The translations under genes were made by a program, and so were the position numbers. The notes beneath the pieces were generated by a model that was not told where the DNA came from, searched no databases, and saw nothing but the letters and a program-made list of their open reading frames with translations. A stretch of 64,000 nucleotides of DNA from Kaiparowitsia implicata GSE-PSE-MK54-09C (GTDB lineage: Bacteria > Cyanobacteriota > Cyanobacteriia > Elainellales > Elainellaceae): NCBI GenBank assembly GCA_019359435.1, contig JAHHHI010000067.1, positions 1-64,000 on the forward strand. Direction: 5' to 3'. This document shows, piece after piece, positions 1-64,000 of the stretch; position 1 is the stretch's first letter, and each line of letters begins with the position of its first letter.

Positions 1-129
1 AAGCCCTTGAACGTCTGGTGCGCCTTGGCCCGATTAACGTGACAAACCGCTATCGAGGTGGAATCGATGAAACTGAGGCCGGTGACCTCGCCAAAACAGC
101 ATGTGTTTAGAAAGCTTACTAACGCCACC
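1..129 (-). pseudogene. Truncated IS982/IS5-like DDE transposase fragment
   Basis: Read on the minus strand, this edge of the window encodes an open stretch containing TCCFGEVTGLSFIDSTSIA, followed by VCHVNRAKAHQTFKG. This resembles the central part of IS982-type transposases, where the Asp of FIDST is the first residue of the DDE triad and the VCH..R..H.VFKG segment follows it. The similarity is recognised from memory of the family. The reading frame runs off the left edge. On the other side the resemblance stops at about position 130, exactly where a 41-bp inverted repeat begins, so the N-terminal part of the transposase is missing here. The element is probably dead, although the part beyond the left edge cannot be seen. 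Confidence 0.6.
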
Positions 130-240
130 TGAGTTCGACAACGAGTGAAGTGCTGAAAGAAAGGCTGAGGGTTACGCTCAAAGTATTGAATTCTAAGCAC
201 CTCAGCCTTTCTTTCAGCACTTCACTCGTTGTCGAACTCA
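130..240. repeat. 41-bp perfect inverted repeat with 29-nt loop
   Basis: The left arm (130-170, starting TGAGTTCGACAACGAG) and right arm (200-240) are exact reverse complements over 41 of 41 bases, separated by 29 nt. There is no T-run, so it is not a classic terminator for either strand. The left arm abuts the transposase fragment and the right arm lies 148 bp beyond the stop codon of the leftward TonB-like gene. It could be the end of a degraded mobile element, an inverted duplication, or a long transcript-ending hairpin. Confidence 0.85.
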
Positions 241-388
241 CGTTTTGCGAAGCGCCGTCTCTTGAACGTGGGCTCTCGAACATCGTTCAATTGCGCAAGT
301 TTTACAGGGTTTGAGCTGCTCCTGAACTGAGGTCAGACGACTTCGGAAAACCAGAGACGGAATCCATCAGCGCTGGTTTGAAAAGAGG

Positions 389-1555
389 CTATTGGGCCCG
401 GTTGACCACCACCGACACGATGAGGTAATCGCTGGCGATCGCCATTCCCTCTGTGGTTGCCGGGCTAAACTCCCATCGCTGCACCAAGCAAGCGGCCAAG
501 TCTGCGTAGTCTGCATTGCCGGAAGAATTGCGAACGGTCGTGCCTATCACACGTCCCGAAGCGTCTATTGTGACTTGAATATCGACTTCAACCCCAAACC
601 AGGGCAGGCTCTCAGGCTGAATCAGGCAGTTTCCGGACTGGGTAGGGTCAGCCAAAAACGTGCGTGACGTATCCAGCACTTGCGCCGGAATCTCGGGGAT
701 ATCCCGTGGATTTTCAGACTCGGGGACAGAGCGCGTGCTCACAATCGTGGCCACGAGGCTCGTGGGCATTGCCTCGCCGCCGATCGCCACATCTGGAAGG
801 ATTCCATCCGTTGGGTTGCCAGAGGAAGGGCGATCGCCCCCATCAGGCTGATCAGGCAACCCCGCGGCTATATCCCCTGGATTAGGAACGGCAGGTGGCG
901 AGGGCAGGGGCTCAGAATCGGGGAAGGTTTCACCCGGAGGCTGCCCTAAGTCACCGGGTGTTTCTGGAGCAGATGTTTCAGGCGGAAACGGTTGCGGTGA
1001 GGGGGCTGTTGCCTCAGGCGAAGGGGACTCAGGAAATTGGGACTCAGGAAATTGGGAGTCGGGAGCCTGGGACTCTGGCACCTGAGAGTCGGGCACCGAA
1101 GGCTGCGGCGGCAGGCTAAAGTCCAAACCCAACGGTAGATTAGGCTGTGGATTGGGTTGCAGTTCTGGATTTAGAGCGATCGCGCCATCGGGTGCTGGCG
1201 CTGGATTCGGCAAGGGGGCTGGCTGCGGTGCTGAGAACGCGTCGGGCGGAGCGATCGCCCCACTCTCAGCATCAAACGCTGGCGGAATATCTTCGAACTG
1301 AGCGTCTGGTGTGGCCTCTGCTGTCTCGCTGCCCTGCAGCCCCAGAGTGTTCAAATCCACAATTTCAATCGGGGTTGCCGCCGACGCACTAGAGCGCGTC
1401 ATCATCCGCAGCAAATAGGGCAACAGCAACAGCAGCCCAAAGTGCAGCAGCAACGACCCCATCGCCACCCACCACCATAGTTTGGGCGGGTCGAGGTGCT
1501 TCCGAAACCCTGCGTCGGTGTAGAGATACTTCTGCACGTGAGCGAGTTGCCCCAT
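389..1555 (-). CDS. TonB-family protein with long proline-rich linker
   Basis: The 388-residue product has a cytoplasmic N-terminus, one transmembrane helix at about residues 28-50 (WWWVAMGSLLLHFGLLLLLP), a long Pro/Ser/Glu-rich periplasmic region (about 60-260), and a C-terminal TonB-like domain (about 285-385). That domain contains the VDIQVTIDASGRV segment and AACLVQRWEFSPA, which are typical of TonB C-terminal folds. TonB proteins couple inner-membrane proton-motive force to outer-membrane transporters through ExbB/ExbD. No exbB, exbD or receptor gene is in this window, so energy coupling is inferred from the family only. The linker contains short repeats of the type PESQxPxSQ encoded by near-identical 15-18 bp units around 1020-1100. 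The ATG start at 1555 places the membrane anchor correctly. Confidence 0.75.
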   Translation of the reverse strand: MGQLAHVQKYLYTDAGFRKHLDPPKLWWWVAMGSLLLHFGLLLLLPYLLRMMTRSSASAATPIEIVDLNTLGLQGSETAEATPDAQFEDIPPAFDAESGAIAPPDAFSAPQPAPLPNPAPAPDGAIALNPELQPNPQPNLPLGLDFSLPPQPSVPDSQVPESQAPDSQFPESQFPESPSPEATAPSPQPFPPETSAPETPGDLGQPPGETFPDSEPLPSPPAVPNPGDIAAGLPDQPDGGDRPSSGNPTDGILPDVAIGGEAMPTSLVATIVSTRSVPESENPRDIPEIPAQVLDTSRTFLADPTQSGNCLIQPESLPWFGVEVDIQVTIDASGRVIGTTVRNSSGNADYADLAACLVQRWEFSPATTEGMAIASDYLIVSVVVNRAQ

Positions 1556-2005
1556 AGGTTATCTTTTTATCTTCAGTCGCAGCGCACGCCGAGCGCAGAC
1601 TTAATGTCAGCAAGAGAACAGGCGTCTGCGGTCTGGCAACTCAATGCTAACGACTCGAATCAAAATCCGGGTCAGAGGCCGGGGCACAAGTTGGGCGATC
1701 GCCCCTGTTCTCTCAGTCCCCAAGATACATCACCCTCAGTAGACGAATGAACACGCTAAATTGTTCGCAGCGATCACTCAATCTTCTCTCGGCTGTGGTG
1801 ATCACGACGTCCAAACACAGTCCGGGTAGGGATGCACGAACCACGCTCTTACTAAGCCGTCCTAAAAACAGAGGAGAAAAGCCGTCACCTGCCCTGCCCA
1901 TTAGGCGCCTCTACTCGTTTGCAGGGATAATGGAAAAACGATTTGGTTGAGCCGCTCGGACTGCTGCTCTCCTTGTCCTCCCATTGATCTTGGCAAAGGC
2001 AACTG
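1556..2005. other. Intergenic stretch, nothing recognised
   Basis: About 450 bp lie between the divergent TonB-like and DUF2358 genes. They hold one HIP1 site and several short open frames without recognisable products. Promoters for both flanking genes must lie here, but I could not pick convincing -35/-10 pairs. Confidence 0.4.
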
Positions 2006-2392
2006 ATGGATATTTTGGACATCCTCAAGCAGGACTATCGCAACTTTCCTTACCAGCAAACCTTTAGCATTTATGCCGAAGAGGTTTACTTTAAAGACCC
2101 CATGACAGAATTTCGGGGGCGCGATCGCTACCAGCAAATGCTCGGGTTTATCCAGACTTGGTTTCGCCATCCTCAGCTCAACCTGCACCAGATACAGCGC
2201 GACGACTCCCACATCCGCACCGATTGGACGCTGAGCTGGACTACGCCCTTGCCCTGGCAGCCCCGCATTGCTATCTCTGGCTGGAGCGATCTGGAACTTA
2301 ATGACCAAGAGCAGGTGATTTCTCACATCGACTATTGGACTTGTTCTCGGTTAGACGTGCTAAAGCAGCATTGGCCCGGGCGGGTAGATTAA
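2006..2392 (+). CDS. DUF2358 family protein
   Basis: The 128-residue protein starts MDILDILKQDYRNFPYQQTF and contains YAEEVYFKDPMTEFRGRDRY and WTLSWTTPLPWQPRI, the pattern I associate with DUF2358. This is a small NTF2-like family found in cyanobacteria and plastids whose function is not established. There is no signal peptide or membrane segment, so it should be soluble and cytoplasmic. The ATG at 2006 gives the usual family length. It stands alone, 228 bp before the ArsA gene on the same strand, with a HIP1 site and AT-rich sequence between them. Confidence 0.7.
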   Translation: MDILDILKQDYRNFPYQQTFSIYAEEVYFKDPMTEFRGRDRYQQMLGFIQTWFRHPQLNLHQIQRDDSHIRTDWTLSWTTPLPWQPRIAISGWSDLELNDQEQVISHIDYWTCSRLDVLKQHWPGRVD

Positions 2393-2619
2393 CAGCTAAT
2401 CCAAATCCCATACCCCCGGCTCCACATCCGTCAATTTGTAGGGGCGAATGGCATTTGCTCTGCCCAACTGGGGGGACTAAGCAGGATTTGGTTCGAGGAG
2501 AGCGAATGGGGGCGATCGCCCCAACAGATGCACCAATCGCACCGATTTAGAACGCTCCACGTTAGATTAGATAGATTAGAAGAAATGTAAATATTCATCA
2601 CAACACCAGTCGGGAATCC

Positions 2620-3807
2620 ATGCGCGTAATTTTGATGACGGGGAAGGGCGGCGTGGGCAAAACCTCAGTTGCAGCCGCAACAGGGCTGCGCTGCGCTGAG
2701 TTAGGCCACAAGACCTTAGTACTCAGCACCGATCCAGCCCACTCTCTAGCCGACAGCTTTGATCTAGAACTGGGGCATGAGCCTGTCTTGGTACGCCCAA
2801 ACCTCTGGGGTGCAGAACTAGACGCACTGATGGAACTCGAAGGCAACTGGGGCGCGGTCAAGCGCTACATTACCCAGGTGTTGCAGGCGCGAGGGCTCGA
2901 TGGTGTGGAAGCCGAAGAACTCGCGATCCTCCCAGGCATGGATGAAATTTTTAGCCTCGTCCGCATGAAGCGTCACTACGACGACGGTGACTTCGATGTG
3001 TTGATTATCGACTCAGCGCCCACGGGCACAGCGCTGCGCCTGCTGAGCTTGCCAGAAGTAGCAGGCTGGTACATGCGCCGCTTCTATAAGCCGCTGCAAG
3101 CCGTATCTGCGGCACTACGGCCTTTGGTAGAACCCATCTTTCGACCCATTGCGGGCTTCTCGTTGCCCAACCAAGAAGTCATGGATGCCCCCTACGAGTT
3201 CTACCAACAAATTGAAGAACTAGAGAAAGTGCTGACCGATAGCGCTGTCACCTCGGTTCGGTTGGTGACCAATCCCGAAAAAATGGTGATCAAAGAATCG
3301 CTGCGGGCGCACGCCTATCTCAGCCTCTACAACGTGGCGACAGATATGGTCGTGGCTAACCGCATCATTCCCGATAGCGTCACTGATCCCTTTTTCCAAC
3401 GTTGGAAGGAGAACCAGCAGCAGTATCGCCAAGAGATTCACGACAACTTCAGCCCGCTGCCGGTTAAAGAAGTGCCGCTATATTCCGAAGAAATGTGTGG
3501 CATCGCTGCGCTAGAGCGGCTCAAAGAAACGCTGTATGGCGACGAAGATCCGTCTCAGGTCTACTACAAAGAAACCACCATGCGTGTGGTGCAAGGCGAT
3601 GGTCACTATAGCTTAGAGCTATACCTGCCGGGCATCCCCAAAGACAAGGTGGAACTGAGCAAATCTGCCGACGAACTAAACGTGAGAATTGGTAACCACC
3701 GCCGCAATTTGGTACTGCCCCAAGCGCTCGCAGCGCTCCAGCCCGCTGGTGCCAAGATGGAAGACGATTACCTCAAAATTCGGTTCGCCAGTCCAGTCAC
3801 TGCTTAG
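2620..3807 (+). CDS. ArsA/GET3-family ATPase with C-terminal HSP20-like domain
   Basis: This 395-residue P-loop ATPase has a deviant Walker [10 protein letters not shown] at residues 8-16, a switch I-like DPAHSLADS near residue 40, and [12 protein letters not shown] around residues 131-142, all diagnostic of the ArsA/GET3 group. The last 75 residues (from about 320, including [19 protein letters not shown]) resemble the ArsA-HSP20 domain often fused to bacterial and plastid ArsA homologues. I see no CxxC zinc pair of eukaryotic GET3, and no arsenite pump gene is adjacent. A role in arsenite export is therefore unlikely; handling of membrane proteins or another client is more plausible but unproven. 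The ATG start follows an AT-rich leader. A small MITE sits immediately after the stop codon. Confidence 0.85.
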
Positions 3808-3815
3808 CGCTTTTC

Positions 3816-3906
3816 GGCGTTGCTGAATGACGCTATGATTTCGCCGGATTGAGGACAGAACTACAAGGCTTTCAGAAACTGTTTCATAGACTGATTCAGC
3901 AACGCC
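3816..3906. mobile_element. 91-bp MITE with IS1-family-like ends and 8-bp TSD
   Basis: The element begins GGCGTTGCTGAAT and ends ATTCAGCAACGCC, giving 13-bp perfect terminal inverted repeats. It is flanked on both sides by the direct repeat CGCTTTTC (3808-3815 and 3907-3914), an 8-bp target-site duplication. The same terminal sequence GGCGTTGCTGAATCA occurs at the left end of the 755-bp IS1-family element at 16406, which also made an 8-bp duplication. The 65-bp interior has no coding capacity. It is inferred to be a non-autonomous derivative mobilised by an IS1-family transposase. The insertion is one base after the stop codon of the ArsA gene. Confidence 0.85.
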
Positions 3907-4113
3907 CGCTTTTCAACCTAAGTTGTAGTGGGTTCACGAGACACCGGTTTTCCCCTTGCGACCCAAGGATGGGGCTCTAAGGATTGCGCATTAAATAACG
4001 TGGGATAGCCGTCCCGGCTGTCCACGGTCAGGCAAGATGCCTAACCTACAAGAACTGCACATTAAAAGATCCGTGTTCCTACGCTTATCTCGGTGTGGCA
4101 ACAGGTTGAATAA

Positions 4114-4133
4114 GGGTGCAAGAACTTGCACCC
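4114..4133. repeat. Short inverted repeat in the ArsA-membrane protein gap
   Basis: GGGTGCAAG and CTTGCACCC form a 9-bp stem with a 2-nt spacer. It lies in the otherwise uninformative 3915-4197 interval, which also contains a stretch around 4010-4050 (GTCCACGGTCAGGCAAGATG) of the kind that recurs in cyanobacterial intergenic repeats. There is no T-run, so terminator function is doubtful. Confidence 0.5.
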
Positions 4134-4197
4134 TACATCTGAACCCATCAGGACAATGACCCGATGGAATCCTCACGATCAGGTATTCGGTTGATCT

Positions 4198-4722
4198 ATG
4201 CCCGTTACAGCTGCATCCGTTGCTTCTAACCCATCTTTCCTCGGCAAGCCACGCTCTCTAGGGCAAGTGGTGCGACGATCCGTGCTGTCGGGGTTGGTCT
4301 ACTACGCCTATTACAAATGGATGATTCACGATGAGCTGAAGCGCTATCAGGGCCACGGATGGTCTGGGGTGCTGTGCCTGATGCCGTTTCTGGTGGGGAT
4401 TGTGCTTCCGAAACTTTTGCAACGGTATGATCCTGATGTTCCGGGGTGGTTTGGCTGGTTCTCGCTGGTGGGGCTCGGGTGGATCTACATGGTGCAGTTT
4501 CGGCTATACCGCACTGTGAATGGCCTGTACCGAGAGCTGGGGCAGGCGGAGCCACTGAGGATTTGGTGGCTGTTTGTGCCAGGGCTGAACTTGCTGGTAG
4601 GGCTGCGGCAAATTCACTACCTCAGTCGGTTTTGGGCGATGCAGCGCGGAGAACGAGTGACCGATCCGGTGGCGGCAGCGCTGCTTGGTTTATTCGGGGA
4701 AACGTCAGCACTAGATTTGTGA
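4198..4722 (+). CDS. Multi-pass membrane protein, DUF4234-like
   Basis: The 174-residue product has about three hydrophobic segments: near residues 34-44 (SGLVYYAYYKWMI), 60-75 (LCLMPFLVGIVLPKLL) and 80-100 (GWFGWFSLVGLGWIYMVQF), with a further hydrophobic stretch WWLFVPGLNLLVGL near 127-140. The pattern of YxxYKWMxxEL followed by GWxGxL resembles DUF4234-type proteins, but I am not sure of the family. It is predicted to sit in the plasma or thylakoid membrane. The pentapeptide-repeat gene follows 52 bp downstream on the same strand, so the two may be cotranscribed. Function unknown. Confidence 0.65.
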   Translation: MPVTAASVASNPSFLGKPRSLGQVVRRSVLSGLVYYAYYKWMIHDELKRYQGHGWSGVLCLMPFLVGIVLPKLLQRYDPDVPGWFGWFSLVGLGWIYMVQFRLYRTVNGLYRELGQAEPLRIWWLFVPGLNLLVGLRQIHYLSRFWAMQRGERVTDPVAAALLGLFGETSALDL

Positions 4723-4774
4723 GCTTTCCAAAAGCTGTCAAGATGAAGAAGGAATCTGCTTGGGGATCAGGGCA

Positions 4775-5302
4775 ATGAAATTAGGCAATCGTGCGTCTGG
4801 CTTGGCCCAGCGTTGGGGGCAACTGTTTGTTGTGCTGCTGGCGCTGCTGGTATGGAGTGTTCCCCAGGAGGCGATCGCCCTTCCGCCTCAATATGCACCA
4901 CCGCTCTCCTTCAGCAATGCAGAGCTGCGCGGTCGAGACTTTTCGGGGCAAACGCTGCGGGTGGCGGAGTTTTCCAACACGAATTTAGAAAACGCTGATT
5001 TTTCGAATGCGAATGCGCGAGGCGCAATATTTAGCGCCTCGGTGATGACTCACACGTCCCTTCACAGCGCAAATTTGTCTGACACCATGATGGATCAGAC
5101 TAAGTTTCAAGAGACTGACTTTAGCGATGCGGTGCTGGTGAATGCTATTTTGCTGGGTTCTTCGTTTGAGGATGTGGACATCACCGGAACTGATTTCACC
5201 GGTGCGTTGCTAGACGGCGCTCAGGTGAAGGAGCTATGTGCGATCGCCACGGGCACGAATTCCCAAACGGGCGTGTCTACGCGAGAGTCTCTAGGCTGTT
5301 AG
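4775..5302 (+). CDS. Exported pentapeptide-repeat protein
   Basis: Starting from the ATG at 4775, the 175-residue product has a signal peptide (LFVVLLALLVWSVPQEAIA, residues about 17-35, with an ALP-type cleavage region) followed by tandem A(D/N)LxX repeats. Examples are AELRGRDFSGQTLRVAEFSN and NLENADFSNANARGAIFSA, with SANLSDTMMDQTKFQETDFS further on. These form a right-handed quadrilateral beta-helix. Such proteins in cyanobacteria are often in the periplasm or thylakoid lumen; their biochemical role is generally unknown. A TTG five codons upstream is possible but would extend past the signal-peptide n-region without benefit. Two cysteines near the C-terminus (ELCAIATG and the final C) could form a disulfide in an oxidising compartment. 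Confidence 0.8.
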   Translation: MKLGNRASGLAQRWGQLFVVLLALLVWSVPQEAIALPPQYAPPLSFSNAELRGRDFSGQTLRVAEFSNTNLENADFSNANARGAIFSASVMTHTSLHSANLSDTMMDQTKFQETDFSDAVLVNAILLGSSFEDVDITGTDFTGALLDGAQVKELCAIATGTNSQTGVSTRESLGC

Positions 5303-5404
5303 TCGCAGGCTATGACACCGAATCGCGCGTTTCTAAGCGATTGCCACCTAGATTTAATTGATTTTTTGAATTGATTTGATTTACCAGTAACGAATAATGG
5401 CGCT

Positions 5405-6325
5405 ATGAAAATTGCAATTACAGGGGCTACAGGATTTGTCGGCACTCGCTTGGTGGAGCGACTGCAGCAAGAGGGGCACGCCATTGTGGTGTTGACGCGA
5501 GATGCGGCGCGAGGCCAGCGTGTGTTCCCTGACGGTGCGTTTCCCGCTGTGACCGTGGTGGAGTATACGCCGCTGGAGTCGGGGGACTGGCAAGGGGCGA
5601 TCGCCGGATGCGACGGGGTGGTGAACTTGGCAGGTGCTCCCATTGCTGAAGAACGCTGGACACCTCAGCGCAAGCAGCAGATTTGGGATAGCCGCACAAT
5701 TGGCACTGAGAAAATCGTCGAGGCGATCGCCCAGGCGAATCCTAAACCCAGTGTGTTGGTTAACTCGTCTGCCATTGGCTATTACGGCACCAGCGAAACG
5801 GCGACGTTTGACGAGACCAGCGCTGCGGGGAACGATTTCTTGGCTCAGCTGTGTCAGGCTTGGGAAGCAGCGGCCAAAAGCGTAAAGGATAGCGACACTC
5901 GGCTCGTGATTTTGCGCACAGGCGTGGTGCTGGGTATGGGCGGCGCGGTCGAAAAAATGCTGCTGCCGTTCAAAATGTTTGCGGGTGGCCCCATTGGCAG
6001 CGGGCGGCAGTGGTTCTCTTGGGTTCACCGCGATGACCTAGTGAGCTTGATCATCACAGCGCTGACCGACTCTAGCTTGGAGGGTGTGTACAATGCCACA
6101 GCGCCCAATCCTGTACGGATGGCTGAATTTTGCACAGCACTGGGGCATGTGCTGGGTCGCCCGTCTTGGCTGCCCGTGCCGCCGTTTGCGCTCGAAGCAC
6201 TGTTAGGCGATGCGGCTCAGGTGGTGCTTGAAGGGCAGCAGGTCATGCCAACGCGCACTCTCGAGTCAGGCTTTGACTATCGCTATGCCACCGTGAAGCC
6301 TGCGTTAGAAGAGGTGTTGTCGTAA
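5405..6325 (+). CDS. TIGR01777 family epimerase (SDR39U1-like)
   Basis: This 306-residue extended short-chain dehydrogenase has the nucleotide-binding motif GATGFVGTRLVERL at residues 7-20, VNLAGAPIAEERWT near residue 75, and a C-terminal DUF1731-type segment (FALEALLGDAAQVVLEGQQ). These match TIGR01777 proteins such as E. coli YfcH and human SDR39U1. In plants the homologue is reported to matter for cell division and chloroplast function, but the substrate is unknown. The ATG at 5405 is preceded by an AT-rich leader. It reads alone; the next gene is convergent. Confidence 0.85.
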   Translation: MKIAITGATGFVGTRLVERLQQEGHAIVVLTRDAARGQRVFPDGAFPAVTVVEYTPLESGDWQGAIAGCDGVVNLAGAPIAEERWTPQRKQQIWDSRTIGTEKIVEAIAQANPKPSVLVNSSAIGYYGTSETATFDETSAAGNDFLAQLCQAWEAAAKSVKDSDTRLVILRTGVVLGMGGAVEKMLLPFKMFAGGPIGSGRQWFSWVHRDDLVSLIITALTDSSLEGVYNATAPNPVRMAEFCTALGHVLGRPSWLPVPPFALEALLGDAAQVVLEGQQVMPTRTLESGFDYRYATVKPALEEVLS

Positions 6326-6489
6326 CTGAGCGAGGGATTGGGTGAGGCATCGGGGAGAGTCGCAGCGCCGCTAGCCCATTCACCCGAGGCGGAGCTAGGG
6401 CCGCGCGACAGGCTATGTTTGCAGTCCGCGCGCTGGTGGACTGCGTCTATTGTTTGTGGACTGCGCTCATGGGCAGATTGCGCTAATTA

Positions 6490-6741
6490 CTAATTGGGTG
6501 TGCCAGTGCCCAATCGTTTGCTGAGCCAACTGGCAATGCCGCTGGCGATCGCCCCCAGCATCAACACCCCAATCGCCGGTTGAAACACAGGCTGCCACAG
6601 CCGATACCACAGGTCAAACCCTAGCGGCACATCGAGCGATCGCCCTATCAGTGCAGCCGCAAACCATACAAACGCCGCCAGCACAAAAAACGTATCCAGC
6701 ATTAGCACTGTGTTTAGCCCGTTTAGCACTTTGTCTTTCAT
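6490..6741 (-). CDS. Small two-helix membrane protein
   Basis: The 83-residue protein has two predicted transmembrane helices: about 15-33 (MLDTFFVLAAFVWFAAALIG) and about 53-70 (PAIGVLMLGAIASGIASWL). This is a common cyanobacterial conserved-hypothetical type; I do not recognise a named family. The ATG start at 6741 is 118 bp from the divergent 680-residue gene, so they may share a promoter region. Function unknown. Confidence 0.65.
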   Translation of the reverse strand: MKDKVLNGLNTVLMLDTFFVLAAFVWFAAALIGRSLDVPLGFDLWYRLWQPVFQPAIGVLMLGAIASGIASWLSKRLGTGTPN

Positions 6742-6858
6742 TGGCAGCTCTTTGATAACGCCCTCTCATCTTACCGCTGGGGCGATCGCAAACCGCACAC
6801 CGCCTGTTTCCATCCCAATACAATCTCGTCATAATGCCAGAAAAGGCACAGCGCGGGT

Positions 6859-8901
6859 ATGAGAACAGCCATGGGATTCAGTGTGTGGCCGGTGGGATGG
6901 GTGCTAGGGGCGATCGCCCTTGTGGGGGTGATATGGCGACGCCGAGTTGCTGCCCGCCGGGCGCAGAAAGACCGCAGGTCTCAGCCTCCCCAGCCCTCTA
7001 ATAACTATGAGCGCTATATGGCTGCGGCCTTCAATCGGCCTGACACCTATCCCCTCAGCCCCACGCTGGATGCGGAACTGTTTCGCCCGGTGGGCGACTG
7101 GACTGGACGACTGATCTTGCCAACCCAAGCGTCGCGGCAGGCGTTGCGCGGCGTATGGCTGGAGGTGTATCATGCCCCTCCTGAGCATCGGGCGCTGATC
7201 GGCCAGCGGGTGCTGCTGCGCTGGCAAGACACCGACGCCATCCACAGTCGGCTGCGCCGCGCCATTAGGGATGTGCGCTTTACGCCCGCCGTGGAGGACA
7301 GCCAGCAGGACGGATTGGTGCATCCCACCCGCCTCAACCACTGGACGCAGGTTGACCCGCTAGAATCGCTGGCGGGGTCGCGCCCGCTGGATGACATGGT
7401 GGTGAAGCTGGATGGCACCGTAGGCGTTGATGTAGTCGAGTTGACGGCAGAGATGGCCGAAGCTCCGAGCAATCAGGCGGACTCTCTAAATGGGAACCCG
7501 CAAGCGCCGAGCGATCGCTGCCGCTACCCGCTACTCACCATTGAGCGCGAGCCGATTCAGATTTCGGGACGCTACTATGCCTTGGTGACGTTTCTGCAAC
7601 CGGAAGCAGGCGATCGCTGGCAGGTGGCACACTTCAACCGAACGACGCGCCAATTTGATGGCGCAATCCAACAGGTCGTAGTGCCCGAGGTGGTGGCAGA
7701 CCGCAACGGCTGCCGCAATGCTAGCAACCGCGAGTTGCATCAATCCCCCGCTAACAAGGCGGGATGGTATGTCTACGGCGCTCACGACAGAGAGGGGCAA
7801 TTCATTGTGCAGGCGATCGCCCCCCGGCTGCTGCTTCAGGTTCAGCCTGATTCTGTGGTGACGAAGCCCGCCGCCATCTGGCGCTATCTCAAACGCAACG
7901 CTTGGCATCTCAGCGATCAAAAAGGGCAAACCACTTCTACGTTGCTCTGTCCCCAATGGCCGGGGTGGGCTGGGGATGCAGGCGATGGGGATATAGGCGT
8001 TAGGGATACAGGTGCTGGGGATGCAGGTGCTGGGGAGACAGTCTCGGCCCTGCCTGCTGGGCTGTTTATGAAGGGCGATCGCCACTTGCTCATTCACCTT
8101 TACGGCGGCATTGGTGGAGAGAATCAAGAACCAGCGGCAAAATCATGGGTCTACTTTGGTCATTATGCCTATGGCTTGGCCACCGTCATTTACGAGCCGC
8201 TGGCGGATGAGTTGAGCTTTGACATCACCTATTACCAGATTTATACGCACAATTTAGACGGCATTATTGCAGGAAAACTGGCGTGGAATCGCTATATGGG
8301 CGATCGCCAGTTTGGGTGGCTAGGCACCCGCCCTGTGGTGGATATCCTAATTAAGCTCGACGCCCTGAGTCAGCCTTATGCCCTCAGCCAGACGCCGCAA
8401 TCTGCGCTGGACGTGCTGCTCAGCCAGCTAGAGGTGATGGGTGCCCGCTACCGCATTGGTGACGGCACGGGCGGCACCTACGTCGGCCCGGCCCACAACT
8501 GCGCCCAAGATTCCAACCAAGCTCTCTATACCGCCCTGCGATACATTCGGATCATTCTGGAATCGCAGCCCGATCGAGCGTCGCTAGAGCGCAATGTGGC
8601 CTCTCAGCAATTGCTGAAGCTGGGACAAGGCATTAAATGGGAACTGCTGCCCCTCGGCGCAGCTCGTGCCGACTGGAAGCAGGGGCAAGACACGCTGGGC
8701 ATTAGCCCTGAAGAAGAACTCTGGCGAGGGCTGCGCGTGGGGCTGCTGAGCTGGCGCACCCTGATGCCTCGGCTGGCTGCTCAAACTATCCTGCATCAGT
8801 TTCATCGCCAACAGGCGACTTTCTGGGTGCTGCGCACCTGCCAGGTGGGCGGCAGTGACCCTACCATTGAGCCGATTGCCCCCACGCAAATTGGGTTTTG
8901 A
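6859..8901 (+). CDS. Large cyanobacterial protein of unknown function
   Basis: The 680-residue product has an N-terminal hydrophobic anchor (WPVGWVLGAIALVGVIWRRR, residues 10-29) and a long soluble region with motifs such as PVGDWTGRLILP, GHYAYGLATVIYEP and GDGTGGTYVGPAHNCAQDSNQALY. From memory, this architecture matches the N-terminal part of longer cyanobacterial proteins whose C-terminus is a CPBP-type intramembrane protease. Here the frame stops at about the place where the membrane domain would begin, and no CPBP segment follows. A pentapeptide G-D-x-G-x repeat interrupts it at residues 372-394. HIP1 sites are numerous inside. The ATG start is supported by the position of the anchor. No function is assigned. 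Confidence 0.75.
   Translation: MRTAMGFSVWPVGWVLGAIALVGVIWRRRVAARRAQKDRRSQPPQPSNNYERYMAAAFNRPDTYPLSPTLDAELFRPVGDWTGRLILPTQASRQALRGVWLEVYHAPPEHRALIGQRVLLRWQDTDAIHSRLRRAIRDVRFTPAVEDSQQDGLVHPTRLNHWTQVDPLESLAGSRPLDDMVVKLDGTVGVDVVELTAEMAEAPSNQADSLNGNPQAPSDRCRYPLLTIEREPIQISGRYYALVTFLQPEAGDRWQVAHFNRTTRQFDGAIQQVVVPEVVADRNGCRNASNRELHQSPANKAGWYVYGAHDREGQFIVQAIAPRLLLQVQPDSVVTKPAAIWRYLKRNAWHLSDQKGQTTSTLLCPQWPGWAGDAGDGDIGVRDTGAGDAGAGETVSALPAGLFMKGDRHLLIHLYGGIGGENQEPAAKSWVYFGHYAYGLATVIYEPLADELSFDITYYQIYTHNLDGIIAGKLAWNRYMGDRQFGWLGTRPVVDILIKLDALSQPYALSQTPQSALDVLLSQLEVMGARYRIGDGTGGTYVGPAHNCAQDSNQALYTALRYIRIILESQPDRASLERNVASQQLLKLGQGIKWELLPLGAARADWKQGQDTLGISPEEELWRGLRVGLLSWRTLMPRLAAQTILHQFHRQQATFWVLRTCQVGGSDPTIEPIAPTQIGF
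7972..8040 (+). repeat. In-frame 15-bp tandem repeat
   Basis: Four and a half copies of a 15-bp unit of the form GGGGATGCAGGTGCT encode a G-D-A-G-A-like pentapeptide within the 680-residue protein. The unit length is a multiple of three, so copy-number change would preserve the frame. It is an acidic, glycine-rich low-complexity insertion between conserved segments. Confidence 0.8.
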
Positions 8902-9001
8902 TCGGCGCTTCTTAGGGCTGAAAGTCCCTATAGTGATAGAAGCATCGGCTCTCTCATTTGGATTGGGTTGGATGGTGCCCTTCTATTCGTTCTCCATACA
9001 C

Positions 9002-9589
9002 ATGCTCAATGCGTTTATCTCGGGTCTGCTGGTCTGTCTTTTGGCCTGTTTGCTGACGGTTGGCGCTGCCCCTGCGGCACTCGCCCAATCTGCCGCAGGG
9101 CTGTCTCAATCGGCGATCGCCCCCGTTACAATGGCTCAATCCTCTACCGACGCATCTACAGAACCCCCTATGGCTGGCAAAAAATCATTGTTTTCGTTTT
9201 CAGGCACTCGCCCTGCTACTTTGGGCGCAACAGATGGCAAACTAGCGGCCTGCCCTGATTCGCCCAACTGTGTCAGCAGTCAGGCTCCCGAGTCGGATGC
9301 AGGGCACTACATTGCACCCATTGCGTACAGCGGCACGGCCGCAGATGCGATCGCCGCTCTCAAATCTGCGATCGAACTGACGGATCGGACGACCCTGGTC
9401 AACGCAACCGATCGCTACCTTTATGCGGAATATGCCAGCGCCCTCATGGGATTTGTGGATGATGTGGAGTTTGTGGTGGATGATGCCGCGAAGGTGATTC
9501 ACGTCCGCTCAGCGTCGCGATTGGGGAAATCTGACCTGGGTGTCAATCGCACTCGGATTGAAGCGCTGCGCGCCGCATTCAATGCCTGA
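9002..9589 (+). CDS. DUF1499 domain protein with signal peptide
   Basis: With the ATG at 9002 the 195-residue product starts with a clear signal sequence (MLNAFISGLLVCLLACLLTV, then AAPAALAQS). After a Ser/Thr-rich linker comes a DUF1499 domain with its hallmark LAACPDSPNCVSSQ, then IALKSAIELTDRTTLV and VDDVEFVVDDAAKVIHVRSASRLGKSD-like segments (given in part). DUF1499 proteins occur in bacteria and plants without a known activity. An upstream ATG at 8972 is also possible; starts further upstream would overlap the preceding gene. It is likely exported to the periplasm or lumen. It runs on the same strand as its neighbours, with short gaps suggesting cotranscription with the dehydratase gene. 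Confidence 0.8.
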   Translation: MLNAFISGLLVCLLACLLTVGAAPAALAQSAAGLSQSAIAPVTMAQSSTDASTEPPMAGKKSLFSFSGTRPATLGATDGKLAACPDSPNCVSSQAPESDAGHYIAPIAYSGTAADAIAALKSAIELTDRTTLVNATDRYLYAEYASALMGFVDDVEFVVDDAAKVIHVRSASRLGKSDLGVNRTRIEALRAAFNA

Positions 9590-9625
9590 TTAGCCTTGTT
9601 CTCTAGAGCGATCGCTCCAGCGTCT

Positions 9626-10615
9626 ATGTCCTTTACTTCGCCCGCCGCTGAGCCATTGCCCGTCGCGTATGGGGATGTCGACAATGCCGCCCGTGTGCTA
9701 GACGGCGTAGCCCATCGCACCCCCGTCATGACCTCGCGCTTGGTGGATGAGCGCACCGGCTGCCGGGTGTTTTTTAAATGCGAAAACCTGCAGCGCACGG
9801 GCTCCTTCAAATTTCGCGGGGCTTATAATGCGATCGCTCATCTCAGCCCAGACCAGCGATCGCACGGGGTGCTGACCTACTCGTCTGGCAACCATGCCCA
9901 GGCGATCGCCCGAGCGGGGCAACTGTTGGGCGTCAACACGACCATCATCATGCCCGAGGATGCGCCAGCCGTGAAACAGGCGGCCACGCAGGGTTATGGC
10001 GCAGAGGTGATTCTCTATAACCGTGCCGAAGCAACCCGTGAGCACCTCGCGCAACAGCTGGCGCAAGAGCGGGGGGCAACGCTAATTCCGCCCTACGACC
10101 ATCCCCAAGTGGTGGCAGGACAGGGCACGACCGCCAAAGAACTCCTAGAACAGGTGGGCAATCTAGACTATCTGCTGGTGTGCTGCGGCGGGGGCGGACT
10201 GCTGTCAGGCTGTGCGATCGCAGCCCACCAGCTATCTCCCGCCTGTCGGGTGATCGGGGTAGAACCGGCAGCGGCGGATGATGCCGCCCGGTCCTTCCGC
10301 ACAAAAGCGTTGCAAACAGTCGAAAATCCGAACACCATTGCAGATGGGGCGCGTACCCCGTCGCTGGGTCGCATCACCTTTCCGCTCGTGATGCACTATG
10401 TTCATGATGTGGTGACGGTGGATGACAGCCAGTTGCTCAAGACTCTGTTCTGGTTATGGGAGCGGCTGAAGCTGGTGATTGAACCCACTGGGGCCCTAGC
10501 GGCAACAGCGCTGCTAGAGAGAAAGGTCGCCATAAAAGCGGGCGATCGCATCGGTGTCATTCTCAGCGGCGGCAATGTCGATTTGCAGCAGATGGCTCAC
10601 TTGTTATCCCATTGA
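9626..10615 (+). CDS. Threonine/serine dehydratase, PLP-dependent (no ACT domain)
   Basis: This fold-type II PLP enzyme of 329 residues has the Schiff-base lysine at K62 in SFKFRGAYNA, the substrate loop SSGNHAQA, and the phosphate-binding glycine loop CCGGGGLLSG. It matches threonine dehydratase and serine racemase. It ends without the C-terminal regulatory ACT-like domains of biosynthetic IlvA, so it is more like the short catabolic dehydratase or racemase type that deaminates L-threonine or L-serine to 2-oxo acids. The ATG at 9626 was chosen over an upstream TTG at 9596. It lies 36 bp after the DUF1499 gene. Confidence 0.85.
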   Translation: MSFTSPAAEPLPVAYGDVDNAARVLDGVAHRTPVMTSRLVDERTGCRVFFKCENLQRTGSFKFRGAYNAIAHLSPDQRSHGVLTYSSGNHAQAIARAGQLLGVNTTIIMPEDAPAVKQAATQGYGAEVILYNRAEATREHLAQQLAQERGATLIPPYDHPQVVAGQGTTAKELLEQVGNLDYLLVCCGGGGLLSGCAIAAHQLSPACRVIGVEPAAADDAARSFRTKALQTVENPNTIADGARTPSLGRITFPLVMHYVHDVVTVDDSQLLKTLFWLWERLKLVIEPTGALAATALLERKVAIKAGDRIGVILSGGNVDLQQMAHLLSH

Positions 10616-10660
10616 AGGCCCTGTAGCTGGCTATGCAATGTGAAGCGAAGCCTAGATGCT

Positions 10661-11131
10661 ATGGTCGTAACGTTTTACGGCCAGCATCCGGCAGATGGTA
10701 TGGATATTACCCCCGCAACTCACCAACTCATTGGGGCAGTGCAACGCCTCAAACCCAAGTACAGCGACCCCGCCTCGCTGCTGTTTATTGATTTTTACTG
10801 CCAGTGCAAGCAGGGGTGTGACTACCTGTTTCCGGCTCCCGTGCGCGAGACAGTTCGGCTGATAGACATTTTGCAGTGGTTCTTTGACTGTGTGGCGCGC
10901 AAAGAGCCGACTGCCCTAATTCAACTCATGTGGAAGGATGTGGTGGGGCCAACCTTAGGGGAATACCTCGCCGATGAAAAGATTGAACAAACCCTCTGGC
11001 AGGCATTTGAGGGAGATGTCTCGCAGTCACTGGCCGATTGGGATCTAGAGCGCCTGCCGACGGGTGGGGTGCGGCTGGTGCTGCGAGAACTCCTCGATGA
11101 CATCTACCAGGTAGAACAGATGCTGGGTTAA
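10661..11131 (+). CDS. Conserved cyanobacterial hypothetical protein
   Basis: The roughly 156-residue soluble protein (TFYGQHPADGMDITPATHQL at the N-terminus, and a C-terminal GGVRLVLRELLDDIYQVEQM helix) has no domain I recognise. It contains the Cys-bearing motif FYCQCKQGCDYLFPAPVRE near residue 45; three cysteines in C-x-C-x3-C might bind metal, which is speculation. A GTG at 10640 would add seven residues. It follows the dehydratase by 45 bp on the same strand and ends before a strong bidirectional terminator. Confidence 0.6.
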   Translation: MVVTFYGQHPADGMDITPATHQLIGAVQRLKPKYSDPASLLFIDFYCQCKQGCDYLFPAPVRETVRLIDILQWFFDCVARKEPTALIQLMWKDVVGPTLGEYLADEKIEQTLWQAFEGDVSQSLADWDLERLPTGGVRLVLRELLDDIYQVEQMLG

Positions 11132-11268
11132 GACTAGGGGCTAACGCGACACTGTCGCCTGTTGAGAACGCGCTGCTCTCAGAGAAACGTGTCGTATAGA
11201 TGGGGATGCTGGACGGGTTGGTTGACTGGCGGGCGATCGCCCCGTCCCAACCCGTCCTCTGCAATCAG

Positions 11269-11314
11269 CGCCATAAAAAGCCCTGCACAGTACTGTGCAG
11301 GGCTTTTTATGGCG
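11269..11314. terminator. 46-bp perfect palindrome, bidirectional terminator
   Basis: The sequence is an uninterrupted palindrome: CGCCATAAAAAGCCCTGCAC runs to a CAGTACTG centre and back. On either strand a GC-rich stem is followed by TTTTTAT, so it can end both the rightward hypothetical gene and the leftward apcF transcript. Confidence 0.9.
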
Positions 11315-11364
11315 TTAGATCAACGTTCAACAAAAGAGAGCAAGCTGTAGCTGTAACCCAACGA

Positions 11365-11874
11365 CTAGATGTTTTTTTCTGCCAAATCTCGGCACATGTA
11401 GTCAAATGGCTCATCGACAAAGCCAACGCCTTCAATACCGGCTTCAGCCACCTGGGCTTTCACAATGTCTTTCATGATCTGAATGCCGCGCACCGTAGGG
11501 CCAGACGGAACGCCCAGTGAGTTATAGGTTTCGCGCAACCCTTGCAGCACCCGTTCATCTAGCACGTCAACGCTGCCCGCCACCAACGCATAGCTGGCAT
11601 AGCGCAGGTAATAGTCCATATCGCGCAGACAAGCGGCGTAACGTCGAGTCGTATAAGCATTGCCACCTGGGCGAATCAGCTCTGGCACTTCTTCAAACAA
11701 TTGCAGCCCGGCTTGCTTCACAATGGCGGCAGCATTACCGTTGATCACCGATGCGGCCTGCACCCTCGCCATGCCGGTCTCAAAATAGGCTTTTAGGGCA
11801 TCCATCGCATTGCGATCAAGGTATTGCCCTCTTCCGTCATAGCTTCCAATCAAGTTGGTAACAGCGTCCCGCAT
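11365..11874 (-). CDS. apcF: Allophycocyanin beta-18 subunit
   Basis: The 169-residue phycobiliprotein has the chromophore-binding cysteine C82 in RRYAACLRDMDYYLRY and the conserved Asn72 that is methylated in beta subunits. The sequence MRDAVTNLIGSYDGRGQYLD with NSLGVPSGPTVRGIQIMKD matches ApcF, the minor beta-type subunit of the phycobilisome core that pairs with the core-membrane linker ApcE in the terminal emitter trimer. It is monocistronic, as usual for apcF. A Shine-Dalgarno GGGAGA lies about 8 bp before the ATG on the minus strand, and the palindrome at 11269-11314 provides its terminator. Confidence 0.95.
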   Translation of the reverse strand: MRDAVTNLIGSYDGRGQYLDRNAMDALKAYFETGMARVQAASVINGNAAAIVKQAGLQLFEEVPELIRPGGNAYTTRRYAACLRDMDYYLRYASYALVAGSVDVLDERVLQGLRETYNSLGVPSGPTVRGIQIMKDIVKAQVAEAGIEGVGFVDEPFDYMCRDLAEKNI

Positions 11875-12491
11875 GGATTTCGTCTCCCATCTCTAACAAA
11901 ACTATGGTCTTATGTAGCGTTGACCCGCAGGGGCCTCGTGACAGCTAACGTGCACTGCAGACGTAATAATAGACATCAGCAAATCTTGTCAACAGGCCAG
12001 AACGCCTGACACCTAATGAAGTCAAAAACCCATAAGGCCAAGATTAACTGATGCTGGTTCGTTAGGTTAGCCGCTTGATCCAGCCATCAACTAGCGCTCA
12101 GAATCAAGCGCATAGCATCCAATGCTCGGATCGTGGCAGTGAGGTAAAGCCCGTCTAAATCAGACAAGCATTTACTCAGGATTTAATAAGGGCAAACCTC
12201 TGTAGGGCGATCGCCCCATACTGTCTGCTAAAGTACATTTCTCAAATCATTACGGTCAAGTTTATCACGCTAGTTAGAGCGAAAATCCCCATCACTGCAA
12301 GGATAGAGCGGCTTTAACGATTAAGTTTTGTATCAACGATTCCACCCGCGTAGCTCTCTAAATCCTAATAGGCTCAGTGCTGCTTTCTTCAGGCATAAAT
12401 TCAAGAGAGAGTCGTGCAAGTCGTTCGCAGAATACAGAACTCAGCCTTAAAAATTCAAAATTTACACTTCAAATCAGCAATGCTATATTTT

Positions 12492-12533
12492 GTATTTCTT
12501 GATACAAAACCTGCATTTGTCACTCCATAGGAT
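12492..12533 (+). promoter_or_regulatory. NtcA-activated promoter of glnA
   Basis: A perfect NtcA box GTATTTCTTGATAC (GTA-N8-TAC, 12492-12505) is followed after exactly 22 nt by TAGGAT (12528-12533), matching TA-N3-T. This GTA-N8-TAC-N22/23-TAN3T layout is the established class II arrangement for nitrogen-control genes activated by NtcA with 2-oxoglutarate. It predicts transcription starting near 12540, leaving a leader of about 160 nt before glnA. The box is extended by flanking T/A pairs (TGTAT...ATACA). The rest of the 824-bp apcF-glnA gap (11875-12491) shows nothing else recognisable. Confidence 0.9.
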
Positions 12534-12698
12534 TATGCAGGTGCCATAGTGCCTTAGTTTGCATTGCCCAATCTAAAGTGCTCAAAAGCCAACTTGCACC
12601 CCTGCAACACGTAGTTTGCCCCCAGCTGATTGCCAGGGTTGGTTTAGCACTGACACAATTGCTCAGAATTGATTTTGCTAGAGATGAAGGAGTAGTTC

Positions 12699-14120
12699 AT
12701 GACCATGACCCCAGATGACGTCTTGCGTCAGATTAAAGACCAAGACATTAAGATGATTGACCTTAAGTTCATCGATATGCCTGGCACCTGGCAGCATCTC
12801 ACTGTTTTTCAGGATCAGATCGATGAAAGCAGCTTTGAGGACGGGGTGCCTTTTGACGGCTCCAGCATCCGGGGATGGAAGGCCATTAACGAGTCAGATA
12901 TGACGATGGTGCTTGATGCGAGCACAGCTTGGATCGACCCCTTCATGGCAGAACCGACTCTGAGCGTGATTTGCAGCATCAAAGAACCGCGCACCGGAGA
13001 GTGGTATGCGCGCTGCCCTCGGGTGATTGCCCAAAAGGCAGTTGATTACCTGCAAGCTACGGGTTTGGGAGATACTGCGTTCTTTGGCCCTGAGGCTGAA
13101 TTCTTCATTTTTGAAGATGTTCGGTTTGACCAAAACGAACATGAAGGCTATTACCACGTTGATAGCGTAGAAGGTCGATGGAACACGGGTCGGATGGAAG
13201 AGGGCGGAAACAAGGCCTATAAGCCTCGCTATAAGGAGGGCTATTTCCCTGTTTCGCCTACTGATACCTCCCAGGATCTTCGTACAGAGATGCTGCTTAC
13301 AATGGCCAAGTGTGGCGTGCCCATTGAGAAGCACCACCATGAAGTGGCTTCGGGCGGGCAGTGCGAGCTAGGCTTCCGATTTGGCACGTTGGTGCAGGCC
13401 GCAGACTGGCTGCTGACCTATAAATACTGCATCAAGAACGTCGGTAAAAAGTACGGCAAAACCATTACGTTTATGCCTAAGCCTGTGTTTAACGATAACG
13501 GCTCTGGCATGCACACCCACCAGTCGATTTGGAAGGACGGTCAACCGCTATTTGCAGGGGATCAGTATGCAGGGCTGAGCCAGATGGCGTTGTGGTATAT
13601 CGGCGGCATCTTGAAGCATGCGCCAGCACTGTTGGCATTTACAAACCCCACGACCAACTCTTACAAGCGTCTGGTGCCTGGGTTTGAAGCACCCGTAAAC
13701 CTTGCCTATTCCCAGGGAAATCGCTCTGCGTCAGTCCGCATTCCGCTCTCCGGCACAAATCCCAAGGCCAAGCGTCTAGAATTCCGCTGCCCCGATGCTA
13801 CGTCTAACCCCTATCTAGCCTTTGCCGCCATGCTTTGTGCTGGTATTGATGGCATCAAGAACCAGATTGACCCCGGTAGTCCGCTAGATGTGGATATCTA
13901 CGACCTTAGCCCTGAGGAACTGGCAAAGATTCCTTCTACGCCGGGCTCTTTAGAAGATGCCCTGAGCTGTCTAGAGAAGGATCATGAGTTTCTAACAACG
14001 GGTGGCGTCTTTACCGAAGACTTCATCGGCAACTGGATCAACTTCAAGCTAGATAACGAAGTTAACCCCATGCGCCTGCGTCCTCATCCGTATGAGTTCT
14101 CTCTCTATTACGACTGCTAG
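12699..14120 (+). CDS. glnA: Glutamine synthetase type I
   Basis: The 473-residue GSI has the beta-grasp domain with [13 protein letters not shown], the latch [11 protein letters not shown], the ammonia/metal-binding segments [10 protein letters not shown] and [10 protein letters not shown], the ATP region [18 protein letters not shown], and [12 protein letters not shown]. It makes glutamine from glutamate, ammonium and ATP, the entry step of the GS/GOGAT cycle. Cyanobacterial GSI is usually controlled by NtcA and by small inactivating factors (GIFs) rather than adenylylation; no gif gene is in this window. The start ATGACCATGACC at 12699 follows GAAGGAG, a good Shine-Dalgarno sequence. Confidence 0.97.
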
Positions 14121-14139
14121 ACCAGGACTTGCTAGATCT

Positions 14140-14228
14140 GGCGTCAGTTCGGCAAATCCCTAACCCGAGCTGCTCGCTAAGCTCAGTTTGGGTTAGGACG
14201 GGTTTGAGCTTATCCCGAACTCAGGTTC
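14140..14228. repeat. Degenerate member of the double-hairpin repeat family
   Basis: The left end GCGTCAGTTCGG and right end GAGCTTATCCCGAACTCAGG match the termini of the full-length copies at 14553, 19816 and 52597, but the interior is replaced by an unrelated weaker hairpin (CCTAACCC paired with GGGTTAGG). It lies between the glnA stop codon and the glnA terminator. Confidence 0.8.
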
Positions 14229-14240
14229 TGATTAAATTGA

Positions 14241-14283
14241 AGCCGCCTTGCACTGTCTACGATGGTGCAGGGCGGCTTTTTAA
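14241..14283 (+). terminator. Rho-independent terminator of glnA
   Basis: The stem AGCCGCCTTGCAC (14241-14253) pairs with GTGCAGGGCGGCT (14265-14277) with one mismatched pair and is followed by TTTTTAA, a textbook intrinsic terminator for the rightward glnA transcript. Confidence 0.9.
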
Positions 14284-14359
14284 TTGATGGGCGATCGCCC
14301 TACTCGCCCATCAGTTGTATTTTCGTCTATCGTGATGGACTCTCTCAAGCCAGACCAGA

Positions 14360-14408
14360 AAAGGGGCAGACAATCGCTATTTAGCAATCAACTGCCCCTT
14401 TCTCTTTT
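14360..14408. terminator. Second terminator-like hairpin after glnA
   Basis: AAAGGGGCAG (14360-14369) pairs with CTGCCCCTTT (14392-14401), followed by CTCTTTTT. It may be a backup terminator or the end of a short unannotated transcript. Confidence 0.6.
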
Positions 14409-14552
14409 TGCTTTGGTAGTCTGGATTGAGTGCCATAGGCGGACTCAACCCAGACTTATATCAAATCCTTTTAGTTGCCCATAGCTGTGGTTCATTCATA
14501 ACAAGGCTTTCAGCTAATTTTATTGCGGTTGATCAACCGGATTTGATATTAC

Positions 14553-14679
14553 TTAACGTCAGTTCGGGTTAAGAGGGTTTTGGGGCATCGCGCGTCGCGC
14601 GATGCCCCAAAACCCTTAATGTGCTGTGCGCGTCGCGCACAGCACATTAAGGGTTTGAGCTTATCCCAAACTCAGGTTA
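14553..14679. repeat. Full-length double-hairpin MITE-like repeat, copy A
   Basis: The 127-bp element is bounded by TTAACGTCAGTTCGGGTTAA and a right end that reads on the minus strand TAACCTGAGTTTGGGATAAG. These are imperfect terminal inverted repeats. Inside are two 20-bp-stem hairpins, one with GGGGCATCGCGCG and one with TGTGCTGTGCGCG, each with a 1-nt centre. Its last three bases (TTA, 14677-14679) are the TAA stop codon of ycf39 on the minus strand. Copies B and C have base changes that preserve pairing in both stems. Confidence 0.9.
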
Positions 14680-15651
14680 CTTAAACAGAGACTTTTTCTT
14701 TTTCTTCTGCTTAGCGCGCTCCCGCTCATACTCCACTTCCTTGAGCTTTTTCATAATGCGGTTGAAGTACTCTTGCATATACCCCTCCAGCGTCGTCAAG
14801 CTTTGTGGATCGATGCCAAACGTTTTGTAGGTACTCTCCATATCGGCAGTAAGAGGCTTCCCAGAGGAGATCACTTCTGCAAAAGCTAAGCGATCGGCTA
14901 AATTCCACCCCCATTGAAAAAAGCGGGCAAACTTTTCGACATTTTTCAGCAGCCCTGTGGGCATCCGCCAAATGCGAGCTTCTTGACCAGACAATCGCTC
15001 ACACAGCCGAATGATCTCGTATGCGCCCCAAGCTCGAGACCCCACCACAGGAAAGGTGCCGTGCTCGGTCTCTGAAACCTTGAGCGCGTTGACCGCAAAT
15101 TTTGCCACATCTTGCGTGTCGATGTAAGCAATCGGTGAGGTGTCACCCGTGACCCAAACCGCCTGCCGCTCTAAGATAGGGATGGCATATTGACCAATCA
15201 ACCCCTGCAAAAAACCTGCGGTGCGCAGGATGGTGTAGTTTAAGCCAGATTCTTTGAGGAATAGCTCTGTGCAACGCTTGACTTCCATCAGCGGCACATG
15301 GGGATATTGGTCACAATTGAGGATAGATAGAAACACATACCGCTCAACCCCTTGAGCGCGAGCAGCGTTGATGAGAGCAACCTTCCCATCCCAATCGATC
15401 TCTTGAATGCTGGAAGAATCGGTGGGGCGGGCGGTGGATGCATCAATCACTGCAGTGACCCCCTCCATCGCAGCAGCTAGGGACTCAGGCCGACGCAAAT
15501 CACCCTGAGCTAGCTCTGCGCCCCACTCCTTAAGGAAGCTGGCTCGCCTAAAATTGCGCACTAAACACCGAACGCCATAGCCTTCGTCTAAGGCCCGGCG
15601 CGTAATCTGTCTGCCCAATGTGCCTGTAGCACCCACCACTAATACAGTCAT
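14677..15651 (-). CDS. ycf39: Ycf39-like atypical SDR, PSII assembly factor
   Basis: The 324-residue NAD(P)-binding protein has GATGTLGRQITRRAL at residues 7-21. It also has the Ycf39/HCF244-type body (RYVFLSILNCDQYPHVPLME, YTILRTAGFLQGLIGQYA, VWVTGDTSPIAYIDTQDVA) and a lysine-rich C-terminus. In Synechocystis, Ycf39 forms a complex with high-light-inducible proteins and helps deliver chlorophyll to newly made D1 during photosystem II assembly. It acts at the thylakoid membrane. The ATG at 15651 gives the normal length. The TAA stop codon is the terminal triplet of repeat copy A, so the repeat directly abuts or supplies the gene end. Confidence 0.92.
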   Translation of the reverse strand: MTVLVVGATGTLGRQITRRALDEGYGVRCLVRNFRRASFLKEWGAELAQGDLRRPESLAAAMEGVTAVIDASTARPTDSSSIQEIDWDGKVALINAARAQGVERYVFLSILNCDQYPHVPLMEVKRCTELFLKESGLNYTILRTAGFLQGLIGQYAIPILERQAVWVTGDTSPIAYIDTQDVAKFAVNALKVSETEHGTFPVVGSRAWGAYEIIRLCERLSGQEARIWRMPTGLLKNVEKFARFFQWGWNLADRLAFAEVISSGKPLTADMESTYKTFGIDPQSLTTLEGYMQEYFNRIMKKLKEVEYERERAKQKKKKKSLFK

Positions 15652-15814
15652 TCGGGATTAGATAAGTTCGTTAACTTTTTATAAGATATACCCTACATTC
15701 TCTAATACTTTGGCCGCTTCGATGAGGGAATATAGAAAACTCATCAAAAGTTTGCTGCATTAAACCAGAACTGCATAAACTGTGCCGATTAGCGACCTCC
15801 GCTTTGCGCAAATT

Positions 15815-15910
15815 GTCATTGAACTGTTAGGGTTAAAGGACATAAATAGGCAAATAACTTTCCCATAAGCCTGTCAAACAGGTTTTGATTTATCCTAAAT
15901 CAGGATTCTG
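15815..15910. repeat. Probable strongly decayed copy of the double-hairpin repeat
   Basis: The segment GGTTTTGATTTATCCTAAAT (from 15881), then CAGG, aligns with GGTTTGAGCTTATCCCAAAC plus TCAGG at the end of copy A. TTGAACTGTTAGGGTTAAAG upstream weakly resembles the other end. No internal hairpin is preserved. It lies in the 314-bp gap between the divergent ycf39 and ArsR-family genes, where promoters for both must also lie. Confidence 0.4.
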
Positions 15911-15965
15911 GTAGCTTGACTCCTAGAAATTCTGGAATGGAACTTGTATTCTACTCATACTAAAT

Positions 15966-16400
15966 ATGCCTAGCTCTAAACCCCTCTCCAAGTTCGACGA
16001 GCAGTCAGTTGGATCTCACCAAAGGCTCCCTCTGGCGGGCAGTCCCGCCTGCGATGAGCAGCATCCCTTGGATTTGGGGCAGGCGCGGCGGCTCTATCGC
16101 GATCTGCTGGGGTATGAAAAGGCGCAGCGGATGGCAGAATTTTTCTCGCTGCTGGGTGATACAAATCGGTTGAGGCTTTTATCGGCCCTGTCGATTCAGG
16201 AACTGTGCGTATGCGATCTGGCTGCTGCGGTGAAGATGAGTGAGTCTGCGGTCTCGCATCAGCTTCGAACCCTACGCACGATGCGACTGGTTAGCTATCG
16301 CAAGCAAGGGCGCAAAGTGTTTTACTACCTGAAAGACAGCCATGTTCTGAATCTCTATCGAGAAGTGGCTGAGCATCTAGATGAGCCCATCGACGAGTAG
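15966..16400 (+). CDS. ArsR/SmtB-family metal-sensing repressor
   Basis: The 144-residue winged-helix regulator carries the alpha-3 motif [11 protein letters not shown] (C81 and C83). It also has a complete alpha-5 ligand set D124-x-H126-x10-H137-x2-E140, exactly the D-H-H-E spacing of Zn sensor SmtB. The recognition helix is [13 protein letters not shown]. The C-V-C pair is as in ZiaR, BxmR and CadC, and a further cysteine (C29) and several histidines lie in the extended N-terminus. It is predicted to bind DNA as a dimer and release it on Zn or related metal binding. The usual partner (P-type ATPase or metallothionein) is absent from the window. An IS1-family element is inserted at its stop codon, with the TAG retained as the first bases of the target duplication. 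Confidence 0.88.
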
Positions 16401-16405
16401 ACGTA

Positions 16406-17160
16406 GGCGTTGCTGAATCAAGGGATGAACCTTGGAGGGACAGGGACATCGCCGAACTTGAGGTAGTGAAGTAACAGTCGGATCGAGTGAGCTAGCATTT
16501 CTACGGACTTAGAGTAGCAAAGCGTTTTGCGATGCAGACGGGCTAGATAATGCCGTAACCGAGTGTTTTCTCCTTCAACCCGAGTCATGTAGGTTTTGCT
16601 GACAATCTGATCGCCTTCTGGAATAAAGCTGGGATACACCGTCCACCCGTCAGTGACATAGAAGTAGCACTGCCAACGAGCAACCAACGACCAGAGCGGT
16701 TGAAACGTCTGGGAACTATGGTCACCTAAGACCCAACCCAAAATCCCTGTCCTGAAGTGGTCAACGGCCGTCCATAGCCAAATCTTGTTTTTTTGAGCCC
16801 ACAAAGGTTTCTAGCTCGTCCAGTTCACCGACCTCTGGGGTTGTTTCAGGGTCGTACGCATCCGGAAGCAAGTCGCCTACCTGCTTCACCCAGGTAATCA
16901 CGGTTGTATGATGCACCCCTTTGACCCGCTCAATGGCTCGAAACCCATAGCCATTGACGGTACATCTTGAGGCACTCGCGCCTGACCTCATCTGAGTACC
17001 CTCGGTGAGGCTCGTAGGCATCAATGAACTGACGACCGCACGCGACACAGATGTGATTTTGTTTACCCTTTCTCTTCCCATTCTTACGGATATGGGTAGC
17101 TCCACACTCTGGACATTGCATCGCACATTCCCCTAACTCATCTCTTAATTATGCAACGCC
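16406..17160 (-). mobile_element. IS1-family insertion sequence, 755 bp, with 8-bp TSD
   Basis: Its ends are GGCGTTGCTGAATCAAGG on the left and, read inward from the right, GGCGTTGCATAATTAAGAG, so they are imperfect terminal inverted repeats. The direct repeat TAGACGTA flanks both sides (16398-16405 and 17161-17168). The element carries an InsA/InsB-type transposase on the minus strand. The left duplication contains the stop codon of the ArsR-family gene, whose protein is unchanged by the insertion. Confidence 0.93.
16418..17121 (-). pseudogene. IS1-family transposase with two frame disruptions
   Basis: The N-terminus MQCPECGATHIRKNGKRKGK with CVACGRQF is an InsA-type zinc finger. It reads in frame to ECLKMY (about 16960), where one extra base shifts the frame. 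The helix-turn-helix part NGYGFRAIERVKGVHHTTV continues in the second frame to ELDELETFVGSKK. There a run of seven A residues shifts the frame again, and the catalytic part (NKIWLWTAVDHFRTGILGWV, then the E-containing ENTRLRHYLARLHRKT) reads in a third frame to the end. Both shifts need +1 (or -2) correction, so they are not the usual single -1 programmed frameshift of IS1. The transposase is probably inactive, unless slippage at the A7 tract and an upstream event restore it. Confidence 0.85.
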
Positions 17161-17281
17161 TAGACGTAGATGGTTGGTTGGTTGTCAGCGCAAAGCCCGC
17201 ACTCATCGCGATGTTCTGATGCGAATCATTTTTTGATGCTCCCGACTTGACGAGATTGAAAGCGAACTTGAACCAGTACCT

Positions 17282-17326
17282 ATAGAGGAGGGACGCAGTT
17301 GCTCAGCAACCGCGTCCCTCCTCTAT
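17282..17326. terminator. 22-bp stem near-perfect inverted repeat
   Basis: ATAGAGGAGGGACGCAGTTG (from 17282) pairs with its reverse complement ending at 17326 with one mismatch and almost no loop. It lies about 85 bp downstream of the leftward petM stop codon and may end petM transcripts. There is no long T-run. Confidence 0.6.
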
Positions 17327-17411
17327 GGATATTGCTCTGTTCTATCGAGAGCCTGAGCTTATCCCAACTTACGTGAATTAGGATGATCTAGCTTTAAAGG
17401 GGTCTGGCGTC

Positions 17412-17513
17412 CTATTCTTCGCCACCTTGCAGTTTGAGAAGGGCAAAGCCAAGGCCAAGCCCAATCATGACGATAGCGGGCATGATTAGAGTGGTGGAAA
17501 GGATTTCTCCCAT
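17412..17513 (-). CDS. petM: Cytochrome b6f complex subunit PetM (subunit VII)
   Basis: A 33-residue open frame encodes MGEILSTTLIMPAIVMIGLG followed by LGFALLKLQGGEE, a single transmembrane helix with the LLKxQGxEE C-terminus typical of PetM. PetM is one of the four small single-helix subunits at the periphery of each cytochrome b6f monomer and stabilises the dimer in the thylakoid membrane. The length matches the family (about 32-36 residues). The ATG at 17513 is preceded on the minus strand by a GGAGACAACCC sequence that can act as Shine-Dalgarno. It is divergent from pdxA. Confidence 0.88.
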   Translation of the reverse strand: MGEILSTTLIMPAIVMIGLGLGFALLKLQGGEE

Positions 17514-17774
17514 GGGTTGTCTCCTAGGAATGTATTGAACGGGATAGCACTGTCATGGCGGAAGGAGCAGAATTGCGTTCTGCAACCCGTATAACGTAAT
17601 GGGGTTGGAACGGAGCCGCTGCTTTAGCTAGAGAGAAATCTCTTAAGTGGGCGAGCCTAGCGATTCTCTAGGCCAGCGGTTTGAATAACAGGTTTTGGCT
17701 CAGCCTTGACTGGGTCACCCTTAAAAAGGGCTTATACCCTGTATTGTACGGCAGTTTGGGGATGAGAGTTGGAG

Positions 17775-18869
17775 ATGGAATTGAGCAAATTAGATAAGAC
17801 TCCGGTGGCCTTGGCGATCGCCCTAGGAGATCCGGCGGGTATTGGGATGGAGGTGACGCTGAAGGCCCTAGGAGACCCAGCGGTGCTAGAGCGGTGTTCG
17901 GTGACGCTGGTGGGCGATCGCGCCCTCCTTCATCACACCTATGCCCAATTAGTCGCACGGCAGCCGCATCTAGAAGCCACCCTGGCCCACCCCGATACGC
18001 TGTCAGTGGTGGAGGTGCCTGTTACCCAGACTCAGCGGCAGCAGGTGATGCTGGGGTGCGGCAATGCCGCCAGCGGCGACATCAGTTTTCGCGCTCTGCA
18101 AGGAGCGATCGCCCTAGCCCAATCAGGACAGGTGCAGGGTGTAGTGACAGCGCCCATTTCCAAGTCTGCTTGGCACACAGCCGGGCACTTCTACCCTGGA
18201 CAAACGGAACTGTTGGCGGAGCAGGCTGGTGTTACACAGTTTGGCATGATGTTTGTGGCGCGATCGCCCCATACAGAATGGATGTTGCGCACTTTGCTGG
18301 CAACCACCCACATTCCGCTACGCCAGGTATGCGACACCCTCTCGCCGGATCTGATGACCCGCAAACTTGATCTGTTAGTGCAGACCCTAACCCAAGACTT
18401 TGGCATCTCTTCACCCCGCATTGCGGTGGCAGGGCTAAACCCCCACAGTGGCGAACAGGGGCTATTGGGGCATGAAGAACAAGACTGGCTGTGTGACTGG
18501 GTTAAAGATATGGGCGATCGCCATTCCCGCATTCACCTAATAGGGCCAGTGCCTCCGGATACGCTATGGGTTGCCCCTGGGCAAGCCTGGTTTGGCACCG
18601 TGCCTAAGCCTATTGCCCATGATGCTTACCTGGCCTTGTATCACGACCAAGGACTCATTCCCGTCAAGCTCATGGCCTTTGACTGCGCTGTGAACACCAC
18701 AATCGGGCTACCGTTTGTGCGCACATCGCCGGATCACGGCACAGCGTTTGACATAGCGGGGGCAGGCGTGGCCGATGCGAGCAGTATGACGATGGCGGTG
18801 CGGGTTGCTATAGACCTAGCGCATCATCGTACCGAGCAGATTCCATCCCAGGCAGCTCTGCATCCGTAA
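17775..18869 (+). CDS. pdxA: 4-hydroxythreonine-4-phosphate dehydrogenase
   Basis: The 364-residue product has the PdxA signatures [51 protein letters not shown] and the metal-ligand region [14 protein letters not shown]. It oxidises 4-phosphohydroxy-L-threonine to 3-amino-2-oxopropyl phosphate in the DXP-dependent pyridoxal phosphate pathway, in the cytoplasm. The ATG at 17775 was preferred to a TTG two codons upstream. It is followed by a hairpin terminator. Confidence 0.93.
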
Positions 18870-18898
18870 ATTTAGGACGTTTCACTTCTCACACAGTC

Positions 18899-18931
18899 AA
18901 GCCTACGTAAGAATACGCAGGCTTTGGCTTT
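18899..18931 (+). terminator. Terminator of pdxA
   Basis: AAGCCTACGTA pairs with TACGCAGGCTT (one mismatch) around an AGAA-type loop, followed by TGGCTTT. It lies 30 bp beyond the pdxA stop codon. The rest of 18870-19180 shows no gene; it is AT-rich and presumably holds the promoter of the DUF4327 gene. Confidence 0.75.
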
Positions 18932-19180
18932 CACTATAGGATTAATGCATTTCACAAAACGACGAATTCCGCTACCGAAGAGAGCCACAACTCCTAGATA
19001 TTTAAATATCTCTTAATGTTATCTTCTGGTTAATGCCGGAGAATGGAGGTGGTTCAGTATCTTGAACTACCGAAATAATTCAAATTATTGTCCGAATGTA
19101 AAACTTCCTAACGTAGTGTTAACACTTCTCGTTTATCGTCAATTTAGGTGGCGAGTTATCCGTACCCTGAGGGTTCTATC

Positions 19181-19402
19181 ATGCTTCAGTCAGTTCAATT
19201 CTCCATGAATGTTTTACAAGATGAGGCTCGCCAACTCGTGCAGAAAGGGGTTGTGAGCCGCAACCAACCAATTTATGTGCTTTGCAAATATATTCCAGCG
19301 CGCGAGTGGGCCTGTGTTGAATGTGAGCTAGAACAATTTGATTTTCTGTTGCGCGATCGCATTGGGGACTTGCTGGGTCGAGAAGAGTGGGATAACGACT
19401 AA
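19181..19402 (+). CDS. DUF4327 family protein
   Basis: The 73-residue product (MLQSVQFSMNVLQDEARQLV, then GVVSRNQPIYVLCKYIPAREW and ECELEQFDFLLRDRIGDLLG) matches DUF4327, a small protein family confined to cyanobacteria, of unknown function. The ATG at 19181 was chosen; a GTG at 19148 would add 11 residues. It is predicted soluble. No operon partner. Confidence 0.8.
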   Translation: MLQSVQFSMNVLQDEARQLVQKGVVSRNQPIYVLCKYIPAREWACVECELEQFDFLLRDRIGDLLGREEWDND

Positions 19403-19722
19403 ATCAGGCTGGTTATCAACGGCTGAAGCTGTTTGAAACGCGCAGGTTGTCCTCCTCATTTCTAGGCTGATGAGTTTGGTGCGCAGTAGGGATGCGCTAT
19501 GTTGAACCCGGCTTATATCCGCTGTTGCTACTTAATTTGACGTTAGTTCTGTAAGCGTCTAAAGCATTACTTCAGCCTCGTGCAGCGGGGTTAAAGTAAC
19601 GCTATCAGCTCATGTCAATTTAGGGGCAGCGATCGCAGCACTGATTGGGAATGACAGTTGTGTGAAACCTTTGAGGGGCAGAGTTTCATCTGTGGGATTG
19701 CCCTAATCGACTCAATAGTCTA

Positions 19723-19772
19723 CAAAACAGTTTAGGAGAGGTGCCGCGTGGCATCTCTCCTAAACTGTTTTG
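19723..19772. terminator. 23-bp stem inverted repeat
   Basis: CAAAACAGTTTAGGAGAGG (from 19723) plus TGCC pairs with GGCATCTCTCCTAAACTGTT plus TTG, with a single wobble position and a 4-nt loop. The right arm ends in a T-rich tract, so it could terminate rightward transcripts from the DUF4327 gene 320 bp upstream. The other sequence in 19403-19987 is unremarkable apart from repeat copy B. Confidence 0.7.
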
Positions 19773-19815
19773 GGCTGATTTATGCTGAAGCTCAGGAATA
19801 CTCAATACCTAATTG

Positions 19816-19941
19816 AACCTGAGTTCGGGATAAGCTCAAACCCCTAATGTGCCGTGCGCGTCGCGCACGGCACATTAGGGGTTTTGGGGCACCGCGCGTC
19901 GCGCGGTGCCCCAAAACCCCCTTAACCCGAACTGGCGTTAA
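19816..19941. repeat. Full-length double-hairpin MITE-like repeat, copy B
   Basis: It is bounded by AACCTGAGTTCGGGATAAGC and CCCGAACTGGCGTTAA, and is in opposite orientation to copy A. The two internal stems contain TGTGCCGTGCGCG and GGGGCACCGCGCG. Compared with copy A, three base pairs differ on both sides of the stems: T-A to C-G in the GTGC(T/C)GTG stem, in the GGCA(T/C)CG stem, and in the CCC(T/C)TAATG base. Pairing is kept in each. It lies 46 bp downstream of the leftward gene stop at 19988. Confidence 0.9.
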
Positions 19942-19987
19942 TTGACTACTCGTGAACTGCTCGTTGAGAACCCGCTATTTTGGCCCG

Positions 19988-20362
19988 TTATTGATCGCCC
20001 AGTTGGCGGCGATGCTCGAGCTCGCTGCGCATCGCCGCGATTTGAGTAATTAGCTCTTGCAAATCAGCCTGAAGCTCTGGCGGAGCGCTGGGCTGATTGC
20101 TGATGGGTTGGTTCATCGGGTTAGCGGTAGGGCGATCGCCCATTTGAGCCATGAGCGAGTCGACAAACGCGCGTGCTTCTTGCTCGGTCACTTCGCCTTT
20201 GGCTGCGAGCTCTTCTACCATCTGATTAGGATTTGACTGCAACTTGGCAAGGTTATCCTCACGGCGCTGACTATCCTTAAAACTTTCAATCACTTCATTG
20301 GTGGCACCCAAGGTCACACGAAAGCTTTTTTGGATTGTTTGAAAAATGTCGTCAGGGTTCAT
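19988..20362 (-). CDS. Small coiled-coil protein, unknown
   Basis: The 124-residue hydrophilic protein is largely helical: residues 1-75 contain IQKSFRVTLGATNEVIESFK and LAAKGEVTEQEARAFVDSLM, followed by a Pro/Asn-rich linker and a C-terminal coiled coil (LQADLQELITQIAAMRSELE). The overall plan, helices plus a Pro-rich hinge and a short coiled coil, resembles small phasin-like or granule-associated proteins, but no specific family is certain. The ATG at 20362 is good. Confidence 0.65.
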   Translation of the reverse strand: MNPDDIFQTIQKSFRVTLGATNEVIESFKDSQRREDNLAKLQSNPNQMVEELAAKGEVTEQEARAFVDSLMAQMGDRPTANPMNQPISNQPSAPPELQADLQELITQIAAMRSELEHRRQLGDQ

Positions 20363-20603
20363 AGGTTTAGATCGGGGGTCACTGCTAACAATTGCACGAT
20401 TCTAATACCAATTTGAAGAATTGGGTAGCTAAATGAACGGCTGAAGCGATTGCTCTGGGAGCATTTCAGCCTATTGGAAGAGATGCCGCAAAGGTGAGCC
20501 TGAATCAGCGGTTAGAGCGTGAGATGCCGACGGATGCAGCCGGTCTGTCGATTCGCCAGAAATTCAGCCTAGCTGAACCTCAGTGAATTACGGAGCAAGT
20601 GAA

Positions 20604-20951
20604 TCACTCCACTTGCTCCAGATAGGTATTGAGGTCTTCGACTAATCGCGTCAACTCGGCTTCGGTATTGAGGCGAATGCGATCGTCACGGACAGTGATT
20701 AACACTTTAGCGGCAAAGGGACTGGGCCAAATATTGGGGTTGCAAAACACTTCTAGAAACACATCGCCTGCATGGCGATATTCCATAGACTCTAGAGCCT
20801 GGGGACGGGTGCCAGGGGTGGTTTGGGCGATCGCCCTCAGTTGCGTCATTAAAGTGGCGATCGCAGCCTTTAGATTGTGGGCGGCCTCTGGGCTAAACCG
20901 TAAGGAGACCGAGCCCTCAACCAAATTGAGTTTTAGCGGAACAGAAGTCAT
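20604..20951 (-). CDS. Conserved cyanobacterial hypothetical protein
   Basis: The 115-residue soluble protein (KLNLVEGSVSLRFSPEAAHN, FLEVFCNPNIWPSPFAAKVL) has no family I can name. The alternating beta-strand pattern suggests a compact alpha/beta fold. It reads leftward, with the DUF3146 gene 66 bp upstream on the same strand, and the two may be cotranscribed. Start ATG at 20951. Confidence 0.6.
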   Translation of the reverse strand: MTSVPLKLNLVEGSVSLRFSPEAAHNLKAAIATLMTQLRAIAQTTPGTRPQALESMEYRHAGDVFLEVFCNPNIWPSPFAAKVLITVRDDRIRLNTEAELTRLVEDLNTYLEQVE

Positions 20952-21017
20952 GGAGCTGGGTTGATCAACAAAGGGGCGGGAGCGCGCTATCCCTACAGTG
21001 GGATGCAGCGTGCCTCT

Positions 21018-21281
21018 CTACAGACTAGCCCGAATCGTGAAGGAATAATCGCCACCGGCCTCAAGCTGATAATCACAGCGTTCTAAAAACCGAGCCAGAG
21101 GGTCCTTAATGAGCGATCGCCCAAGTGACGGTTCCACCACCAGATCACCTTGGCGAAAGCGCCATTGAAACTGCCATTCGTAATCGTTGGCGCGAACTTC
21201 GCCCTCAATGCGCCCATTCTGCCAGGACTGATGGGTGATGCGAACATATGCGGTTGTTTCAGGAAGGCGCTTGGAACCCAC
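21018..21281 (-). CDS. DUF3146 family protein
   Basis: The 87-residue product contains PETTAYVRITHQSWQNGRIE, GEVRANDYEWQFQWRFRQGD and YQLEAGGDYSFTIRA, which I associate with DUF3146, a small cyanobacterial family of unknown function. It uses a GTG start at 21281; no in-frame ATG is available to preserve the conserved N-terminus. It is predicted soluble. Confidence 0.7.
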   Translation of the reverse strand: MGSKRLPETTAYVRITHQSWQNGRIEGEVRANDYEWQFQWRFRQGDLVVEPSLGRSLIKDPLARFLERCDYQLEAGGDYSFTIRASL

Positions 21282-21305
21282 AATAGATGCTCAAAAGATT
21301 GACAT

Positions 21306-21331
21306 AGAAAGCAGCGCTAGCGCCGCTTTCT
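21306..21331. terminator. Hairpin downstream of pth
   Basis: AGAAAGCAGCGC pairs with GCGCCGCTTTCT around a TA centre (one mismatch). It lies 110 bp beyond the pth stop codon and 25 bp upstream of the DUF3146 start, so it likely separates the two leftward transcription units. Confidence 0.65.
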
Positions 21332-21440
21332 TTCTCTATTGATGATGGATTTAGACGAAAAGTTCAACGTCTGAGAGCATCAAATTTTTCACACTGGCTC
21401 AGAGCCGCTCTCATCCTTTCCCACTGTTGGCCCGGCCTGC

Positions 21441-22091
21441 TCAAGTTTTATCCGCTAGAGCGGGATCTTCGGCAGGGACGCTCAAGTCACGATTGTTGTA
21501 TAGGCTCATGGCTTTTGCCACGCCGTCCTTTAGGCTAAGTTCAATCGCATCGCAGGCCAACGCGACCACCTCGGCCATAATCTGAGCTTCTGCTTTGGAA
21601 AACTGCCCCAACACATGAGAAATGGTGTCTTTGTCAGCGTTGGCGGTTTTGGGGTTGCCGATACCGAGGCGCAGGCGGGGAAAATCCTGTGTGCCAAGAT
21701 GGGCGATCGCCGACTTCATGCCCTTTTGCCCACCCGCAGATCCCGACAGCCGCAGCCGCAACCGTCCCACCGGCAAATCCATATCGTCATAGATCACCAG
21801 CACCGACTCTGGCGGCAGCTTAAACCAGTCTGTGACTGCACGAATAGACTGGCCTGACAGGTTCATATAGGTCGTGGGCTTAAGCAACCGCATTCGGGCG
21901 CGATTGGGGGCTAAGCCTTCGCCAAACAAGCCCTGAAACTTGCGATGCTCGCTGAGAGAAACATGCCAGCGCCGAGCTAGGGCTTCAATCACATCAAAGC
22001 CCACGTTATGGCGCGTCTTATCGTATTTTGAGCCAGGATTCCCCAGCCCTACGATCAGCTGCGGAACGATGGGTGTAGACAGATTCGCCAT
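21441..22091 (-). CDS. pth: Peptidyl-tRNA hydrolase
   Basis: The 216-residue enzyme carries GLGNPGSKYDKTRHNVGFD with catalytic His28 and Asn29, the substrate-binding KPTTYMNLSGQS, and IYDDMDLPVGRLRLRLSGSA with the catalytic-diad Asp. It releases peptide from prematurely dissociated peptidyl-tRNAs. The C-terminus is about 20 residues longer than the E. coli enzyme. ATG start at 22091. It is downstream of tatA on the same strand (123-bp gap), the order tatA-pth beside psbH often seen in cyanobacteria. Confidence 0.95.
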   Translation of the reverse strand: MANLSTPIVPQLIVGLGNPGSKYDKTRHNVGFDVIEALARRWHVSLSEHRKFQGLFGEGLAPNRARMRLLKPTTYMNLSGQSIRAVTDWFKLPPESVLVIYDDMDLPVGRLRLRLSGSAGGQKGMKSAIAHLGTQDFPRLRLGIGNPKTANADKDTISHVLGQFSKAEAQIMAEVVALACDAIELSLKDGVAKAMSLYNNRDLSVPAEDPALADKT

Positions 22092-22214
22092 GCTGCGCGG
22101 CTAAGTAGGTGTGCTATTCAAGCTCAACACAAAATTCCGGGGCGCGCCCTAGACAGGAGATTTTTCCGGAGTTTGCAAGACCGTCCCATATTATGGCAAC
22201 TTATGGCTCCCTAT

Positions 22215-22568
22215 CTATCCCTGCGGGGTTGAACCCACTGATTCTTCTGCAACGGGCGTAATCACATCCGACTCGGGCTGTTCGCCCTCCGCTGCAGGTT
22301 TTGCTGGCAGATCAGACTCGTCTGTGGCCGGTAGCACTTTCCGCTGGGGCTGCTCTAGCTTGGCTTCCATCGGGGCGTTGATGGTTTTCTCAATCTGTTC
22401 GGCCTCTTTTTTGAACTCGTCCTGAAACTCCCGCGACGCGTCTTGGAAGCCTTTGATCGCTTTGCCCATACTGCGCCCGATTTCTGGCAGCTTTTTAGGG
22501 CCAAAAATGAGCAGCGCTACCACCATAATCACTGCCATTTCTGGCAATCCAATTCCAAAAATATTCAT
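22215..22568 (-). CDS. tatA: Sec-independent translocase TatA/E subunit
   Basis: From the ATG at 22568 the 117-residue product begins MNIFGIGLPEMAVIMVVALL, one transmembrane helix, then the hinge FGPKKLPEIGRSMGKAIKGF and an amphipathic helix, the defining layout of TatA. The charged C-terminal tail is typical. It forms the protein-conducting part of the twin-arginine pathway in plasma and thylakoid membranes together with TatC, which is not in this window. Cyanobacterial TatA also covers the TatB role. An upstream start would add an implausible polar extension before the helix. Confidence 0.92.
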   Translation of the reverse strand: MNIFGIGLPEMAVIMVVALLIFGPKKLPEIGRSMGKAIKGFQDASREFQDEFKKEAEQIEKTINAPMEAKLEQPQRKVLPATDESDLPAKPAAEGEQPESDVITPVAEESVGSTPQG

Positions 22569-22785
22569 GGAGAGTTCTCCTGCGATCGCATCTTGGTTAA
22601 CAGAGACAGCCCGGCCTCTCTGGTGTTTCAACCCGAATCGAAAATAGTTGAGTCACAAACCCCCAAACTACCTTTGAGCCAATGGTTGAACTACACGAAA
22701 GGTTTCAGCGCTATACTGCCGCTCCAATTCAGTATATAGCCGGAGTCACATGGCTTGGGGAAGTCCTGAACTACGCGATGGAATG

Positions 22786-22812
22786 AAAAACCCCGGATGT
22801 CCGGGGTTTTTT
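22786..22812. terminator. Terminator between psbH and tatA
   Basis: AAAAACCCCGG pairs with CCGGGGTTTTT across a 4-nt loop, giving a symmetric intrinsic terminator that works in either direction. It can end the leftward psbH transcript. The remainder of 22569-22994 shows no gene. Confidence 0.85.
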
Positions 22813-22994
22813 AGCGTTATTCAAGCGTTATTTAACCGCGCAATAAAGCGCCAAGAGACTAGTGTTTTGCTGGTTGGTCAGCATTGGTGCCGCCAAGAGC
22901 GGATGCACGGCATCCATTTAGCAGTCACGCTTAGCCGCATGGTCGGGCAATCAGAACGACACGCTAAGTCGAACAACTCGCTTAGTAGGTACGC

Positions 22995-23198
22995 CTAACG
23001 GCCTAGACTACGCCAATCTACATTCACACTTTCGAGAATGAGAGACGAGTTGTAAATCTGAAGAATAATCAGCAAGAAGACTAAAAACAACCCCATGAAG
23101 ACTCCCATCAGCGGGGTGGTGCCCCAACCGGGAGCAACCTTGCCATATTCAGAGTTCAGGGGTTTGAGGATATCGCCCAGTCGGGTGCGTTGTGCCAT
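22995..23198 (-). CDS. psbH: Photosystem II protein PsbH
   Basis: The 67-residue product [20 protein letters not shown] with [20 protein letters not shown] (single transmembrane helix) and the C-terminal NVDWRSLG is PsbH. It is a PSII core subunit next to CP47 needed for stable assembly and bicarbonate/QB-site function. The length fits the cyanobacterial family, which lacks the extra phosphorylated N-terminus of plants. It is divergent from psbN across 77 bp. Confidence 0.96.
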
Positions 23199-23238
23199 GT
23201 CTACCTACGATGAATCAAAATGATTAACGTTTTGCAAT

Positions 23239-23246
23239 ATTATACT
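23239..23246. promoter_or_regulatory. Overlapping divergent -10 elements of psbH and psbN
   Basis: On the minus strand 23244-23239 reads TATAAT, a consensus -10 for psbH. On the plus strand 23241-23246 reads TATACT, a good -10 for psbN. The two boxes share four base pairs, so only one polymerase could occupy the 77-bp spacer at a time. The -35 regions are weak in both directions. This is a sequence-based inference. Confidence 0.5.
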
Positions 23247-23275
23247 AAGAATACTGCACGTTAAAAATGACGCTT

Positions 23276-23407
23276 ATGGAGCCTGCAACAGTTCTTAGTA
23301 TTTCGGTCGGGGCAATCTTGGTTGGGGTGACAGGCGTTGCGATCTACATGTCCTTTGGCCCGCCATCTAAGGAATTGGACGACCCGTTTGAAGATCACGA
23401 AGATTAG
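23276..23407 (+). CDS. psbN: PsbN protein
   Basis: The 43-residue open frame starts MEPATVLSISVGAILVGVTG and ends with SFGPPSKELDDPFEDHED, the PsbN signature. PsbN is a thylakoid bitopic protein required for early PSII assembly and repair but not a constituent of the mature complex. Its divergent position beside psbH is conserved in cyanobacteria and plastids. An ATG three codons upstream (23267) is in frame, but the family begins at MEPAT. Confidence 0.95.
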   Translation: MEPATVLSISVGAILVGVTGVAIYMSFGPPSKELDDPFEDHED

Positions 23408-23618
23408 AGGATAGCCAAATTCAGCTCTCTGCTGGTTTCTCGCGGGGGCAAGGCTGCCCCCCAGCCAGGAACGCATTAACGCATTTAATAATATAGGGCG
23501 ATCGCCCGACTACAGACAAAGGGCACTGGCTTTGGGGCGATACCCGCCCATAACCGAAGGTTTAGTACCCTGCGGTCTTACATCCCATAAGAGTTTGATT
23601 TCAACTCAAAGTTAGTCG

Positions 23619-23665
23619 AAGCGCTTGACGCTGTGTTGGTGATGAGCCCGCGGTGTCAAGCGCTT
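23619..23665. terminator. Hairpin with 11-bp stem downstream of psbN
   Basis: AAGCGCTTGAC (23619-23629) pairs with GTCAAGCGCTT (23655-23665) across a 25-nt loop and is followed by TTCT. It lies 210 bp beyond the psbN stop codon and 118 bp before the convergent DUF4870 gene end. The interval 23408-23618 contains no gene I recognise. Confidence 0.55.
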
Positions 23666-23782
23666 TTCTATGCATACGCTTTTTTTGTCATTGGCCCGGA
23701 GACCTGTCATCCAACGCCGAGGTTTTCTATAAATCAGGTTTGTGGGGAGCAGGGCGATCGCCCCGCTCGACGGGTTCAACAA

Positions 23783-24127
23783 TCACACGACCCGAATAAT
23801 AAAAGGATATTGGAAGGGAACGTCTGAATTTCGGTAGCTGTGGAGCATTGCCAAGATCGGCAGCGCTAGATGCACCACAAACAGCAGTGCCAGCAGTGGC
23901 CACCCAATCAGCAGCACCGTTAGCAACCCAAACACGGTAAGCAATACCCAGTAATTGAGATGAAAGTTGATCGCTTCTCTGGCGTTGGCTTTGACAACGT
24001 CATCTTCTGAGACAAACAGCAGCGCAATGGGAATGCCGATCGAGAAGACGAAGGTGCTGAGAAAAATTGACCCATGCGCCAGCATGGACAGCAATTGGCG
24101 CTTGGTTAAGTCAGCAGAATTGTTCAT
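23783..24127 (-). CDS. DUF4870 domain membrane protein
   Basis: The 114-residue protein has a short polar N-terminus and three hydrophobic helices: about 16-38, 60-75 and 77-95. It carries the DUF4870 motif KANAREAINFHLNYWVLLTV (ANxxEALNFQ type). DUF4870 (Tic20-like) proteins are small bacterial membrane proteins of unknown function related to the Tic20 fold. The ATG at 24127 fits. It is divergent from the nuclease gene. Confidence 0.85.
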   Translation of the reverse strand: MNNSADLTKRQLLSMLAHGSIFLSTFVFSIGIPIALLFVSEDDVVKANAREAINFHLNYWVLLTVFGLLTVLLIGWPLLALLFVVHLALPILAMLHSYRNSDVPFQYPFIIRVV

Positions 24128-24271
24128 AGCGATAGGGATATGGCGTGTTGATCACGATGCATACGACTGAACCTTAAAGGTTCCTGCCTGATCCTATCGC
24201 TGAAGGCCGGATTGCGGGAGGGCGGTTGACCGAATTTGTGGGTAGCCTAAATCGTAGAGCTAAGCACGTTG

Positions 24272-25138
24272 GTGTGGCCTGTGGGGAACTGGATTAGGCG
24301 ACGATTGAGAGGTGTGGGGTTGGCGATCGCCACCTGTGTTCTGGTCATGGGCTGTGGCGTATTCGCGCAGCTTGCTCCTCCGACCACCTCTAACCTTCAT
24401 CTGCTGTTGGGCAACCCCAGTCAGGCGACTAGCGTTCGCTGGAGCGCCAATAATTTTCTAATCACTAGGCCGCAGTATGCCCTGTCGTATAACCGAGAGC
24501 AAGGCATCCCCAATTGGGTAAGCTGGCAGTTGAACCAAGACTGGCTCGGAGACCTGCCCCGCAGTCAATTCGTGGCCGACCCCAGTCTGCCAGATGACTG
24601 GTATGCCGTGTCTCCTGACGACTATACCGGCAGCGGCTTTGACCGGGGTCATATCGTGCCCGCCGCCGATCGCAATCGCACGCTAGCCGATTCTCAGTCG
24701 GTCTTTTGGATGACCAATATCGTTCCCCAAGCGCCTGACAACAACCAAGGTCCCTGGGAGCGATTTGAGCGCTACTGCCGCGACCTAGTGCGCAATGAAG
24801 GCAAGGAGCTTTACATGATCTCGGGTGGGGCAGAGGTGGGCGGTATTGGCCTGCAGGGCGATCGCAGCCACATTGGCACTGGTCGAGTCACCGTTCCCGC
24901 ATTGCTGTGGAAAATTGCGGTAGTGCTCGAGCGTCCCGGTCTAGGCTTGGCTGGAGTGACGGCAGATACACGGGTTATTGCCGTCATCATGCCAAACCAG
25001 CAAGGCATTCGCGCCGATGATTGGCGCAGCTATCGACGGTCGGTTGATTTGCTCGAGCAGGTAACAGGCTACAACTTTTTGTCGGAGCTCTCGACCTCAC
25101 TGCAAGCGTTGTTAGAAACTCAGGTAGATCAGCAATAG
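24272..25138 (+). CDS. Secreted DNA/RNA non-specific endonuclease (NucA-like), probable lipoprotein
   Basis: The roughly 288-residue product has an N-terminal hydrophobic segment ending in LVMGC, a plausible lipobox, so the mature protein may be lipid-anchored outside the plasma membrane. The catalytic core includes DRGHIVPAADRN, with the general-base His of the DRGH motif, and NIVPQAPDNNQGPW, with the metal-binding Asn. This fits the beta-beta-alpha-Me NucA/endonuclease G family that cuts DNA and RNA without sequence preference. No ATG exists at the N-terminus; GTG at 24272 or TTG at 24269 must be the start. No immunity (NuiA-like) gene is adjacent. Confidence 0.85.
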   Translation: MWPVGNWIRRRLRGVGLAIATCVLVMGCGVFAQLAPPTTSNLHLLLGNPSQATSVRWSANNFLITRPQYALSYNREQGIPNWVSWQLNQDWLGDLPRSQFVADPSLPDDWYAVSPDDYTGSGFDRGHIVPAADRNRTLADSQSVFWMTNIVPQAPDNNQGPWERFERYCRDLVRNEGKELYMISGGAEVGGIGLQGDRSHIGTGRVTVPALLWKIAVVLERPGLGLAGVTADTRVIAVIMPNQQGIRADDWRSYRRSVDLLEQVTGYNFLSELSTSLQALLETQVDQQ

Positions 25139-25179
25139 CTCAGCGTTTCACAGTATTTGCAACTACAGTATTTGTAGCT

Positions 25180-25641
25180 CTAGTGTTGAAAGCGTTCGTA
25201 CTCTTCTTCGGCTACCCGTTTTAGTCGCCGCAGTTGCGCCTGCATATCTCGCTTCGTCCACTGGGCGGCAAAGGTGTTAAACCCATAGCGCACGATGGGG
25301 TTGGGGATATCGAACTCAAAGCGGTTGAGCAGGCTGGTGCCTGATTCAGTAGGCTGGCATTCCCAGCGATCGCACCCCTGAAAAAACCCCTTGAATTGCC
25401 AGACAATTAGCCCCGGTTCTCGTTCTGCTACCGTGCTTTGCAGCGTGGGCGAAAGCCAGGGAACTTGGATCAAAAATTGACTCTGGCTACCCAGTTCAGT
25501 ACTCCAGGTGCCGATCGGTTCGCAGCGGAGCGCCGGATTGAGCCAGCGGTGCATCAGGGTCAAATCTGTTAAGCAGCGCTCAACGGTCGTGGCGCTCGCG
25601 TGAATCTGCACCGATTGTTCAAACACCCGTCGAGAGGTCAT
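25180..25641 (-). CDS. SRPBCC family (polyketide cyclase-like) protein
   Basis: From the ATG at 25641 the 153-residue protein reads MTSRRVFEQSVQIHASATTV, then ERCLTDLTLMHRWLNPALR, and ends with a long helix (MQAQLRRLKRVAEEEYERF). This is the START/SRPBCC layout of a beta-sheet grip around a hydrophobic pocket. The ligand is unknown. It starts 8 bp after the GTPase stop codon on the same strand, so the two genes almost certainly form an operon. Confidence 0.8.
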   Translation of the reverse strand: MTSRRVFEQSVQIHASATTVERCLTDLTLMHRWLNPALRCEPIGTWSTELGSQSQFLIQVPWLSPTLQSTVAEREPGLIVWQFKGFFQGCDRWECQPTESGTSLLNRFEFDIPNPIVRYGFNTFAAQWTKRDMQAQLRRLKRVAEEEYERFQH

Positions 25642-25648
25642 GCGTGAT

Positions 25649-27121
25649 CTACCCCGGCTCCTGCGTCGGCTGGGTTTCGCGACGTTGATGTTGAAGATCC
25701 AATTTTGCCCGAAGTTCATCTTTAATCCGGTTCAAGATAGAGGTTTCGTCTAGGGTGTCTAAAATTTGGCTAACGACGGTTTTAGGGCCATCGGTGCCCC
25801 AGGCAGCACCGTTTTCTAGATAGACCTTTGCCACTTGCCCAATGGCGTAGGATGAAACGCCAGCGACCGCACCTTGGGTGACAGCAACCGTGGTATAAGG
25901 CAACAGGGATGCGCCTCCTGTCGCGGGGATCGCCCCAGTCAGTAAGGTTTTAAGAGACCCTAACCCCAGCGTAATCAGTAGCTCACTAGCGGTTACGCCC
26001 CCTAGCCCCAGTGCGATTTGCTTCAGCAGGGTGAGTGCGCCCCGCTGAGTCATGGCAATGCCATAGAGCCGAGAAAGTGCCAGAATCATCGCGATGTCGA
26101 TGGTGGCGCTGCTGAGAATATCAATCACCATAATGGGGTTGAGCGCGATCGCCACCGCCTTGGTCATCACGCTATTCCAGATGATGTCGTTCGCACTGCG
26201 ATCGCGAATCGCCATCTTGCGCTGCACCAAGCGCTGATTGACGTCGTTGGCGTAGAGCATTGAATTGAGCGCCACTAGGGACTTCCCGTCCCGCTGCAAA
26301 ATCTCTAAAATCTTGAGCTTGAGTGCATCAACCTGCGGGTTGCCGCGTTGAGAGGCATAGGTGAGTGTGCCATCGGGGCGGCGGGTGGCGATCGCTCGCA
26401 CGGGTGCCGCAGCCGCCATCACAATCTCCTCTGGCGACAACAGCGCCCGCACCCGGTCATCGCGAATTTTGTGATAGATTGCACGGCGATCGGCATCGGG
26501 ATACTGATCCACCTTATTAAACACCAGCAGCATGGGCTTGCTGGCCTGACGCAGCGCTGATAGCGCTTCATACTCGACGCGAGTCACATCTCCCGCCACC
26601 ACAAACAAAATCAAATCCGCTTGGTGGGCCACTTCTCGCGCTAAAAACTCGCGACTCTCGCCGCCGACCTCATCGATCCCCGGCGTGTCGATTAAATCTA
26701 CCTGGGCCCCATTGGCGCTGGGTAGAGACACGCGAGTCAGGGGGCGATCGCTCCCCAACACAGACTCTTGCTGCACCGACCAAGCGGCTGTGTGAACGGC
26801 CTGCGTCACGCCATGCATCGGCCCCGTCTCAAAAATAGGCTGCCCCAGCAGCGCATTCAGCACCGACGACTTGCCCCGCCCCACCATGCCAAATACGGCA
26901 ATCTGCACGACTTGACGCTCTAACTTCGTGAGCAGCAGGTACAGACGTTGAATTTCTGGCTCTAACCCTGTGCGCTCACGCGGCGTTAAGTCTAGCCGAT
27001 TGACCAGATCGTGTAAGGCTTGGTGCGCCTGCTGGTAGTTTAGATCTCCACGCAGGGCATCAAAGCCAGCCAGAGCCTCATCCCAATCGGCGGGCGAAGT
27101 AGGCCCTGGGCGATCGCCCAT
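25649..27121 (-). CDS. DUF697 GTPase (dynamin/Era-like), membrane associated
   Basis: The 490-residue GTPase has G1 GMVGRGKSS (residues 78-86), G3 DTPGIDEVGG (about 150) and G4 NKVDQ (about 205). A C-terminal region with several hydrophobic stretches (VAIALNPIMVIDILSSATID, LTLLKQIALGLGGVTASELL) is characteristic of DUF697 proteins. Cyanobacteria and plastids carry such GTPases with proposed roles at membranes; the client is not known. The start is uncertain: I used ATG at 27121, but TTG at 27172 has a much better Shine-Dalgarno (GGGAGAG, 6 nt spacing) and would add 17 residues. Confidence 0.82.
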   Translation of the reverse strand: MGDRPGPTSPADWDEALAGFDALRGDLNYQQAHQALHDLVNRLDLTPRERTGLEPEIQRLYLLLTKLERQVVQIAVFGMVGRGKSSVLNALLGQPIFETGPMHGVTQAVHTAAWSVQQESVLGSDRPLTRVSLPSANGAQVDLIDTPGIDEVGGESREFLAREVAHQADLILFVVAGDVTRVEYEALSALRQASKPMLLVFNKVDQYPDADRRAIYHKIRDDRVRALLSPEEIVMAAAAPVRAIATRRPDGTLTYASQRGNPQVDALKLKILEILQRDGKSLVALNSMLYANDVNQRLVQRKMAIRDRSANDIIWNSVMTKAVAIALNPIMVIDILSSATIDIAMILALSRLYGIAMTQRGALTLLKQIALGLGGVTASELLITLGLGSLKTLLTGAIPATGGASLLPYTTVAVTQGAVAGVSSYAIGQVAKVYLENGAAWGTDGPKTVVSQILDTLDETSILNRIKDELRAKLDLQHQRRETQPTQEPG

Positions 27122-27294
27122 TGGCTGAGGCACCTGTGCCGCAACACGTGAGCCTGTCCCGTCATGACTCAAGATCGACTCTCCCAAAAAACAACCCCTC
27201 GAGCCGAGGCTAGTTCAATCCTAGCGATTTCAGACTGAACATCGCCAAATTGCACCAACTGAATCGAGGGGTAAAAGGATCTAGCTAAACGACG

Positions 27295-27474
27295 TTAGCG
27301 AAACCGACGCTTGCGCCGCGCCATGACCGCCTTGCGCTTGCGTTTTTCCAACGGAGTTTCAAAATGGCGATGACTTTTTACATCGGCCAAAATCCCGGCC
27401 TTAGACACCTGACGCTTAAATCGGCGCAGGGCCGACTCAATGCCTTCATTTTCTCCAAGAACCACTTGGCTCAT
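27295..27474 (-). CDS. rpsU: 30S ribosomal protein S21
   Basis: The 59-residue basic protein [20 protein letters not shown], followed by [19 protein letters not shown] and ending [12 protein letters not shown], is bS21. It binds the small-subunit platform near the anti-Shine-Dalgarno region of 16S rRNA. The GAGTGATTCAGC leader just before the ATG provides a modest ribosome-binding site. It is too short to pass a 60-codon cutoff. It precedes the GTPase gene on the same strand by about 110 bp but probably has its own promoter. Confidence 0.95.
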
Positions 27475-28002
27475 GCTGAATCACTCCTTCAATGATTTAG
27501 ATTGAACAGGTTGAAGTTAGACAATGCGAAAGTTGAGTGGCTATGAGTTTGGCAAAACCCAAACCCAATTAAAAAAACAGGGGTGTACGAATTATGCCAT
27601 ACAGTTTTCTCAATTTATTTTAGGGCAGCATACTCGGTGCGTCAGTTCATTCTTTGCTGAAAAATCCACAGCAGCGGCAGGGTCAACGTTTGACGCACGG
27701 TTTAATACGAGAACCGATGCCCTGCAGCAATTTTTTGACCCAGAGCTCTCTGTTTGATGAATCTAGGGCGATCGTACAGGGCATCAATCTAGGTCATCAA
27801 CGCCATGAAACGCGCTGAAAGCAGTGTAAATCAACATTTCTAAACCATCATTCTCAAGCTCCTAATTAATAGAGTTGTAAATGATGGATAGAGTTCAACG
27901 ATGGATGGAGTTGAATCGCTACGATAGCTACGATCTGTAAACCCGGCGATTCAACTGGGCTCACAGATGGCTCTTTAACCATTCGTCCCTTCCTGGCGTT
28001 GC
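27475..28002. other. rpsU-acyP intergenic region with one hairpin
   Basis: No gene is recognised in these 528 bp. A 77-codon open frame at 27524-27757 has no recognisable product. AGTTGAATCG (27909-27918) pairs with CGATTCAACT (27947-27956) over a 28-nt loop and could end the leftward acyP transcript. One HIP1-like site is present at about 27768. Confidence 0.5.
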
Positions 28003-28299
28003 TCATCGCGTCACCTGAAACCCTTTAAGCGCTTCGGGAGTTTCATACATCACCGAAACGTGTTCCACAATGGCGGCGGGGGGGCCCTGATGGCACCAGC
28101 GAATGACCTCTTCGACGCGATCGCGCGGCCCCTCAAAGACCGCTTCTACCCGACCATCGCGCAAATTTCGCACCCAGCCATTAAGTTTCAGCAATGCAGC
28201 GGCATCCCAGGCTGAGGCCCGATAGCCAACGCCCTGCACCTTCCCTGACACAAACACATGCGCCCGCACTGGGGTTGGTGTCGGTTGATTGTTCGCCAT
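28003..28299 (-). CDS. acyP: Acylphosphatase
   Basis: The 98-residue enzyme carries the phosphate-cradle motif VSGKVQGVGYR with the catalytic Arg, and the NGWVRNLRDGRVEAVFEG segment with the catalytic Asn. It hydrolyses acyl phosphates such as carbamoyl phosphate and 1,3-bisphosphoglycerate. The ATG at 28299 yields a slightly longer N-terminus than the usual 90 residues. It stands alone in a region of large intergenic gaps. Confidence 0.92.
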   Translation of the reverse strand: MANNQPTPTPVRAHVFVSGKVQGVGYRASAWDAAALLKLNGWVRNLRDGRVEAVFEGPRDRVEEVIRWCHQGPPAAIVEHVSVMYETPEALKGFQVTR

Positions 28300-28492
28300 G
28301 GTTTATGCCTCCAGCGAGCTGTTTCTCTCTTTTTGCTCTATGGATCATCCTAAGCTCTTGCGGCGTCCCTACTGATTAGTGAGCTACAGCAGGGGGTATA
28401 ACGATAGGCGCAATCCTCCCACCCATCGCTACCCCGCGTGGGGGCTAGTACAACCGGTGCGTTCGTTAGGGCGAGGGTTAAGTTAGGCAAGC

Positions 28493-28532
28493 ATTGTTGT
28501 GGAGCCCTTGCAACACAGGGGCTCCACAACAA
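28493..28532. terminator. 15-bp stem inverted repeat upstream of the groE region
   Basis: ATTGTTGTGGAGCCC (28493-28507) pairs exactly with GGGCTCCACAACAAT (28518-28532) with a 10-nt loop. No gene ends next to it on either strand, so its parent transcript is unclear. Confidence 0.65.
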
Positions 28533-28735
28533 TCTCGAACCCAATCAACGCTTCAATCACTAGGGTCAAACCCATAGTCAACGCTCGTAGCCAGATCCGA
28601 TGACGTGCTGTTGACGTGCTGTTGCATCCCGCTACTACGGGGGTTCCAGTCCATCATCGAGTCAAACCATAAGACCCGAGTTCGGGAACCCGTACCGCTA
28701 GAAAAGTTGCTGTTTGTAGCAGTTGTCCGGTAAAG

Positions 28736-28762
28736 TTAGCACTCAGGGGTGGAGAGTGCTAA
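28736..28762. promoter_or_regulatory. CIRCE operator of groES-groEL
   Basis: TTAGCACTC-N9-GAGTGCTAA is a perfect match to the CIRCE consensus, 174 bp upstream of the groES start. CIRCE is bound by the repressor HrcA, so heat-shock derepression of the groE operon is expected. hrcA itself is not in this window. Confidence 0.97.
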
Positions 28763-28936
28763 CTTCCCCCAGTGACGATGTAAGAGCGACGTCAGCATCC
28801 ACTCAATAGCAGGCTTACAACATCAGTATTGTGCTGAGGTGGCAGGCTATCTGTGGTGAAACGCTTTCAAGGGGCATGGATGCGGACGGTTCTCAAGAAA
28901 TTCACTCAATAAACTAGGTTAACTGGAGAAGATTTT

Positions 28937-29248
28937 ATGGCTGCTGTATCTCTGAGCGTTTCTACGGTGAAGCCTCTGGGCGATCGCGTCTTTGTAAAAG
29001 TCAGCGCGTCAGAAGAAAAAACGGCTGGCGGCATCCTATTGCCCGACACGGCAAAGGAAAAGCCTCAAGTGGGCGAAATCGTGCAAGTCGGGCCGGGTAA
29101 GCGCAACGATGATGGCACCCGTCAGGCTTTAGAAGTCAGCATTGGAGACAAAGTGCTTTACTCCAAATATGCTGGAACCGACATCAAGCTTGGCACCGAT
29201 GAATATGTCTTGCTTTCTGAGAAAGACATTCTGGCTGTTGTGTCGTAG
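28937..29248 (+). CDS. groES: Co-chaperonin GroES
   Basis: The 103-residue product contains [20 protein letters not shown] (including the mobile loop start), [20 protein letters not shown] and the C-terminal [13 protein letters not shown]. It forms the heptameric lid of the GroEL chaperonin chamber. The ATG is preceded by GGAGAAG, a strong Shine-Dalgarno. The pair groES-groEL, separated by 143 bp, forms the CIRCE-controlled operon. Confidence 0.97.
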
Positions 29249-29385
29249 TCGTTGCTATTCGTAGCGGTCAAAGCTCCACATCCAACTGCTAGAGCCAAAC
29301 GTTAGCTGCTCTAGATCTGCGGAACGGTGTGGATTGCGACTCTCAAATTTAATTGTCTCATCATTACAACACAAGGAACCACTGA

Positions 29386-31032
<1,647 letters not shown>

Positions 31033-31099
31033 GTCTAAGCTGTCAAAGCTGTCAAACTTAAGCCAGGCTAATAACCGAATCGGTTAGTGCCTTGCATAT

Positions 31100-31133
31100 A
31101 AAAGAGCGATCGCCCGTGGGCGATCGCTCTTTT
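31100..31133 (+). terminator. HIP1-based terminator of groES-groEL
   Basis: AAAAGAGCGATCGCCC and GGGCGATCGCTCTTTT pair perfectly around a GT loop. Each arm contains a HIP1 octamer GCGATCGC, so a pair of HIP1 sites forms a 16-bp terminator stem followed by TTTT. Confidence 0.92.
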
Positions 31134-31178
31134 GCTGTTTTTCCTGTCTATGTGAGTCGCATCATCCAATCAAAAGCG

Positions 31179-31379
31179 TTAGCGCTTTTCGATGCCTTGG
31201 TTGGGAGCGCCTTCGGTGCCTGTGTCAGCGCTGCCCCCTTCTGGCTGTGCCTCGTCTGTGCCATCTCCTGCTTCATACATCCCGGTGTGGCGCTGGGATG
31301 GGTCGATCGGGGTATTGTATTCACCCTCGGTCTTGGTAGTGCTTGTATCTTTTTTCTTGTCGTCTTCTGGCTTAGTCAT
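31179..31379 (-). CDS. Small, highly charged hypothetical protein
   Basis: The 66-residue product (MTKPEDDKKKDTSTTKTEGE, then NTPIDPSQRHTGMYEAGDGT) is rich in Lys, Glu, Asp, Gly and Thr and is probably disordered. Small stress-inducible proteins in cyanobacteria often look like this, but no family is recognised. It is just beyond the groEL terminator, convergent with groEL. Confidence 0.5.
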   Translation of the reverse strand: MTKPEDDKKKDTSTTKTEGEYNTPIDPSQRHTGMYEAGDGTDEAQPEGGSADTGTEGAPNQGIEKR

Positions 31380-31501
31380 AACTCAAATCTCCATTAGAGC
31401 TGATGTAAGCATCATAGAGAGATCGGGCGATCGCCTCGTCCATCGCAAGGCGTGAGTCATGCTCAGCAAAAAGAGGGACTTTGCTACCCTCAGAGCGTTT
31501 C

Positions 31502-32467
31502 TTAAGAAGGAGACGCGGGAGATTGATTTTGAGGAGCTAAGCCGATCTCCTTCAGGCGTTGGGACAAGTATTCCCCTGCAGTCCAAGCGGGGTAGGACGC
31601 CCTGCCGCCCGTGCGCGCCACGCACCCTGGCAGGGGTGTCAAATCCACATCAGCCCGAGGATGAACGAAAAATGGCATGGAAAAGCGGCGCGCTCGATCG
31701 TTCCCCGGATTAGTGACTCGGTGCGTAGTGCTGCGCAACAGCCCATTTGTCAGATTTTGCAGCATATCCCCGGTATCCACCACAATCTCGCCCGGTGCCG
31801 CCTGAATAGGCAACCAAGTGCCGTCGCGCTGTTGCAGTTCTAGCCCCGGAGCGGTCGCCTCGCACAGCAGCGTAATGAAATTAATATCTTCATGGGGAGC
31901 CGCTCGCAGACTGGCGACATGAGTATCTTTGGGAATGGGAGGATAGTGGATTACCCGCAGCAGCGTATTGCCATCGACGATCATGTTGCGAAGATAGGGG
32001 CGCGGCAGCCCCAAATAAAGGGCGCAGGCTTCTAGCAGCACCGCTGCGCAGTCCTCTAACTGTTGAAACAGCGCATCCATAGATTGCTGAAAGAGGGGCA
32101 CTTCTATGGGGTACAGGTTTTGCTTCATCCCCTCTGCTGCAGCGGCCCGCCCAACATGCCAGAATTCCTTCAAATCAGGTGCGGCATGATTTTTTGCGTG
32201 CTCTTGCCCAAAGCGAGTGTAGCCGCGCTGCCCGTGATTGTGCGACCCCTCATATTGAAGCTTGGTGGCCTCAGGCAACAAAAAGACGGCCTCGGTTGCC
32301 GCATAGGCATTGCGAATCAGCGTCGAGTCGACTGAATGGTTGACGAGCGTAAAAAAGCCAATGTGGCGCAGCGCATCGCCCAGCGCAGCAACGAATTGCT
32401 GTTGTTGGGCTTCGGTGCCCTGCACGAAATCGTAAAAATTGAGTATGGGAATTGTTTGAGTTTGCAT
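31502..32467 (-). CDS. 2-oxoglutarate/Fe(II)-dependent oxygenase (isopenicillin N synthase family)
   Basis: With the ATG at 32467 the 321-residue product begins MQTQTIPILNFYDFVQGTEA. It has the DIOX_N-type N-terminal domain and a 2OG-FeII_Oxy core with the iron ligands H-x-D in AAPHEDINFITLL and the distal His in RSTTHRVTNPG. The Arg of ARRFSMPFFVHP can bind 2-oxoglutarate. The family includes plant and bacterial dioxygenases with diverse substrates; this one cannot be assigned. It is divergent from cofH (147-bp gap), which may share its promoter region. Confidence 0.88.
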   Translation of the reverse strand: MQTQTIPILNFYDFVQGTEAQQQQFVAALGDALRHIGFFTLVNHSVDSTLIRNAYAATEAVFLLPEATKLQYEGSHNHGQRGYTRFGQEHAKNHAAPDLKEFWHVGRAAAAEGMKQNLYPIEVPLFQQSMDALFQQLEDCAAVLLEACALYLGLPRPYLRNMIVDGNTLLRVIHYPPIPKDTHVASLRAAPHEDINFITLLCEATAPGLELQQRDGTWLPIQAAPGEIVVDTGDMLQNLTNGLLRSTTHRVTNPGNDRARRFSMPFFVHPRADVDLTPLPGCVARTGGRASYPAWTAGEYLSQRLKEIGLAPQNQSPASPS

Positions 32468-32614
32468 AGAGAAGTTGGTCAGTGGTTCGGTGAATAGATA
32501 AGGTTGTAGAGTGATCTCCAATTTTAGCGATCAGACTCGGCGGGGATTGCAGATGGCAAAAGAGACCACCCACGATCCCCAATCTCAATCTCCAATCTTT
32601 AATTCCTAATTCCC

Positions 32615-33784
32615 ATGCATTCACCGATTGACGCCATTCTGGGCAACACTCTTCAAGGAAATGACCTGACTGAAGCCGACGGTGTGGTGTTGCTGCAGAC
32701 AGAGGATGCCGGGGCGATCGCCGCCATTCGCTCTGCTGCCGATGAACTGCGCCGCCAACAGGTGGGGGATGGGGTGACCTACGTCATCAACCGCAACATT
32801 AATTACACCAACATTTGTGAGCAGCACTGTAGTTTCTGCGCGTTTCGCCGAGATGAGGGCGAGGAAGGGGCCTACTGGCTGAGTGAGGCAACCATTCTAG
32901 AGAAAGCTGCTGATGCTGTGCAGCAGGGCGCGACGGAAATCTGCATGCAGGGCGGGTTGAATCCTCTAGCAAAACTAGAGGGGAGTGCCCTCGCTTACTA
33001 TGTTCAACTGGTGCGAGCCATTCTACAGCGGTTTCCGCAGCTGCATCTGCACGCCTTTTCTCCTCAAGAGGTGCAGTTTATCGCGCGGGCAGATGGGCTT
33101 CGCTATACCGATGTGATCGAGGCGCTGCAAGTAGCGGGGGTGGGATCAATGCCAGGCACCGCAGCAGAAGTGCTGGATGACGACGTGCGCAAGATTCTTT
33201 GCCCCGAAAAGACAACGGCGGCAGAATGGCTGGAAATTGTGGGTACGGCCCATCGGCTGGGGATGCCCACGACCAGCACGATGCTGTCGGGACATATCGA
33301 AACGCCAGAACAGCAGATGTCGCATTTGGGACACCTGCGATCGCTCCAACAGACTGCCATCCAACAGGGATACGCGGCCCGCATTAGCGAGTTCATTCTG
33401 CTGCCATTTGTCGGGCAAGAGGCACCCAAGCCCCTCCGCCGCCGGGTTGGGCGTGACCAGCCGGTCTTAGCAGATGCGCTACGCCTTACGGCTGTGGCTC
33501 GCCTGTTTCTGGGCAACTGGATTGTGAATCATCAGCCCAGTTGGGTGAAGCTGGGTCTAGACGGGGCTACAGAAGCGCTCAATTGGGGCTGCAACGACAT
33601 CGGCGGCACTCTTATGGAAGAGCACATTACCAGCATGGCTGGGGCGCAGGGTGGCACCTGCAAAACCGCAGATGAACTCATCGCGGCCATTCGCCAACTG
33701 GGACGCCCAGCCCAGCAACGCGATACGCTGTATCAGCCGATAGTGCAGTCGGTAGTAGATATGCCGACCAGCCTCTATAGGTAA
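32615..33784 (+). CDS. cofH: FO synthase subunit 2 (CofH), radical SAM
   Basis: The 389-residue radical SAM protein has the cluster motif [12 protein letters not shown] (C-x3-C-x2-C) and CofH-type segments [25 protein letters not shown] and LGGxL-like [15 protein letters not shown]. CofH joins tyrosine to 5-amino-6-ribitylaminouracil on the way to 7,8-didemethyl-8-hydroxy-5-deazariboflavin (FO), the antenna chromophore of some cyanobacterial photolyases. CofG, the second subunit, is not in the window. Start ATG at 32615. Confidence 0.9.
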
Positions 33785-33814
33785 GGGAGCAGGTCAGGGA
33801 TCTGTGGGGTAAGG

Positions 33815-34016
33815 ATGGTGCAGCTATTCGACCCGTTCTACACAACCAAGCCCGTCGGCAAGGGAACTGGCATGGGGTTTATCGATCAGCTACCGCATTG
33901 TGACTGAGCATCACCACGGCAGGTTGGAATGCCACTCCACACCAGAAGACGGCACCACCTTCATCATTCATCACTATTTCTATACAACAAGCAGCCTGGG
34001 GAGACGATGTGCCTAA
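33815..34016 (+). pseudogene. Remnant of a sensor histidine kinase (ATPase domain)
   Basis: The frame VQLFDPFYTTKPVGKGTGMG, then after one extra T (near 33880) SISYRIVTEHHHGRLECHST and PEDGTTFII, is the G-box end of a HATPase_c domain. The preceding domains (sensor, DHp, N-box) are missing and the frame is broken, so this is a dead 3' fragment. It lies 31 bp downstream of cofH. The rest of 33785-34710 contains only hairpins. Confidence 0.85.
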
Positions 34017-34297
34017 GCAAGGTGCAGCAGACAGTATAGCTATCCTAAGGGCTGTCGTGGGTAACGAAGGTGATGTCTAAGGGGATTTTTGGATTTTTGC
34101 CAAAGACCAATTCCCCCCCCTCAATCGGCATCCATCACGCTTGAGATAGCTTTCAATGGGTTAGGCAGGGTTTGTCAGCGTCCCTTTAACGTGTTCAGCG
34201 AGTTTTTTGTAAGGTAAACTCGTCAAGCATTTATTTGGGCCAGGCATCACAGCGATACATCTCAACGATGAACGCTCAGTCACCGTGAACGCGATAG

Positions 34298-34373
34298 CGT
34301 TGTTTCAGACCCGTAACGCGAGGTTGAAACAACGCAAAACCGTGCTGCTCGCATCGTGGTCAGCACGGTTTTG
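34298..34373. repeat. Two adjacent hairpins in the kinase-remnant gap
   Basis: CGTTGTTTCA (34298-34307) pairs with TGAAACAACG (34325-34334). Directly after it, CAAAACCGTGCTG (34335-34347) pairs with CAGCACGGTTTTG (34361-34373), which resembles a terminator. The first shares the GTTTCAG-type arm with hairpins at 38977 and 52530. Confidence 0.65.
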
Positions 34374-34710
34374 GGAATTTACCGGACTGATGCTAAAGCA
34401 GCTTTTAGTGAATTTGTAGTGCCAATGGGGGCATTTTGGTGTGGTTCAAGACAGACAGCGGCATGAAGAAAAGTTATTCGCCTCATGGGTTTTCTAGCCT
34501 GCCGCTACTATCTTCTAAATCAACCTTCCAAATTAACCCCTGCCCCCCTGTGAAATATCGGTTGTCACCCGAATCACATCTACAATTTCAAAAAAGCTGG
34601 AATTTAACCCCCTGTTTGCCAAACGCCTCAAAAATGGGAGCCGGGTCTGAGTTTTTAAGATGTAGGCAAGCTAAAGCACACGTCAGTGTCAGGGCAAGAA
34701 CTGAAGTGGG

Positions 34711-34905
34711 CTAGGGGCTAGGAATTAAACGCACACGTCCAGCGTCCATTTCTGACATTAATAGCTCTAGCGCTTCGTACTCTACGTCTGAGATATACCC
34801 TAGTCGTGTTAGCTCGTAGTTAATTTCATTCTCAATGTCGGGCGTAAGTTGCCGAATATGGAGCGCCTGTGCAACCAATCGACGAATCACGTTTGTGGTT
34901 TTCAT
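34711..34905 (-). CDS. Small conserved hypothetical protein
   Basis: The 64-residue helical protein MKTTNVIRRLVAQALHIRQL with NEINYELTRLGYISDVEYEA is a type I have seen repeatedly in cyanobacteria without assigned function. It is predicted soluble. The ATG at 34905 is preceded by AGGAGTTTTCTC, an acceptable Shine-Dalgarno. It is divergent from the STAS gene over 430 bp. Confidence 0.65.
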   Translation of the reverse strand: MKTTNVIRRLVAQALHIRQLTPDIENEINYELTRLGYISDVEYEALELLMSEMDAGRVRLIPSP

Positions 34906-35251
34906 GGGAGAGAAAACTCCTCTGCCCTTGAGGGAGGTAATTTTATGATTAGTGTTATTTTGTTGGGAAGCGGAAGAATTGCAAGTGATCGAGATCTTTC
35001 TCTAAGTGTGATCCTCATCACTTAGAACGTCGCCCACCCAAAAGCAATTGATTTCCGCCCTGGGGCAGATGTATTTTTAATTTCGTAAGATTCCGTATAT
35101 TCGCACACTTCTCTGCTGAACTTATTACTGAAAAATCTAAATATTAAGAGATAACACTTAAAGATTCCATGAAACCGAGCGGAATCCGTAGCTTATTCCA
35201 GGTTCGACAGATTATAGTCCTGGATATCTAACAGGTCATGGAACGGCTGAA

Positions 35252-35282
35252 TTGCCAATCATCTTACGGAGATGATTGGCAA
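35252..35282 (+). repeat. Leader hairpin upstream of the STAS gene
   Basis: TTGCCAATCATCT (35252-35264) pairs with AGATGATTGGCAA (35270-35282) around a 5-nt loop, 55 bp before the STAS start. It could be an attenuator or the end of an upstream small transcript. The rest of 34906-35336 is AT-rich with no gene seen. Confidence 0.6.
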
Positions 35283-35336
35283 GCTGCAGTTGCACAATAG
35301 CTAACTCAATCGCTCTCAAAGAAATAGGTAAGTACT

Positions 35337-35678
35337 ATGCAACAACTTCTGCAACGAAGCACTGTAAAAGTGCTCAAGCCTCTCGGTCACATCAATGCAT
35401 CTAATGCTTTGGTCTTTCAGCATGATTTGCAAGAGAGTGTGATGTCCGCAGAATATAGCGCTGTGCTAGTAGATATGAGCGCCGTTGAGTCTTTAGATAG
35501 CGCTGGGTTGATGGCGCTGGTCTCCGCGTTGAATGCGGCTCAGCAATCGTCCAAGCAGTTTGCTCTAGGTCAGATTCCTCCTGCAATTCGCATCATTTTT
35601 GAGATGACTCAGCTTGATCGTGCGTTTCAGATTGTGGATGATGCCAAAGCATTTGAGGATCATTTGCTGCAGTTTTAG
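35337..35678 (+). CDS. STAS-domain anti-sigma factor antagonist
   Basis: The 113-residue single STAS domain reads VKVLKPLGHINASNALVFQH and carries the phospho-acceptor motif ESLDSAGLMALVSAL, in which the Ser of DSAGL is phosphorylated by a cognate anti-sigma kinase in SpoIIAA/RsbV relatives. No kinase or PP2C phosphatase is adjacent, so the partner-switching module is incomplete here. The AGGTAAGT leader and ATG at 35337 define the start. Confidence 0.85.
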   Translation: MQQLLQRSTVKVLKPLGHINASNALVFQHDLQESVMSAEYSAVLVDMSAVESLDSAGLMALVSALNAAQQSSKQFALGQIPPAIRIIFEMTQLDRAFQIVDDAKAFEDHLLQF

Positions 35679-35959
35679 GGGCAAGCAAGCAAATAGGCAA
35701 GTCTCTAGCGAGATAGTTCTCTAAGGCGGCGGCGCTTACTTGCTACCTGCGTGCTCTCAGCTTTATGTTTTTCCTTTCAAATTCAATTCTCCTTGAGTTG
35801 TGCGCCTCAAACGCCAGCTTGCTAGATTCTTATACTAGGGTTGTTAACGATTAAGCGTGCGATGATCTAGATTCTGTGGGCATCGGCCTCAGGCTTTAGT
35901 CATCGTGCTAATCCTTCTCCTAGAAGTGTCAGCAGCTTGGTATTTGAGGCGTTTTTATT

Positions 35960-38779
35960 GTGTCTGTAGTGGTTAATGATTTGCTAAGTCCAGATATTAT
36001 GCGCCCTGCGCGTTATCTAGGCAATGAGCTGGGAGCTATCCATAAGCCGTGGGGGTCGGCCCGGGTTCGCTGGGTATTAACGTATCCCGAAGTCTATGAG
36101 GTTGGGTTCTCGAATCTAGGCCACATCATTCTCTACAGCATTCTGAACGCACAACCGCGCCAGTTGTGCGATCGCGCCTACTTACCCGCGCCCGATCTGA
36201 CTGCTAAGCTGCGCGATACCCAGACCCCGCTATTTGCGGTTGAATCTCGGCGATCGCTCTCAGAATTTGACATTCTCGGCTTTAGCCTCAGCTATGAGCT
36301 AGGCGCAACCAACATTTTAGAAATGCTGAGCTTGGGTAATATTCCCCTCACTTGGCAAGCGCGGGCTGCAGAAGGGGTGTGGGATGTCGAGCAGGGCAGC
36401 TATCCGTTGGTGTTTGCAGGTGGGCAAACCGCTACCTCTAACCCAGAACCCTACGCTGACTTTTTTGACTTTATGGCGTTGGGCGATGGCGAAGAGCTGC
36501 TGGCAGAAATTGGGCTGATTGTGGATGAAGGGAAAGCCGCTGGGCTAAGCCGCGAGGCCCTGCTCTTAGATCTAGCTCAGGTTCCTGGCGTGTACGTACC
36601 GCAATTTTACGACATGGCCGACGACGGCTCCGTGCATCCCCGACGGCCCGATGTGCCAAACCGTATTTTGCGCCGCGTGGCGACTCCCATTCCCGACTAT
36701 GCCATTGGGCTTGTGCCCTATGTCGAAACCGTTCACGATCGCCTGACAATCGAGATTCGTCGAGGCTGCACGCGGGGCTGTCGCTTCTGCCAACCCGGGA
36801 TGCTCACCCGGCCTGCGCGAGATGTGGCCCCAGAGGCTGTGATTGACACCATTGTGGAAGGGATGAATGCAACAGGATATAACGAGTTTTCGCTACTATC
36901 TCTCAGTTGCTCCGACTACCTGGCGCTGCCATCGGTGGGCATGGAAATCAAAAACCGCCTCCGGGATGAAAATGTATCCCTTAGCTTGCCCAGCCAGCGA
37001 GTCGATCGGTTTGATGAAAATATTGCCCATATTCTAGGTGGCACTCGCCAGAGTAGCCTTACCTTTGCCCCTGAAGCGGGCACTCAGCGTCTGCGCGATA
37101 TTGTGAATAAGGGGTTGACCAATGAAGAGTTGCTGCGCGGGGTAAAAACTGCCTACGAGCAGGGATGGGATAGGGTCAAGCTCTACTTTATGATTGGGCT
37201 GCCGGGTGAAACTGATGTGGATGTGCTGGGTATCGCAGAAACCATGCGCTGGCTGCAACAGGAATGCCGAATTAATGGCCGCAAGCCGATTGGGTTCAAC
37301 GTCACGATTTCTAATTTCACGCCCAAGCCACATACCCCGTTTCAGTGGCACTCTGTGTCAACCACTGAGTTTCGGCGCAAGCAAGAGCTGCTGCGGCAGG
37401 AGTTTCGCACAATGCGCGGGCTAAAGGTAAACTTCACCGATGTTCGCATCTCAGCCATGGAGGATTTTGTGGGACGGGGCGATCGCCGCCTCTCTTCCGT
37501 CATCCGCCGAGCCTGGGAATTGGGAGCGGGGATGGATGCCTGGTGGGAAAGCCTAGATCGTGCGTTTGGCGCATGGACTCAGGCGATCGCCGAATCAGAC
37601 CTAACCTGGAAATACCGCCAGGTAGAGCAGGGGGAGTGGAATCTGTTTCAGAACAGCAAGCCTATCCCCAGCGAACCTGCGCCTGACTACGAGATTGCTG
37701 AGAACAGGATTGCCGGGAACGGGATTGCCGGATTAGACGCACCTCTCCCGTGGGATCACATTGATACAGGGATCGATAAGCAGTGGCTCCAAACGGATTT
37801 AGAACGGGCTCTGGCGGCAGCAACTGTCCCCGATTGCTCGTTTGAGGGCTGCTCCCACTGTGGCGTATGTGGGGCGGACTTTGGGCATAACGTTGTCGTG
37901 CCCGCTCCCCCCATTCCTCAGTTTGAAGGGCAGTTTGTGCCCAATACTGACCGAGTGCAGCGGATTCGGCTACGATTCGGCAAGTTAGGCGATATGGCGC
38001 TGATTGGACACCTAGACTTAATGCGCTTGTTTGACCGCGCCGTGCGGCGGGCTGGGTTGCCCATTTCGTTTACCGCAGGCTTTCATCCACAGCCACGGAT
38101 TATAGCGGTGCTGGCACTACCCCTCGGTGCCACCAGTACGGGAGAGTTGGTGGACTTTGATTTAACAGAGCCAATGGAGCCTGAAGTGGTGCGTCAGGCT
38201 TTGGCGGCACAGATGCCACCGGGGATGCCCGTTTATGCGGCTGAGGTTGTGCCCCCTGGCACCGCCGCTGCGACTAAGCTGCTAAAACAGGCTGACTATG
38301 CCATTACGCTAGTGCCTGTGGGGAACGAGCCTGACACCACAGATGTATCCCCTGCATTGTCTGAACCTGAGCCTTCCTTAGAGCTGCTAGCTCAGCCTTC
38401 TGTCGACAGCACGCAGTGGCAAACCTGGATCAATCTGGTTTTGACAGCGTCTACTCTGATGAGTGAACACATCACTAAATCGGGAAAGGTGCATCAGGTG
38501 AATTTGCGCGATCGCCTCCTTCATCTGGCGATCGCCCTTCCACCGTCCCCAGATACAGGGCTTGAAGAGATAGAGGGCGATCGCCCTCTCCTCCCGAGTC
38601 AAATCACATTGCACTACAGCGGCGTGTGCACCGGTGATGGCACCTCCCTCCGTCCTGAGCACGTCCTAACAATGCTGGAACAAGTCTCTAAACAATCCTT
38701 ACAGCTTTTGCATGTGCATCGCACCAGCCTACATTTGCAATCCCCCCAAGCCCAAAGCTCAGCTCAATTACACGCTTAG
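35960..38779 (+). CDS. TIGR03960 radical SAM protein fused to DUF2344 (TIGR03936)
   Basis: The 939-residue product has a B12-binding-like N-terminal domain, a radical SAM core with CTRGCRFCQPG (about residue 272), GLPGETDVDVLGIAETMRW, and a C-terminal DUF2344 domain from about residue 665 (RIRLRFGKLGDMALIGHLDL). The fusion is common in cyanobacteria and other bacteria; the reaction is unknown. A cysteine cluster CSFEGCSHCGVCG near residue 628 may hold a second Fe-S cluster. It uses a GTG start. The gene often precedes rne, as here, and the DUF2344 part is often annotated next to RNase E/G. The linker carries a short GNGIAG-type repeat. Confidence 0.9.
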   Translation: MSVVVNDLLSPDIMRPARYLGNELGAIHKPWGSARVRWVLTYPEVYEVGFSNLGHIILYSILNAQPRQLCDRAYLPAPDLTAKLRDTQTPLFAVESRRSLSEFDILGFSLSYELGATNILEMLSLGNIPLTWQARAAEGVWDVEQGSYPLVFAGGQTATSNPEPYADFFDFMALGDGEELLAEIGLIVDEGKAAGLSREALLLDLAQVPGVYVPQFYDMADDGSVHPRRPDVPNRILRRVATPIPDYAIGLVPYVETVHDRLTIEIRRGCTRGCRFCQPGMLTRPARDVAPEAVIDTIVEGMNATGYNEFSLLSLSCSDYLALPSVGMEIKNRLRDENVSLSLPSQRVDRFDENIAHILGGTRQSSLTFAPEAGTQRLRDIVNKGLTNEELLRGVKTAYEQGWDRVKLYFMIGLPGETDVDVLGIAETMRWLQQECRINGRKPIGFNVTISNFTPKPHTPFQWHSVSTTEFRRKQELLRQEFRTMRGLKVNFTDVRISAMEDFVGRGDRRLSSVIRRAWELGAGMDAWWESLDRAFGAWTQAIAESDLTWKYRQVEQGEWNLFQNSKPIPSEPAPDYEIAENRIAGNGIAGLDAPLPWDHIDTGIDKQWLQTDLERALAAATVPDCSFEGCSHCGVCGADFGHNVVVPAPPIPQFEGQFVPNTDRVQRIRLRFGKLGDMALIGHLDLMRLFDRAVRRAGLPISFTAGFHPQPRIIAVLALPLGATSTGELVDFDLTEPMEPEVVRQALAAQMPPGMPVYAAEVVPPGTAAATKLLKQADYAITLVPVGNEPDTTDVSPALSEPEPSLELLAQPSVDSTQWQTWINLVLTASTLMSEHITKSGKVHQVNLRDRLLHLAIALPPSPDTGLEEIEGDRPLLPSQITLHYSGVCTGDGTSLRPEHVLTMLEQVSKQSLQLLHVHRTSLHLQSPQAQSSAQLHA

Positions 38780-38976
38780 ATGAGTTGAGTAACAACTAGA
38801 CTGACTCAGAAATAGAATGGCTGCGCTATTGCAAGGGGCTAAAAGTGGGGGATTGCCAAAACTCGTGCACCATAAGCGGATTCTAGTGATTGCCAATACA
38901 GCCCACTTACAGCCCACTACCTAGTCAGTGTTAGTGAAAAAAACAGGCTTACTATCTGAACGTGAGGTTGATAGTT

Positions 38977-39006
38977 TGTTTCAGCCCCCTCCACAAGGCT
39001 GAAACA
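38977..39006. repeat. GTTTCAGCC-type hairpin
   Basis: TGTTTCAGCC (38977-38986) pairs with GGCTGAAACA (38997-39006) around 10 nt. It lies 198 bp after the radical SAM gene and may act as its terminator; it shares its arm with the hairpin at 52530. Confidence 0.6.
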
Positions 39007-39240
39007 CTGACAGTGTCTCAACTTAAGCAGGACGCTATGCAAAACGAAGAAGTCGCGCAATACCTTTTCTGCAAACCCGATCAGCACTGTTGGCACTACA
39101 GCGTAGAATTACGACTGATGACAGCATGCGTTTAGACCCCATAGCCCCACCGCTAGTCCTACAAGTGCGTCAGCAGAGTGCATTTCAACACGCCTATTCA
39201 CAAATCATGCAGTTTGTGCTTCACTTTTCCAGACACACTG

Positions 39241-39620
39241 TATAATGCAAACTAAAGACGCTGATACAAATCGCGGGTTCTCCTCATGATGCCGACGGCA
39301 TGAGGGAAGGTAAACCTGAATCTACGATTGTCTCCGCCAAGCTTTTGACAACCTCTTGGTTCGACTGGGTGCCTTCCATGCCGGAAGTGCTCTCCTTAGA
39401 GGAGTACCCAACCTTTCTGATTCAGCTCCATATCTATGTACTGCCCTGCTTGAAGCATTGTCAGACGAGATTTGAGTACCCAAAATTTTGGATTTTATCC
39501 TCTTTTGGAGTATGTTGTTTGGCCGTTTTGCCGGCTGCTTTTTAAGGATTAATTGCTTGCGTTTCACTGCATCTAGATTCAGATATGCAGTTATACGCAT
39601 TTATGCTTTGAGGAAATTGG
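39241..39620 (+). promoter_or_regulatory. Putative rne promoter and long 5' leader
   Basis: TATAAT at 39241-39246 is the best -10 in the 840-bp gap before rne and would give a leader of about 365 nt. A hairpin at 39282-39305 (CCTCATG with CATGAGG) lies near the predicted 5' end, and the rest is U-rich before the coding region. RNase E genes of bacteria, including cyanobacteria, are known to have long leaders used for autoregulation; assignment here is inference. An 81-codon frame inside (39300-39545) has no recognisable product. Confidence 0.45.
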
Positions 39621-41723
39621 ATGTCCAAACAAATTGTGATTGCAGAGCAGCATAGGATTGCTGCTGTTTTCTCAGAAGACCAAATTCAGGAACTGATTGT
39701 TGCGACAGGAACCCATCAGGTTAGCGATATTTACCTGGGGATTGTTGAAAACGTTTTGCCTGGTATTGACGCAGCGTTCGTTAACATAGGCGATAGTGAA
39801 CGGAATGGATTTATTCATGTTTCCGATCTAGGCCCGCTAAAGCTAAAGCGCTCGGCTGCTTCTATCACTGAACTGCTAGTGCCCCAGCAGAAAGTGCTCG
39901 TGCAGATCATGAAAGAGCCGACAGGGAACAAAGGCCCTCGGCTCACTGGAAATATCAGTCTGCCCGGGCGATATCTGGTGCTCATGCCGTCTGGTCGTGG
40001 CGTTAATTTATCACGCCGCATCCGAAGTGAAGCTGAGCGCAACCGACTCCGCGCGTTGGCTATTTTAGTTAAGCCCGCCGGGATGGGGTTACTGGTCAGA
40101 ACAGAAGCTGAAGGCGTACCAGAAGAGTCCATCATTGAAGACTTAGAAGCGCTGCAGCGGCAATGGGAAACCGTGCAGCAAGAGGCTCTATCAACCCGGC
40201 CTCCATCTCTACTCAACCGGGATGATGACTTTGTGCAGCGGGTGTTGAGAGATGTATACAGCGCCGATGTTAATCGCATTGTGATTGACTCACCCAATGG
40301 CAATAAGCGGGTGCAGCAGCATCTCTTTAGCTGGAACGGCGGCAAGAAAGCACAGGGTGTGTTGATCGACCAGCACCGCGATCGCATCCCTATTCTGGAG
40401 TATTTTCGCGTTAATGCTGCGATTCGCGAGGCTCTTAAACCCAGGGTCGATCTTCCTTCAGGCGGATATATCATTATTGAGCGAACCGAAGCCCTCACCG
40501 TAGTGGACGTAAACTCGGGTTCCTTTACGCGGTCTGCTACAGCCCGAGAGACGGTGCTGTGGACCAACTGTGAAGCTGCTGCAGAGATCGCGCGGCAGTT
40601 GCGACTGCGGAACATCGCTGGCGTGATCGTAGTGGACTTCATTGACATGGATTCTAACCGCGACAAGCTGCAAGTGCTAGAACACTTCAATAAAGCGCTG
40701 CGATCAGACAAGGCGCGACCCCAAATTGCCCAGTTAACCGAGTTGGGGCTGGTAGAGTTGACTCGTAAGCGCCAAGGGCAAAACATCTACGAGCTATTCG
40801 GACGACCTTGCTCTACCTGTGGCGGGTTAGGCCACTTGGCTCATTTGCCAGGAGACGCAGAGGATGCTGTGCAGGTGGTTGATGCAACGCGGGTGGTGTC
40901 TATCCCAGATCAGCGCTCAGTAGCAGTAGCAGTTCGCGATACGCCCACCCTGTTAGCAGAAGAACCCGCAGATAGCACTGCGGCTGATTCCCTAGAGGCA
41001 TCGCTGGTTAATCATCCTAGCTATCAGGATCGATCGAAAGGAGGGGGCGATCGCCGTCGTCGTCGCAGCAGCCGCAGCACCCCACGCGCGGGCGAAGGCA
41101 GCACCCGCACCGTACCTGTAAAGACAATAGACCCAATGCTAGACATCACGCCGGAGCCGGACGTGGACGAGGCAGCTCCGGTGATAGCAGCGCCGGTGGC
41201 TAAAGAGCTTCGCAGCGATGGGCGGAACGAGTCACGTAGCGAGGCGCGGAACGAGAGAGACAAACCCGAGCGTGAGCGCTCTCGCAGTCGCCGTGAAAAG
41301 ACTGCGCCAGAACCCCCTCAGCATGTTGTGGTGGAGATGACAGCAGAAGAGCAAGAAGTCTATGCCATGATGGGCATTTCGCCACTAGTCTTGGCGCGGG
41401 AGCCTGTAAAAGACCAAAAAAACACAGTGATCTCGGTGATTTTACCCGGTGCAACGCCACCTCCTATAGACGTTGCTGCCTCGGCCCCTAAAGCAGCCCG
41501 AGCGATCGCTCCGATTAGTAGCCCAGCTATAAGCCAAATTATAAACGGCAGTACAGAAGCAGAGTCAGCATCGGCACCAGTCGCTGTGGCAGAGCCTGAT
41601 GAATCAGATGACGAGTCATCTACATCTGCAGAACTCGATAGCACCCAAGACAGCTCGAATGGATCAACCGGACGGCGGCGGCGGCGGCGCTCCTCAGCCT
41701 CTGGGCGCGGCTCAGACAGGTAA
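39621..41723 (+). CDS. rne: Ribonuclease E/G
   Basis: The 700-residue product has the S1/RNase H-like catalytic N-half (MSKQIVIAEQHRIAAVFSED, DIYLGIVENVLPGIDAAFVN), the active-site region VVDFIDMDSNRDKLQVLEHF, and a Zn-link CSTCGGLGH. A disordered, arginine-rich C-half follows. The C-terminus contains RRRRRRSSA, identical to the nonapeptide reported in cyanobacterial RNase E to recruit polynucleotide phosphorylase. It is the main endonuclease in mRNA decay and processing. rnhB overlaps its 3' end, the conserved cyanobacterial rne-rnhB pair. Confidence 0.96.
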   Translation: MSKQIVIAEQHRIAAVFSEDQIQELIVATGTHQVSDIYLGIVENVLPGIDAAFVNIGDSERNGFIHVSDLGPLKLKRSAASITELLVPQQKVLVQIMKEPTGNKGPRLTGNISLPGRYLVLMPSGRGVNLSRRIRSEAERNRLRALAILVKPAGMGLLVRTEAEGVPEESIIEDLEALQRQWETVQQEALSTRPPSLLNRDDDFVQRVLRDVYSADVNRIVIDSPNGNKRVQQHLFSWNGGKKAQGVLIDQHRDRIPILEYFRVNAAIREALKPRVDLPSGGYIIIERTEALTVVDVNSGSFTRSATARETVLWTNCEAAAEIARQLRLRNIAGVIVVDFIDMDSNRDKLQVLEHFNKALRSDKARPQIAQLTELGLVELTRKRQGQNIYELFGRPCSTCGGLGHLAHLPGDAEDAVQVVDATRVVSIPDQRSVAVAVRDTPTLLAEEPADSTAADSLEASLVNHPSYQDRSKGGGDRRRRRSSRSTPRAGEGSTRTVPVKTIDPMLDITPEPDVDEAAPVIAAPVAKELRSDGRNESRSEARNERDKPERERSRSRREKTAPEPPQHVVVEMTAEEQEVYAMMGISPLVLAREPVKDQKNTVISVILPGATPPPIDVAASAPKAARAIAPISSPAISQIINGSTEAESASAPVAVAEPDESDDESSTSAELDSTQDSSNGSTGRRRRRRSSASGRGSDR

Positions 41724-42411
41724 CTCTCAACTCAGAAACGCTCATCCGGCTGAATCGTTTCAGTTAAGCATTCCTCGCTCATCCACCCCTGCTCAAACGT
41801 GGATAGCTGGGGTGGATGAGGTAGGGCGTGGAGCCCTATTTGGTCCCGTTGTGGCTGGGGCAGTCATTTTGCCGGAGCCATTGCCAGCCATGCTCATAGA
41901 GGCTGGTGTAACCGATAGTAAGCGGCTAACTCCGGCTGTGCGGGCTCGATTGGTGCCACTGATTCAAGATGTGGCGATCGCCCACGCAATCGGCATTGCA
42001 TCAGTGGCCGAAATCGATCGGCTGAATATTCTGCAAGCAACGTTTCTGGCCATGCGTCGAGCGATCGCCCGGCTTGACCCAGAGCCGCACCAATGCCTAG
42101 TGGATGGCAATCGCCCCATTCCGCATCTGGCGATCGCTCAGCAAACCCTAATTAAGGGAGATCAAATCTCCTTGTCTATCGCCTCAGCCAGCATTCTGGC
42201 AAAGGTGTGGAGAGATACATTAATTATTCGCCTAGAAAAGCGTTACCCAGGATACTTTCTAGAATCCAACAAAGGGTATGGGACAGCAGCACATTGCCGG
42301 GCGATCGCCCAGTTAGGCACAACACGGCAGCACCGACGATCCTTTAAGCTTGGGCATTCTGGCCTAAATTCATCAGCCGCACTGTGCATGCCGCTAGATC
42401 TCAAACCATAG
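41659..42411 (+). CDS. rnhB: Ribonuclease HII
   Basis: From the ATG at 41659 the 250-residue product has WIAGVDEVGRGALFGPVVAG with metal-binding D53 and E54, and later KGDQISLSIASASILAKVWR and NKGYGTAAHC, typical of RNase HII. It removes ribonucleotides from DNA and RNA primers. It overlaps the end of rne by 65 bp in another frame, suggesting translational coupling. An ATG at 41599 would give a 270-residue form with a low-complexity extension. Its 3' end overlaps the convergent DUF1997 gene by 11 bp. Confidence 0.93.
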   Translation: MDQPDGGGGGAPQPLGAAQTGNSQLRNAHPAESFQLSIPRSSTPAQTWIAGVDEVGRGALFGPVVAGAVILPEPLPAMLIEAGVTDSKRLTPAVRARLVPLIQDVAIAHAIGIASVAEIDRLNILQATFLAMRRAIARLDPEPHQCLVDGNRPIPHLAIAQQTLIKGDQISLSIASASILAKVWRDTLIIRLEKRYPGYFLESNKGYGTAAHCRAIAQLGTTRQHRRSFKLGHSGLNSSAALCMPLDLKP

Positions 42412-42997
42412 AGCCGTTGGGCGACAACACAGACGACGTCCGCCCAGTTTGCGCGTCTTGGGCTTGAGTTTGATCGTGCACCCAGGTCTGATAGTCTGCC
42501 AGCAATTGATGAGTGAGCCGTTGTTTCATGGTTGCTAACACACTGCGGAGCAGCCCATTGCCAGTGGCCTCTAAAATTGGCCTAGGCGTTAGCCAGAGAA
42601 ACGGAGGTAAGTCGACCGCAACATCTAAATCTGCCTGTCCCTGTAACGTGGTTTGGTCGCCCTCTTGCACTGGCGTCAGCCGACCCTGCAAGTCTAGGTG
42701 AAATCGGCTGTTAACATAATCAAACCCACGAATTTCACACCGAGTAGACTTAAGGAGGATAGTGCCGTCTGATTGTGGAGTGAGTTTCAGATCAACTGTG
42801 GGCTGCACGCGCAACGAGAGAAAGTTGAGAGGCTTCATCTTAAGGCGAAACTCATCCTGACTCTGAACCTCGACCCGGCTAGAATCCACTAATGCTTGAA
42901 TCAGACGTTTAGGCTGTCGCAGGTAGTGCTGAATGGGGATTGTCTGCTGAGGAACAGCTAAGTCAATCGATTGCGTAGCAGTGTATCGAGTTCGCAT
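42401..42997 (-). CDS. DUF1997 family protein
   Basis: The 198-residue protein (QHYLRQPKRLIQALVDSSRV, FRLKMKPLNFLSLRVQPTVD, CEIRGFDYVNSRFHLDLQG) fits DUF1997, a family conserved in cyanobacteria and plastids with no proven activity. Its fold is likely SRPBCC-like. It is soluble or peripheral. ATG start at 42997. It ends 11 bp inside rnhB on the opposite strand, so transcripts converge with tail-to-tail overlap. Confidence 0.85.
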   Translation of the reverse strand: MRTRYTATQSIDLAVPQQTIPIQHYLRQPKRLIQALVDSSRVEVQSQDEFRLKMKPLNFLSLRVQPTVDLKLTPQSDGTILLKSTRCEIRGFDYVNSRFHLDLQGRLTPVQEGDQTTLQGQADLDVAVDLPPFLWLTPRPILEATGNGLLRSVLATMKQRLTHQLLADYQTWVHDQTQAQDAQTGRTSSVLSPNGSMV

Positions 42998-43246
42998 AGA
43001 TTAAGCCGTTAAGTCGGCACAACAACAGGTGGAAAACAGAATTTCGGCATAACTCATCGGCTTATCCATGGATTACAGGATTATCAACGATGTGGAACAA
43101 GTGAGCTATTACGGCCGAGTAGGGCGATCGCCCTGGATATTACTGAGAGTCCTTTAACTAATTTTACAATTATTCCAGGAAAATCACCTTGCACTGAGAA
43201 GGTGAATACCCATTCATTCTAATCAAGCACCTATTCACTAGCTCCT

Positions 43247-44083
43247 ATGGTTATTTCTGTTGCCTATCTTGGCCCACCGGGTACCAATGCTGAAATGGCA
43301 GCCTTAACCTGGTCATCACACGGTTTATCGGGAAAAGCAGTAGAGCTTTGCCCGTATCCCAGCATTTCTCAAGCTCTGCGCGCCACAGCCAACGGAACCA
43401 CCGATTTTACCGTCGCACCCGTAGAAAATTCTATTGAAGGCAGTGTTACGACGACTCTCGATGGCCTATGGCAATGGTCTACTCTACAAATTCAGCAGGC
43501 CGTAGAATTACCGATTTCCCATGCGTTTTTGTCACGGGCAACATCACTAGCAGCGGTGCGGACAGTCTATTCTCATCCCCAAGCGCTCGCTCAATGCCAG
43601 CACTGGCTAGAAGCCCATATCTCTGGAGTGCAACTCATTCCCACGAATTCCACTGTAGAAGCGCTACAACAGCTCGAAGCAGATGCCACGATTGGGGCGA
43701 TCGCCTCTCAGCGTGCGGCTCAGCTCTACAACCTGCCTGTTCTGGCGCATCCCATCAACGATTATCCTGATAACTGCACACGGTTTTGGGTGTTGGGACT
43801 CCAACGCGGGCATGGCGGCAGGCACACCTCTCTCGCGTTCAGCGTCCCTGCCAATGTCCCAGGTGCCTTGGTCAAGCCGCTGCACATCTTTGCAAACCGT
43901 GGAATTAACTTGAGCCGCATTGAATCGCGTCCCACTAAGAAATCCCTAGGTGATTATCTATTTTTTGTTGATATTGAAGCAAACATAGCAACGGAACAAA
44001 CGCAGAAAGCTCTAGCATCGCTGCAAGACTGCACCGAAACACTAAAAATTTTCGGCAGCTACGACATTATTCCTCGCGCTTAG
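43247..44083 (+). CDS. pheA: Prephenate dehydratase
   Basis: The 278-residue monofunctional enzyme has the PDT domain (AYLGPPGTNAEMAALTW, VAPVENSIEGSVTTTLDGLW with the catalytic-site loop) and a C-terminal ACT domain (LHIFANRGINLSRIESRPTK) for phenylalanine feedback. It converts prephenate to phenylpyruvate. There is no chorismate mutase domain. It is monocistronic with a HIP1 site in its promoter region and a terminator hairpin at 44323-44351. Confidence 0.95.
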   Translation: MVISVAYLGPPGTNAEMAALTWSSHGLSGKAVELCPYPSISQALRATANGTTDFTVAPVENSIEGSVTTTLDGLWQWSTLQIQQAVELPISHAFLSRATSLAAVRTVYSHPQALAQCQHWLEAHISGVQLIPTNSTVEALQQLEADATIGAIASQRAAQLYNLPVLAHPINDYPDNCTRFWVLGLQRGHGGRHTSLAFSVPANVPGALVKPLHIFANRGINLSRIESRPTKKSLGDYLFFVDIEANIATEQTQKALASLQDCTETLKIFGSYDIIPRA

Positions 44084-44322
44084 CATACGTCTTCAGAGAA
44101 TATTTCGTCCCAGTTCAAGTCTTGTATCGATTCACAGAAGTGGGATAACGTCTAAGCATCGCGCTATTTCAGCCCGGCGCGGCGGGGAGTATTCAGGTCA
44201 CGACTCGGTGCAGTCCTAATGCCACCCAAGCATGACTCAGTAGATGCGACTTAAGCCTCGAATCAGCCATGAGCCGATTCAAGGAAACAACACATTCACA
44301 TATAGATTTCAGGGTTCTAAAA

Positions 44323-44351
44323 CTCTGCTGTAAATGGCGTTTACAGCAGAG
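44323..44351. terminator. Hairpin between convergent pheA and Lon-domain gene
   Basis: CTCTGCTGTAAA pairs perfectly with TTTACAGCAGAG with a 5-nt loop. It can serve both converging transcripts; the remaining 44084-44391 interval is featureless apart from a weak GC-rich palindrome near 44165. Confidence 0.7.
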
Positions 44352-44391
44352 GCATTAGTATGCCAACTTGCGATGGAAGTTCTCGTAATTG

Positions 44392-45036
44392 TTAATCAAA
44401 TGCATCTTTTAGAGCAGTGCGAGCAGCCAAATGTCCTCGTGTAGAAGTCAGAATTTCTGCCTCTCGCTCCAATCGTTCAGCGGTGCTCTGCATTTCTAAT
44501 AAAAACTGCTGCTCAGTAGCCACACCATACAAATTCCTAGCGACCCAGTACGATAGCTCTGTCGGCAGGTCTGGGATATCATCCGGCAACTCAATAACCT
44601 GGTCGGTCAACTTTGCTGAGAGACGCACTACATCTCGAAGTAACTGTTCTACTTCAGTAGCAAGCGGATGCAGATCTTGTGTAGCAGGTTCGTCTTCAAT
44701 CCACTCTACTAAACCAATTCGGTATGGCTTTTCGCGAATATACTCCAACACTCGAAAGCGTTGCTGGCCAATGGTAGAAATCTTCATCCGATCATCGGGC
44801 AGACGATGAAAGTTAATTACTTCTGCACAACAACCGACTGTAGAAATACTGTTATCGACTGAATTAAACAATTGAACTCCAAAGCGGCGATCGCTCTGGA
44901 GTATCGTGTTCATCATAATTCGATACCGAGGTTCAAAGATATGAAGTGGTAGCTTCTGCCCCGGAAATAACACTAACTCAGGCAAGGGGAACAGAGGTAG
45001 CTCTTGCACCGCGACTGAGGAGGAGGAAGACGTCAT
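44392..45036 (-). CDS. Lon substrate-binding domain protein
   Basis: The 214-residue protein corresponds to the N-terminal domain of Lon protease only (LPLFPLPELVLFPGQKLPLH, IFEPRYRIMMNTILQSDRRF), without ATPase or protease parts. Such stand-alone domains occur in many bacteria and plastids with unknown roles. It lies 160 bp downstream of rpsJ on the same strand, a placement at the end of the str operon that recurs in cyanobacteria. The ATG at 45036 was preferred to an overlapping GTG one codon earlier. Confidence 0.88.
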   Translation of the reverse strand: MTSSSSSVAVQELPLFPLPELVLFPGQKLPLHIFEPRYRIMMNTILQSDRRFGVQLFNSVDNSISTVGCCAEVINFHRLPDDRMKISTIGQQRFRVLEYIREKPYRIGLVEWIEDEPATQDLHPLATEVEQLLRDVVRLSAKLTDQVIELPDDIPDLPTELSYWVARNLYGVATEQQFLLEMQSTAERLEREAEILTSTRGHLAARTALKDAFD

Positions 45037-45198
45037 CACAAACTAGGTGTAAATTGACTAAAGCTCAATTGGAGAACAGTTCATCATGTTGCAGGCACGA
45101 ATCTAAATCACCTGGGCTGATGAACTGCTTCATCCAACGTAATATACTCAGTCTAACGTATTCCCCTAAGCCGTCGGAAGGGCGATCGCCAGAATTTG

Positions 45199-45516
45199 CT
45201 AGAGCTTTACTTCAATATCTACGCCAGCCGGCAAGTCCAACTTCATCAACGCATCAATAGTTTTAGACGAAGGCTGGTAAATATCAATAATCCGACGATG
45301 AGTACGGGTTTCAAAGTGTTCACGGGAGTCTTTGTCGACGTGGGGCGATCGCAATACGCAATAAATGCGTCGCTTGGTCGGTAGCGGAATTGGACCAATC
45401 GCGGTTGCATTGGTTCGGTTAGCTGTGTCCACAATCTTTTCGCAGGATGTATCAAGTAGTCGGCGATCAAACGCCTTTAACCGAATCCGAATCTTCTGCT
45501 GCTGAATAGTTGCCAT
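45199..45516 (-). CDS. rpsJ: 30S ribosomal protein S10
   Basis: The 105-residue uS10 reads [20 protein letters not shown] with [20 protein letters not shown] and ends [11 protein letters not shown]. Its ordinary role is in the 30S head; in Escherichia coli it is also the transcription elongation factor NusE. It sits after tuf on the same strand, the cyanobacterial str-cluster order. The ATG at 45516 follows a good GGAGT sequence. Confidence 0.97.
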
Positions 45517-45704
45517 AGGAGTCACTCCAAAAATATCTAACTGTCAAGGTTCTGATGTCGTCTGCCAATCTTTAGGTGAGAAACACAGACGTCTTAACTA
45601 CCAATCCAAACCGGAAGAAGAGGTTGCTTTCAAAAGGATGGCAGCCAATCTGATAGATCGGCTGCCTGCTGCCAGTTGGCATAACGCCTACTGTTTATCC
45701 ATCA

Positions 45705-46934
45705 CTATTTAACAATCTTCGAAACCACACCAGCTCCGATCGTACGACCACCCTCACGGATGGCAAAACGCATCCCTTGCTCAATAGCAATCGCGTTGAT
45801 CAGTTCGACTGTCACTTTGATGCGATCGCCAGGCATCACCATCTCAACATCAGCACCATCATCCGCAGTGAATGCTTTGATTGTCCCAGTTACGTCGGTT
45901 GTTCGCACATAGAACTGAGGCTTATATCCAGCAAAGAACGGCGTCTTCCGTCCACCCTCTTTGTCTGTTAGGACATATACCTCGCCCTCAAACTGAGTAT
46001 GAGGGGTAATTGAGCCAGGCTTTGCCAACACCATACCCCGCTCAATGTCTGCCTTCTGCATACCCCGCAGCAGCAACCCAGCGTTATCACCCGCAAGGCC
46101 CTCTTCCAGAACCTTCTTAAACATTTCAATGCCTGTGACAGTAGTGGTACGGGTCTCACGAATTCCCACGAGTTCAACCACTTCACCGACTTTGACCTTT
46201 CCACGTTCAATCCGGCCTGTGGCTACCGTTCCACGACCCGTGATGGTGAACACGTCTTCAACCGCCATCAAGAAAGGCTTATCCACATCGCGCTCAGGAG
46301 TAGGAATGTGTTCATCCACAGCATCCATAAGTTCGTAGATTTTATCAACCCACTCATTTTCGCCCCGCTTGGTTTTGGGGTTTGCCACCATTGCTTCTAA
46401 TGCCATAAGGCCAGAACCCTTGATGATAGGCAAATCATCTCCAGGGAACTCATAGTCGCTCAACAGCTCGCGCATTTCCAGTTCCACTAGTTCCAGGAGT
46501 TCTTCGTCGTCTACCTGGTCTACCTTGTTTAGGAATACCACGATGCTGGGCACGCCCACCTGGCGAGCTAGCAGAATGTGCTCTTTGGTTTGAGGCATCG
46601 CTCCATCCGTAGACGCAACCACCAAAATGGCACCGTCCATCTGCGCTGCACCCGTGATCATATTCTTCACATAGTCAGCGTGTCCGGGACAGTCCACGTG
46701 AGCATAGTGGCGAGCTTCAGTTTCATACTCCACATGAGCGGTATTGATTGTGATCCCACGAGCTTTTTCCTCAGGGGCCGCATCAATCTCATCATACTTA
46801 CGAGCTGTAGCCTGACCACTAGCCGCCAAAGTCATCGTGATTGCAGCAGTCAGCGTTGTTTTTCCGTGGTCAACATGACCAATGGTACCAATGTTGACGT
46901 GGGGTTTAGTCCGTTCGAATTTTGCGCGTGCCAT
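45705..46934 (-). CDS. tuf: Elongation factor Tu
   Basis: The 409-residue GTPase has G1 GHVDHGKT (residues 19-26), G3 [15 protein letters not shown] and G4 NKVD (about 136), followed by the beta-barrel domains II and III ([17 protein letters not shown]). It delivers aminoacyl-tRNA to the ribosome. It follows fusA with a 25-bp gap, inside the rpsL-rpsG-fusA-tuf-rpsJ cluster. Confidence 0.98.
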
Positions 46935-46959
46935 TTACGTTTTTGTTCCTTTCTACTTA

Positions 46960-49080
46960 CTAAGCGTTCCCTTTACTCTTAGCAATGATCGTTTCAGCCA
47001 CATTCCGAGGAACCTCGTCATAGTGACTGAATTCCATTGTGAATATGCCACGACCTTGCGTCTTAGACCGAATATCAGTGGCATAGCCAAACATCTCCGC
47101 GAGCGGAACTTTTGCTGTCACTTTCGCAGTTCCCTGCTCAGTGTCCTGCCCTTCAATATGACCTCGACGAGAATTCAGGTCTCCAATGACGTTCCCAATA
47201 AAATCTTCAGGAACCTCGACCTCAATCTTCATCATAGGCTCTAACAGAACAGGAGATGCTTTCATCACAGCTTCTTTGATCGCCATTGAACCGGCAATCT
47301 TAAAGGCCATCTCTGAGGAGTCCACATCATGGTATGACCCATCAACCAGCGTCACCTTAACATCAATCACGGGATAGCCCGCAATGATACCAGATTCGCA
47401 GGCTTCTTTCATGCCTTGTTCTGCTGGCGAGACATATTCTTTGGGAATCACACCGCCAACAATCTTAGACACAAACTCAAACCCTGTGCCAGCTTCTCCC
47501 GGCTCAAGCTCGATCACAACGTGACCATATTGACCCTTGCCCCCACTCTGGCGAATGAACTTGCCATCTGCCTGAACTGGCTTTCGGATTGTCTCTCGAT
47601 AGGCGACCTGAGGCGCACCAACATTGGCTTCAACCTTATATTCGCGCTTCATTCGGTCAACTAGAATATCGAGATGCAACTCTCCCATTCCAGCAATAAC
47701 TGTTTGATTGGTTTCTGAGTCCACGCTGACGCGAAAGGTCGGATCTTCTTCAGAGAGGGCCTGGAGTGCTTTAGACAGCTTCTCCATGTCTTGCTTGGTC
47801 TTGGGCTCTACTGCGACTGAAATCACCGGTTCTGGGACGTAGAGAGATTCCAAAATAATTGGAGATTCCTCATTGCACAGAGTATCGCCTGTAAACGTAT
47901 CTTTCAATCCCAATACAGCTCCGAGATCTCCAGCCCGTAGCTCGTCTATCTCTTGACGCTGATCGGCCTTTAGAATAATCAGGCGAGAAATACGCTCTTT
48001 CTTATCTTTAGTAGCGTTGTAGATATAGCTACCCTTAGTCAAAATGCCAGAATATACACGAACAAAGGTTAGACGGCCATAGGGATCAGCCATGATTTTG
48101 AAAGCTAAGGCTGCGAGCGGTTCGTCATCATCTGCGCTGCGCGCTGCAGTATCGCCGCTAGGCAACAAGCCTTGAATTGGCGGTACATCCAACGGAGAGG
48201 GAAGGTAATCAATCACAGCGTCTAGGAGCAGCTGCACACCCTTGTTCTTAAAAGCAGAGCCACACAGCACAGGAACAATAGTGCCTAGATTGGTGCCTTT
48301 CCTCAGAGCTGCGCGAATTTCTTCAGCCGTTAGATCCTCACCCTCTAGATACTTTTCTGTTAGGACATCGTCGGTTTCAGCAGCAGCTTCAACCAGCATC
48401 AGGCGGTATTCACTGGCGAGTTCTCGCATCGATTCTGGGATCTCTGTCTCGACGATGTCGGTTCCTAGGTCGTTTTTATGAAGGTAGGCGCGCATTCTCA
48501 CTAAATCTACGACGCCCTCGAATTGATCCTCATTACCAATCGGCAATTGAACGGGAATAGCATTAGTACGCAGGCGATCGCACACTTGGCGATACACCTT
48601 GTAAAAATCAGCACCCGTTCGATCCATTTTGTTGATGAAAACGATTCGAGGAACCCGATAGCGGTCGGCTTGACGCCATACAGTCTCAGTCTGAGGCTGC
48701 ACACCCCCAACCGAGCACAACACCGTAATGACACCATCCAGCACACGCATGGAGCGCTCGACTTCAATCGTGAAGTCAACGTGGCCTGGGGTGTCAATAA
48801 TATTGATACGGTGCTCTAATGCTCCTGCCAGAGCCTTAATCGGCTCTTTTGGGTCTCGCTTCATCCAGGATGTACTAATAGCAGCAGCCGTAATCGTAAT
48901 ACCACGCTCGCGCTCTTGCTCCATCCAATCAGTGGTGGCATTTCCATCATGCACCTCACCAATCTTATGGACAACGCCAGAGTAATAGAGAATTCGCTCT
49001 GTGGTGGTTGTCTTGCCAGCATCAATGTGAGCAGCAATCCCAATATTTCGAACTTGATCTAGCGGGATAGTACGCGCCAC
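46960..49080 (-). CDS. fusA: Elongation factor G
   Basis: The 706-residue translocase has G1 [16 protein letters not shown] (residues 16 onward), G3 [16 protein letters not shown] and G4 NKMD, plus the domain IV loop [20 protein letters not shown]. It catalyses tRNA-mRNA translocation. Translation starts at GTG (49080) behind the strong Shine-Dalgarno GGAGGAGCC. The gap to rpsG is 166 bp. Confidence 0.98.
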
Positions 49081-49246
49081 GGCTCCTCCTTGAAGATAGT
49101 CGCCCTATCAACTAAGCGACTACATACATACTACAGTTTTATCCTGTTTCTTTGGTTTACTCAGCCGACTTGACGACCCCAAGTCCGATAAGCATCTAGT
49201 GATTGAATCTCGCAACCACAACTAGTCTCAACTAACCTAAGCAGAC

Positions 49247-49717
49247 CTAATAGCGATAGTGGGCAAATGCCTTGTTTGCTTCAGCCATCTTATGGGTCTC
49301 TTCTCGCTTACGAATAGCGCTTCCCGTTTCGTTGGCTGCATCCATCAGTTCGTTGGCCAACTTGGCTGCCATTGAACGCCCAGCACGGCTACGAGAAAAT
49401 TGAATTAACCAGCGTAAAGCTAATGCAGTGCCTCGATCAGAGCGCACTTCCATTGGCACCTGATACGTCGCACCACCCACCCGACGCGCCTTAACTTCTA
49501 CAAGCGGCGTGGCATTGCGCACCGCACGCTCGAAGACCTCTAACGGATCAACGCCCGTTCGTTCTTCAATTAAGCTAAATGCGTCATAGACAACACCGTA
49601 AGCGATGGAACGCTTCCCAGACCGCATTAAGCGCGCGACCATCATCGTAACTAAACGACTTCCGTGCTTGGGATCAGGAGGAATCGGACGCTTTTGAACA
49701 ACAGTACGGCGAGACAT
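49247..49717 (-). CDS. rpsG: 30S ribosomal protein S7
   Basis: The 156-residue uS7 begins [20 protein letters not shown] and ends [11 protein letters not shown], with [20 protein letters not shown] in the centre. It nucleates assembly of the 30S head by binding 16S rRNA. Start ATG at 49717. Confidence 0.98.
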
Positions 49718-50104
49718 AAGCTGAGTTAGTGAGTGGTTGGAAAAACAATAATCAATTCGAGAGGCAAGAAGAAACCAGTTGACGATGCGTGATGCAATTC
49801 CTTGGATGCCTGAGCGCTATCGGCTTTCGGCGATCGCCCGACCCTAATGAGTCTAAAAGCAAAAGGCTTGACTTTGTGTTATCTGCTAGGGCTTGAGAGT
49901 CGCGCGCAGTGAACGGCATCCCCGAAAAGCCTCATGCACAAGAAGCCAGTTTGAGTACTTATTCTTTGGGCGATCGCTCGAATAACTAGCAATGAGCTAG
50001 GCAACCGCAGCAAACTAGCTCTGTAGAAAAGTGTGTGAAACTTTGCAACTTCCGAAACGTGCAGCCTAAAGCTGCCAGAACTCTACACAAGCCAATCACA
50101 AACT
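49718..50104. other. rpsL-rpsG spacer, no gene seen
   Basis: The 387-bp gap between the leftward rpsL and rpsG genes is unusually wide for this cluster. It contains two HIP1 sites and no recognisable gene, repeat or terminator. A second internal promoter for rpsG could lie here. Confidence 0.4.
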
Positions 50105-50485
50105 TTACTTAGCAGCCTTAGGCCGCTTGGCTCCATATTTAGAGCGGCTTTGCTTCCGATCCTTCACGCCAATAGTATCCAGTGCGCCGCGAATGATGTG
50201 GTAGCGAACGCCGGGCAAATCTTTTACCCTGCCTCCTCGAATGACCACCACGGAGTGCTCCTGTAGGTTGTGACCAATGCCAGGAATATACGCGGTAACC
50301 TCGAAGCCAGATGTAAGACGAACCCTCGCCACCTTGCGCAAGGCAGAGTTTGGCTTCTTCGGCGTTGTCGTATAAACGCGTGTGCAAACGCCACGACGCT
50401 GAGGACAGCTCTTCAACGCAGGAGACTTTGTCTTCTTAGTCGCTTTGTTGCGCTCACTTCTAATTAATTGCTGAATTGTAGGCAT
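50105..50485 (-). CDS. rpsL: 30S ribosomal protein S12
   Basis: The 126-residue uS12 contains [40 protein letters not shown] (the streptomycin-resistance loop with the KPNS motif) and the C-terminal [19 protein letters not shown]. It forms part of the decoding centre. It is the first gene of the leftward str cluster; the leader upstream (50486-50640) probably carries the main promoter. Confidence 0.98.
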
Positions 50486-50653
50486 AGTCTTCTTTATATG
50501 CTGTGCAGAGTCCTTTAAAGGTTTGCGAAGTTTTCACAGTCTTCTATCGTACTAATTTATTTGCACAACTGTCAATTCTATTTTTAGGATGTGCTGAAGA
50601 ACATCGGAATGATTACTCAGGCTTTTAACCTTTAGTTAAAGCCTAACCAGGCA

Positions 50654-51034
50654 TTAAACCGAATCCGCAGTCGGCGAGAAAGATAGGCTGCATCCACAAG
50701 TAGACGCAGCATTGGGGTTATGGAAGCGAAACCCCCCTCCCATCAGATCCTCTGAATAGTCAATAAATAACCCATCAAGTAACGCTGCACAGCTCGGGTC
50801 TACCAGAATATTGATGCCCCCCTGTTCGTCTAAATAAGGAGTATCTACTCCTACATCGAGTGAAGAGATTGGCTGTAGAGATTGATTGGGATCAAGGGTT
50901 TCAATCGAGAGATCGTAGTAGTACCCTGAGCAACCGCCAGTTTGCACCCGCAGACGCAGGCAGGGATGAGGGTGTTTGGCCTTAGCCATAAGGCGATGGA
51001 TTTCGGCAATGGATGCGGGACTCAACTGGATCAT
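50654..51034 (-). CDS. HesB/IscA family iron-sulfur accessory protein
   Basis: From the ATG at 51034 the 126-residue product has three conserved cysteines in VQTGGCSGYYYDL and ASTCGCSLSF (C-x-C pattern), which can bind Fe or an Fe-S cluster in A-type carriers. The length is slightly greater than E. coli IscA. It lies next to rpsL on the same strand (about 170 bp upstream of it) but is presumably a separate unit. No isc or suf genes are nearby. Confidence 0.9.
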   Translation of the reverse strand: MIQLSPASIAEIHRLMAKAKHPHPCLRLRVQTGGCSGYYYDLSIETLDPNQSLQPISSLDVGVDTPYLDEQGGINILVDPSCAALLDGLFIDYSEDLMGGGFRFHNPNAASTCGCSLSFSPTADSV

Positions 51035-51187
51035 GAAAGTCACATACTCGTTAGTCTGGTTGCACCTGGGTTTGAGCGTCGTCGCCAGCTAGGGGATCAG
51101 AGCGCCTTGTCTCTGCCAGAGCGATGACTGGATGACTGCCACATCGAATCGTACAAAACCACTGTTGCAGCATTCCGGTAGTCAGCA

Positions 51188-51247
51188 TAACCTAATGCAA
51201 CCCCAGTTGGGGTTAGAACGATTTTGGCTTATTTCACACTTAGGTTA
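51188..51247. repeat. Decayed member of the double-hairpin repeat family
   Basis: It is bounded by TAACCTAA and TTAGGTTA. The right half TTTTGGCTTATTTCACACTT, then AGGTTA, aligns with GTTTGAGCTTATCCCAAACT plus CAGGTTA of copy A. Only a short CCCCAGTTGGGG palindrome remains inside. It lies between the divergent IscA-like and LOG genes. Confidence 0.55.
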
Positions 51248-51368
51248 ATGGATGAACCAGCCTAAGCGTTTAACCAAGGCGAGTGGGGTTAGCTTGGCCG
51301 CAGGGGGTCTCGATAAGTTCGTGGCTGAGAAGACGTAGAATAGTTGTGCAAGATTGAGATGTTTCATA

Positions 51369-52427
51369 GTGCACTATTCATCGTCGTTAGAGTCGTTGCG
51401 CGCTGAAGTAAATACCTTGCTGGATCACCTGCCTGCAATGAAGCACGGGCCGATCATTCAGCAGGCGCTGACTACACTGGTGCAGATGGCGGAGGTTGAG
51501 GCAGATCGCCTGGATTGGAAGATTCTGAACTCCGCATTACAGGATATGGAGCAGGCGTTTCGGGCGTTCTATCCCTATCGGCATGTCCGTAAGATTTCAA
51601 TTTTTGGTTCTGCTCGTATTGCGCCGGATACGCCGGCTTATCAGATGGCGCGGGAGTTCGCCCGCTGTGTGACGGAGCAGGGGTTTATGGTCATTACCGG
51701 CGGTGGGCCGGGCGTAATGCAGGCTGGTAATGAGGGAGCTGGGCCAGGCGGCTCATTTGGGTTAAATATTCAACTGCCGTTTGAGCAAGGGTCTAATCCT
51801 TTTATTGAAGATGACAGCAAGCTAGTAAATTTCAAGTATTTCTTTACTCGTAAGCTGTTTTTCTTGCGGGAAAGCGATGCGCTGGCGCTGTTTCCGGGTG
51901 GATTTGGCACGATGGATGAGGCGTTTGAATGCTTGACGCTGATGCAGACTGGTAAGTCTGGGTTGGTGCCGCTGGTGTTGGTTGACACACCCGGCAGCGA
52001 CTATTGGCGCAGTTGGGAAGCCTATATGCGGGAGCATTTACTAGGACAGGGACTGATTAGCCCAAATGATTTGCACCTATTTACCATCACCGATCGGCTG
52101 GATGTGGCTTGCGAGGCGATCGCCAGTTTCTATCGGGTTTATCATTCCAGTCGCTATGTAGATGGCAAGCTGGTGCTACGACTTAACAGCGAACTTAGCG
52201 ATGAGGACGTGGCCTATCTCAACGACAATTTCAGCAGCATTCTGGTGCAAGGTCAGATCGTAAAGCAGTCGGCTCTGCCTCAGGAAAAGGAAGTCGACAT
52301 TGCCCACCTGCCTCGTCTCGTCCTAGAGTTTAACCAACGCGATTTGGGACAACTCTATTACATGATTCGCACAATTAATAAGCTAGGAGCAGCAACCTCT
52401 GAAGCCGCTCATCCAGAACAAAAATAA
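51369..52427 (+). CDS. LOG/TIGR00730-family Rossmann protein
   Basis: The 352-residue product carries VFGSARI-like IFGSARIAPDTPAYQMAREF, the GGGPGVMQAGNEGAG loop and the PGGFGTMDEAFE motif that define the LOG (lonely guy) and lysine decarboxylase-like family. Some members are cytokinin-activating phosphoribohydrolases; this longer bacterial branch with extra N- and C-terminal regions (about 90 and 100 residues) is uncharacterised. No ATG is available; GTG at 51369 or TTG at 51354 is the start. Confidence 0.85.
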   Translation: MHYSSSLESLRAEVNTLLDHLPAMKHGPIIQQALTTLVQMAEVEADRLDWKILNSALQDMEQAFRAFYPYRHVRKISIFGSARIAPDTPAYQMAREFARCVTEQGFMVITGGGPGVMQAGNEGAGPGGSFGLNIQLPFEQGSNPFIEDDSKLVNFKYFFTRKLFFLRESDALALFPGGFGTMDEAFECLTLMQTGKSGLVPLVLVDTPGSDYWRSWEAYMREHLLGQGLISPNDLHLFTITDRLDVACEAIASFYRVYHSSRYVDGKLVLRLNSELSDEDVAYLNDNFSSILVQGQIVKQSALPQEKEVDIAHLPRLVLEFNQRDLGQLYYMIRTINKLGAATSEAAHPEQK

Positions 52428-52529
52428 TCAGGATGAGATCGATCATTTCTTAGACGAACCCTGTGTCGTTGCGATTGCTGCGATTGGGTTCCGAGCTTCT
52501 ATCGCGATAGCCCTGCTGCTTGCGGCTTA

Positions 52530-52568
52530 GCATTGTTTCAGCCCCGCGGCGCGGGGCTGAAACAATGC
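52530..52568. terminator. 18-bp perfect hairpin after the LOG gene
   Basis: GCATTGTTTCAGCCCCGC (52530-52547) pairs exactly with its reverse complement (52551-52568) around a 3-nt loop. It lies 100 bp after the LOG stop codon and may end the transcript despite the lack of a T-run. The arm TTGTTTCAGCCCC recurs at 34298 and 38977. Confidence 0.7.
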
Positions 52569-52596
52569 CATCGAACTCCCATGGCGTGAAGATAAG

Positions 52597-52723
52597 TAAC
52601 CTGAGTTCGGGATAAGCTCAAACCCTTAATGTGCCGTGCGCGACGCGCACGGCACATTAAGGGTTTTGGGGCATCGCGCGTCGCGCGATGCCCCAAAACC
52701 CTCTTGACCCGAACTGACGTTAA
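52597..52723. repeat. Full-length double-hairpin MITE-like repeat, copy C
   Basis: It begins TAACCTGAGTTCGGGATAAG and ends CCCGAACTGACGTTAA, in the same orientation as copy B. The two hairpins (TGTGCCGTGCGCG stem and GGGGCATCGCGCG stem) are perfect. It combines the C-G pair of copy B in the first stem with the T-A pair of copy A in the second. It is 10 bp from a different 102-bp MITE. Confidence 0.9.
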
Positions 52724-52732
52724 TTATGAATG

Positions 52733-52834
52733 GAATGGCACTGAAATAAGGCTGGTGGGAACTGCCCACCCTACGGCAGATCAAGGTTGTCGATGATTTG
52801 CGAGGGTTGTTTTCAACTTATTTCAGTGCCATTC
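52733..52834. mobile_element. 102-bp MITE with 18-bp perfect TIRs
   Basis: GAATGGCACTGAAATAAG at 52733-52750 and its exact reverse complement at 52817-52834 bound a non-coding 66-bp interior. The flanks ATTATGAATG and ATTATGTATG are similar over 9 of 10 bases and could be a degraded target duplication. No transposase with these ends is in the window. The ends are unrelated to the IS1-type elements at 3816 and 16406. Confidence 0.75.
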
Positions 52835-52936
52835 GATTATGTATGGACTTCATGTAGGCGATAGAACTCATGACAGAGCTCATTGTTGAGCCATCCACGG
52901 GCTAATTCGTCTATCGGCTAATTGGTGAGGCAGACG

Positions 52937-53821
52937 TTAGAGGCTGTAGAGCTGGGCGATCGCCCCTGCGGGATCATGCTGCTTAACCAGGGATTCCCCA
53001 ATCAATACGGCGCTGGCCCCGGCCTGAGCAACTGTGTGCAGGTCGGCAGAGGTGTGCAGCCCTGATTCGCTGATGACGAGAATGTTGCGATCGCCCAATG
53101 CCTGCTGCCGCGTCGCTAATAGCTGCTGAGTCGTGGCTAGATCGACTGAAAAGTCTTCTAGATTGCGGTTATTGATGCCCACTAACATTACGCCTTGCAG
53201 CGCTAGCACCCGATCTAATTCCTCTTCGGTATGGACTTCAATCAGTGCCGTCATGCCTAGCGCTTTCACAATCTTGAGAAAATATTGCAAATCTTTATCT
53301 GGCAAAATGGCGGCAATTAGCAGCACGGCATCGGCTCCATTAAGCCGCGCCATGTAAATCTGATACGGGTAGATGATGAAATCTTTGCAGAGTAGCGGCA
53401 GAGCTACAGCTTGGCGAATTTGCTGCAGATAGCTAAAACTACCCTGAAAAAACTTTTCATCCGTCAATACCGAAATGCAGTTTGCTCCGCCCTGGGCATA
53501 GGCTTGGGCGATCGCCACCGGATCAAATTGCTCGCAAATCACGCCTTTGCTGGGAGAGGCACGTTTCACCTCAGCAATCAGCGCGGGCGTGCGGGCCGAC
53601 TGGCGTAGCGCTCCTGCAAAATCTCGCACAGCAGGGGCTTGATCTAACTTGGACTGAAGGTCTTGCAGCGGCTTCTGTTCGCGCCACCGCGTTACTTCTA
53701 CGTCTTTATGCCACACAATTTCTTCCAGAATGTGGCGTGGCTCACTATCTGCCGATTTAACCTGATACCGCAAATACTCGACAGCAATGGCCGGATTCGG
53801 ACGATGACGACGAATTTGCAT
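52937..53821 (-). CDS. trpC: Indole-3-glycerol phosphate synthase
   Basis: The 294-residue TIM-barrel enzyme has [20 protein letters not shown] with the catalytic Lys, [40 protein letters not shown] and the phosphate loop [20 protein letters not shown]. It closes the indole ring in tryptophan synthesis. It is monofunctional, with a roughly 35-residue N-terminal extension compared with the shortest forms. It lies downstream of lpdA on the same strand with a 214-bp gap. Confidence 0.96.
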
Positions 53822-54035
53822 AGAGTTTTAGATATCCGAATGAATGTCTGGACGTAAGGCTGGACTAATTTCAACACCCGATGGTTTACACCATAGAGCC
53901 GATGCAGTGGGCTCGTTAAGGGGGCGCGTGTCGAGTTATCCATGGATTTGGATTTGTAGACGGGGCATGATACTGCTACAGCCGTCTCCCCATCTACGAA
54001 CGATCGCACTTCTCACGATGCAAGCGGCGCGTCTT

Positions 54036-55475
54036 CTACTTATGCAGGGTTGCCGCTGCTTTTTTGAAGGCTTCGTCGAGCACTTCAGATAGGGTGGGAT
54101 GCGTGTGCACCATAAAGGCCAAATCTTGCACGGAGCGGCGTTGGGCGATCGCATTGGCGGCTTCTTGAATCAAATCTGAGGCATGCAACCCCAAAATGTG
54201 AACCCCTAATACTTCGCCTGTATCTTGGCGGTAAATAACCTTGGCGAGCCCATCGGTTTCGCCTTCGGCCAGAGCTTTGGAGTTGCCTTTGAAGTAAGAG
54301 CGCGCGGCTCCCACCAAGAACCCTTCGGCTTTGGCATAGTCTTGGGCGGCAGGTTCGGTCATGCCGACAAAGCTGACTTCAGGGTGGGTAAAGGCCGCAG
54401 CGGGAATGCTGCGATAGTCAACTTGGCGATCGCGCCCGCAGATATTTTCTACCGCTACGACCCCTTGGGCCGAGGCCGCATGCGCCAACATCATCTTGCC
54501 GGTGGCATCCCCAATGGCCCACAGCCCGGGAACGGGCTGCCCCTCCACAACCACCTGCATCTGATCATTGACGGGAATAAAGCCCCGGCGATCGGTCTCC
54601 ACACCGACGGCATCCAAGCCTAAATCCTTGGTCGCTGGAATGCGCCCTGTGGCGACTAAGCAGGCATCCACTTCTAAAATCTCTACGACTTCTTTCGTCT
54701 TGGCATCGGCCAGCTCAATCAGCACGGGCGAGCCGGGGATGACCTTTTTCGCCAAGAGTCCCACTCGTGTTTCGATGTCGCGAGGCGCAATCAGCACCCG
54801 CTGAGCAATTTTGGCAATGTCGGGATCAAAGCCTGGCATCAATTGATCCAGTGCTTCGATCATGGTGACTTCTGAGCCCAGGGCAGTGTAAATATCGGCA
54901 AATTCTAGCCCAATGTAGCCGCTGCCCACGACTGCGACCCAGTCGGGTAGCCAGTCGAGCCGAATGGCCTCATCGCTGGTGAAGACGGTGTTGCCGTCTA
55001 GCTCAATCCCCGGTGGCACAAAGGGCACTGAGCCCGGCGATAGCATAATGTCTTTGGCCGTAATGGTTTTTTCGCCGTCGGGGCTGGTGATGGTGATTTT
55101 GTGAGGGCCAGCCATCCGTCCTCGCCCTTGGAGAATATCGACCCCAATGCGGCTGAGGCTATTGGTGAGGTCACCCCGAATTTTGCTGACCAAGTTAAGC
55201 GCATGGTCGGCGATCGCCCCCCGCTCAAAGGTTAACTGTCCCAGTTGAATGCCGAGGGATTGCAGATGGTGGGCATCCCGTAGTTCGCGCACCCGACCTG
55301 ATGCAGCTAGCAGCGCTTTGGAAGGAATGCAGCCGCGATTAACACAGGTGCCGCCCATGTCTTTTTCTTCGATGACGGCGGTTTTGAGGCCATTGCTCAC
55401 AGCATGGAGAGCCGCGCCGTGCCCCCCTACGCCCACGCCTACAATCACCAAGTCATAATCAAATCCGTCGCTCAC
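54036..55475 (-). CDS. lpdA: Dihydrolipoyl dehydrogenase (E3)
   Basis: The 479-residue flavoprotein has the FAD motif [16 protein letters not shown], the redox disulfide [13 protein letters not shown] (C44 and C49), the NAD motif [15 protein letters not shown], and the C-terminal [15 protein letters not shown] with the catalytic His-Glu. It reoxidises dihydrolipoamide for pyruvate dehydrogenase and the glycine cleavage system. It matches the cyanobacterial/plastid type. ATG start at 55475. Confidence 0.96.
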
Positions 55476-55606
55476 GTCGCTTCTCCGCAGGGTTTCTGCA
55501 AAACTCTATAGTTGTCTATATCTACGATTCTTACGGCTTACGAGCATTTAGACAACTGTGATCCCAGAGGCAGGCTCTTCTAAGACGCGGCATCCAGATA
55601 AAAACT

Positions 55607-55640
55607 GATAAAAACTGTTGTAGATGTAACAGTTTTTATC
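55607..55640. repeat. 13-bp inverted repeat upstream of lpdA
   Basis: GATAAAAACTGTT pairs with AACAGTTTTTATC around 8 nt, and a partial direct copy ATAAAAACTG precedes it. It is AT-rich, 130 bp upstream of the lpdA start, so it may be an operator-like site or a terminator for a transcript entering from the right. Confidence 0.55.
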
Positions 55641-55759
55641 TGAGCCATGCTGGGCTAAATCAGTTTTTACCGTAGGCAAGATGCTATTTCTCTGCGCGTC
55701 TGTGGCAAAATTCCGAGAAGCTGCGGAGGGGTGCAGGCGATCGCCCCCCTAGGCTAGTG

Positions 55760-55815
55760 TTATCGCCACTCAGTTATCGCCACTCAGTTATCGCCACTCA
55801 ATTATCGCAACTCAG
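55760..55815. repeat. Four-copy 14-bp tandem repeat
   Basis: TTATCGCCACTCAG is repeated head to tail four times (two perfect, one with a final A, one with A for C at position 8). It lies in the 438-bp gap between divergent lpdA and the small gene at 55914, about 100 bp upstream of the latter. There are no spacers, so it is not a CRISPR array. Confidence 0.9.
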
Positions 55816-55913
55816 CAGTAACTCATAGACGGCTTCATAGAGAATCGCTATGCTACGAAACGTTCTGCTCCGTAATCCGTCAAGGCTGACTGAGCTATTG
55901 AGAAGGTACGCAT

Positions 55914-56153
55914 ATGAACCAGAATCAACGAGATCTGCGTCGCGCCGCCGCCCAGGCATTTATGGAATCGCTCGACCAGTTAGAGACTCGCCTGGCGGCT
56001 GATGCCTCTGCTGCGCAGGCATCGCCTCAGTCGCCTCCCCCCCCGCGTCCCAGCACCCGCCCACCCCAGGCAGCGCCGCCCTCAATTGTTCAAGAACTGG
56101 CTGAAGCCGTGGCCGATATTGAACACCTGATGATGCCTGACGAGGCTGAATAG
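55914..56153 (+). CDS. Small Pro/Ala-rich conserved hypothetical protein
   Basis: The 79-residue product has an N-terminal helix (NQRDLRRAAAQAFMESLDQL), a proline-rich linker (QSPPPPRPSTRPPQAAPP) and a C-terminal acidic helix (IVQELAEAVADIEHLMMPDE). This two-helix plan is conserved in cyanobacteria as far as I recall, but the function is unknown. The ATG at 55914 is preceded by GAGAAGG, a good Shine-Dalgarno. Confidence 0.7.
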   Translation: MNQNQRDLRRAAAQAFMESLDQLETRLAADASAAQASPQSPPPPRPSTRPPQAAPPSIVQELAEAVADIEHLMMPDEAE

Positions 56154-56238
56154 CGTTCTTAACGTTTCGGAAGATTATATTTTGAAGACCTGTGAGCCGC
56201 AAGTAATAAGCACTGGCGACGAAGTGACGGCCCCACAG

Positions 56239-57018
56239 CTACTTCGCACGCTGGCGCTTGGCTTCATAGAGCAGCAGAGCAGCGGCGATCGCCACATTCA
56301 ACGACTCTACGGCTGGCGCTTGGGGAATATGGACTGCAACATCGGCGATCGCGGCTAGATCTGGTGACAGCCCTGCCCCTTCGTTGCCCAACACAATCAC
56401 GCTGGGTCGAGTGAAATCTACATCCCAATAGCAACAGGGAGCGTCTGCCCTAGTGGTGACCACCTGCACCCCATGCGTCTGCAGGGTGGCCAAATCACTA
56501 TGTAGATGCTCACTACAGGCCATAGGCATTCGAAACCATTGCCCTGCACTAGCTCGCAGCACTTTGGGGTGATCTAAATCCACACTATTGGCGCTGAGCC
56601 AAAGGCCATCGCCCCCAACTGCCGCCGCTGTGCGAATGATGGTTCCCAGATTTCCTGGATCTTGAATCGTCTCTAACGCTACGCCTAACGAAACTTGGGG
56701 CGGTAAGGGCTGTTGATGGTGCCGGGGAGCGATCGCCACAACCCCATCCGGATTAACCGTCGTGGCGATCGCCCCTATCACCTCTGCAGAGACCAGTTCT
56801 AGCCGCCGCGCCAAAGACGACACCTGCAGCCACAGTTGAGGATGGCGATCGCGCCAGAGTTCGGTGTAGCACACCACCTCCAGCGTTACTCCCATTGCCG
56901 TTGCTTCGTCCAGCAAATGCGTCCCTTCCAACAAAAAAGCCGCCTGTTTATACCGTTCGCGGGCCCGGTGCAGCTTTCGCATCCGCTTTACCAAGGGATT
57001 TTGCAAGCTCGTCAGCAT
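56239..57018 (-). CDS. TrmH/SpoU-family RNA 2'-O-methyltransferase
   Basis: From the ATG at 57018 the 259-residue protein has an RNA-binding N-domain (NPLVKRMRKLHRARERYKQA, FLLEGTHLLDEA) and a SPOUT knot domain with IQDPGNLGTIIRTAAAVGG (motif 1), IVLGNEGAGLS-like VIVLGNEGAGLSPDLAAIAD (motif 2) and IPQAPAVESLNVAIAAALLL (motif 3). It methylates a ribose in rRNA or tRNA; the exact site cannot be told from sequence. It reads leftward, convergent with the small gene at 55914. Confidence 0.92.
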   Translation of the reverse strand: MLTSLQNPLVKRMRKLHRARERYKQAAFLLEGTHLLDEATAMGVTLEVVCYTELWRDRHPQLWLQVSSLARRLELVSAEVIGAIATTVNPDGVVAIAPRHHQQPLPPQVSLGVALETIQDPGNLGTIIRTAAAVGGDGLWLSANSVDLDHPKVLRASAGQWFRMPMACSEHLHSDLATLQTHGVQVVTTRADAPCCYWDVDFTRPSVIVLGNEGAGLSPDLAAIADVAVHIPQAPAVESLNVAIAAALLLYEAKRQRAK

Positions 57019-57230
57019 AGTGATTGAGTAGCAGCGTAATTGAGTGGAGAGCAGGATTAAATTCAAGGATCAGAAGCATCATCGCTACGCGCTGCGCAAT
57101 TTATGCAACCTGATCGATGAATTGAACAGTTCCAATGATAGAAATTTTATCTACGACTATTAAAAAATGATAAGTAAATCCAACCCTCTGTTCTCTCTAG
57201 TTGAATTCAATATATTGACCATAAAACTGA

Positions 57231-57297
57231 TGAGGGAGGGGCGATCGCCCCTCCCTCACTAGATCAATCAACTGGTAGAACAGCTCTACTGTTCTAC
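57231..57297 (-). terminator. Two hairpins downstream of tRNA-Leu
   Basis: On the minus strand, directly after the tRNA, CTGTTCTAC and GTAGAACAG (57275-57297) form a 9-bp stem. After it a perfect 28-bp palindrome centred on HIP1 (TGAGGGAGGGGCGATCGCCC, completed by CTCCCTCA, 57231-57258) follows. Either could end the tRNA transcript. Confidence 0.7.
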
Positions 57298-57309
57298 AGC
57301 TGTAGGGTA

Positions 57310-57393
57310 TGCGGAACCCGGGACTTGAACCCGGAAGTCTTTGCAGACACTAGAACCTGAATCTAGCGCGTCTACCAATTCCGCCAGTTCCGC
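57310..57393 (-). tRNA. tRNA-Leu, anticodon CAG
   Basis: The minus strand folds as a class II tRNA. The acceptor arms are GCGGAAC and GTTCCGC with discriminator A, and the D-arm contains GGAATTGGTAGACGC. The anticodon stem is CTAGA/TCTAG with loop TTCAGGT (anticodon CAG), followed by a long variable arm and the T-arm CCGGGTTCAAGTCCCGG. The 84-nt length fits tRNA-Leu. The 3' CCA is not encoded. Confidence 0.96.
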
Positions 57394-57932
57394 TCGGCAG
57401 TGGTTAAACACTGCGATTTACAATCATCCGGTAAATTCGTACATCAGTCAAGCAAATTTATTTTTTGCAGATTGATACCCTTCCAGAGTCGGTCTAACGT
57501 AGTGGCCAATTGGGCGGTACACTCAGCGAAACCCTATAGACATCGTTAGAGTTTCCGGTAGAACCATTAGCGGAATTTCAAAGATTCCCTGTCAAAATCG
57601 GGAATCCTTGAACTGATTTGCCAAATTGCTTCTATTCTCATAGGCAGAGCCTGTATTAACTGGCATACCTTGGTTCTAATCTCACAGATTAAATGCAGTC
57701 AGATAATAATAGGCCATTCTATTCCGAACCCATGGCCTCATGGTTCGCTTATCGTAGAAAGCTAATCTTGATGAGATTCAGTCTGACAAGATTTAGAGTT
57801 GAGAATTTAAGAGCAACGCTCAAGAACTTAGTTGAGCCTTGGCTGTCAGGGTAACTTTAGCGCTCTATCTGGAATCGTGGCCTGATTCTGTGTTTCATTG
57901 CTGATTACGGTTGTTCTCTGGAGGGCGTCCCT
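57394..57932. other. tRNA-Leu to murA interval, no gene seen
   Basis: About 540 bp of AT-rich sequence presumably carry promoters for tRNA-Leu (leftward) and murA (rightward). I found no further gene, repeat or strong hairpin. The last 15 bp hold the Shine-Dalgarno GGAGGG used by murA. Confidence 0.45.
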
Positions 57933-59306
57933 ATTTTTTCATCCTATAGTTCCCCCAATCACAGTGCAGCTTCTGAGCTAGAAGCTGCCGTCCTGGAAAT
58001 CTCCGGCGGGCACCGTTTATCGGGCGATGTGCGCATTAGCGGAGCCAAAAATTCAGCCCTCGTGGTGATGGCTGGGTCGCTACTCTGTCCCCAAGATTGC
58101 CGCTTGCGCAATGTGCCGTCGCTCATGGATGTTTCGCGTATGGGCGAGATTCTCAAGAGCCTAGGGGTGTCTCTGTCTCATCAGGGCGATGTTTTAGACA
58201 TTGACGCTAGCCACATTAGTCAAACTAGGGCTCCCTATGAGTTAGTGAGTCAGCTCCGCGCCAGCTTTTTTGTGATTGGGCCATTGCTAGCACGGCTTGG
58301 AGTGGCGCGGGTGCCACTGCCGGGGGGGTGTGCCATTGGGGCGAGGCCGGTAGATCTGCATGTGCGAGGTCTGCAAGCGATGGGTGCAGATGTGCAGATT
58401 GACCACGGCACCGTGTATGCGTCGATTCCTGGCTCTAACAAGCGGCTGAAGGGTGCCAAGATTTATCTGGACTATCCCAGTGTGGGCGCCACGGAAACAC
58501 TGATGATGGCAGCAACCCTGGCCGATGGCGAAACCATCATCGAAAATGCCGCGCAGGAACCCGAGGTTGCTGATCTCGCCAACTTTTGCCGAGCCATGGG
58601 AGCGCGGATTCGCGGCGCTGGTACGAATACCATCATTGTGGTGGGCGTGCCGTCCCTGCATTCAGTGGACTACAGCATTATTCCTGACCGCATTGAAGCG
58701 GGAACATTTCTGATTGCTGGGGCAATTACGCGCTCAGAAATTTCGCTGGCACCCGTCGTTCCTGATCACCTCGCCGCTGTTATTGCCAAGCTGCAGGCCG
58801 TTGGGGTAGATGTGTATGAAGAAGGGTTGAATCGATTGCGGGTGGTGCCGGGCGATCGCCACATTGCCACTGATATTGAGACACTGCCCTATCCAGGGTT
58901 TCCTACGGATATGCAAGCCCAGTTTACGGCGCTGCTAGCGCTGAGCGAAGGCGACAGCATCATTACCGAAACGGTGTTCGAAAACCGTCTGCGCCATGCC
59001 GCTGAACTGGTGCGAATGGGAGCCGACATTCGTGTTAAAGGCTCCAACGCCATCATTCGCGGGATGCCCTTTCTCTCGGGCGCGCCAGTTAATGCAACTG
59101 ACCTGCGCGCATCGGCCGCGCTGGTGGTGGCAGGTTTGGCAGCACAGGGCACCACCGTCATTAGCGGCCTGCATCATCTCGATCGCGGGTATGACAATTT
59201 AGAAGGCAAGCTGTTGAAGCTAGGCGCTAAGCTAAAACGCATCCACAGCAATGCTGCTCCCGTATCAGAGCCAACGGGGATCACCGTCGACACCGCAAAA
59301 GGCTAG
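57933..59306 (+). CDS. murA: UDP-N-acetylglucosamine 1-carboxyvinyltransferase (probable ATT start)
   Basis: The enzyme of about 457 residues has the MurA core: [20 protein letters not shown], the catalytic-cysteine loop [19 protein letters not shown] (Cys133 from this start) and [20 protein letters not shown] near the end. It adds enolpyruvate to UDP-GlcNAc, the first committed peptidoglycan step. The conserved first beta-strand LEISGG lies upstream of the only standard in-frame start (GTG at 58029). The in-frame region back to the stop TAG at 57858 contains no ATG, GTG or TTG. ATT at 57933 follows GGAGGG with 7-nt spacing and gives an N-terminus of the usual cyanobacterial length, so I propose it as the start. 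Confidence 0.88.
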
Positions 59307-59338
59307 ATCACGTCGGTTATGAGTCCAAGCGGTTGCTA

Positions 59339-59385
59339 ATACACGAGAGGGGCGTTGCATCAGGTGCAACGCCCCTCTCGTGTAT
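59339..59385 (+). terminator. 21-bp stem terminator of murA
   Basis: ATACACGAGAGGGGCGTTGC plus A (59339-59359) pairs exactly with its reverse complement (59365-59385) across a 5-nt loop, 33 bp after the murA stop codon. Confidence 0.85.
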
Positions 59386-59521
59386 TGGTGGTGCTGATTG
59401 ACGCGAGATCGATGGCGATGGTTTAGCCTTGCTTTATGAAGCTGAACCCTCGCTCAACCGTGCTGTCCGAGACGCGGGCAGTACGGTTGTAAGAAGTTGC
59501 CTAACATTCATGTCACCAGCT

Positions 59522-59606
59522 ATAACCAGACCCGAGTTCTCGTGAAGCCGGTTTTGAGGGACGGTGCGCGTTGGGCGGTGCCTTAACCCCAATCTGACGT
59601 TAGGTA
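59522..59606. repeat. Decayed double-hairpin repeat at the GH57 gene end
   Basis: The right end CCTTAACCCCAATCTGACGT plus TA aligns with CCTTAACCCGAACTGGCGTT plus AA of copy B, and the left end ATAACCAGACCCGAGTTC resembles the other terminus. The hairpins are lost. The TTA at 59600-59602 is the TAA stop codon of the GH57 gene on the minus strand, the same relation as copy A has to ycf39 but with the opposite element end. Confidence 0.65.
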
Positions 59607-61159
59607 GCACTGCTCGCTTTGCCCTGGTCATAAATCTGCCGGGCATAATCAGTCCACTGTCCTTGTCCCCAGTAGCGGAAGCAACTGGTTTGCAGCAGCA
59701 GGTTGTAGAGCAAGGCTTTTTGATAGTTGGGCTGCTGGCTATAGCTGGCATCTGACTGAAGCCGCGCATCGTAGGTTTGGTGGAAGCTGACGCTGAGGTC
59801 GTTCATGGGGGTGAGCACGTTGTCGTAGCCCTGCACCCAGCTAATGCTGCTGGTCCAAGAGGCCCCGTCCATGCTGAAGTGGGCGTCGGATTCGCGCAGG
59901 TGGGCGATCGCCCCCTCTACCTTCTCTGGGGTGCTGCTGTGGGGATCTACGGCCTCCCAAATTTTGTGCTGCTGTACGGCCTGACAGCGCGGATACTGAC
60001 TGGGATCAACCCCACTTGCTTCCAGTAATTCTAGATATTCTGTGCCGTTGATGGGCACGGTGCCCTGGATGCCACCGCCCCCGTCGCGAATCTCGTGATA
60101 TACCCGGACGAGGTCACGGGGATACTCATTCATCATGACGCCGCCGTTTTCGCCATCGGCAATTTGGGTCACCAGAGACGGAATGGAGCGATCGCCCATC
60201 TGCACAGGTTGACGTGACTTCGCCTCAAAATAGGGCTGCATCTGCGCAACCAGCTTTGTATCAGACCCCTGGGTTTTGATCAGCGCCGTAATGCTCACCG
60301 TCTCACCGTGAGAGTTGCGGGCAACCAGTTGGTTGGGCACATACTTTTGATCATGAGGCAAGGGATGTCCCTCCTGCGTTTCTACCGAATGTTCCTGCAC
60401 CATCAGCCATTGATAGCCGCAGTCCTTCAGCGCTTTGACATACTCATATAGGGTATCGGGGTGGTTGGGCAGGTGCATCTCTGGCGGAGAGAACCCCCGC
60501 ACTCGTCGCAGCGCGTCCACCCCAAACACGCTCGCGAAATAGTGCTGCCAGGCTTGAATATGTAGCTTGAGGTCGGGAATTGGCGTAGAAGGAACCACGG
60601 CATGGCTCCACATGGTGCCCAGCCATTCCACATGGGGCTGATATTGTGGGTCGCAAGTAATGCGCTTGAGGTTATCGAGAATATCGTGGCGCTGCATCTG
60701 CTGGAACCCCCAAAGGAGATTACCGGAATAATCCAACATGATGCGGGGGTTGCACCCCTCTTGAACGAGTTGGGGAATAAATTCACCCATGCGGGAATAA
60801 CACCAGGCGAATGCACCCGCGTTGTGATTATCTCCCTCACCGGAATGCTCGAACATATATTGCAAATGCGAGATCAACGCCCCGTTGATGCCAGCGGGGA
60901 TCGTCGGCTGGTGCATGTGCAACGCGCAGGCAAAGCCAGCGGTCATGCGATCGAGAGAAAGATTGGTGGTCGGTAAAAAGACCGGATCGCGATGATTGGT
61001 AATAGCTTGAATGTCTGACTCCCATCCGCAAATGTTAGGAAGGTTATTGCGAGTTGGCTCTAAACGAGGAGAGGCTTGTAGTGAGGCAGCAGAGGTCATA
61101 ATTAGGCCTGGTTTAAGGACAGTAGCGCTAGAAGTGCGAGTTGCGCTGGGGCTTTCCAT
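59600..61159 (-). CDS. Glycoside hydrolase family 57 protein
   Basis: The 519-residue protein has the GH57 motif I H-x-H-Q-P in ALHMHQPTIPAG, FEHSGEGDNHNAGAFAWCYS, and GFSPPEMHLPNHPDTLYEYV, whose Glu is the likely nucleophile position. GH57 enzymes act on alpha-glucans (amylases, branching enzymes, glucanotransferases), but this cyanobacterial subgroup has no known substrate to my knowledge. No signal peptide is evident. ATG at 61159 was used; ATG at 61099 is an alternative. It is divergent from the GH116 gene with a 198-bp gap. Confidence 0.88.
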   Translation of the reverse strand: MESPSATRTSSATVLKPGLIMTSAASLQASPRLEPTRNNLPNICGWESDIQAITNHRDPVFLPTTNLSLDRMTAGFACALHMHQPTIPAGINGALISHLQYMFEHSGEGDNHNAGAFAWCYSRMGEFIPQLVQEGCNPRIMLDYSGNLLWGFQQMQRHDILDNLKRITCDPQYQPHVEWLGTMWSHAVVPSTPIPDLKLHIQAWQHYFASVFGVDALRRVRGFSPPEMHLPNHPDTLYEYVKALKDCGYQWLMVQEHSVETQEGHPLPHDQKYVPNQLVARNSHGETVSITALIKTQGSDTKLVAQMQPYFEAKSRQPVQMGDRSIPSLVTQIADGENGGVMMNEYPRDLVRVYHEIRDGGGGIQGTVPINGTEYLELLEASGVDPSQYPRCQAVQQHKIWEAVDPHSSTPEKVEGAIAHLRESDAHFSMDGASWTSSISWVQGYDNVLTPMNDLSVSFHQTYDARLQSDASYSQQPNYQKALLYNLLLQTSCFRYWGQGQWTDYARQIYDQGKASSAT

Positions 61160-61357
61160 AGCTTAGCGGGCTATCGGAAGGCGAATGCCTTGGGGAATGG
61201 ATGACGTGAATGCTCCGCGTTGGCTTTGACGAATTTTTTAAGGCGGATGTCTTGCTCGGCGTTCTCAGCCACGGCTTGAGCTAGAAAACCTGAGCCGAAC
61301 GGTTTAAACCTGAGCCAGGCCAGTTCATCTGCGAACATCCTCCGGTAGAATCGGGAG

Positions 61358-63826
61358 ATGAAAAATTTTGATGCTGCTGCCGATATTCCCGCTTGTGCCT
61401 GGACTCGCCCGGTGGGGCTGGGTTGGGATCAGCCTTATACCGTTCGCTATGCCAGCAATTTAGATGATGGGCCCTGGCATGGGATGCCGTTGGGGGGCTT
61501 TGGCGCTGGGTGCATTGGGCGATCGCCCCGAGGCGACTTCAACCTCTGGCATATCGACGGCGGCGAGCATGTGTTTCAAACCATTCCCGGCTGCCAATTC
61601 AGTGTCTTTGAGCATGCAGGGAACCAGCGTCAGGCCTATGCCCTTTGCACTGAAGCCTCCCAGGACGGCACCTTGGCGACCTGGCAATGGCTTCCGACAG
61701 CATTGAGCACACCGAATACACCGAGCATCCAGAATTCTGCACCCAACACCTATCACGCGCTTTATCCCCGCAGCTGGTTCGTCTACAACGATCCGTTTTG
61801 CGCCACGCTGACCTGCGAGCAGTTTTCACCCATTTGGGCGCAGTGTTATCAAGAATCGAGCTATCCGGTGGCAGTGTTCGTGTGGACGGCCCACAACCCG
61901 ACGACCGAGCCACTGACCCTGAGCGTGATGCTGAGTTGGCAGAATCTGGTGGGCTGGTTTACCAATGCGCAAAAAACGCCACAGGTGCAGGTGCGAGATG
62001 ATGGGAGCCCGGTCTATGACTATCAGCCGCGCTGGGGCGAAAGCATAGGGAACATGGGGCAGTGGGTGACAGACGGCACTCATGCGGCCTGCATCATGAG
62101 TCGCCAACCCCTCACCCCTCAAGCCCCGGTTGAGGGCGAGGGGCAATGGGCGATCGCCACGTCCCTTTCCCCTGACGTTGAAGTCTCTTACCATACCCGG
62201 TGGAATCCGGCGGGGGATGGAGCCGATCTGTGGGATGCGTTTTCTGCAACGGGCAGGCTGCCCAATGTGGCCGACGAGACTCCTGCGGCAGCCGGCGAAC
62301 AGGTGGGTGGGGCGATCGCCCTCCGATTTACCCTCGCACCGGGAGAAACCCGACAGGTGCCGCTGGTGCTGGCGTGGGATTTTCCCGTCACGGAGTTTGC
62401 TGAGGGCGTCTGCTATGCTCGGCGCTATACGGATTTTTTCGATCGCAGTGGCACCAATGGCTGGGCGATCGCCCGCAATGCACTCACCCACTATCCCGAA
62501 TGGCAACGCCAAATTCAGCAGTGGCAGCAGCCAATTTTGGCTCGGCAAGACTTGCCCGACTGGTTCAAAATGGCACTGTTCAATGAGTTGTATGACCTGA
62601 CAGATGGGGCCACGCTGTGGAGTGCGGCCACCCCTGCTGATCCCGTTGGACAGTTTGCTGTGGTGGAGTGCCTCGACTACCGCTGGTATGAAAGCCTGGA
62701 TGTGCGGCTCTATGGCTCTTTTGCGCTGCTGCTGCTGTTTCCCGACCTGGATAAAGCCGTGCTGCGCGCCTTTGCTCGCGCCATTTCGGCAGAAGACGCC
62801 ACCCCGCGCAAGATTGGGTACTATGCCACGCAAGGGATAGAGAGTCCCCTGGTGCCGCGCAAGGTGGCCAACGCCACGCCCCACGACCTGGGCGCACCCA
62901 ACGAGCATCCCTGGGAGAAGACCAACTACACCAGCTACCAAGACTGCAATCAATGGAAAGACTTAGGCAGCGACTTTGTGTTGCAGGTGTATCGCGATTT
63001 TGTGCTGACGGGCGGCACGGATATCGAGTTTCTGGCGGAGTGCTGGCCTGCGGTGGTGGGTGCCCTCGACTACCTTAAGGGCTTTGATCAAGATGGCGAT
63101 GGCATTCCCGAAAACTCAGGTGCGCCTGACCAAACCTTTGACGACTGGCGGCTGAAGGGCGTTAGCGCCTACTGTGGTGGGCTGTGGATTGCGGCGCTAG
63201 AAGGGGCGATCGCCCTTGCCAACATTCTAGAGACCTCGCCCCAGTCCTCCCTGACTCCATCCCTCACCACAGCACAGGCCACGTGGCGCAGTTGGCTCAC
63301 CCAATCCCGCGCGGTCTATCAGGATGCCCTGTGGAACGGGCGTTACTATCGGCTTGATACCGGCAGTGGCTCTGATGCCGTCATGGCGGATCAGCTCTGC
63401 GGCCAGTTCTACGCACGCCTGCTGGGGCTGCCGGATGTTGTGCCTGAGGAGTGCGCTCAACTGGCGCTGAAGACCGTGTACGACGCCTGCTTCCTCAAGT
63501 TCCACAACGGTCAGTTTGGGGCCGCCAACGGACTGCTCCCAGACGGGGCACCTGTCAACCCGAGCGATACACACCCGCTGGAAGTGTGGACAGGGATCAA
63601 TTTTGGCTTGGCTGCGTTTTTGATTCAGATGGGGCTGCGCGATGAGGCGCTGCGGGTGACTGAAGCCGTGGTTCGCCAAATTTATGACCACGGGCTCCAA
63701 TTCCGCACGCCAGAGGCCATCACCGCAAGTGGCACCTTTCGCGCGAGTCACTATCTGCGAGCGATGGCCATCTGGGGGGTCTACGCCATGATGGCAGAAG
63801 GGTGGGATCAGCGGCGATCGCCCTAA
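61358..63826 (+). CDS. Glycoside hydrolase family 116 (GBA2-like beta-glucosidase)
   Basis: The 822-residue protein has the N-terminal beta-sandwich (GPWHGMPLGGFGAGCIGRSP, WFVYNDPFCATLTCEQFSP) and the alpha/alpha-barrel domain of bile-acid beta-glucosidase GBA2 homologues. Candidate catalytic residues are the Glu in RWYESLDVRLYGSFALLLL (about 447) and the Asp in NSGAPDQTFDDW (about 596), by analogy with the family. GH116 members hydrolyse beta-glucosides or beta-xylosides. It has no signal peptide, so it is cytoplasmic or peripheral. Its natural substrate here is unknown; the divergent GH57 neighbour hints at a shared carbohydrate theme. Confidence 0.9.
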   Translation: MKNFDAAADIPACAWTRPVGLGWDQPYTVRYASNLDDGPWHGMPLGGFGAGCIGRSPRGDFNLWHIDGGEHVFQTIPGCQFSVFEHAGNQRQAYALCTEASQDGTLATWQWLPTALSTPNTPSIQNSAPNTYHALYPRSWFVYNDPFCATLTCEQFSPIWAQCYQESSYPVAVFVWTAHNPTTEPLTLSVMLSWQNLVGWFTNAQKTPQVQVRDDGSPVYDYQPRWGESIGNMGQWVTDGTHAACIMSRQPLTPQAPVEGEGQWAIATSLSPDVEVSYHTRWNPAGDGADLWDAFSATGRLPNVADETPAAAGEQVGGAIALRFTLAPGETRQVPLVLAWDFPVTEFAEGVCYARRYTDFFDRSGTNGWAIARNALTHYPEWQRQIQQWQQPILARQDLPDWFKMALFNELYDLTDGATLWSAATPADPVGQFAVVECLDYRWYESLDVRLYGSFALLLLFPDLDKAVLRAFARAISAEDATPRKIGYYATQGIESPLVPRKVANATPHDLGAPNEHPWEKTNYTSYQDCNQWKDLGSDFVLQVYRDFVLTGGTDIEFLAECWPAVVGALDYLKGFDQDGDGIPENSGAPDQTFDDWRLKGVSAYCGGLWIAALEGAIALANILETSPQSSLTPSLTTAQATWRSWLTQSRAVYQDALWNGRYYRLDTGSGSDAVMADQLCGQFYARLLGLPDVVPEECAQLALKTVYDACFLKFHNGQFGAANGLLPDGAPVNPSDTHPLEVWTGINFGLAAFLIQMGLRDEALRVTEAVVRQIYDHGLQFRTPEAITASGTFRASHYLRAMAIWGVYAMMAEGWDQRRSP

Positions 63827-63842
63827 CGGCTAGATTCTCCAC

Positions 63843-63875
63843 CATTGTCAGCTCCGCGTCACGAAGCTGACAATG
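63843..63875. terminator. Bidirectional hairpin after the GH116 gene
   Basis: CATTGTCAGCT (63843-63853) pairs with AGCTGACAATG (63865-63875) over an 11-nt loop, between the GH116 stop codon and the end of a convergent gene. Confidence 0.7.
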
Positions 63876-63893
63876 CTGCGTTTGAACTCGGAT

Positions 63894-64000
63894 TCAGGGT
63901 TTGTTCGCTCTTGCACTTGACTCGGCGACTAGAGTCTGAATATGACGTCGCACGAGATAGCGCTGCTGCTCGGGATCAAACTGCTCCGGGTTGATGACGA
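63894..64000 (-). CDS. C-terminal end of an unidentified protein (partial)
   Basis: The minus strand from the window edge encodes VINPEQFDPEQQRYLVRRHI then QTLVAESSARANKP and a TGA stop. The helical, charged character and the convergent hairpin support a real gene end. Too little is visible to name it. Confidence 0.5.
   Translation of the reverse strand, partial: VINPEQFDPEQQRYLVRRHIQTLVAESSARANKP

Follow-up and report, generated by a model that had tools for sequence, protein, structure and literature searches.

A 91-bp MITE with IS1-like ends beside an ArsA-type gene in Kaiparowitsia implicata, and its relatives in other cyanobacteria

The MITE and the insertion sequence in the window

The window analyzed here, a 64,000-nucleotide stretch of the draft genome of Kaiparowitsia implicata GSE-PSE-MK54-09C, carries a miniature inverted-repeat element (MITE) next to a gene for an ArsA-type ATPase and, further along, an insertion sequence (IS) of the IS1 family (Table 1). 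The MITE starts 8 bp 3' of the stop codon of the ATPase gene. The original prediction of a 91-bp MITE with perfect 13-bp terminal inverted repeats (TIRs) and an exact 8-bp target duplication was borne out, as GGCGTTGCTGAAT stands as a perfect inverted repeat at both ends and CGCTTTTC flanks positions 3816-3906. This stretch is short and non-coding, ends in TIRs, lies within a target duplication and recurs in several copies, all of which are hallmarks of a MITE. The exact 13-mer occurs three times in the window, and two of these occurrences are the MITE ends; when up to two mismatches are allowed there are six matches against 2.31 expected, a number that 4 of 100 shuffles reach.

Table 1. Coordinates of the features discussed, given as positions in the window
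Feature	Position	Strand	Basis
Host neighbor gene: ArsA-type ATPase with C-terminal HSP20-like domain	2620..3807	+	
Left 8-bp target duplication CGCTTTTC of the MITE, directly 3' of the stop codon of the ArsA-type gene	3808..3815	.	
MITE, 91 bp; no room for a transposase gene	3816..3906	+	ends, copies, fold prediction
Left TIR, 13 bp; followed inward by GACGCTATGATTT	3816..3828	+	
Right TIR, 13 bp; followed inward by CAGTCTATGAAAC	3894..3906	-	
Right 8-bp target duplication CGCTTTTC of the MITE	3907..3914	.	
Left 8-bp target duplication TAGACGTA of the IS	16398..16405	.	
IS1-family insertion sequence, 755 bp; transposase ORFs on the minus strand	16406..17160	-	
Catalytic part of the IS1 transposase, PF03400 DDE_Tnp_IS1, E 4.4e-23	16418..16804	-	
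Right 8-bp target duplication TAGACGTA of the IS	17161..17168	.	

The element at 16406 had been described as a 755-bp member of the IS1 family with an 8-bp target duplication, and this description holds. Its PF03400 match (E 4.4e-23) lies above the curated cut-off and identifies an IS1-type DDE transposase, while its length of 755 bp and the presence of TAGACGTA on both flanks agree with a family whose members are about 750 bp long and duplicate 8 to 9 bp of target. Members of the IS1 family join two ORFs by -1 frameshifting on an A-run; in another copy of this genome (C43), two ORFs overlap at an A7C run (read by eye), where such frameshifting may take place. The window IS has a frameshift in its first ORF that the C43 copy lacks, and it is therefore probably defective. 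It begins GGCGTTGCTGAATCA, and its far end reads GGCGTTGCATAAT, unlike the MITE ends. The claim that the IS and the MITE begin with the same 15 bases holds for the MITE's right end when this is read inward, whereas the left end reads GA after base 13 and shares 13. The MITE differs from the IS1 family in having no transposase and in having ends that start with GGCGTTGC, while classical IS1 ends begin GGT.

Copies and ends in the K. implicata genome

The 6.7-Mb draft genome (109 contigs) holds seven matches to the MITE, namely four 91-bp copies, the window's included, that are 96-100% identical to the window MITE, C103, which is 79 bp long, and C88 and C87, which are 91-bp members of a diverged subfamily. 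An exact 8-bp duplication is kept in four of these seven family members (C72, C109, C88, and C87); its absence from the other three counts against the transposon reading. The exact 13-mer is found 44 times in the whole genome, compared with 0 times for a reversed control, and was assigned by reading to 13 IS1 ends, 10 ends of 91-bp MITEs and 21 other ends, six of which have a partner end 98-173 bp away. When the longest ORF beside 12 of these 21 ends was scanned with Pfam, no transposase was found: eight of the ORFs match another Pfam family (one of them below its cut-off) and four match none. Other miniature elements, 98-173 bp long, likewise have a GGCGTTGCTGAAT end and differ in their interiors (L041-L044, L052, and L058); one of them (L042) carries an exact 8-bp duplication.

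PF03400 has 29 matches in the same genome, and near-full IS1 copies with GGCGTTGC ends and exact 8-bp duplications lie on C72, C37, and C43. Several contigs (C10, C15, C27, C41, C44, C48, C52, C59, C70, C72, C86, and C108) end inside IS1 ends that are 83-99% identical to the window IS; therefore, recent IS1 copies have probably been collapsed and undercounted in the assembly.

The original prediction took the two elements of the window for a clear parent-derivative pair. It is highly improbable that the MITE arose by internal deletion of the IS at 16406, even though the first 15 bases are equal at one end, the duplications are equal in length and both elements lie on one contig. A route of this kind does exist, as a 319-bp internally deleted IS1 (L037, C109:41654-41972) still has its two ends, with CTCTTGTG as an exact 8-bp duplication, and is possibly a step towards a miniature element. 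However, the second end of the window IS is GGCGTTGCATAAT, its first ORF carries the frameshift, and the MITE interior has no detectable similarity to three IS1 copies, with 163 of 300 shuffles scoring as well. Members of the MITE lineage also occur in other genera, where their interiors have diverged strongly, to about half identity, and the lineage therefore did not originate from this IS copy. The window IS was thus rejected as the direct parent on both its end and its interior sequence. IS1 copies elsewhere in the genome match the MITE equally well or better, and the window IS is best described as a member of the family that probably moves the MITE, doubtful as its parent.

Relatives in other cyanobacteria and in Richelia

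When one genome per species was scanned for stretches of 71-101 bp between perfect repeats, a search from which records near the K. implicata genome may be left out, 61 stretches were returned, all of them cyanobacterial by title: 41 in Richelia intracellularis, 15 in the draft genome J069 and one each in five others. Exactly 91 bp was the length of 58 of the 61. Flanking sequence was sufficient in 59 of the 61, and 29 of these are bounded by an exact 8-bp duplication; none has one at any of ten shifted positions. With K. implicata included in both counts, a perfect-repeat MITE is present in 6 of 388 genomes of a class-wide sample, and the window MITE is matched in 10 of 36 genomes of the order. 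An alignment of 16 hand-picked sequences from 11 genomes (14 of 91 bp and two of 90 bp) has 91 columns and contains two one-base gaps, and parsimony places 162 substitutions on it when gaps are scored as unknown. Omitted from this alignment were C103 (79 bp), three near-duplicates (C87, C95, and C109) and, out of nine further loci, the four for which no pair of ends was obtained (L110, L113, L115, and L117). The interiors of seven representatives have a mean of 20.2 of 43 bases in common, compared with 10.8 in shuffles and at most 14.1 when shifted, and are therefore homologous in register. We regard the window MITE as a member of an old lineage of nearly fixed length.

A nearly fixed length would also suit an element that is retained because it works as an RNA hairpin at the ends of genes, as opposed to a mobile parasite. 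A long hairpin is predicted for the single strand (z -5.34 as DNA and -5.41 as RNA), the window copy lies directly 3' of a stop codon, and the hairpin arms contain 12 cells with two-sided changes against 5.9 in shuffles. However, the covariation score of 0.077 is nearly equaled by slid structures (0.070 and 0.068), and for this reason we do not claim a selected RNA structure. No Rfam match was found in 3600-4200 and no terminator-like site at the MITE, while the duplications and the many separate insertions fit a transposon. We give a function as RNA hardly any credence and continue to treat the element as mobile.

The 5.5-Mb Richelia draft (G036; loci L135-L192 in part and L278-L307) yields 603 matches to a 24-mer from the MITE core when up to three mismatches are allowed, or about one per 9 kb, compared with 0 for the control; the 24-mer is absent from four other genomes searched. 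All 33 copies reached by an exact core match are 91 bp long, where 70-111 bp was allowed and three further copies cut by a locus end were left out, and 15 of the 33 have an exact 8-bp duplication although their ends were not used in choosing them. PF03400 has 53 matches in Richelia, and element ends were read in 32 of those loci. IS1 copies with GGCGTTGC ends and exact 8-bp duplications are found at L213, L220, L308, L310, and L327.

The 10-base block that follows GGCGTTGC takes several forms on the Richelia MITEs. In a sample of 79 copies, chosen partly for TGAAT ends, the left end carries TGAATCAGGG in 53 cases and the right end in 37; ATAAGTGCGG is found on 5 left and 30 right ends, ATAATTGCGG on one left and one right end, and ATAATAGAGG on one left end. 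The IS1 copies of the same genome carry ATAATAGAGG on 11 of 18 left ends and ATATTTGCGG on 20 of 23 right ends, with ATAAGTGCGG on 3 of these 41 ends (one left and two right, one of the latter being the hybrid end at L323). The commonest MITE block, TGAATCAGGG, does not appear among the 41 IS1 ends that were classed, which counts against IS1; ATAATTGCGG is likewise absent from these 41 ends, and ATATTTGCGG from the 79 MITEs. The sharing of ends between MITE and IS1 in Richelia is real but partial, in that two of the four MITE blocks are common to IS1.

Candidate mobilizers and comparable elements

The four ends of the MITE and the window IS all have ATGA in register at positions 20-23. Over bases 14-26, MITE ends of the K. 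implicata genome compared in register with IS1 ends share a mean of 7.0 of 13 bases each, a level reached by 0.24% and 0.36% of shuffles, and the means for Richelia are 8.5 and 9.5 (0.28% and 0.08% of shuffles as high). By best single match the K. implicata MITE ends are weaker (4.9% and 0.9% of shuffles as high). The ends are thus common to IS1 beyond the outermost bases, both at positions 14-26 and in two Richelia blocks, as would be expected of an IS1-family MITE. A better match to another transposase family, which the original prediction had named as grounds for abandoning it, was looked for and was not found among the ends scanned. In the loci examined, an IS1 transposase match was found at every element that exceeds 600 bp and has both these ends and an exact 8-bp duplication. 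One candidate IS, formed by two ends 1346 bp apart in another genome (G037, C164), was discarded, as the frames read by eye contain no transposase.

IS1 is the best-supported mobilizer because the ends match beyond the 13-mer, the duplications are equal in length, the scans returned no rival transposase and blocks are shared in Richelia. From the ends, duplications and copy numbers, the IS1 identity of the local transposase and some shared variants in Richelia, we infer that the 91-bp element is a non-autonomous transposon, probably inserted by IS1-family transposases acting in trans. The transposase would recognize an end of about 24 bp, consisting of GGCGTTGC, a variable block and then ATGA at positions 20-23, and would insert the MITE by an 8-bp staggered cut that gives rise to the target duplication. 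The window MITE would be one such insertion, placed directly 3' of the stop codon of the ArsA-type gene. The IS1 of E. coli is thought to act mainly in cis, which counts against action in trans.

IS1 copies with matching ends were not found in every host, the exceptions being J069, Cyanomargarita, G006, G019, and G177. At least 25 matches to the MITE were counted in J069 (25 of 30 candidates scored; fragments included), 15 of them with perfect repeats, and a PF03400 search of this genome returned only one degenerate IS1 match. The Cyanomargarita draft genome (G040; loci L256-L268) contains 51 exact GGCGTTGCTGAAT ends, a number of which form pairs about 98-151 bp apart. PF03400 has no match in this draft, nor in G006 and G019, both of which match the MITE; these results, like that for J069, count against IS1. 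The one-contig genome G177 also counts against it, with two MITE copies that lie in duplicated flanks and have no exact duplication; one of its four IS1 regions has definable ends, which differ and read GGTAATG. PF03400 is present in all six genomes with perfect-repeat MITEs, yet it is also present in 223 of the 388, so the co-occurrence of IS1 and MITE is weak evidence.

These hosts raise the question of whether, at least where intact IS1 is absent, the MITE is moved by a transposase of another family that has similar GGCGTTGC ends and also duplicates 8 bp. J069, Cyanomargarita, G006, and G019 carry the elements or their ends and no intact IS1 was found in them; in Cyanomargarita, a 400-bp element of unassigned content (L262:1136-1535) has the same ends and lies between two exact copies of the 8-bp duplication GTAGTTTT. 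We nevertheless consider a second family unlikely, given that the elements longer than 600 bp described above all lie at IS1 matches and that none of the 12 ORFs scanned beside the 21 orphan ends encodes a transposase. Identical IS copies easily drop out of draft assemblies, and J069, G006, and G019 are fragmented drafts. IS1 may thus have been lost from these assemblies, or the MITE may have outlived its mobilizer.

Comparable elements have been described in cyanobacteria and beyond. Nezha is likewise a cyanobacterial MITE with a resident IS as its proposed mobilizer, in that case ISNpu3-like (Zhou et al. 2008, as cited in PMC3733652 and PMC3049150), and is set beside our MITE by these descriptions only. 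The passages on Microcystis aeruginosa PCC 7806 in PMC11448079 report a 187-nt MITE that also has 8-nt direct repeats and a link to an IS by end sequence; however, its ends are GGCTCTTCG, the link is to an ISL3-family transposase and its length is about twice that of the window MITE. ISAba3-like elements of the IS1 family agree in end length (24 bp) and duplication (8 bp), but they are not MITEs and are described as bounding a composite transposon (PMC6382973). In Sulfolobus, two MITE classes have been linked to ISC1733 and ISC1058 (PMC3718332), and for Anabaena sp. 90, with its 147 MITEs, the main text of the report does not contain IS1 as a whole word (PMC3542288).

The open-licence literature surveyed contained no MITE tied to the IS1 family, no paper with the literal end sequence, and none joining Richelia with either MITE or IS1. 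With its nearly constant length and its 603 core matches in a diatom symbiont, such a MITE lineage would allow two questions to be tested, namely whether short DNA is moved in trans by IS1 and whether there is a constraint on the spacing of IS1 ends, and the MITE could act as a marker of transposition load in young endosymbiont genomes.

Elements with the same ends and a 7-8 bp duplication also occur at lengths of 98-151 bp, as well as 319 and 400 bp; among these are a 105-bp (L126) and a 147-bp (L121) element found via their ends in a search with the window MITE. These elements count against a strict length rule, as a length of 91 bp is not a general requirement of the transposase; the spacing of ends was bounded in most searches. 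A speculative and rather doubtful proposal is that one MITE lineage persisted across distant cyanobacteria at 90-91 bp since the IS1 transposase works on such closely set ends only if their distance and helical phase are fixed, and that it meanwhile exchanged terminal blocks with the IS1 of its hosts, which would have aided its rise to several hundred copies in Richelia, a symbiont.

Nested elements were also observed in Richelia. At L330 an IS1 is nested in a whole MITE, and at L323 one half of a MITE is fused to an IS1 with a hybrid end. We dropped this hybrid as proof of a shared transposase, as recombination between an IS1 end and a MITE end explains it; such recombination could remove one MITE half, which accounts for the hybrid end together with the outer duplication. 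End blocks may be exchanged in this way, by recombination between the ends of nested elements and in either direction. At L222, L323, and L330 the IS1 adjoins the first ~48 bp of the MITE, at the same MITE position and in both orientations, which suggests that the AT-rich center of the MITE is a hotspot for IS1 insertion.
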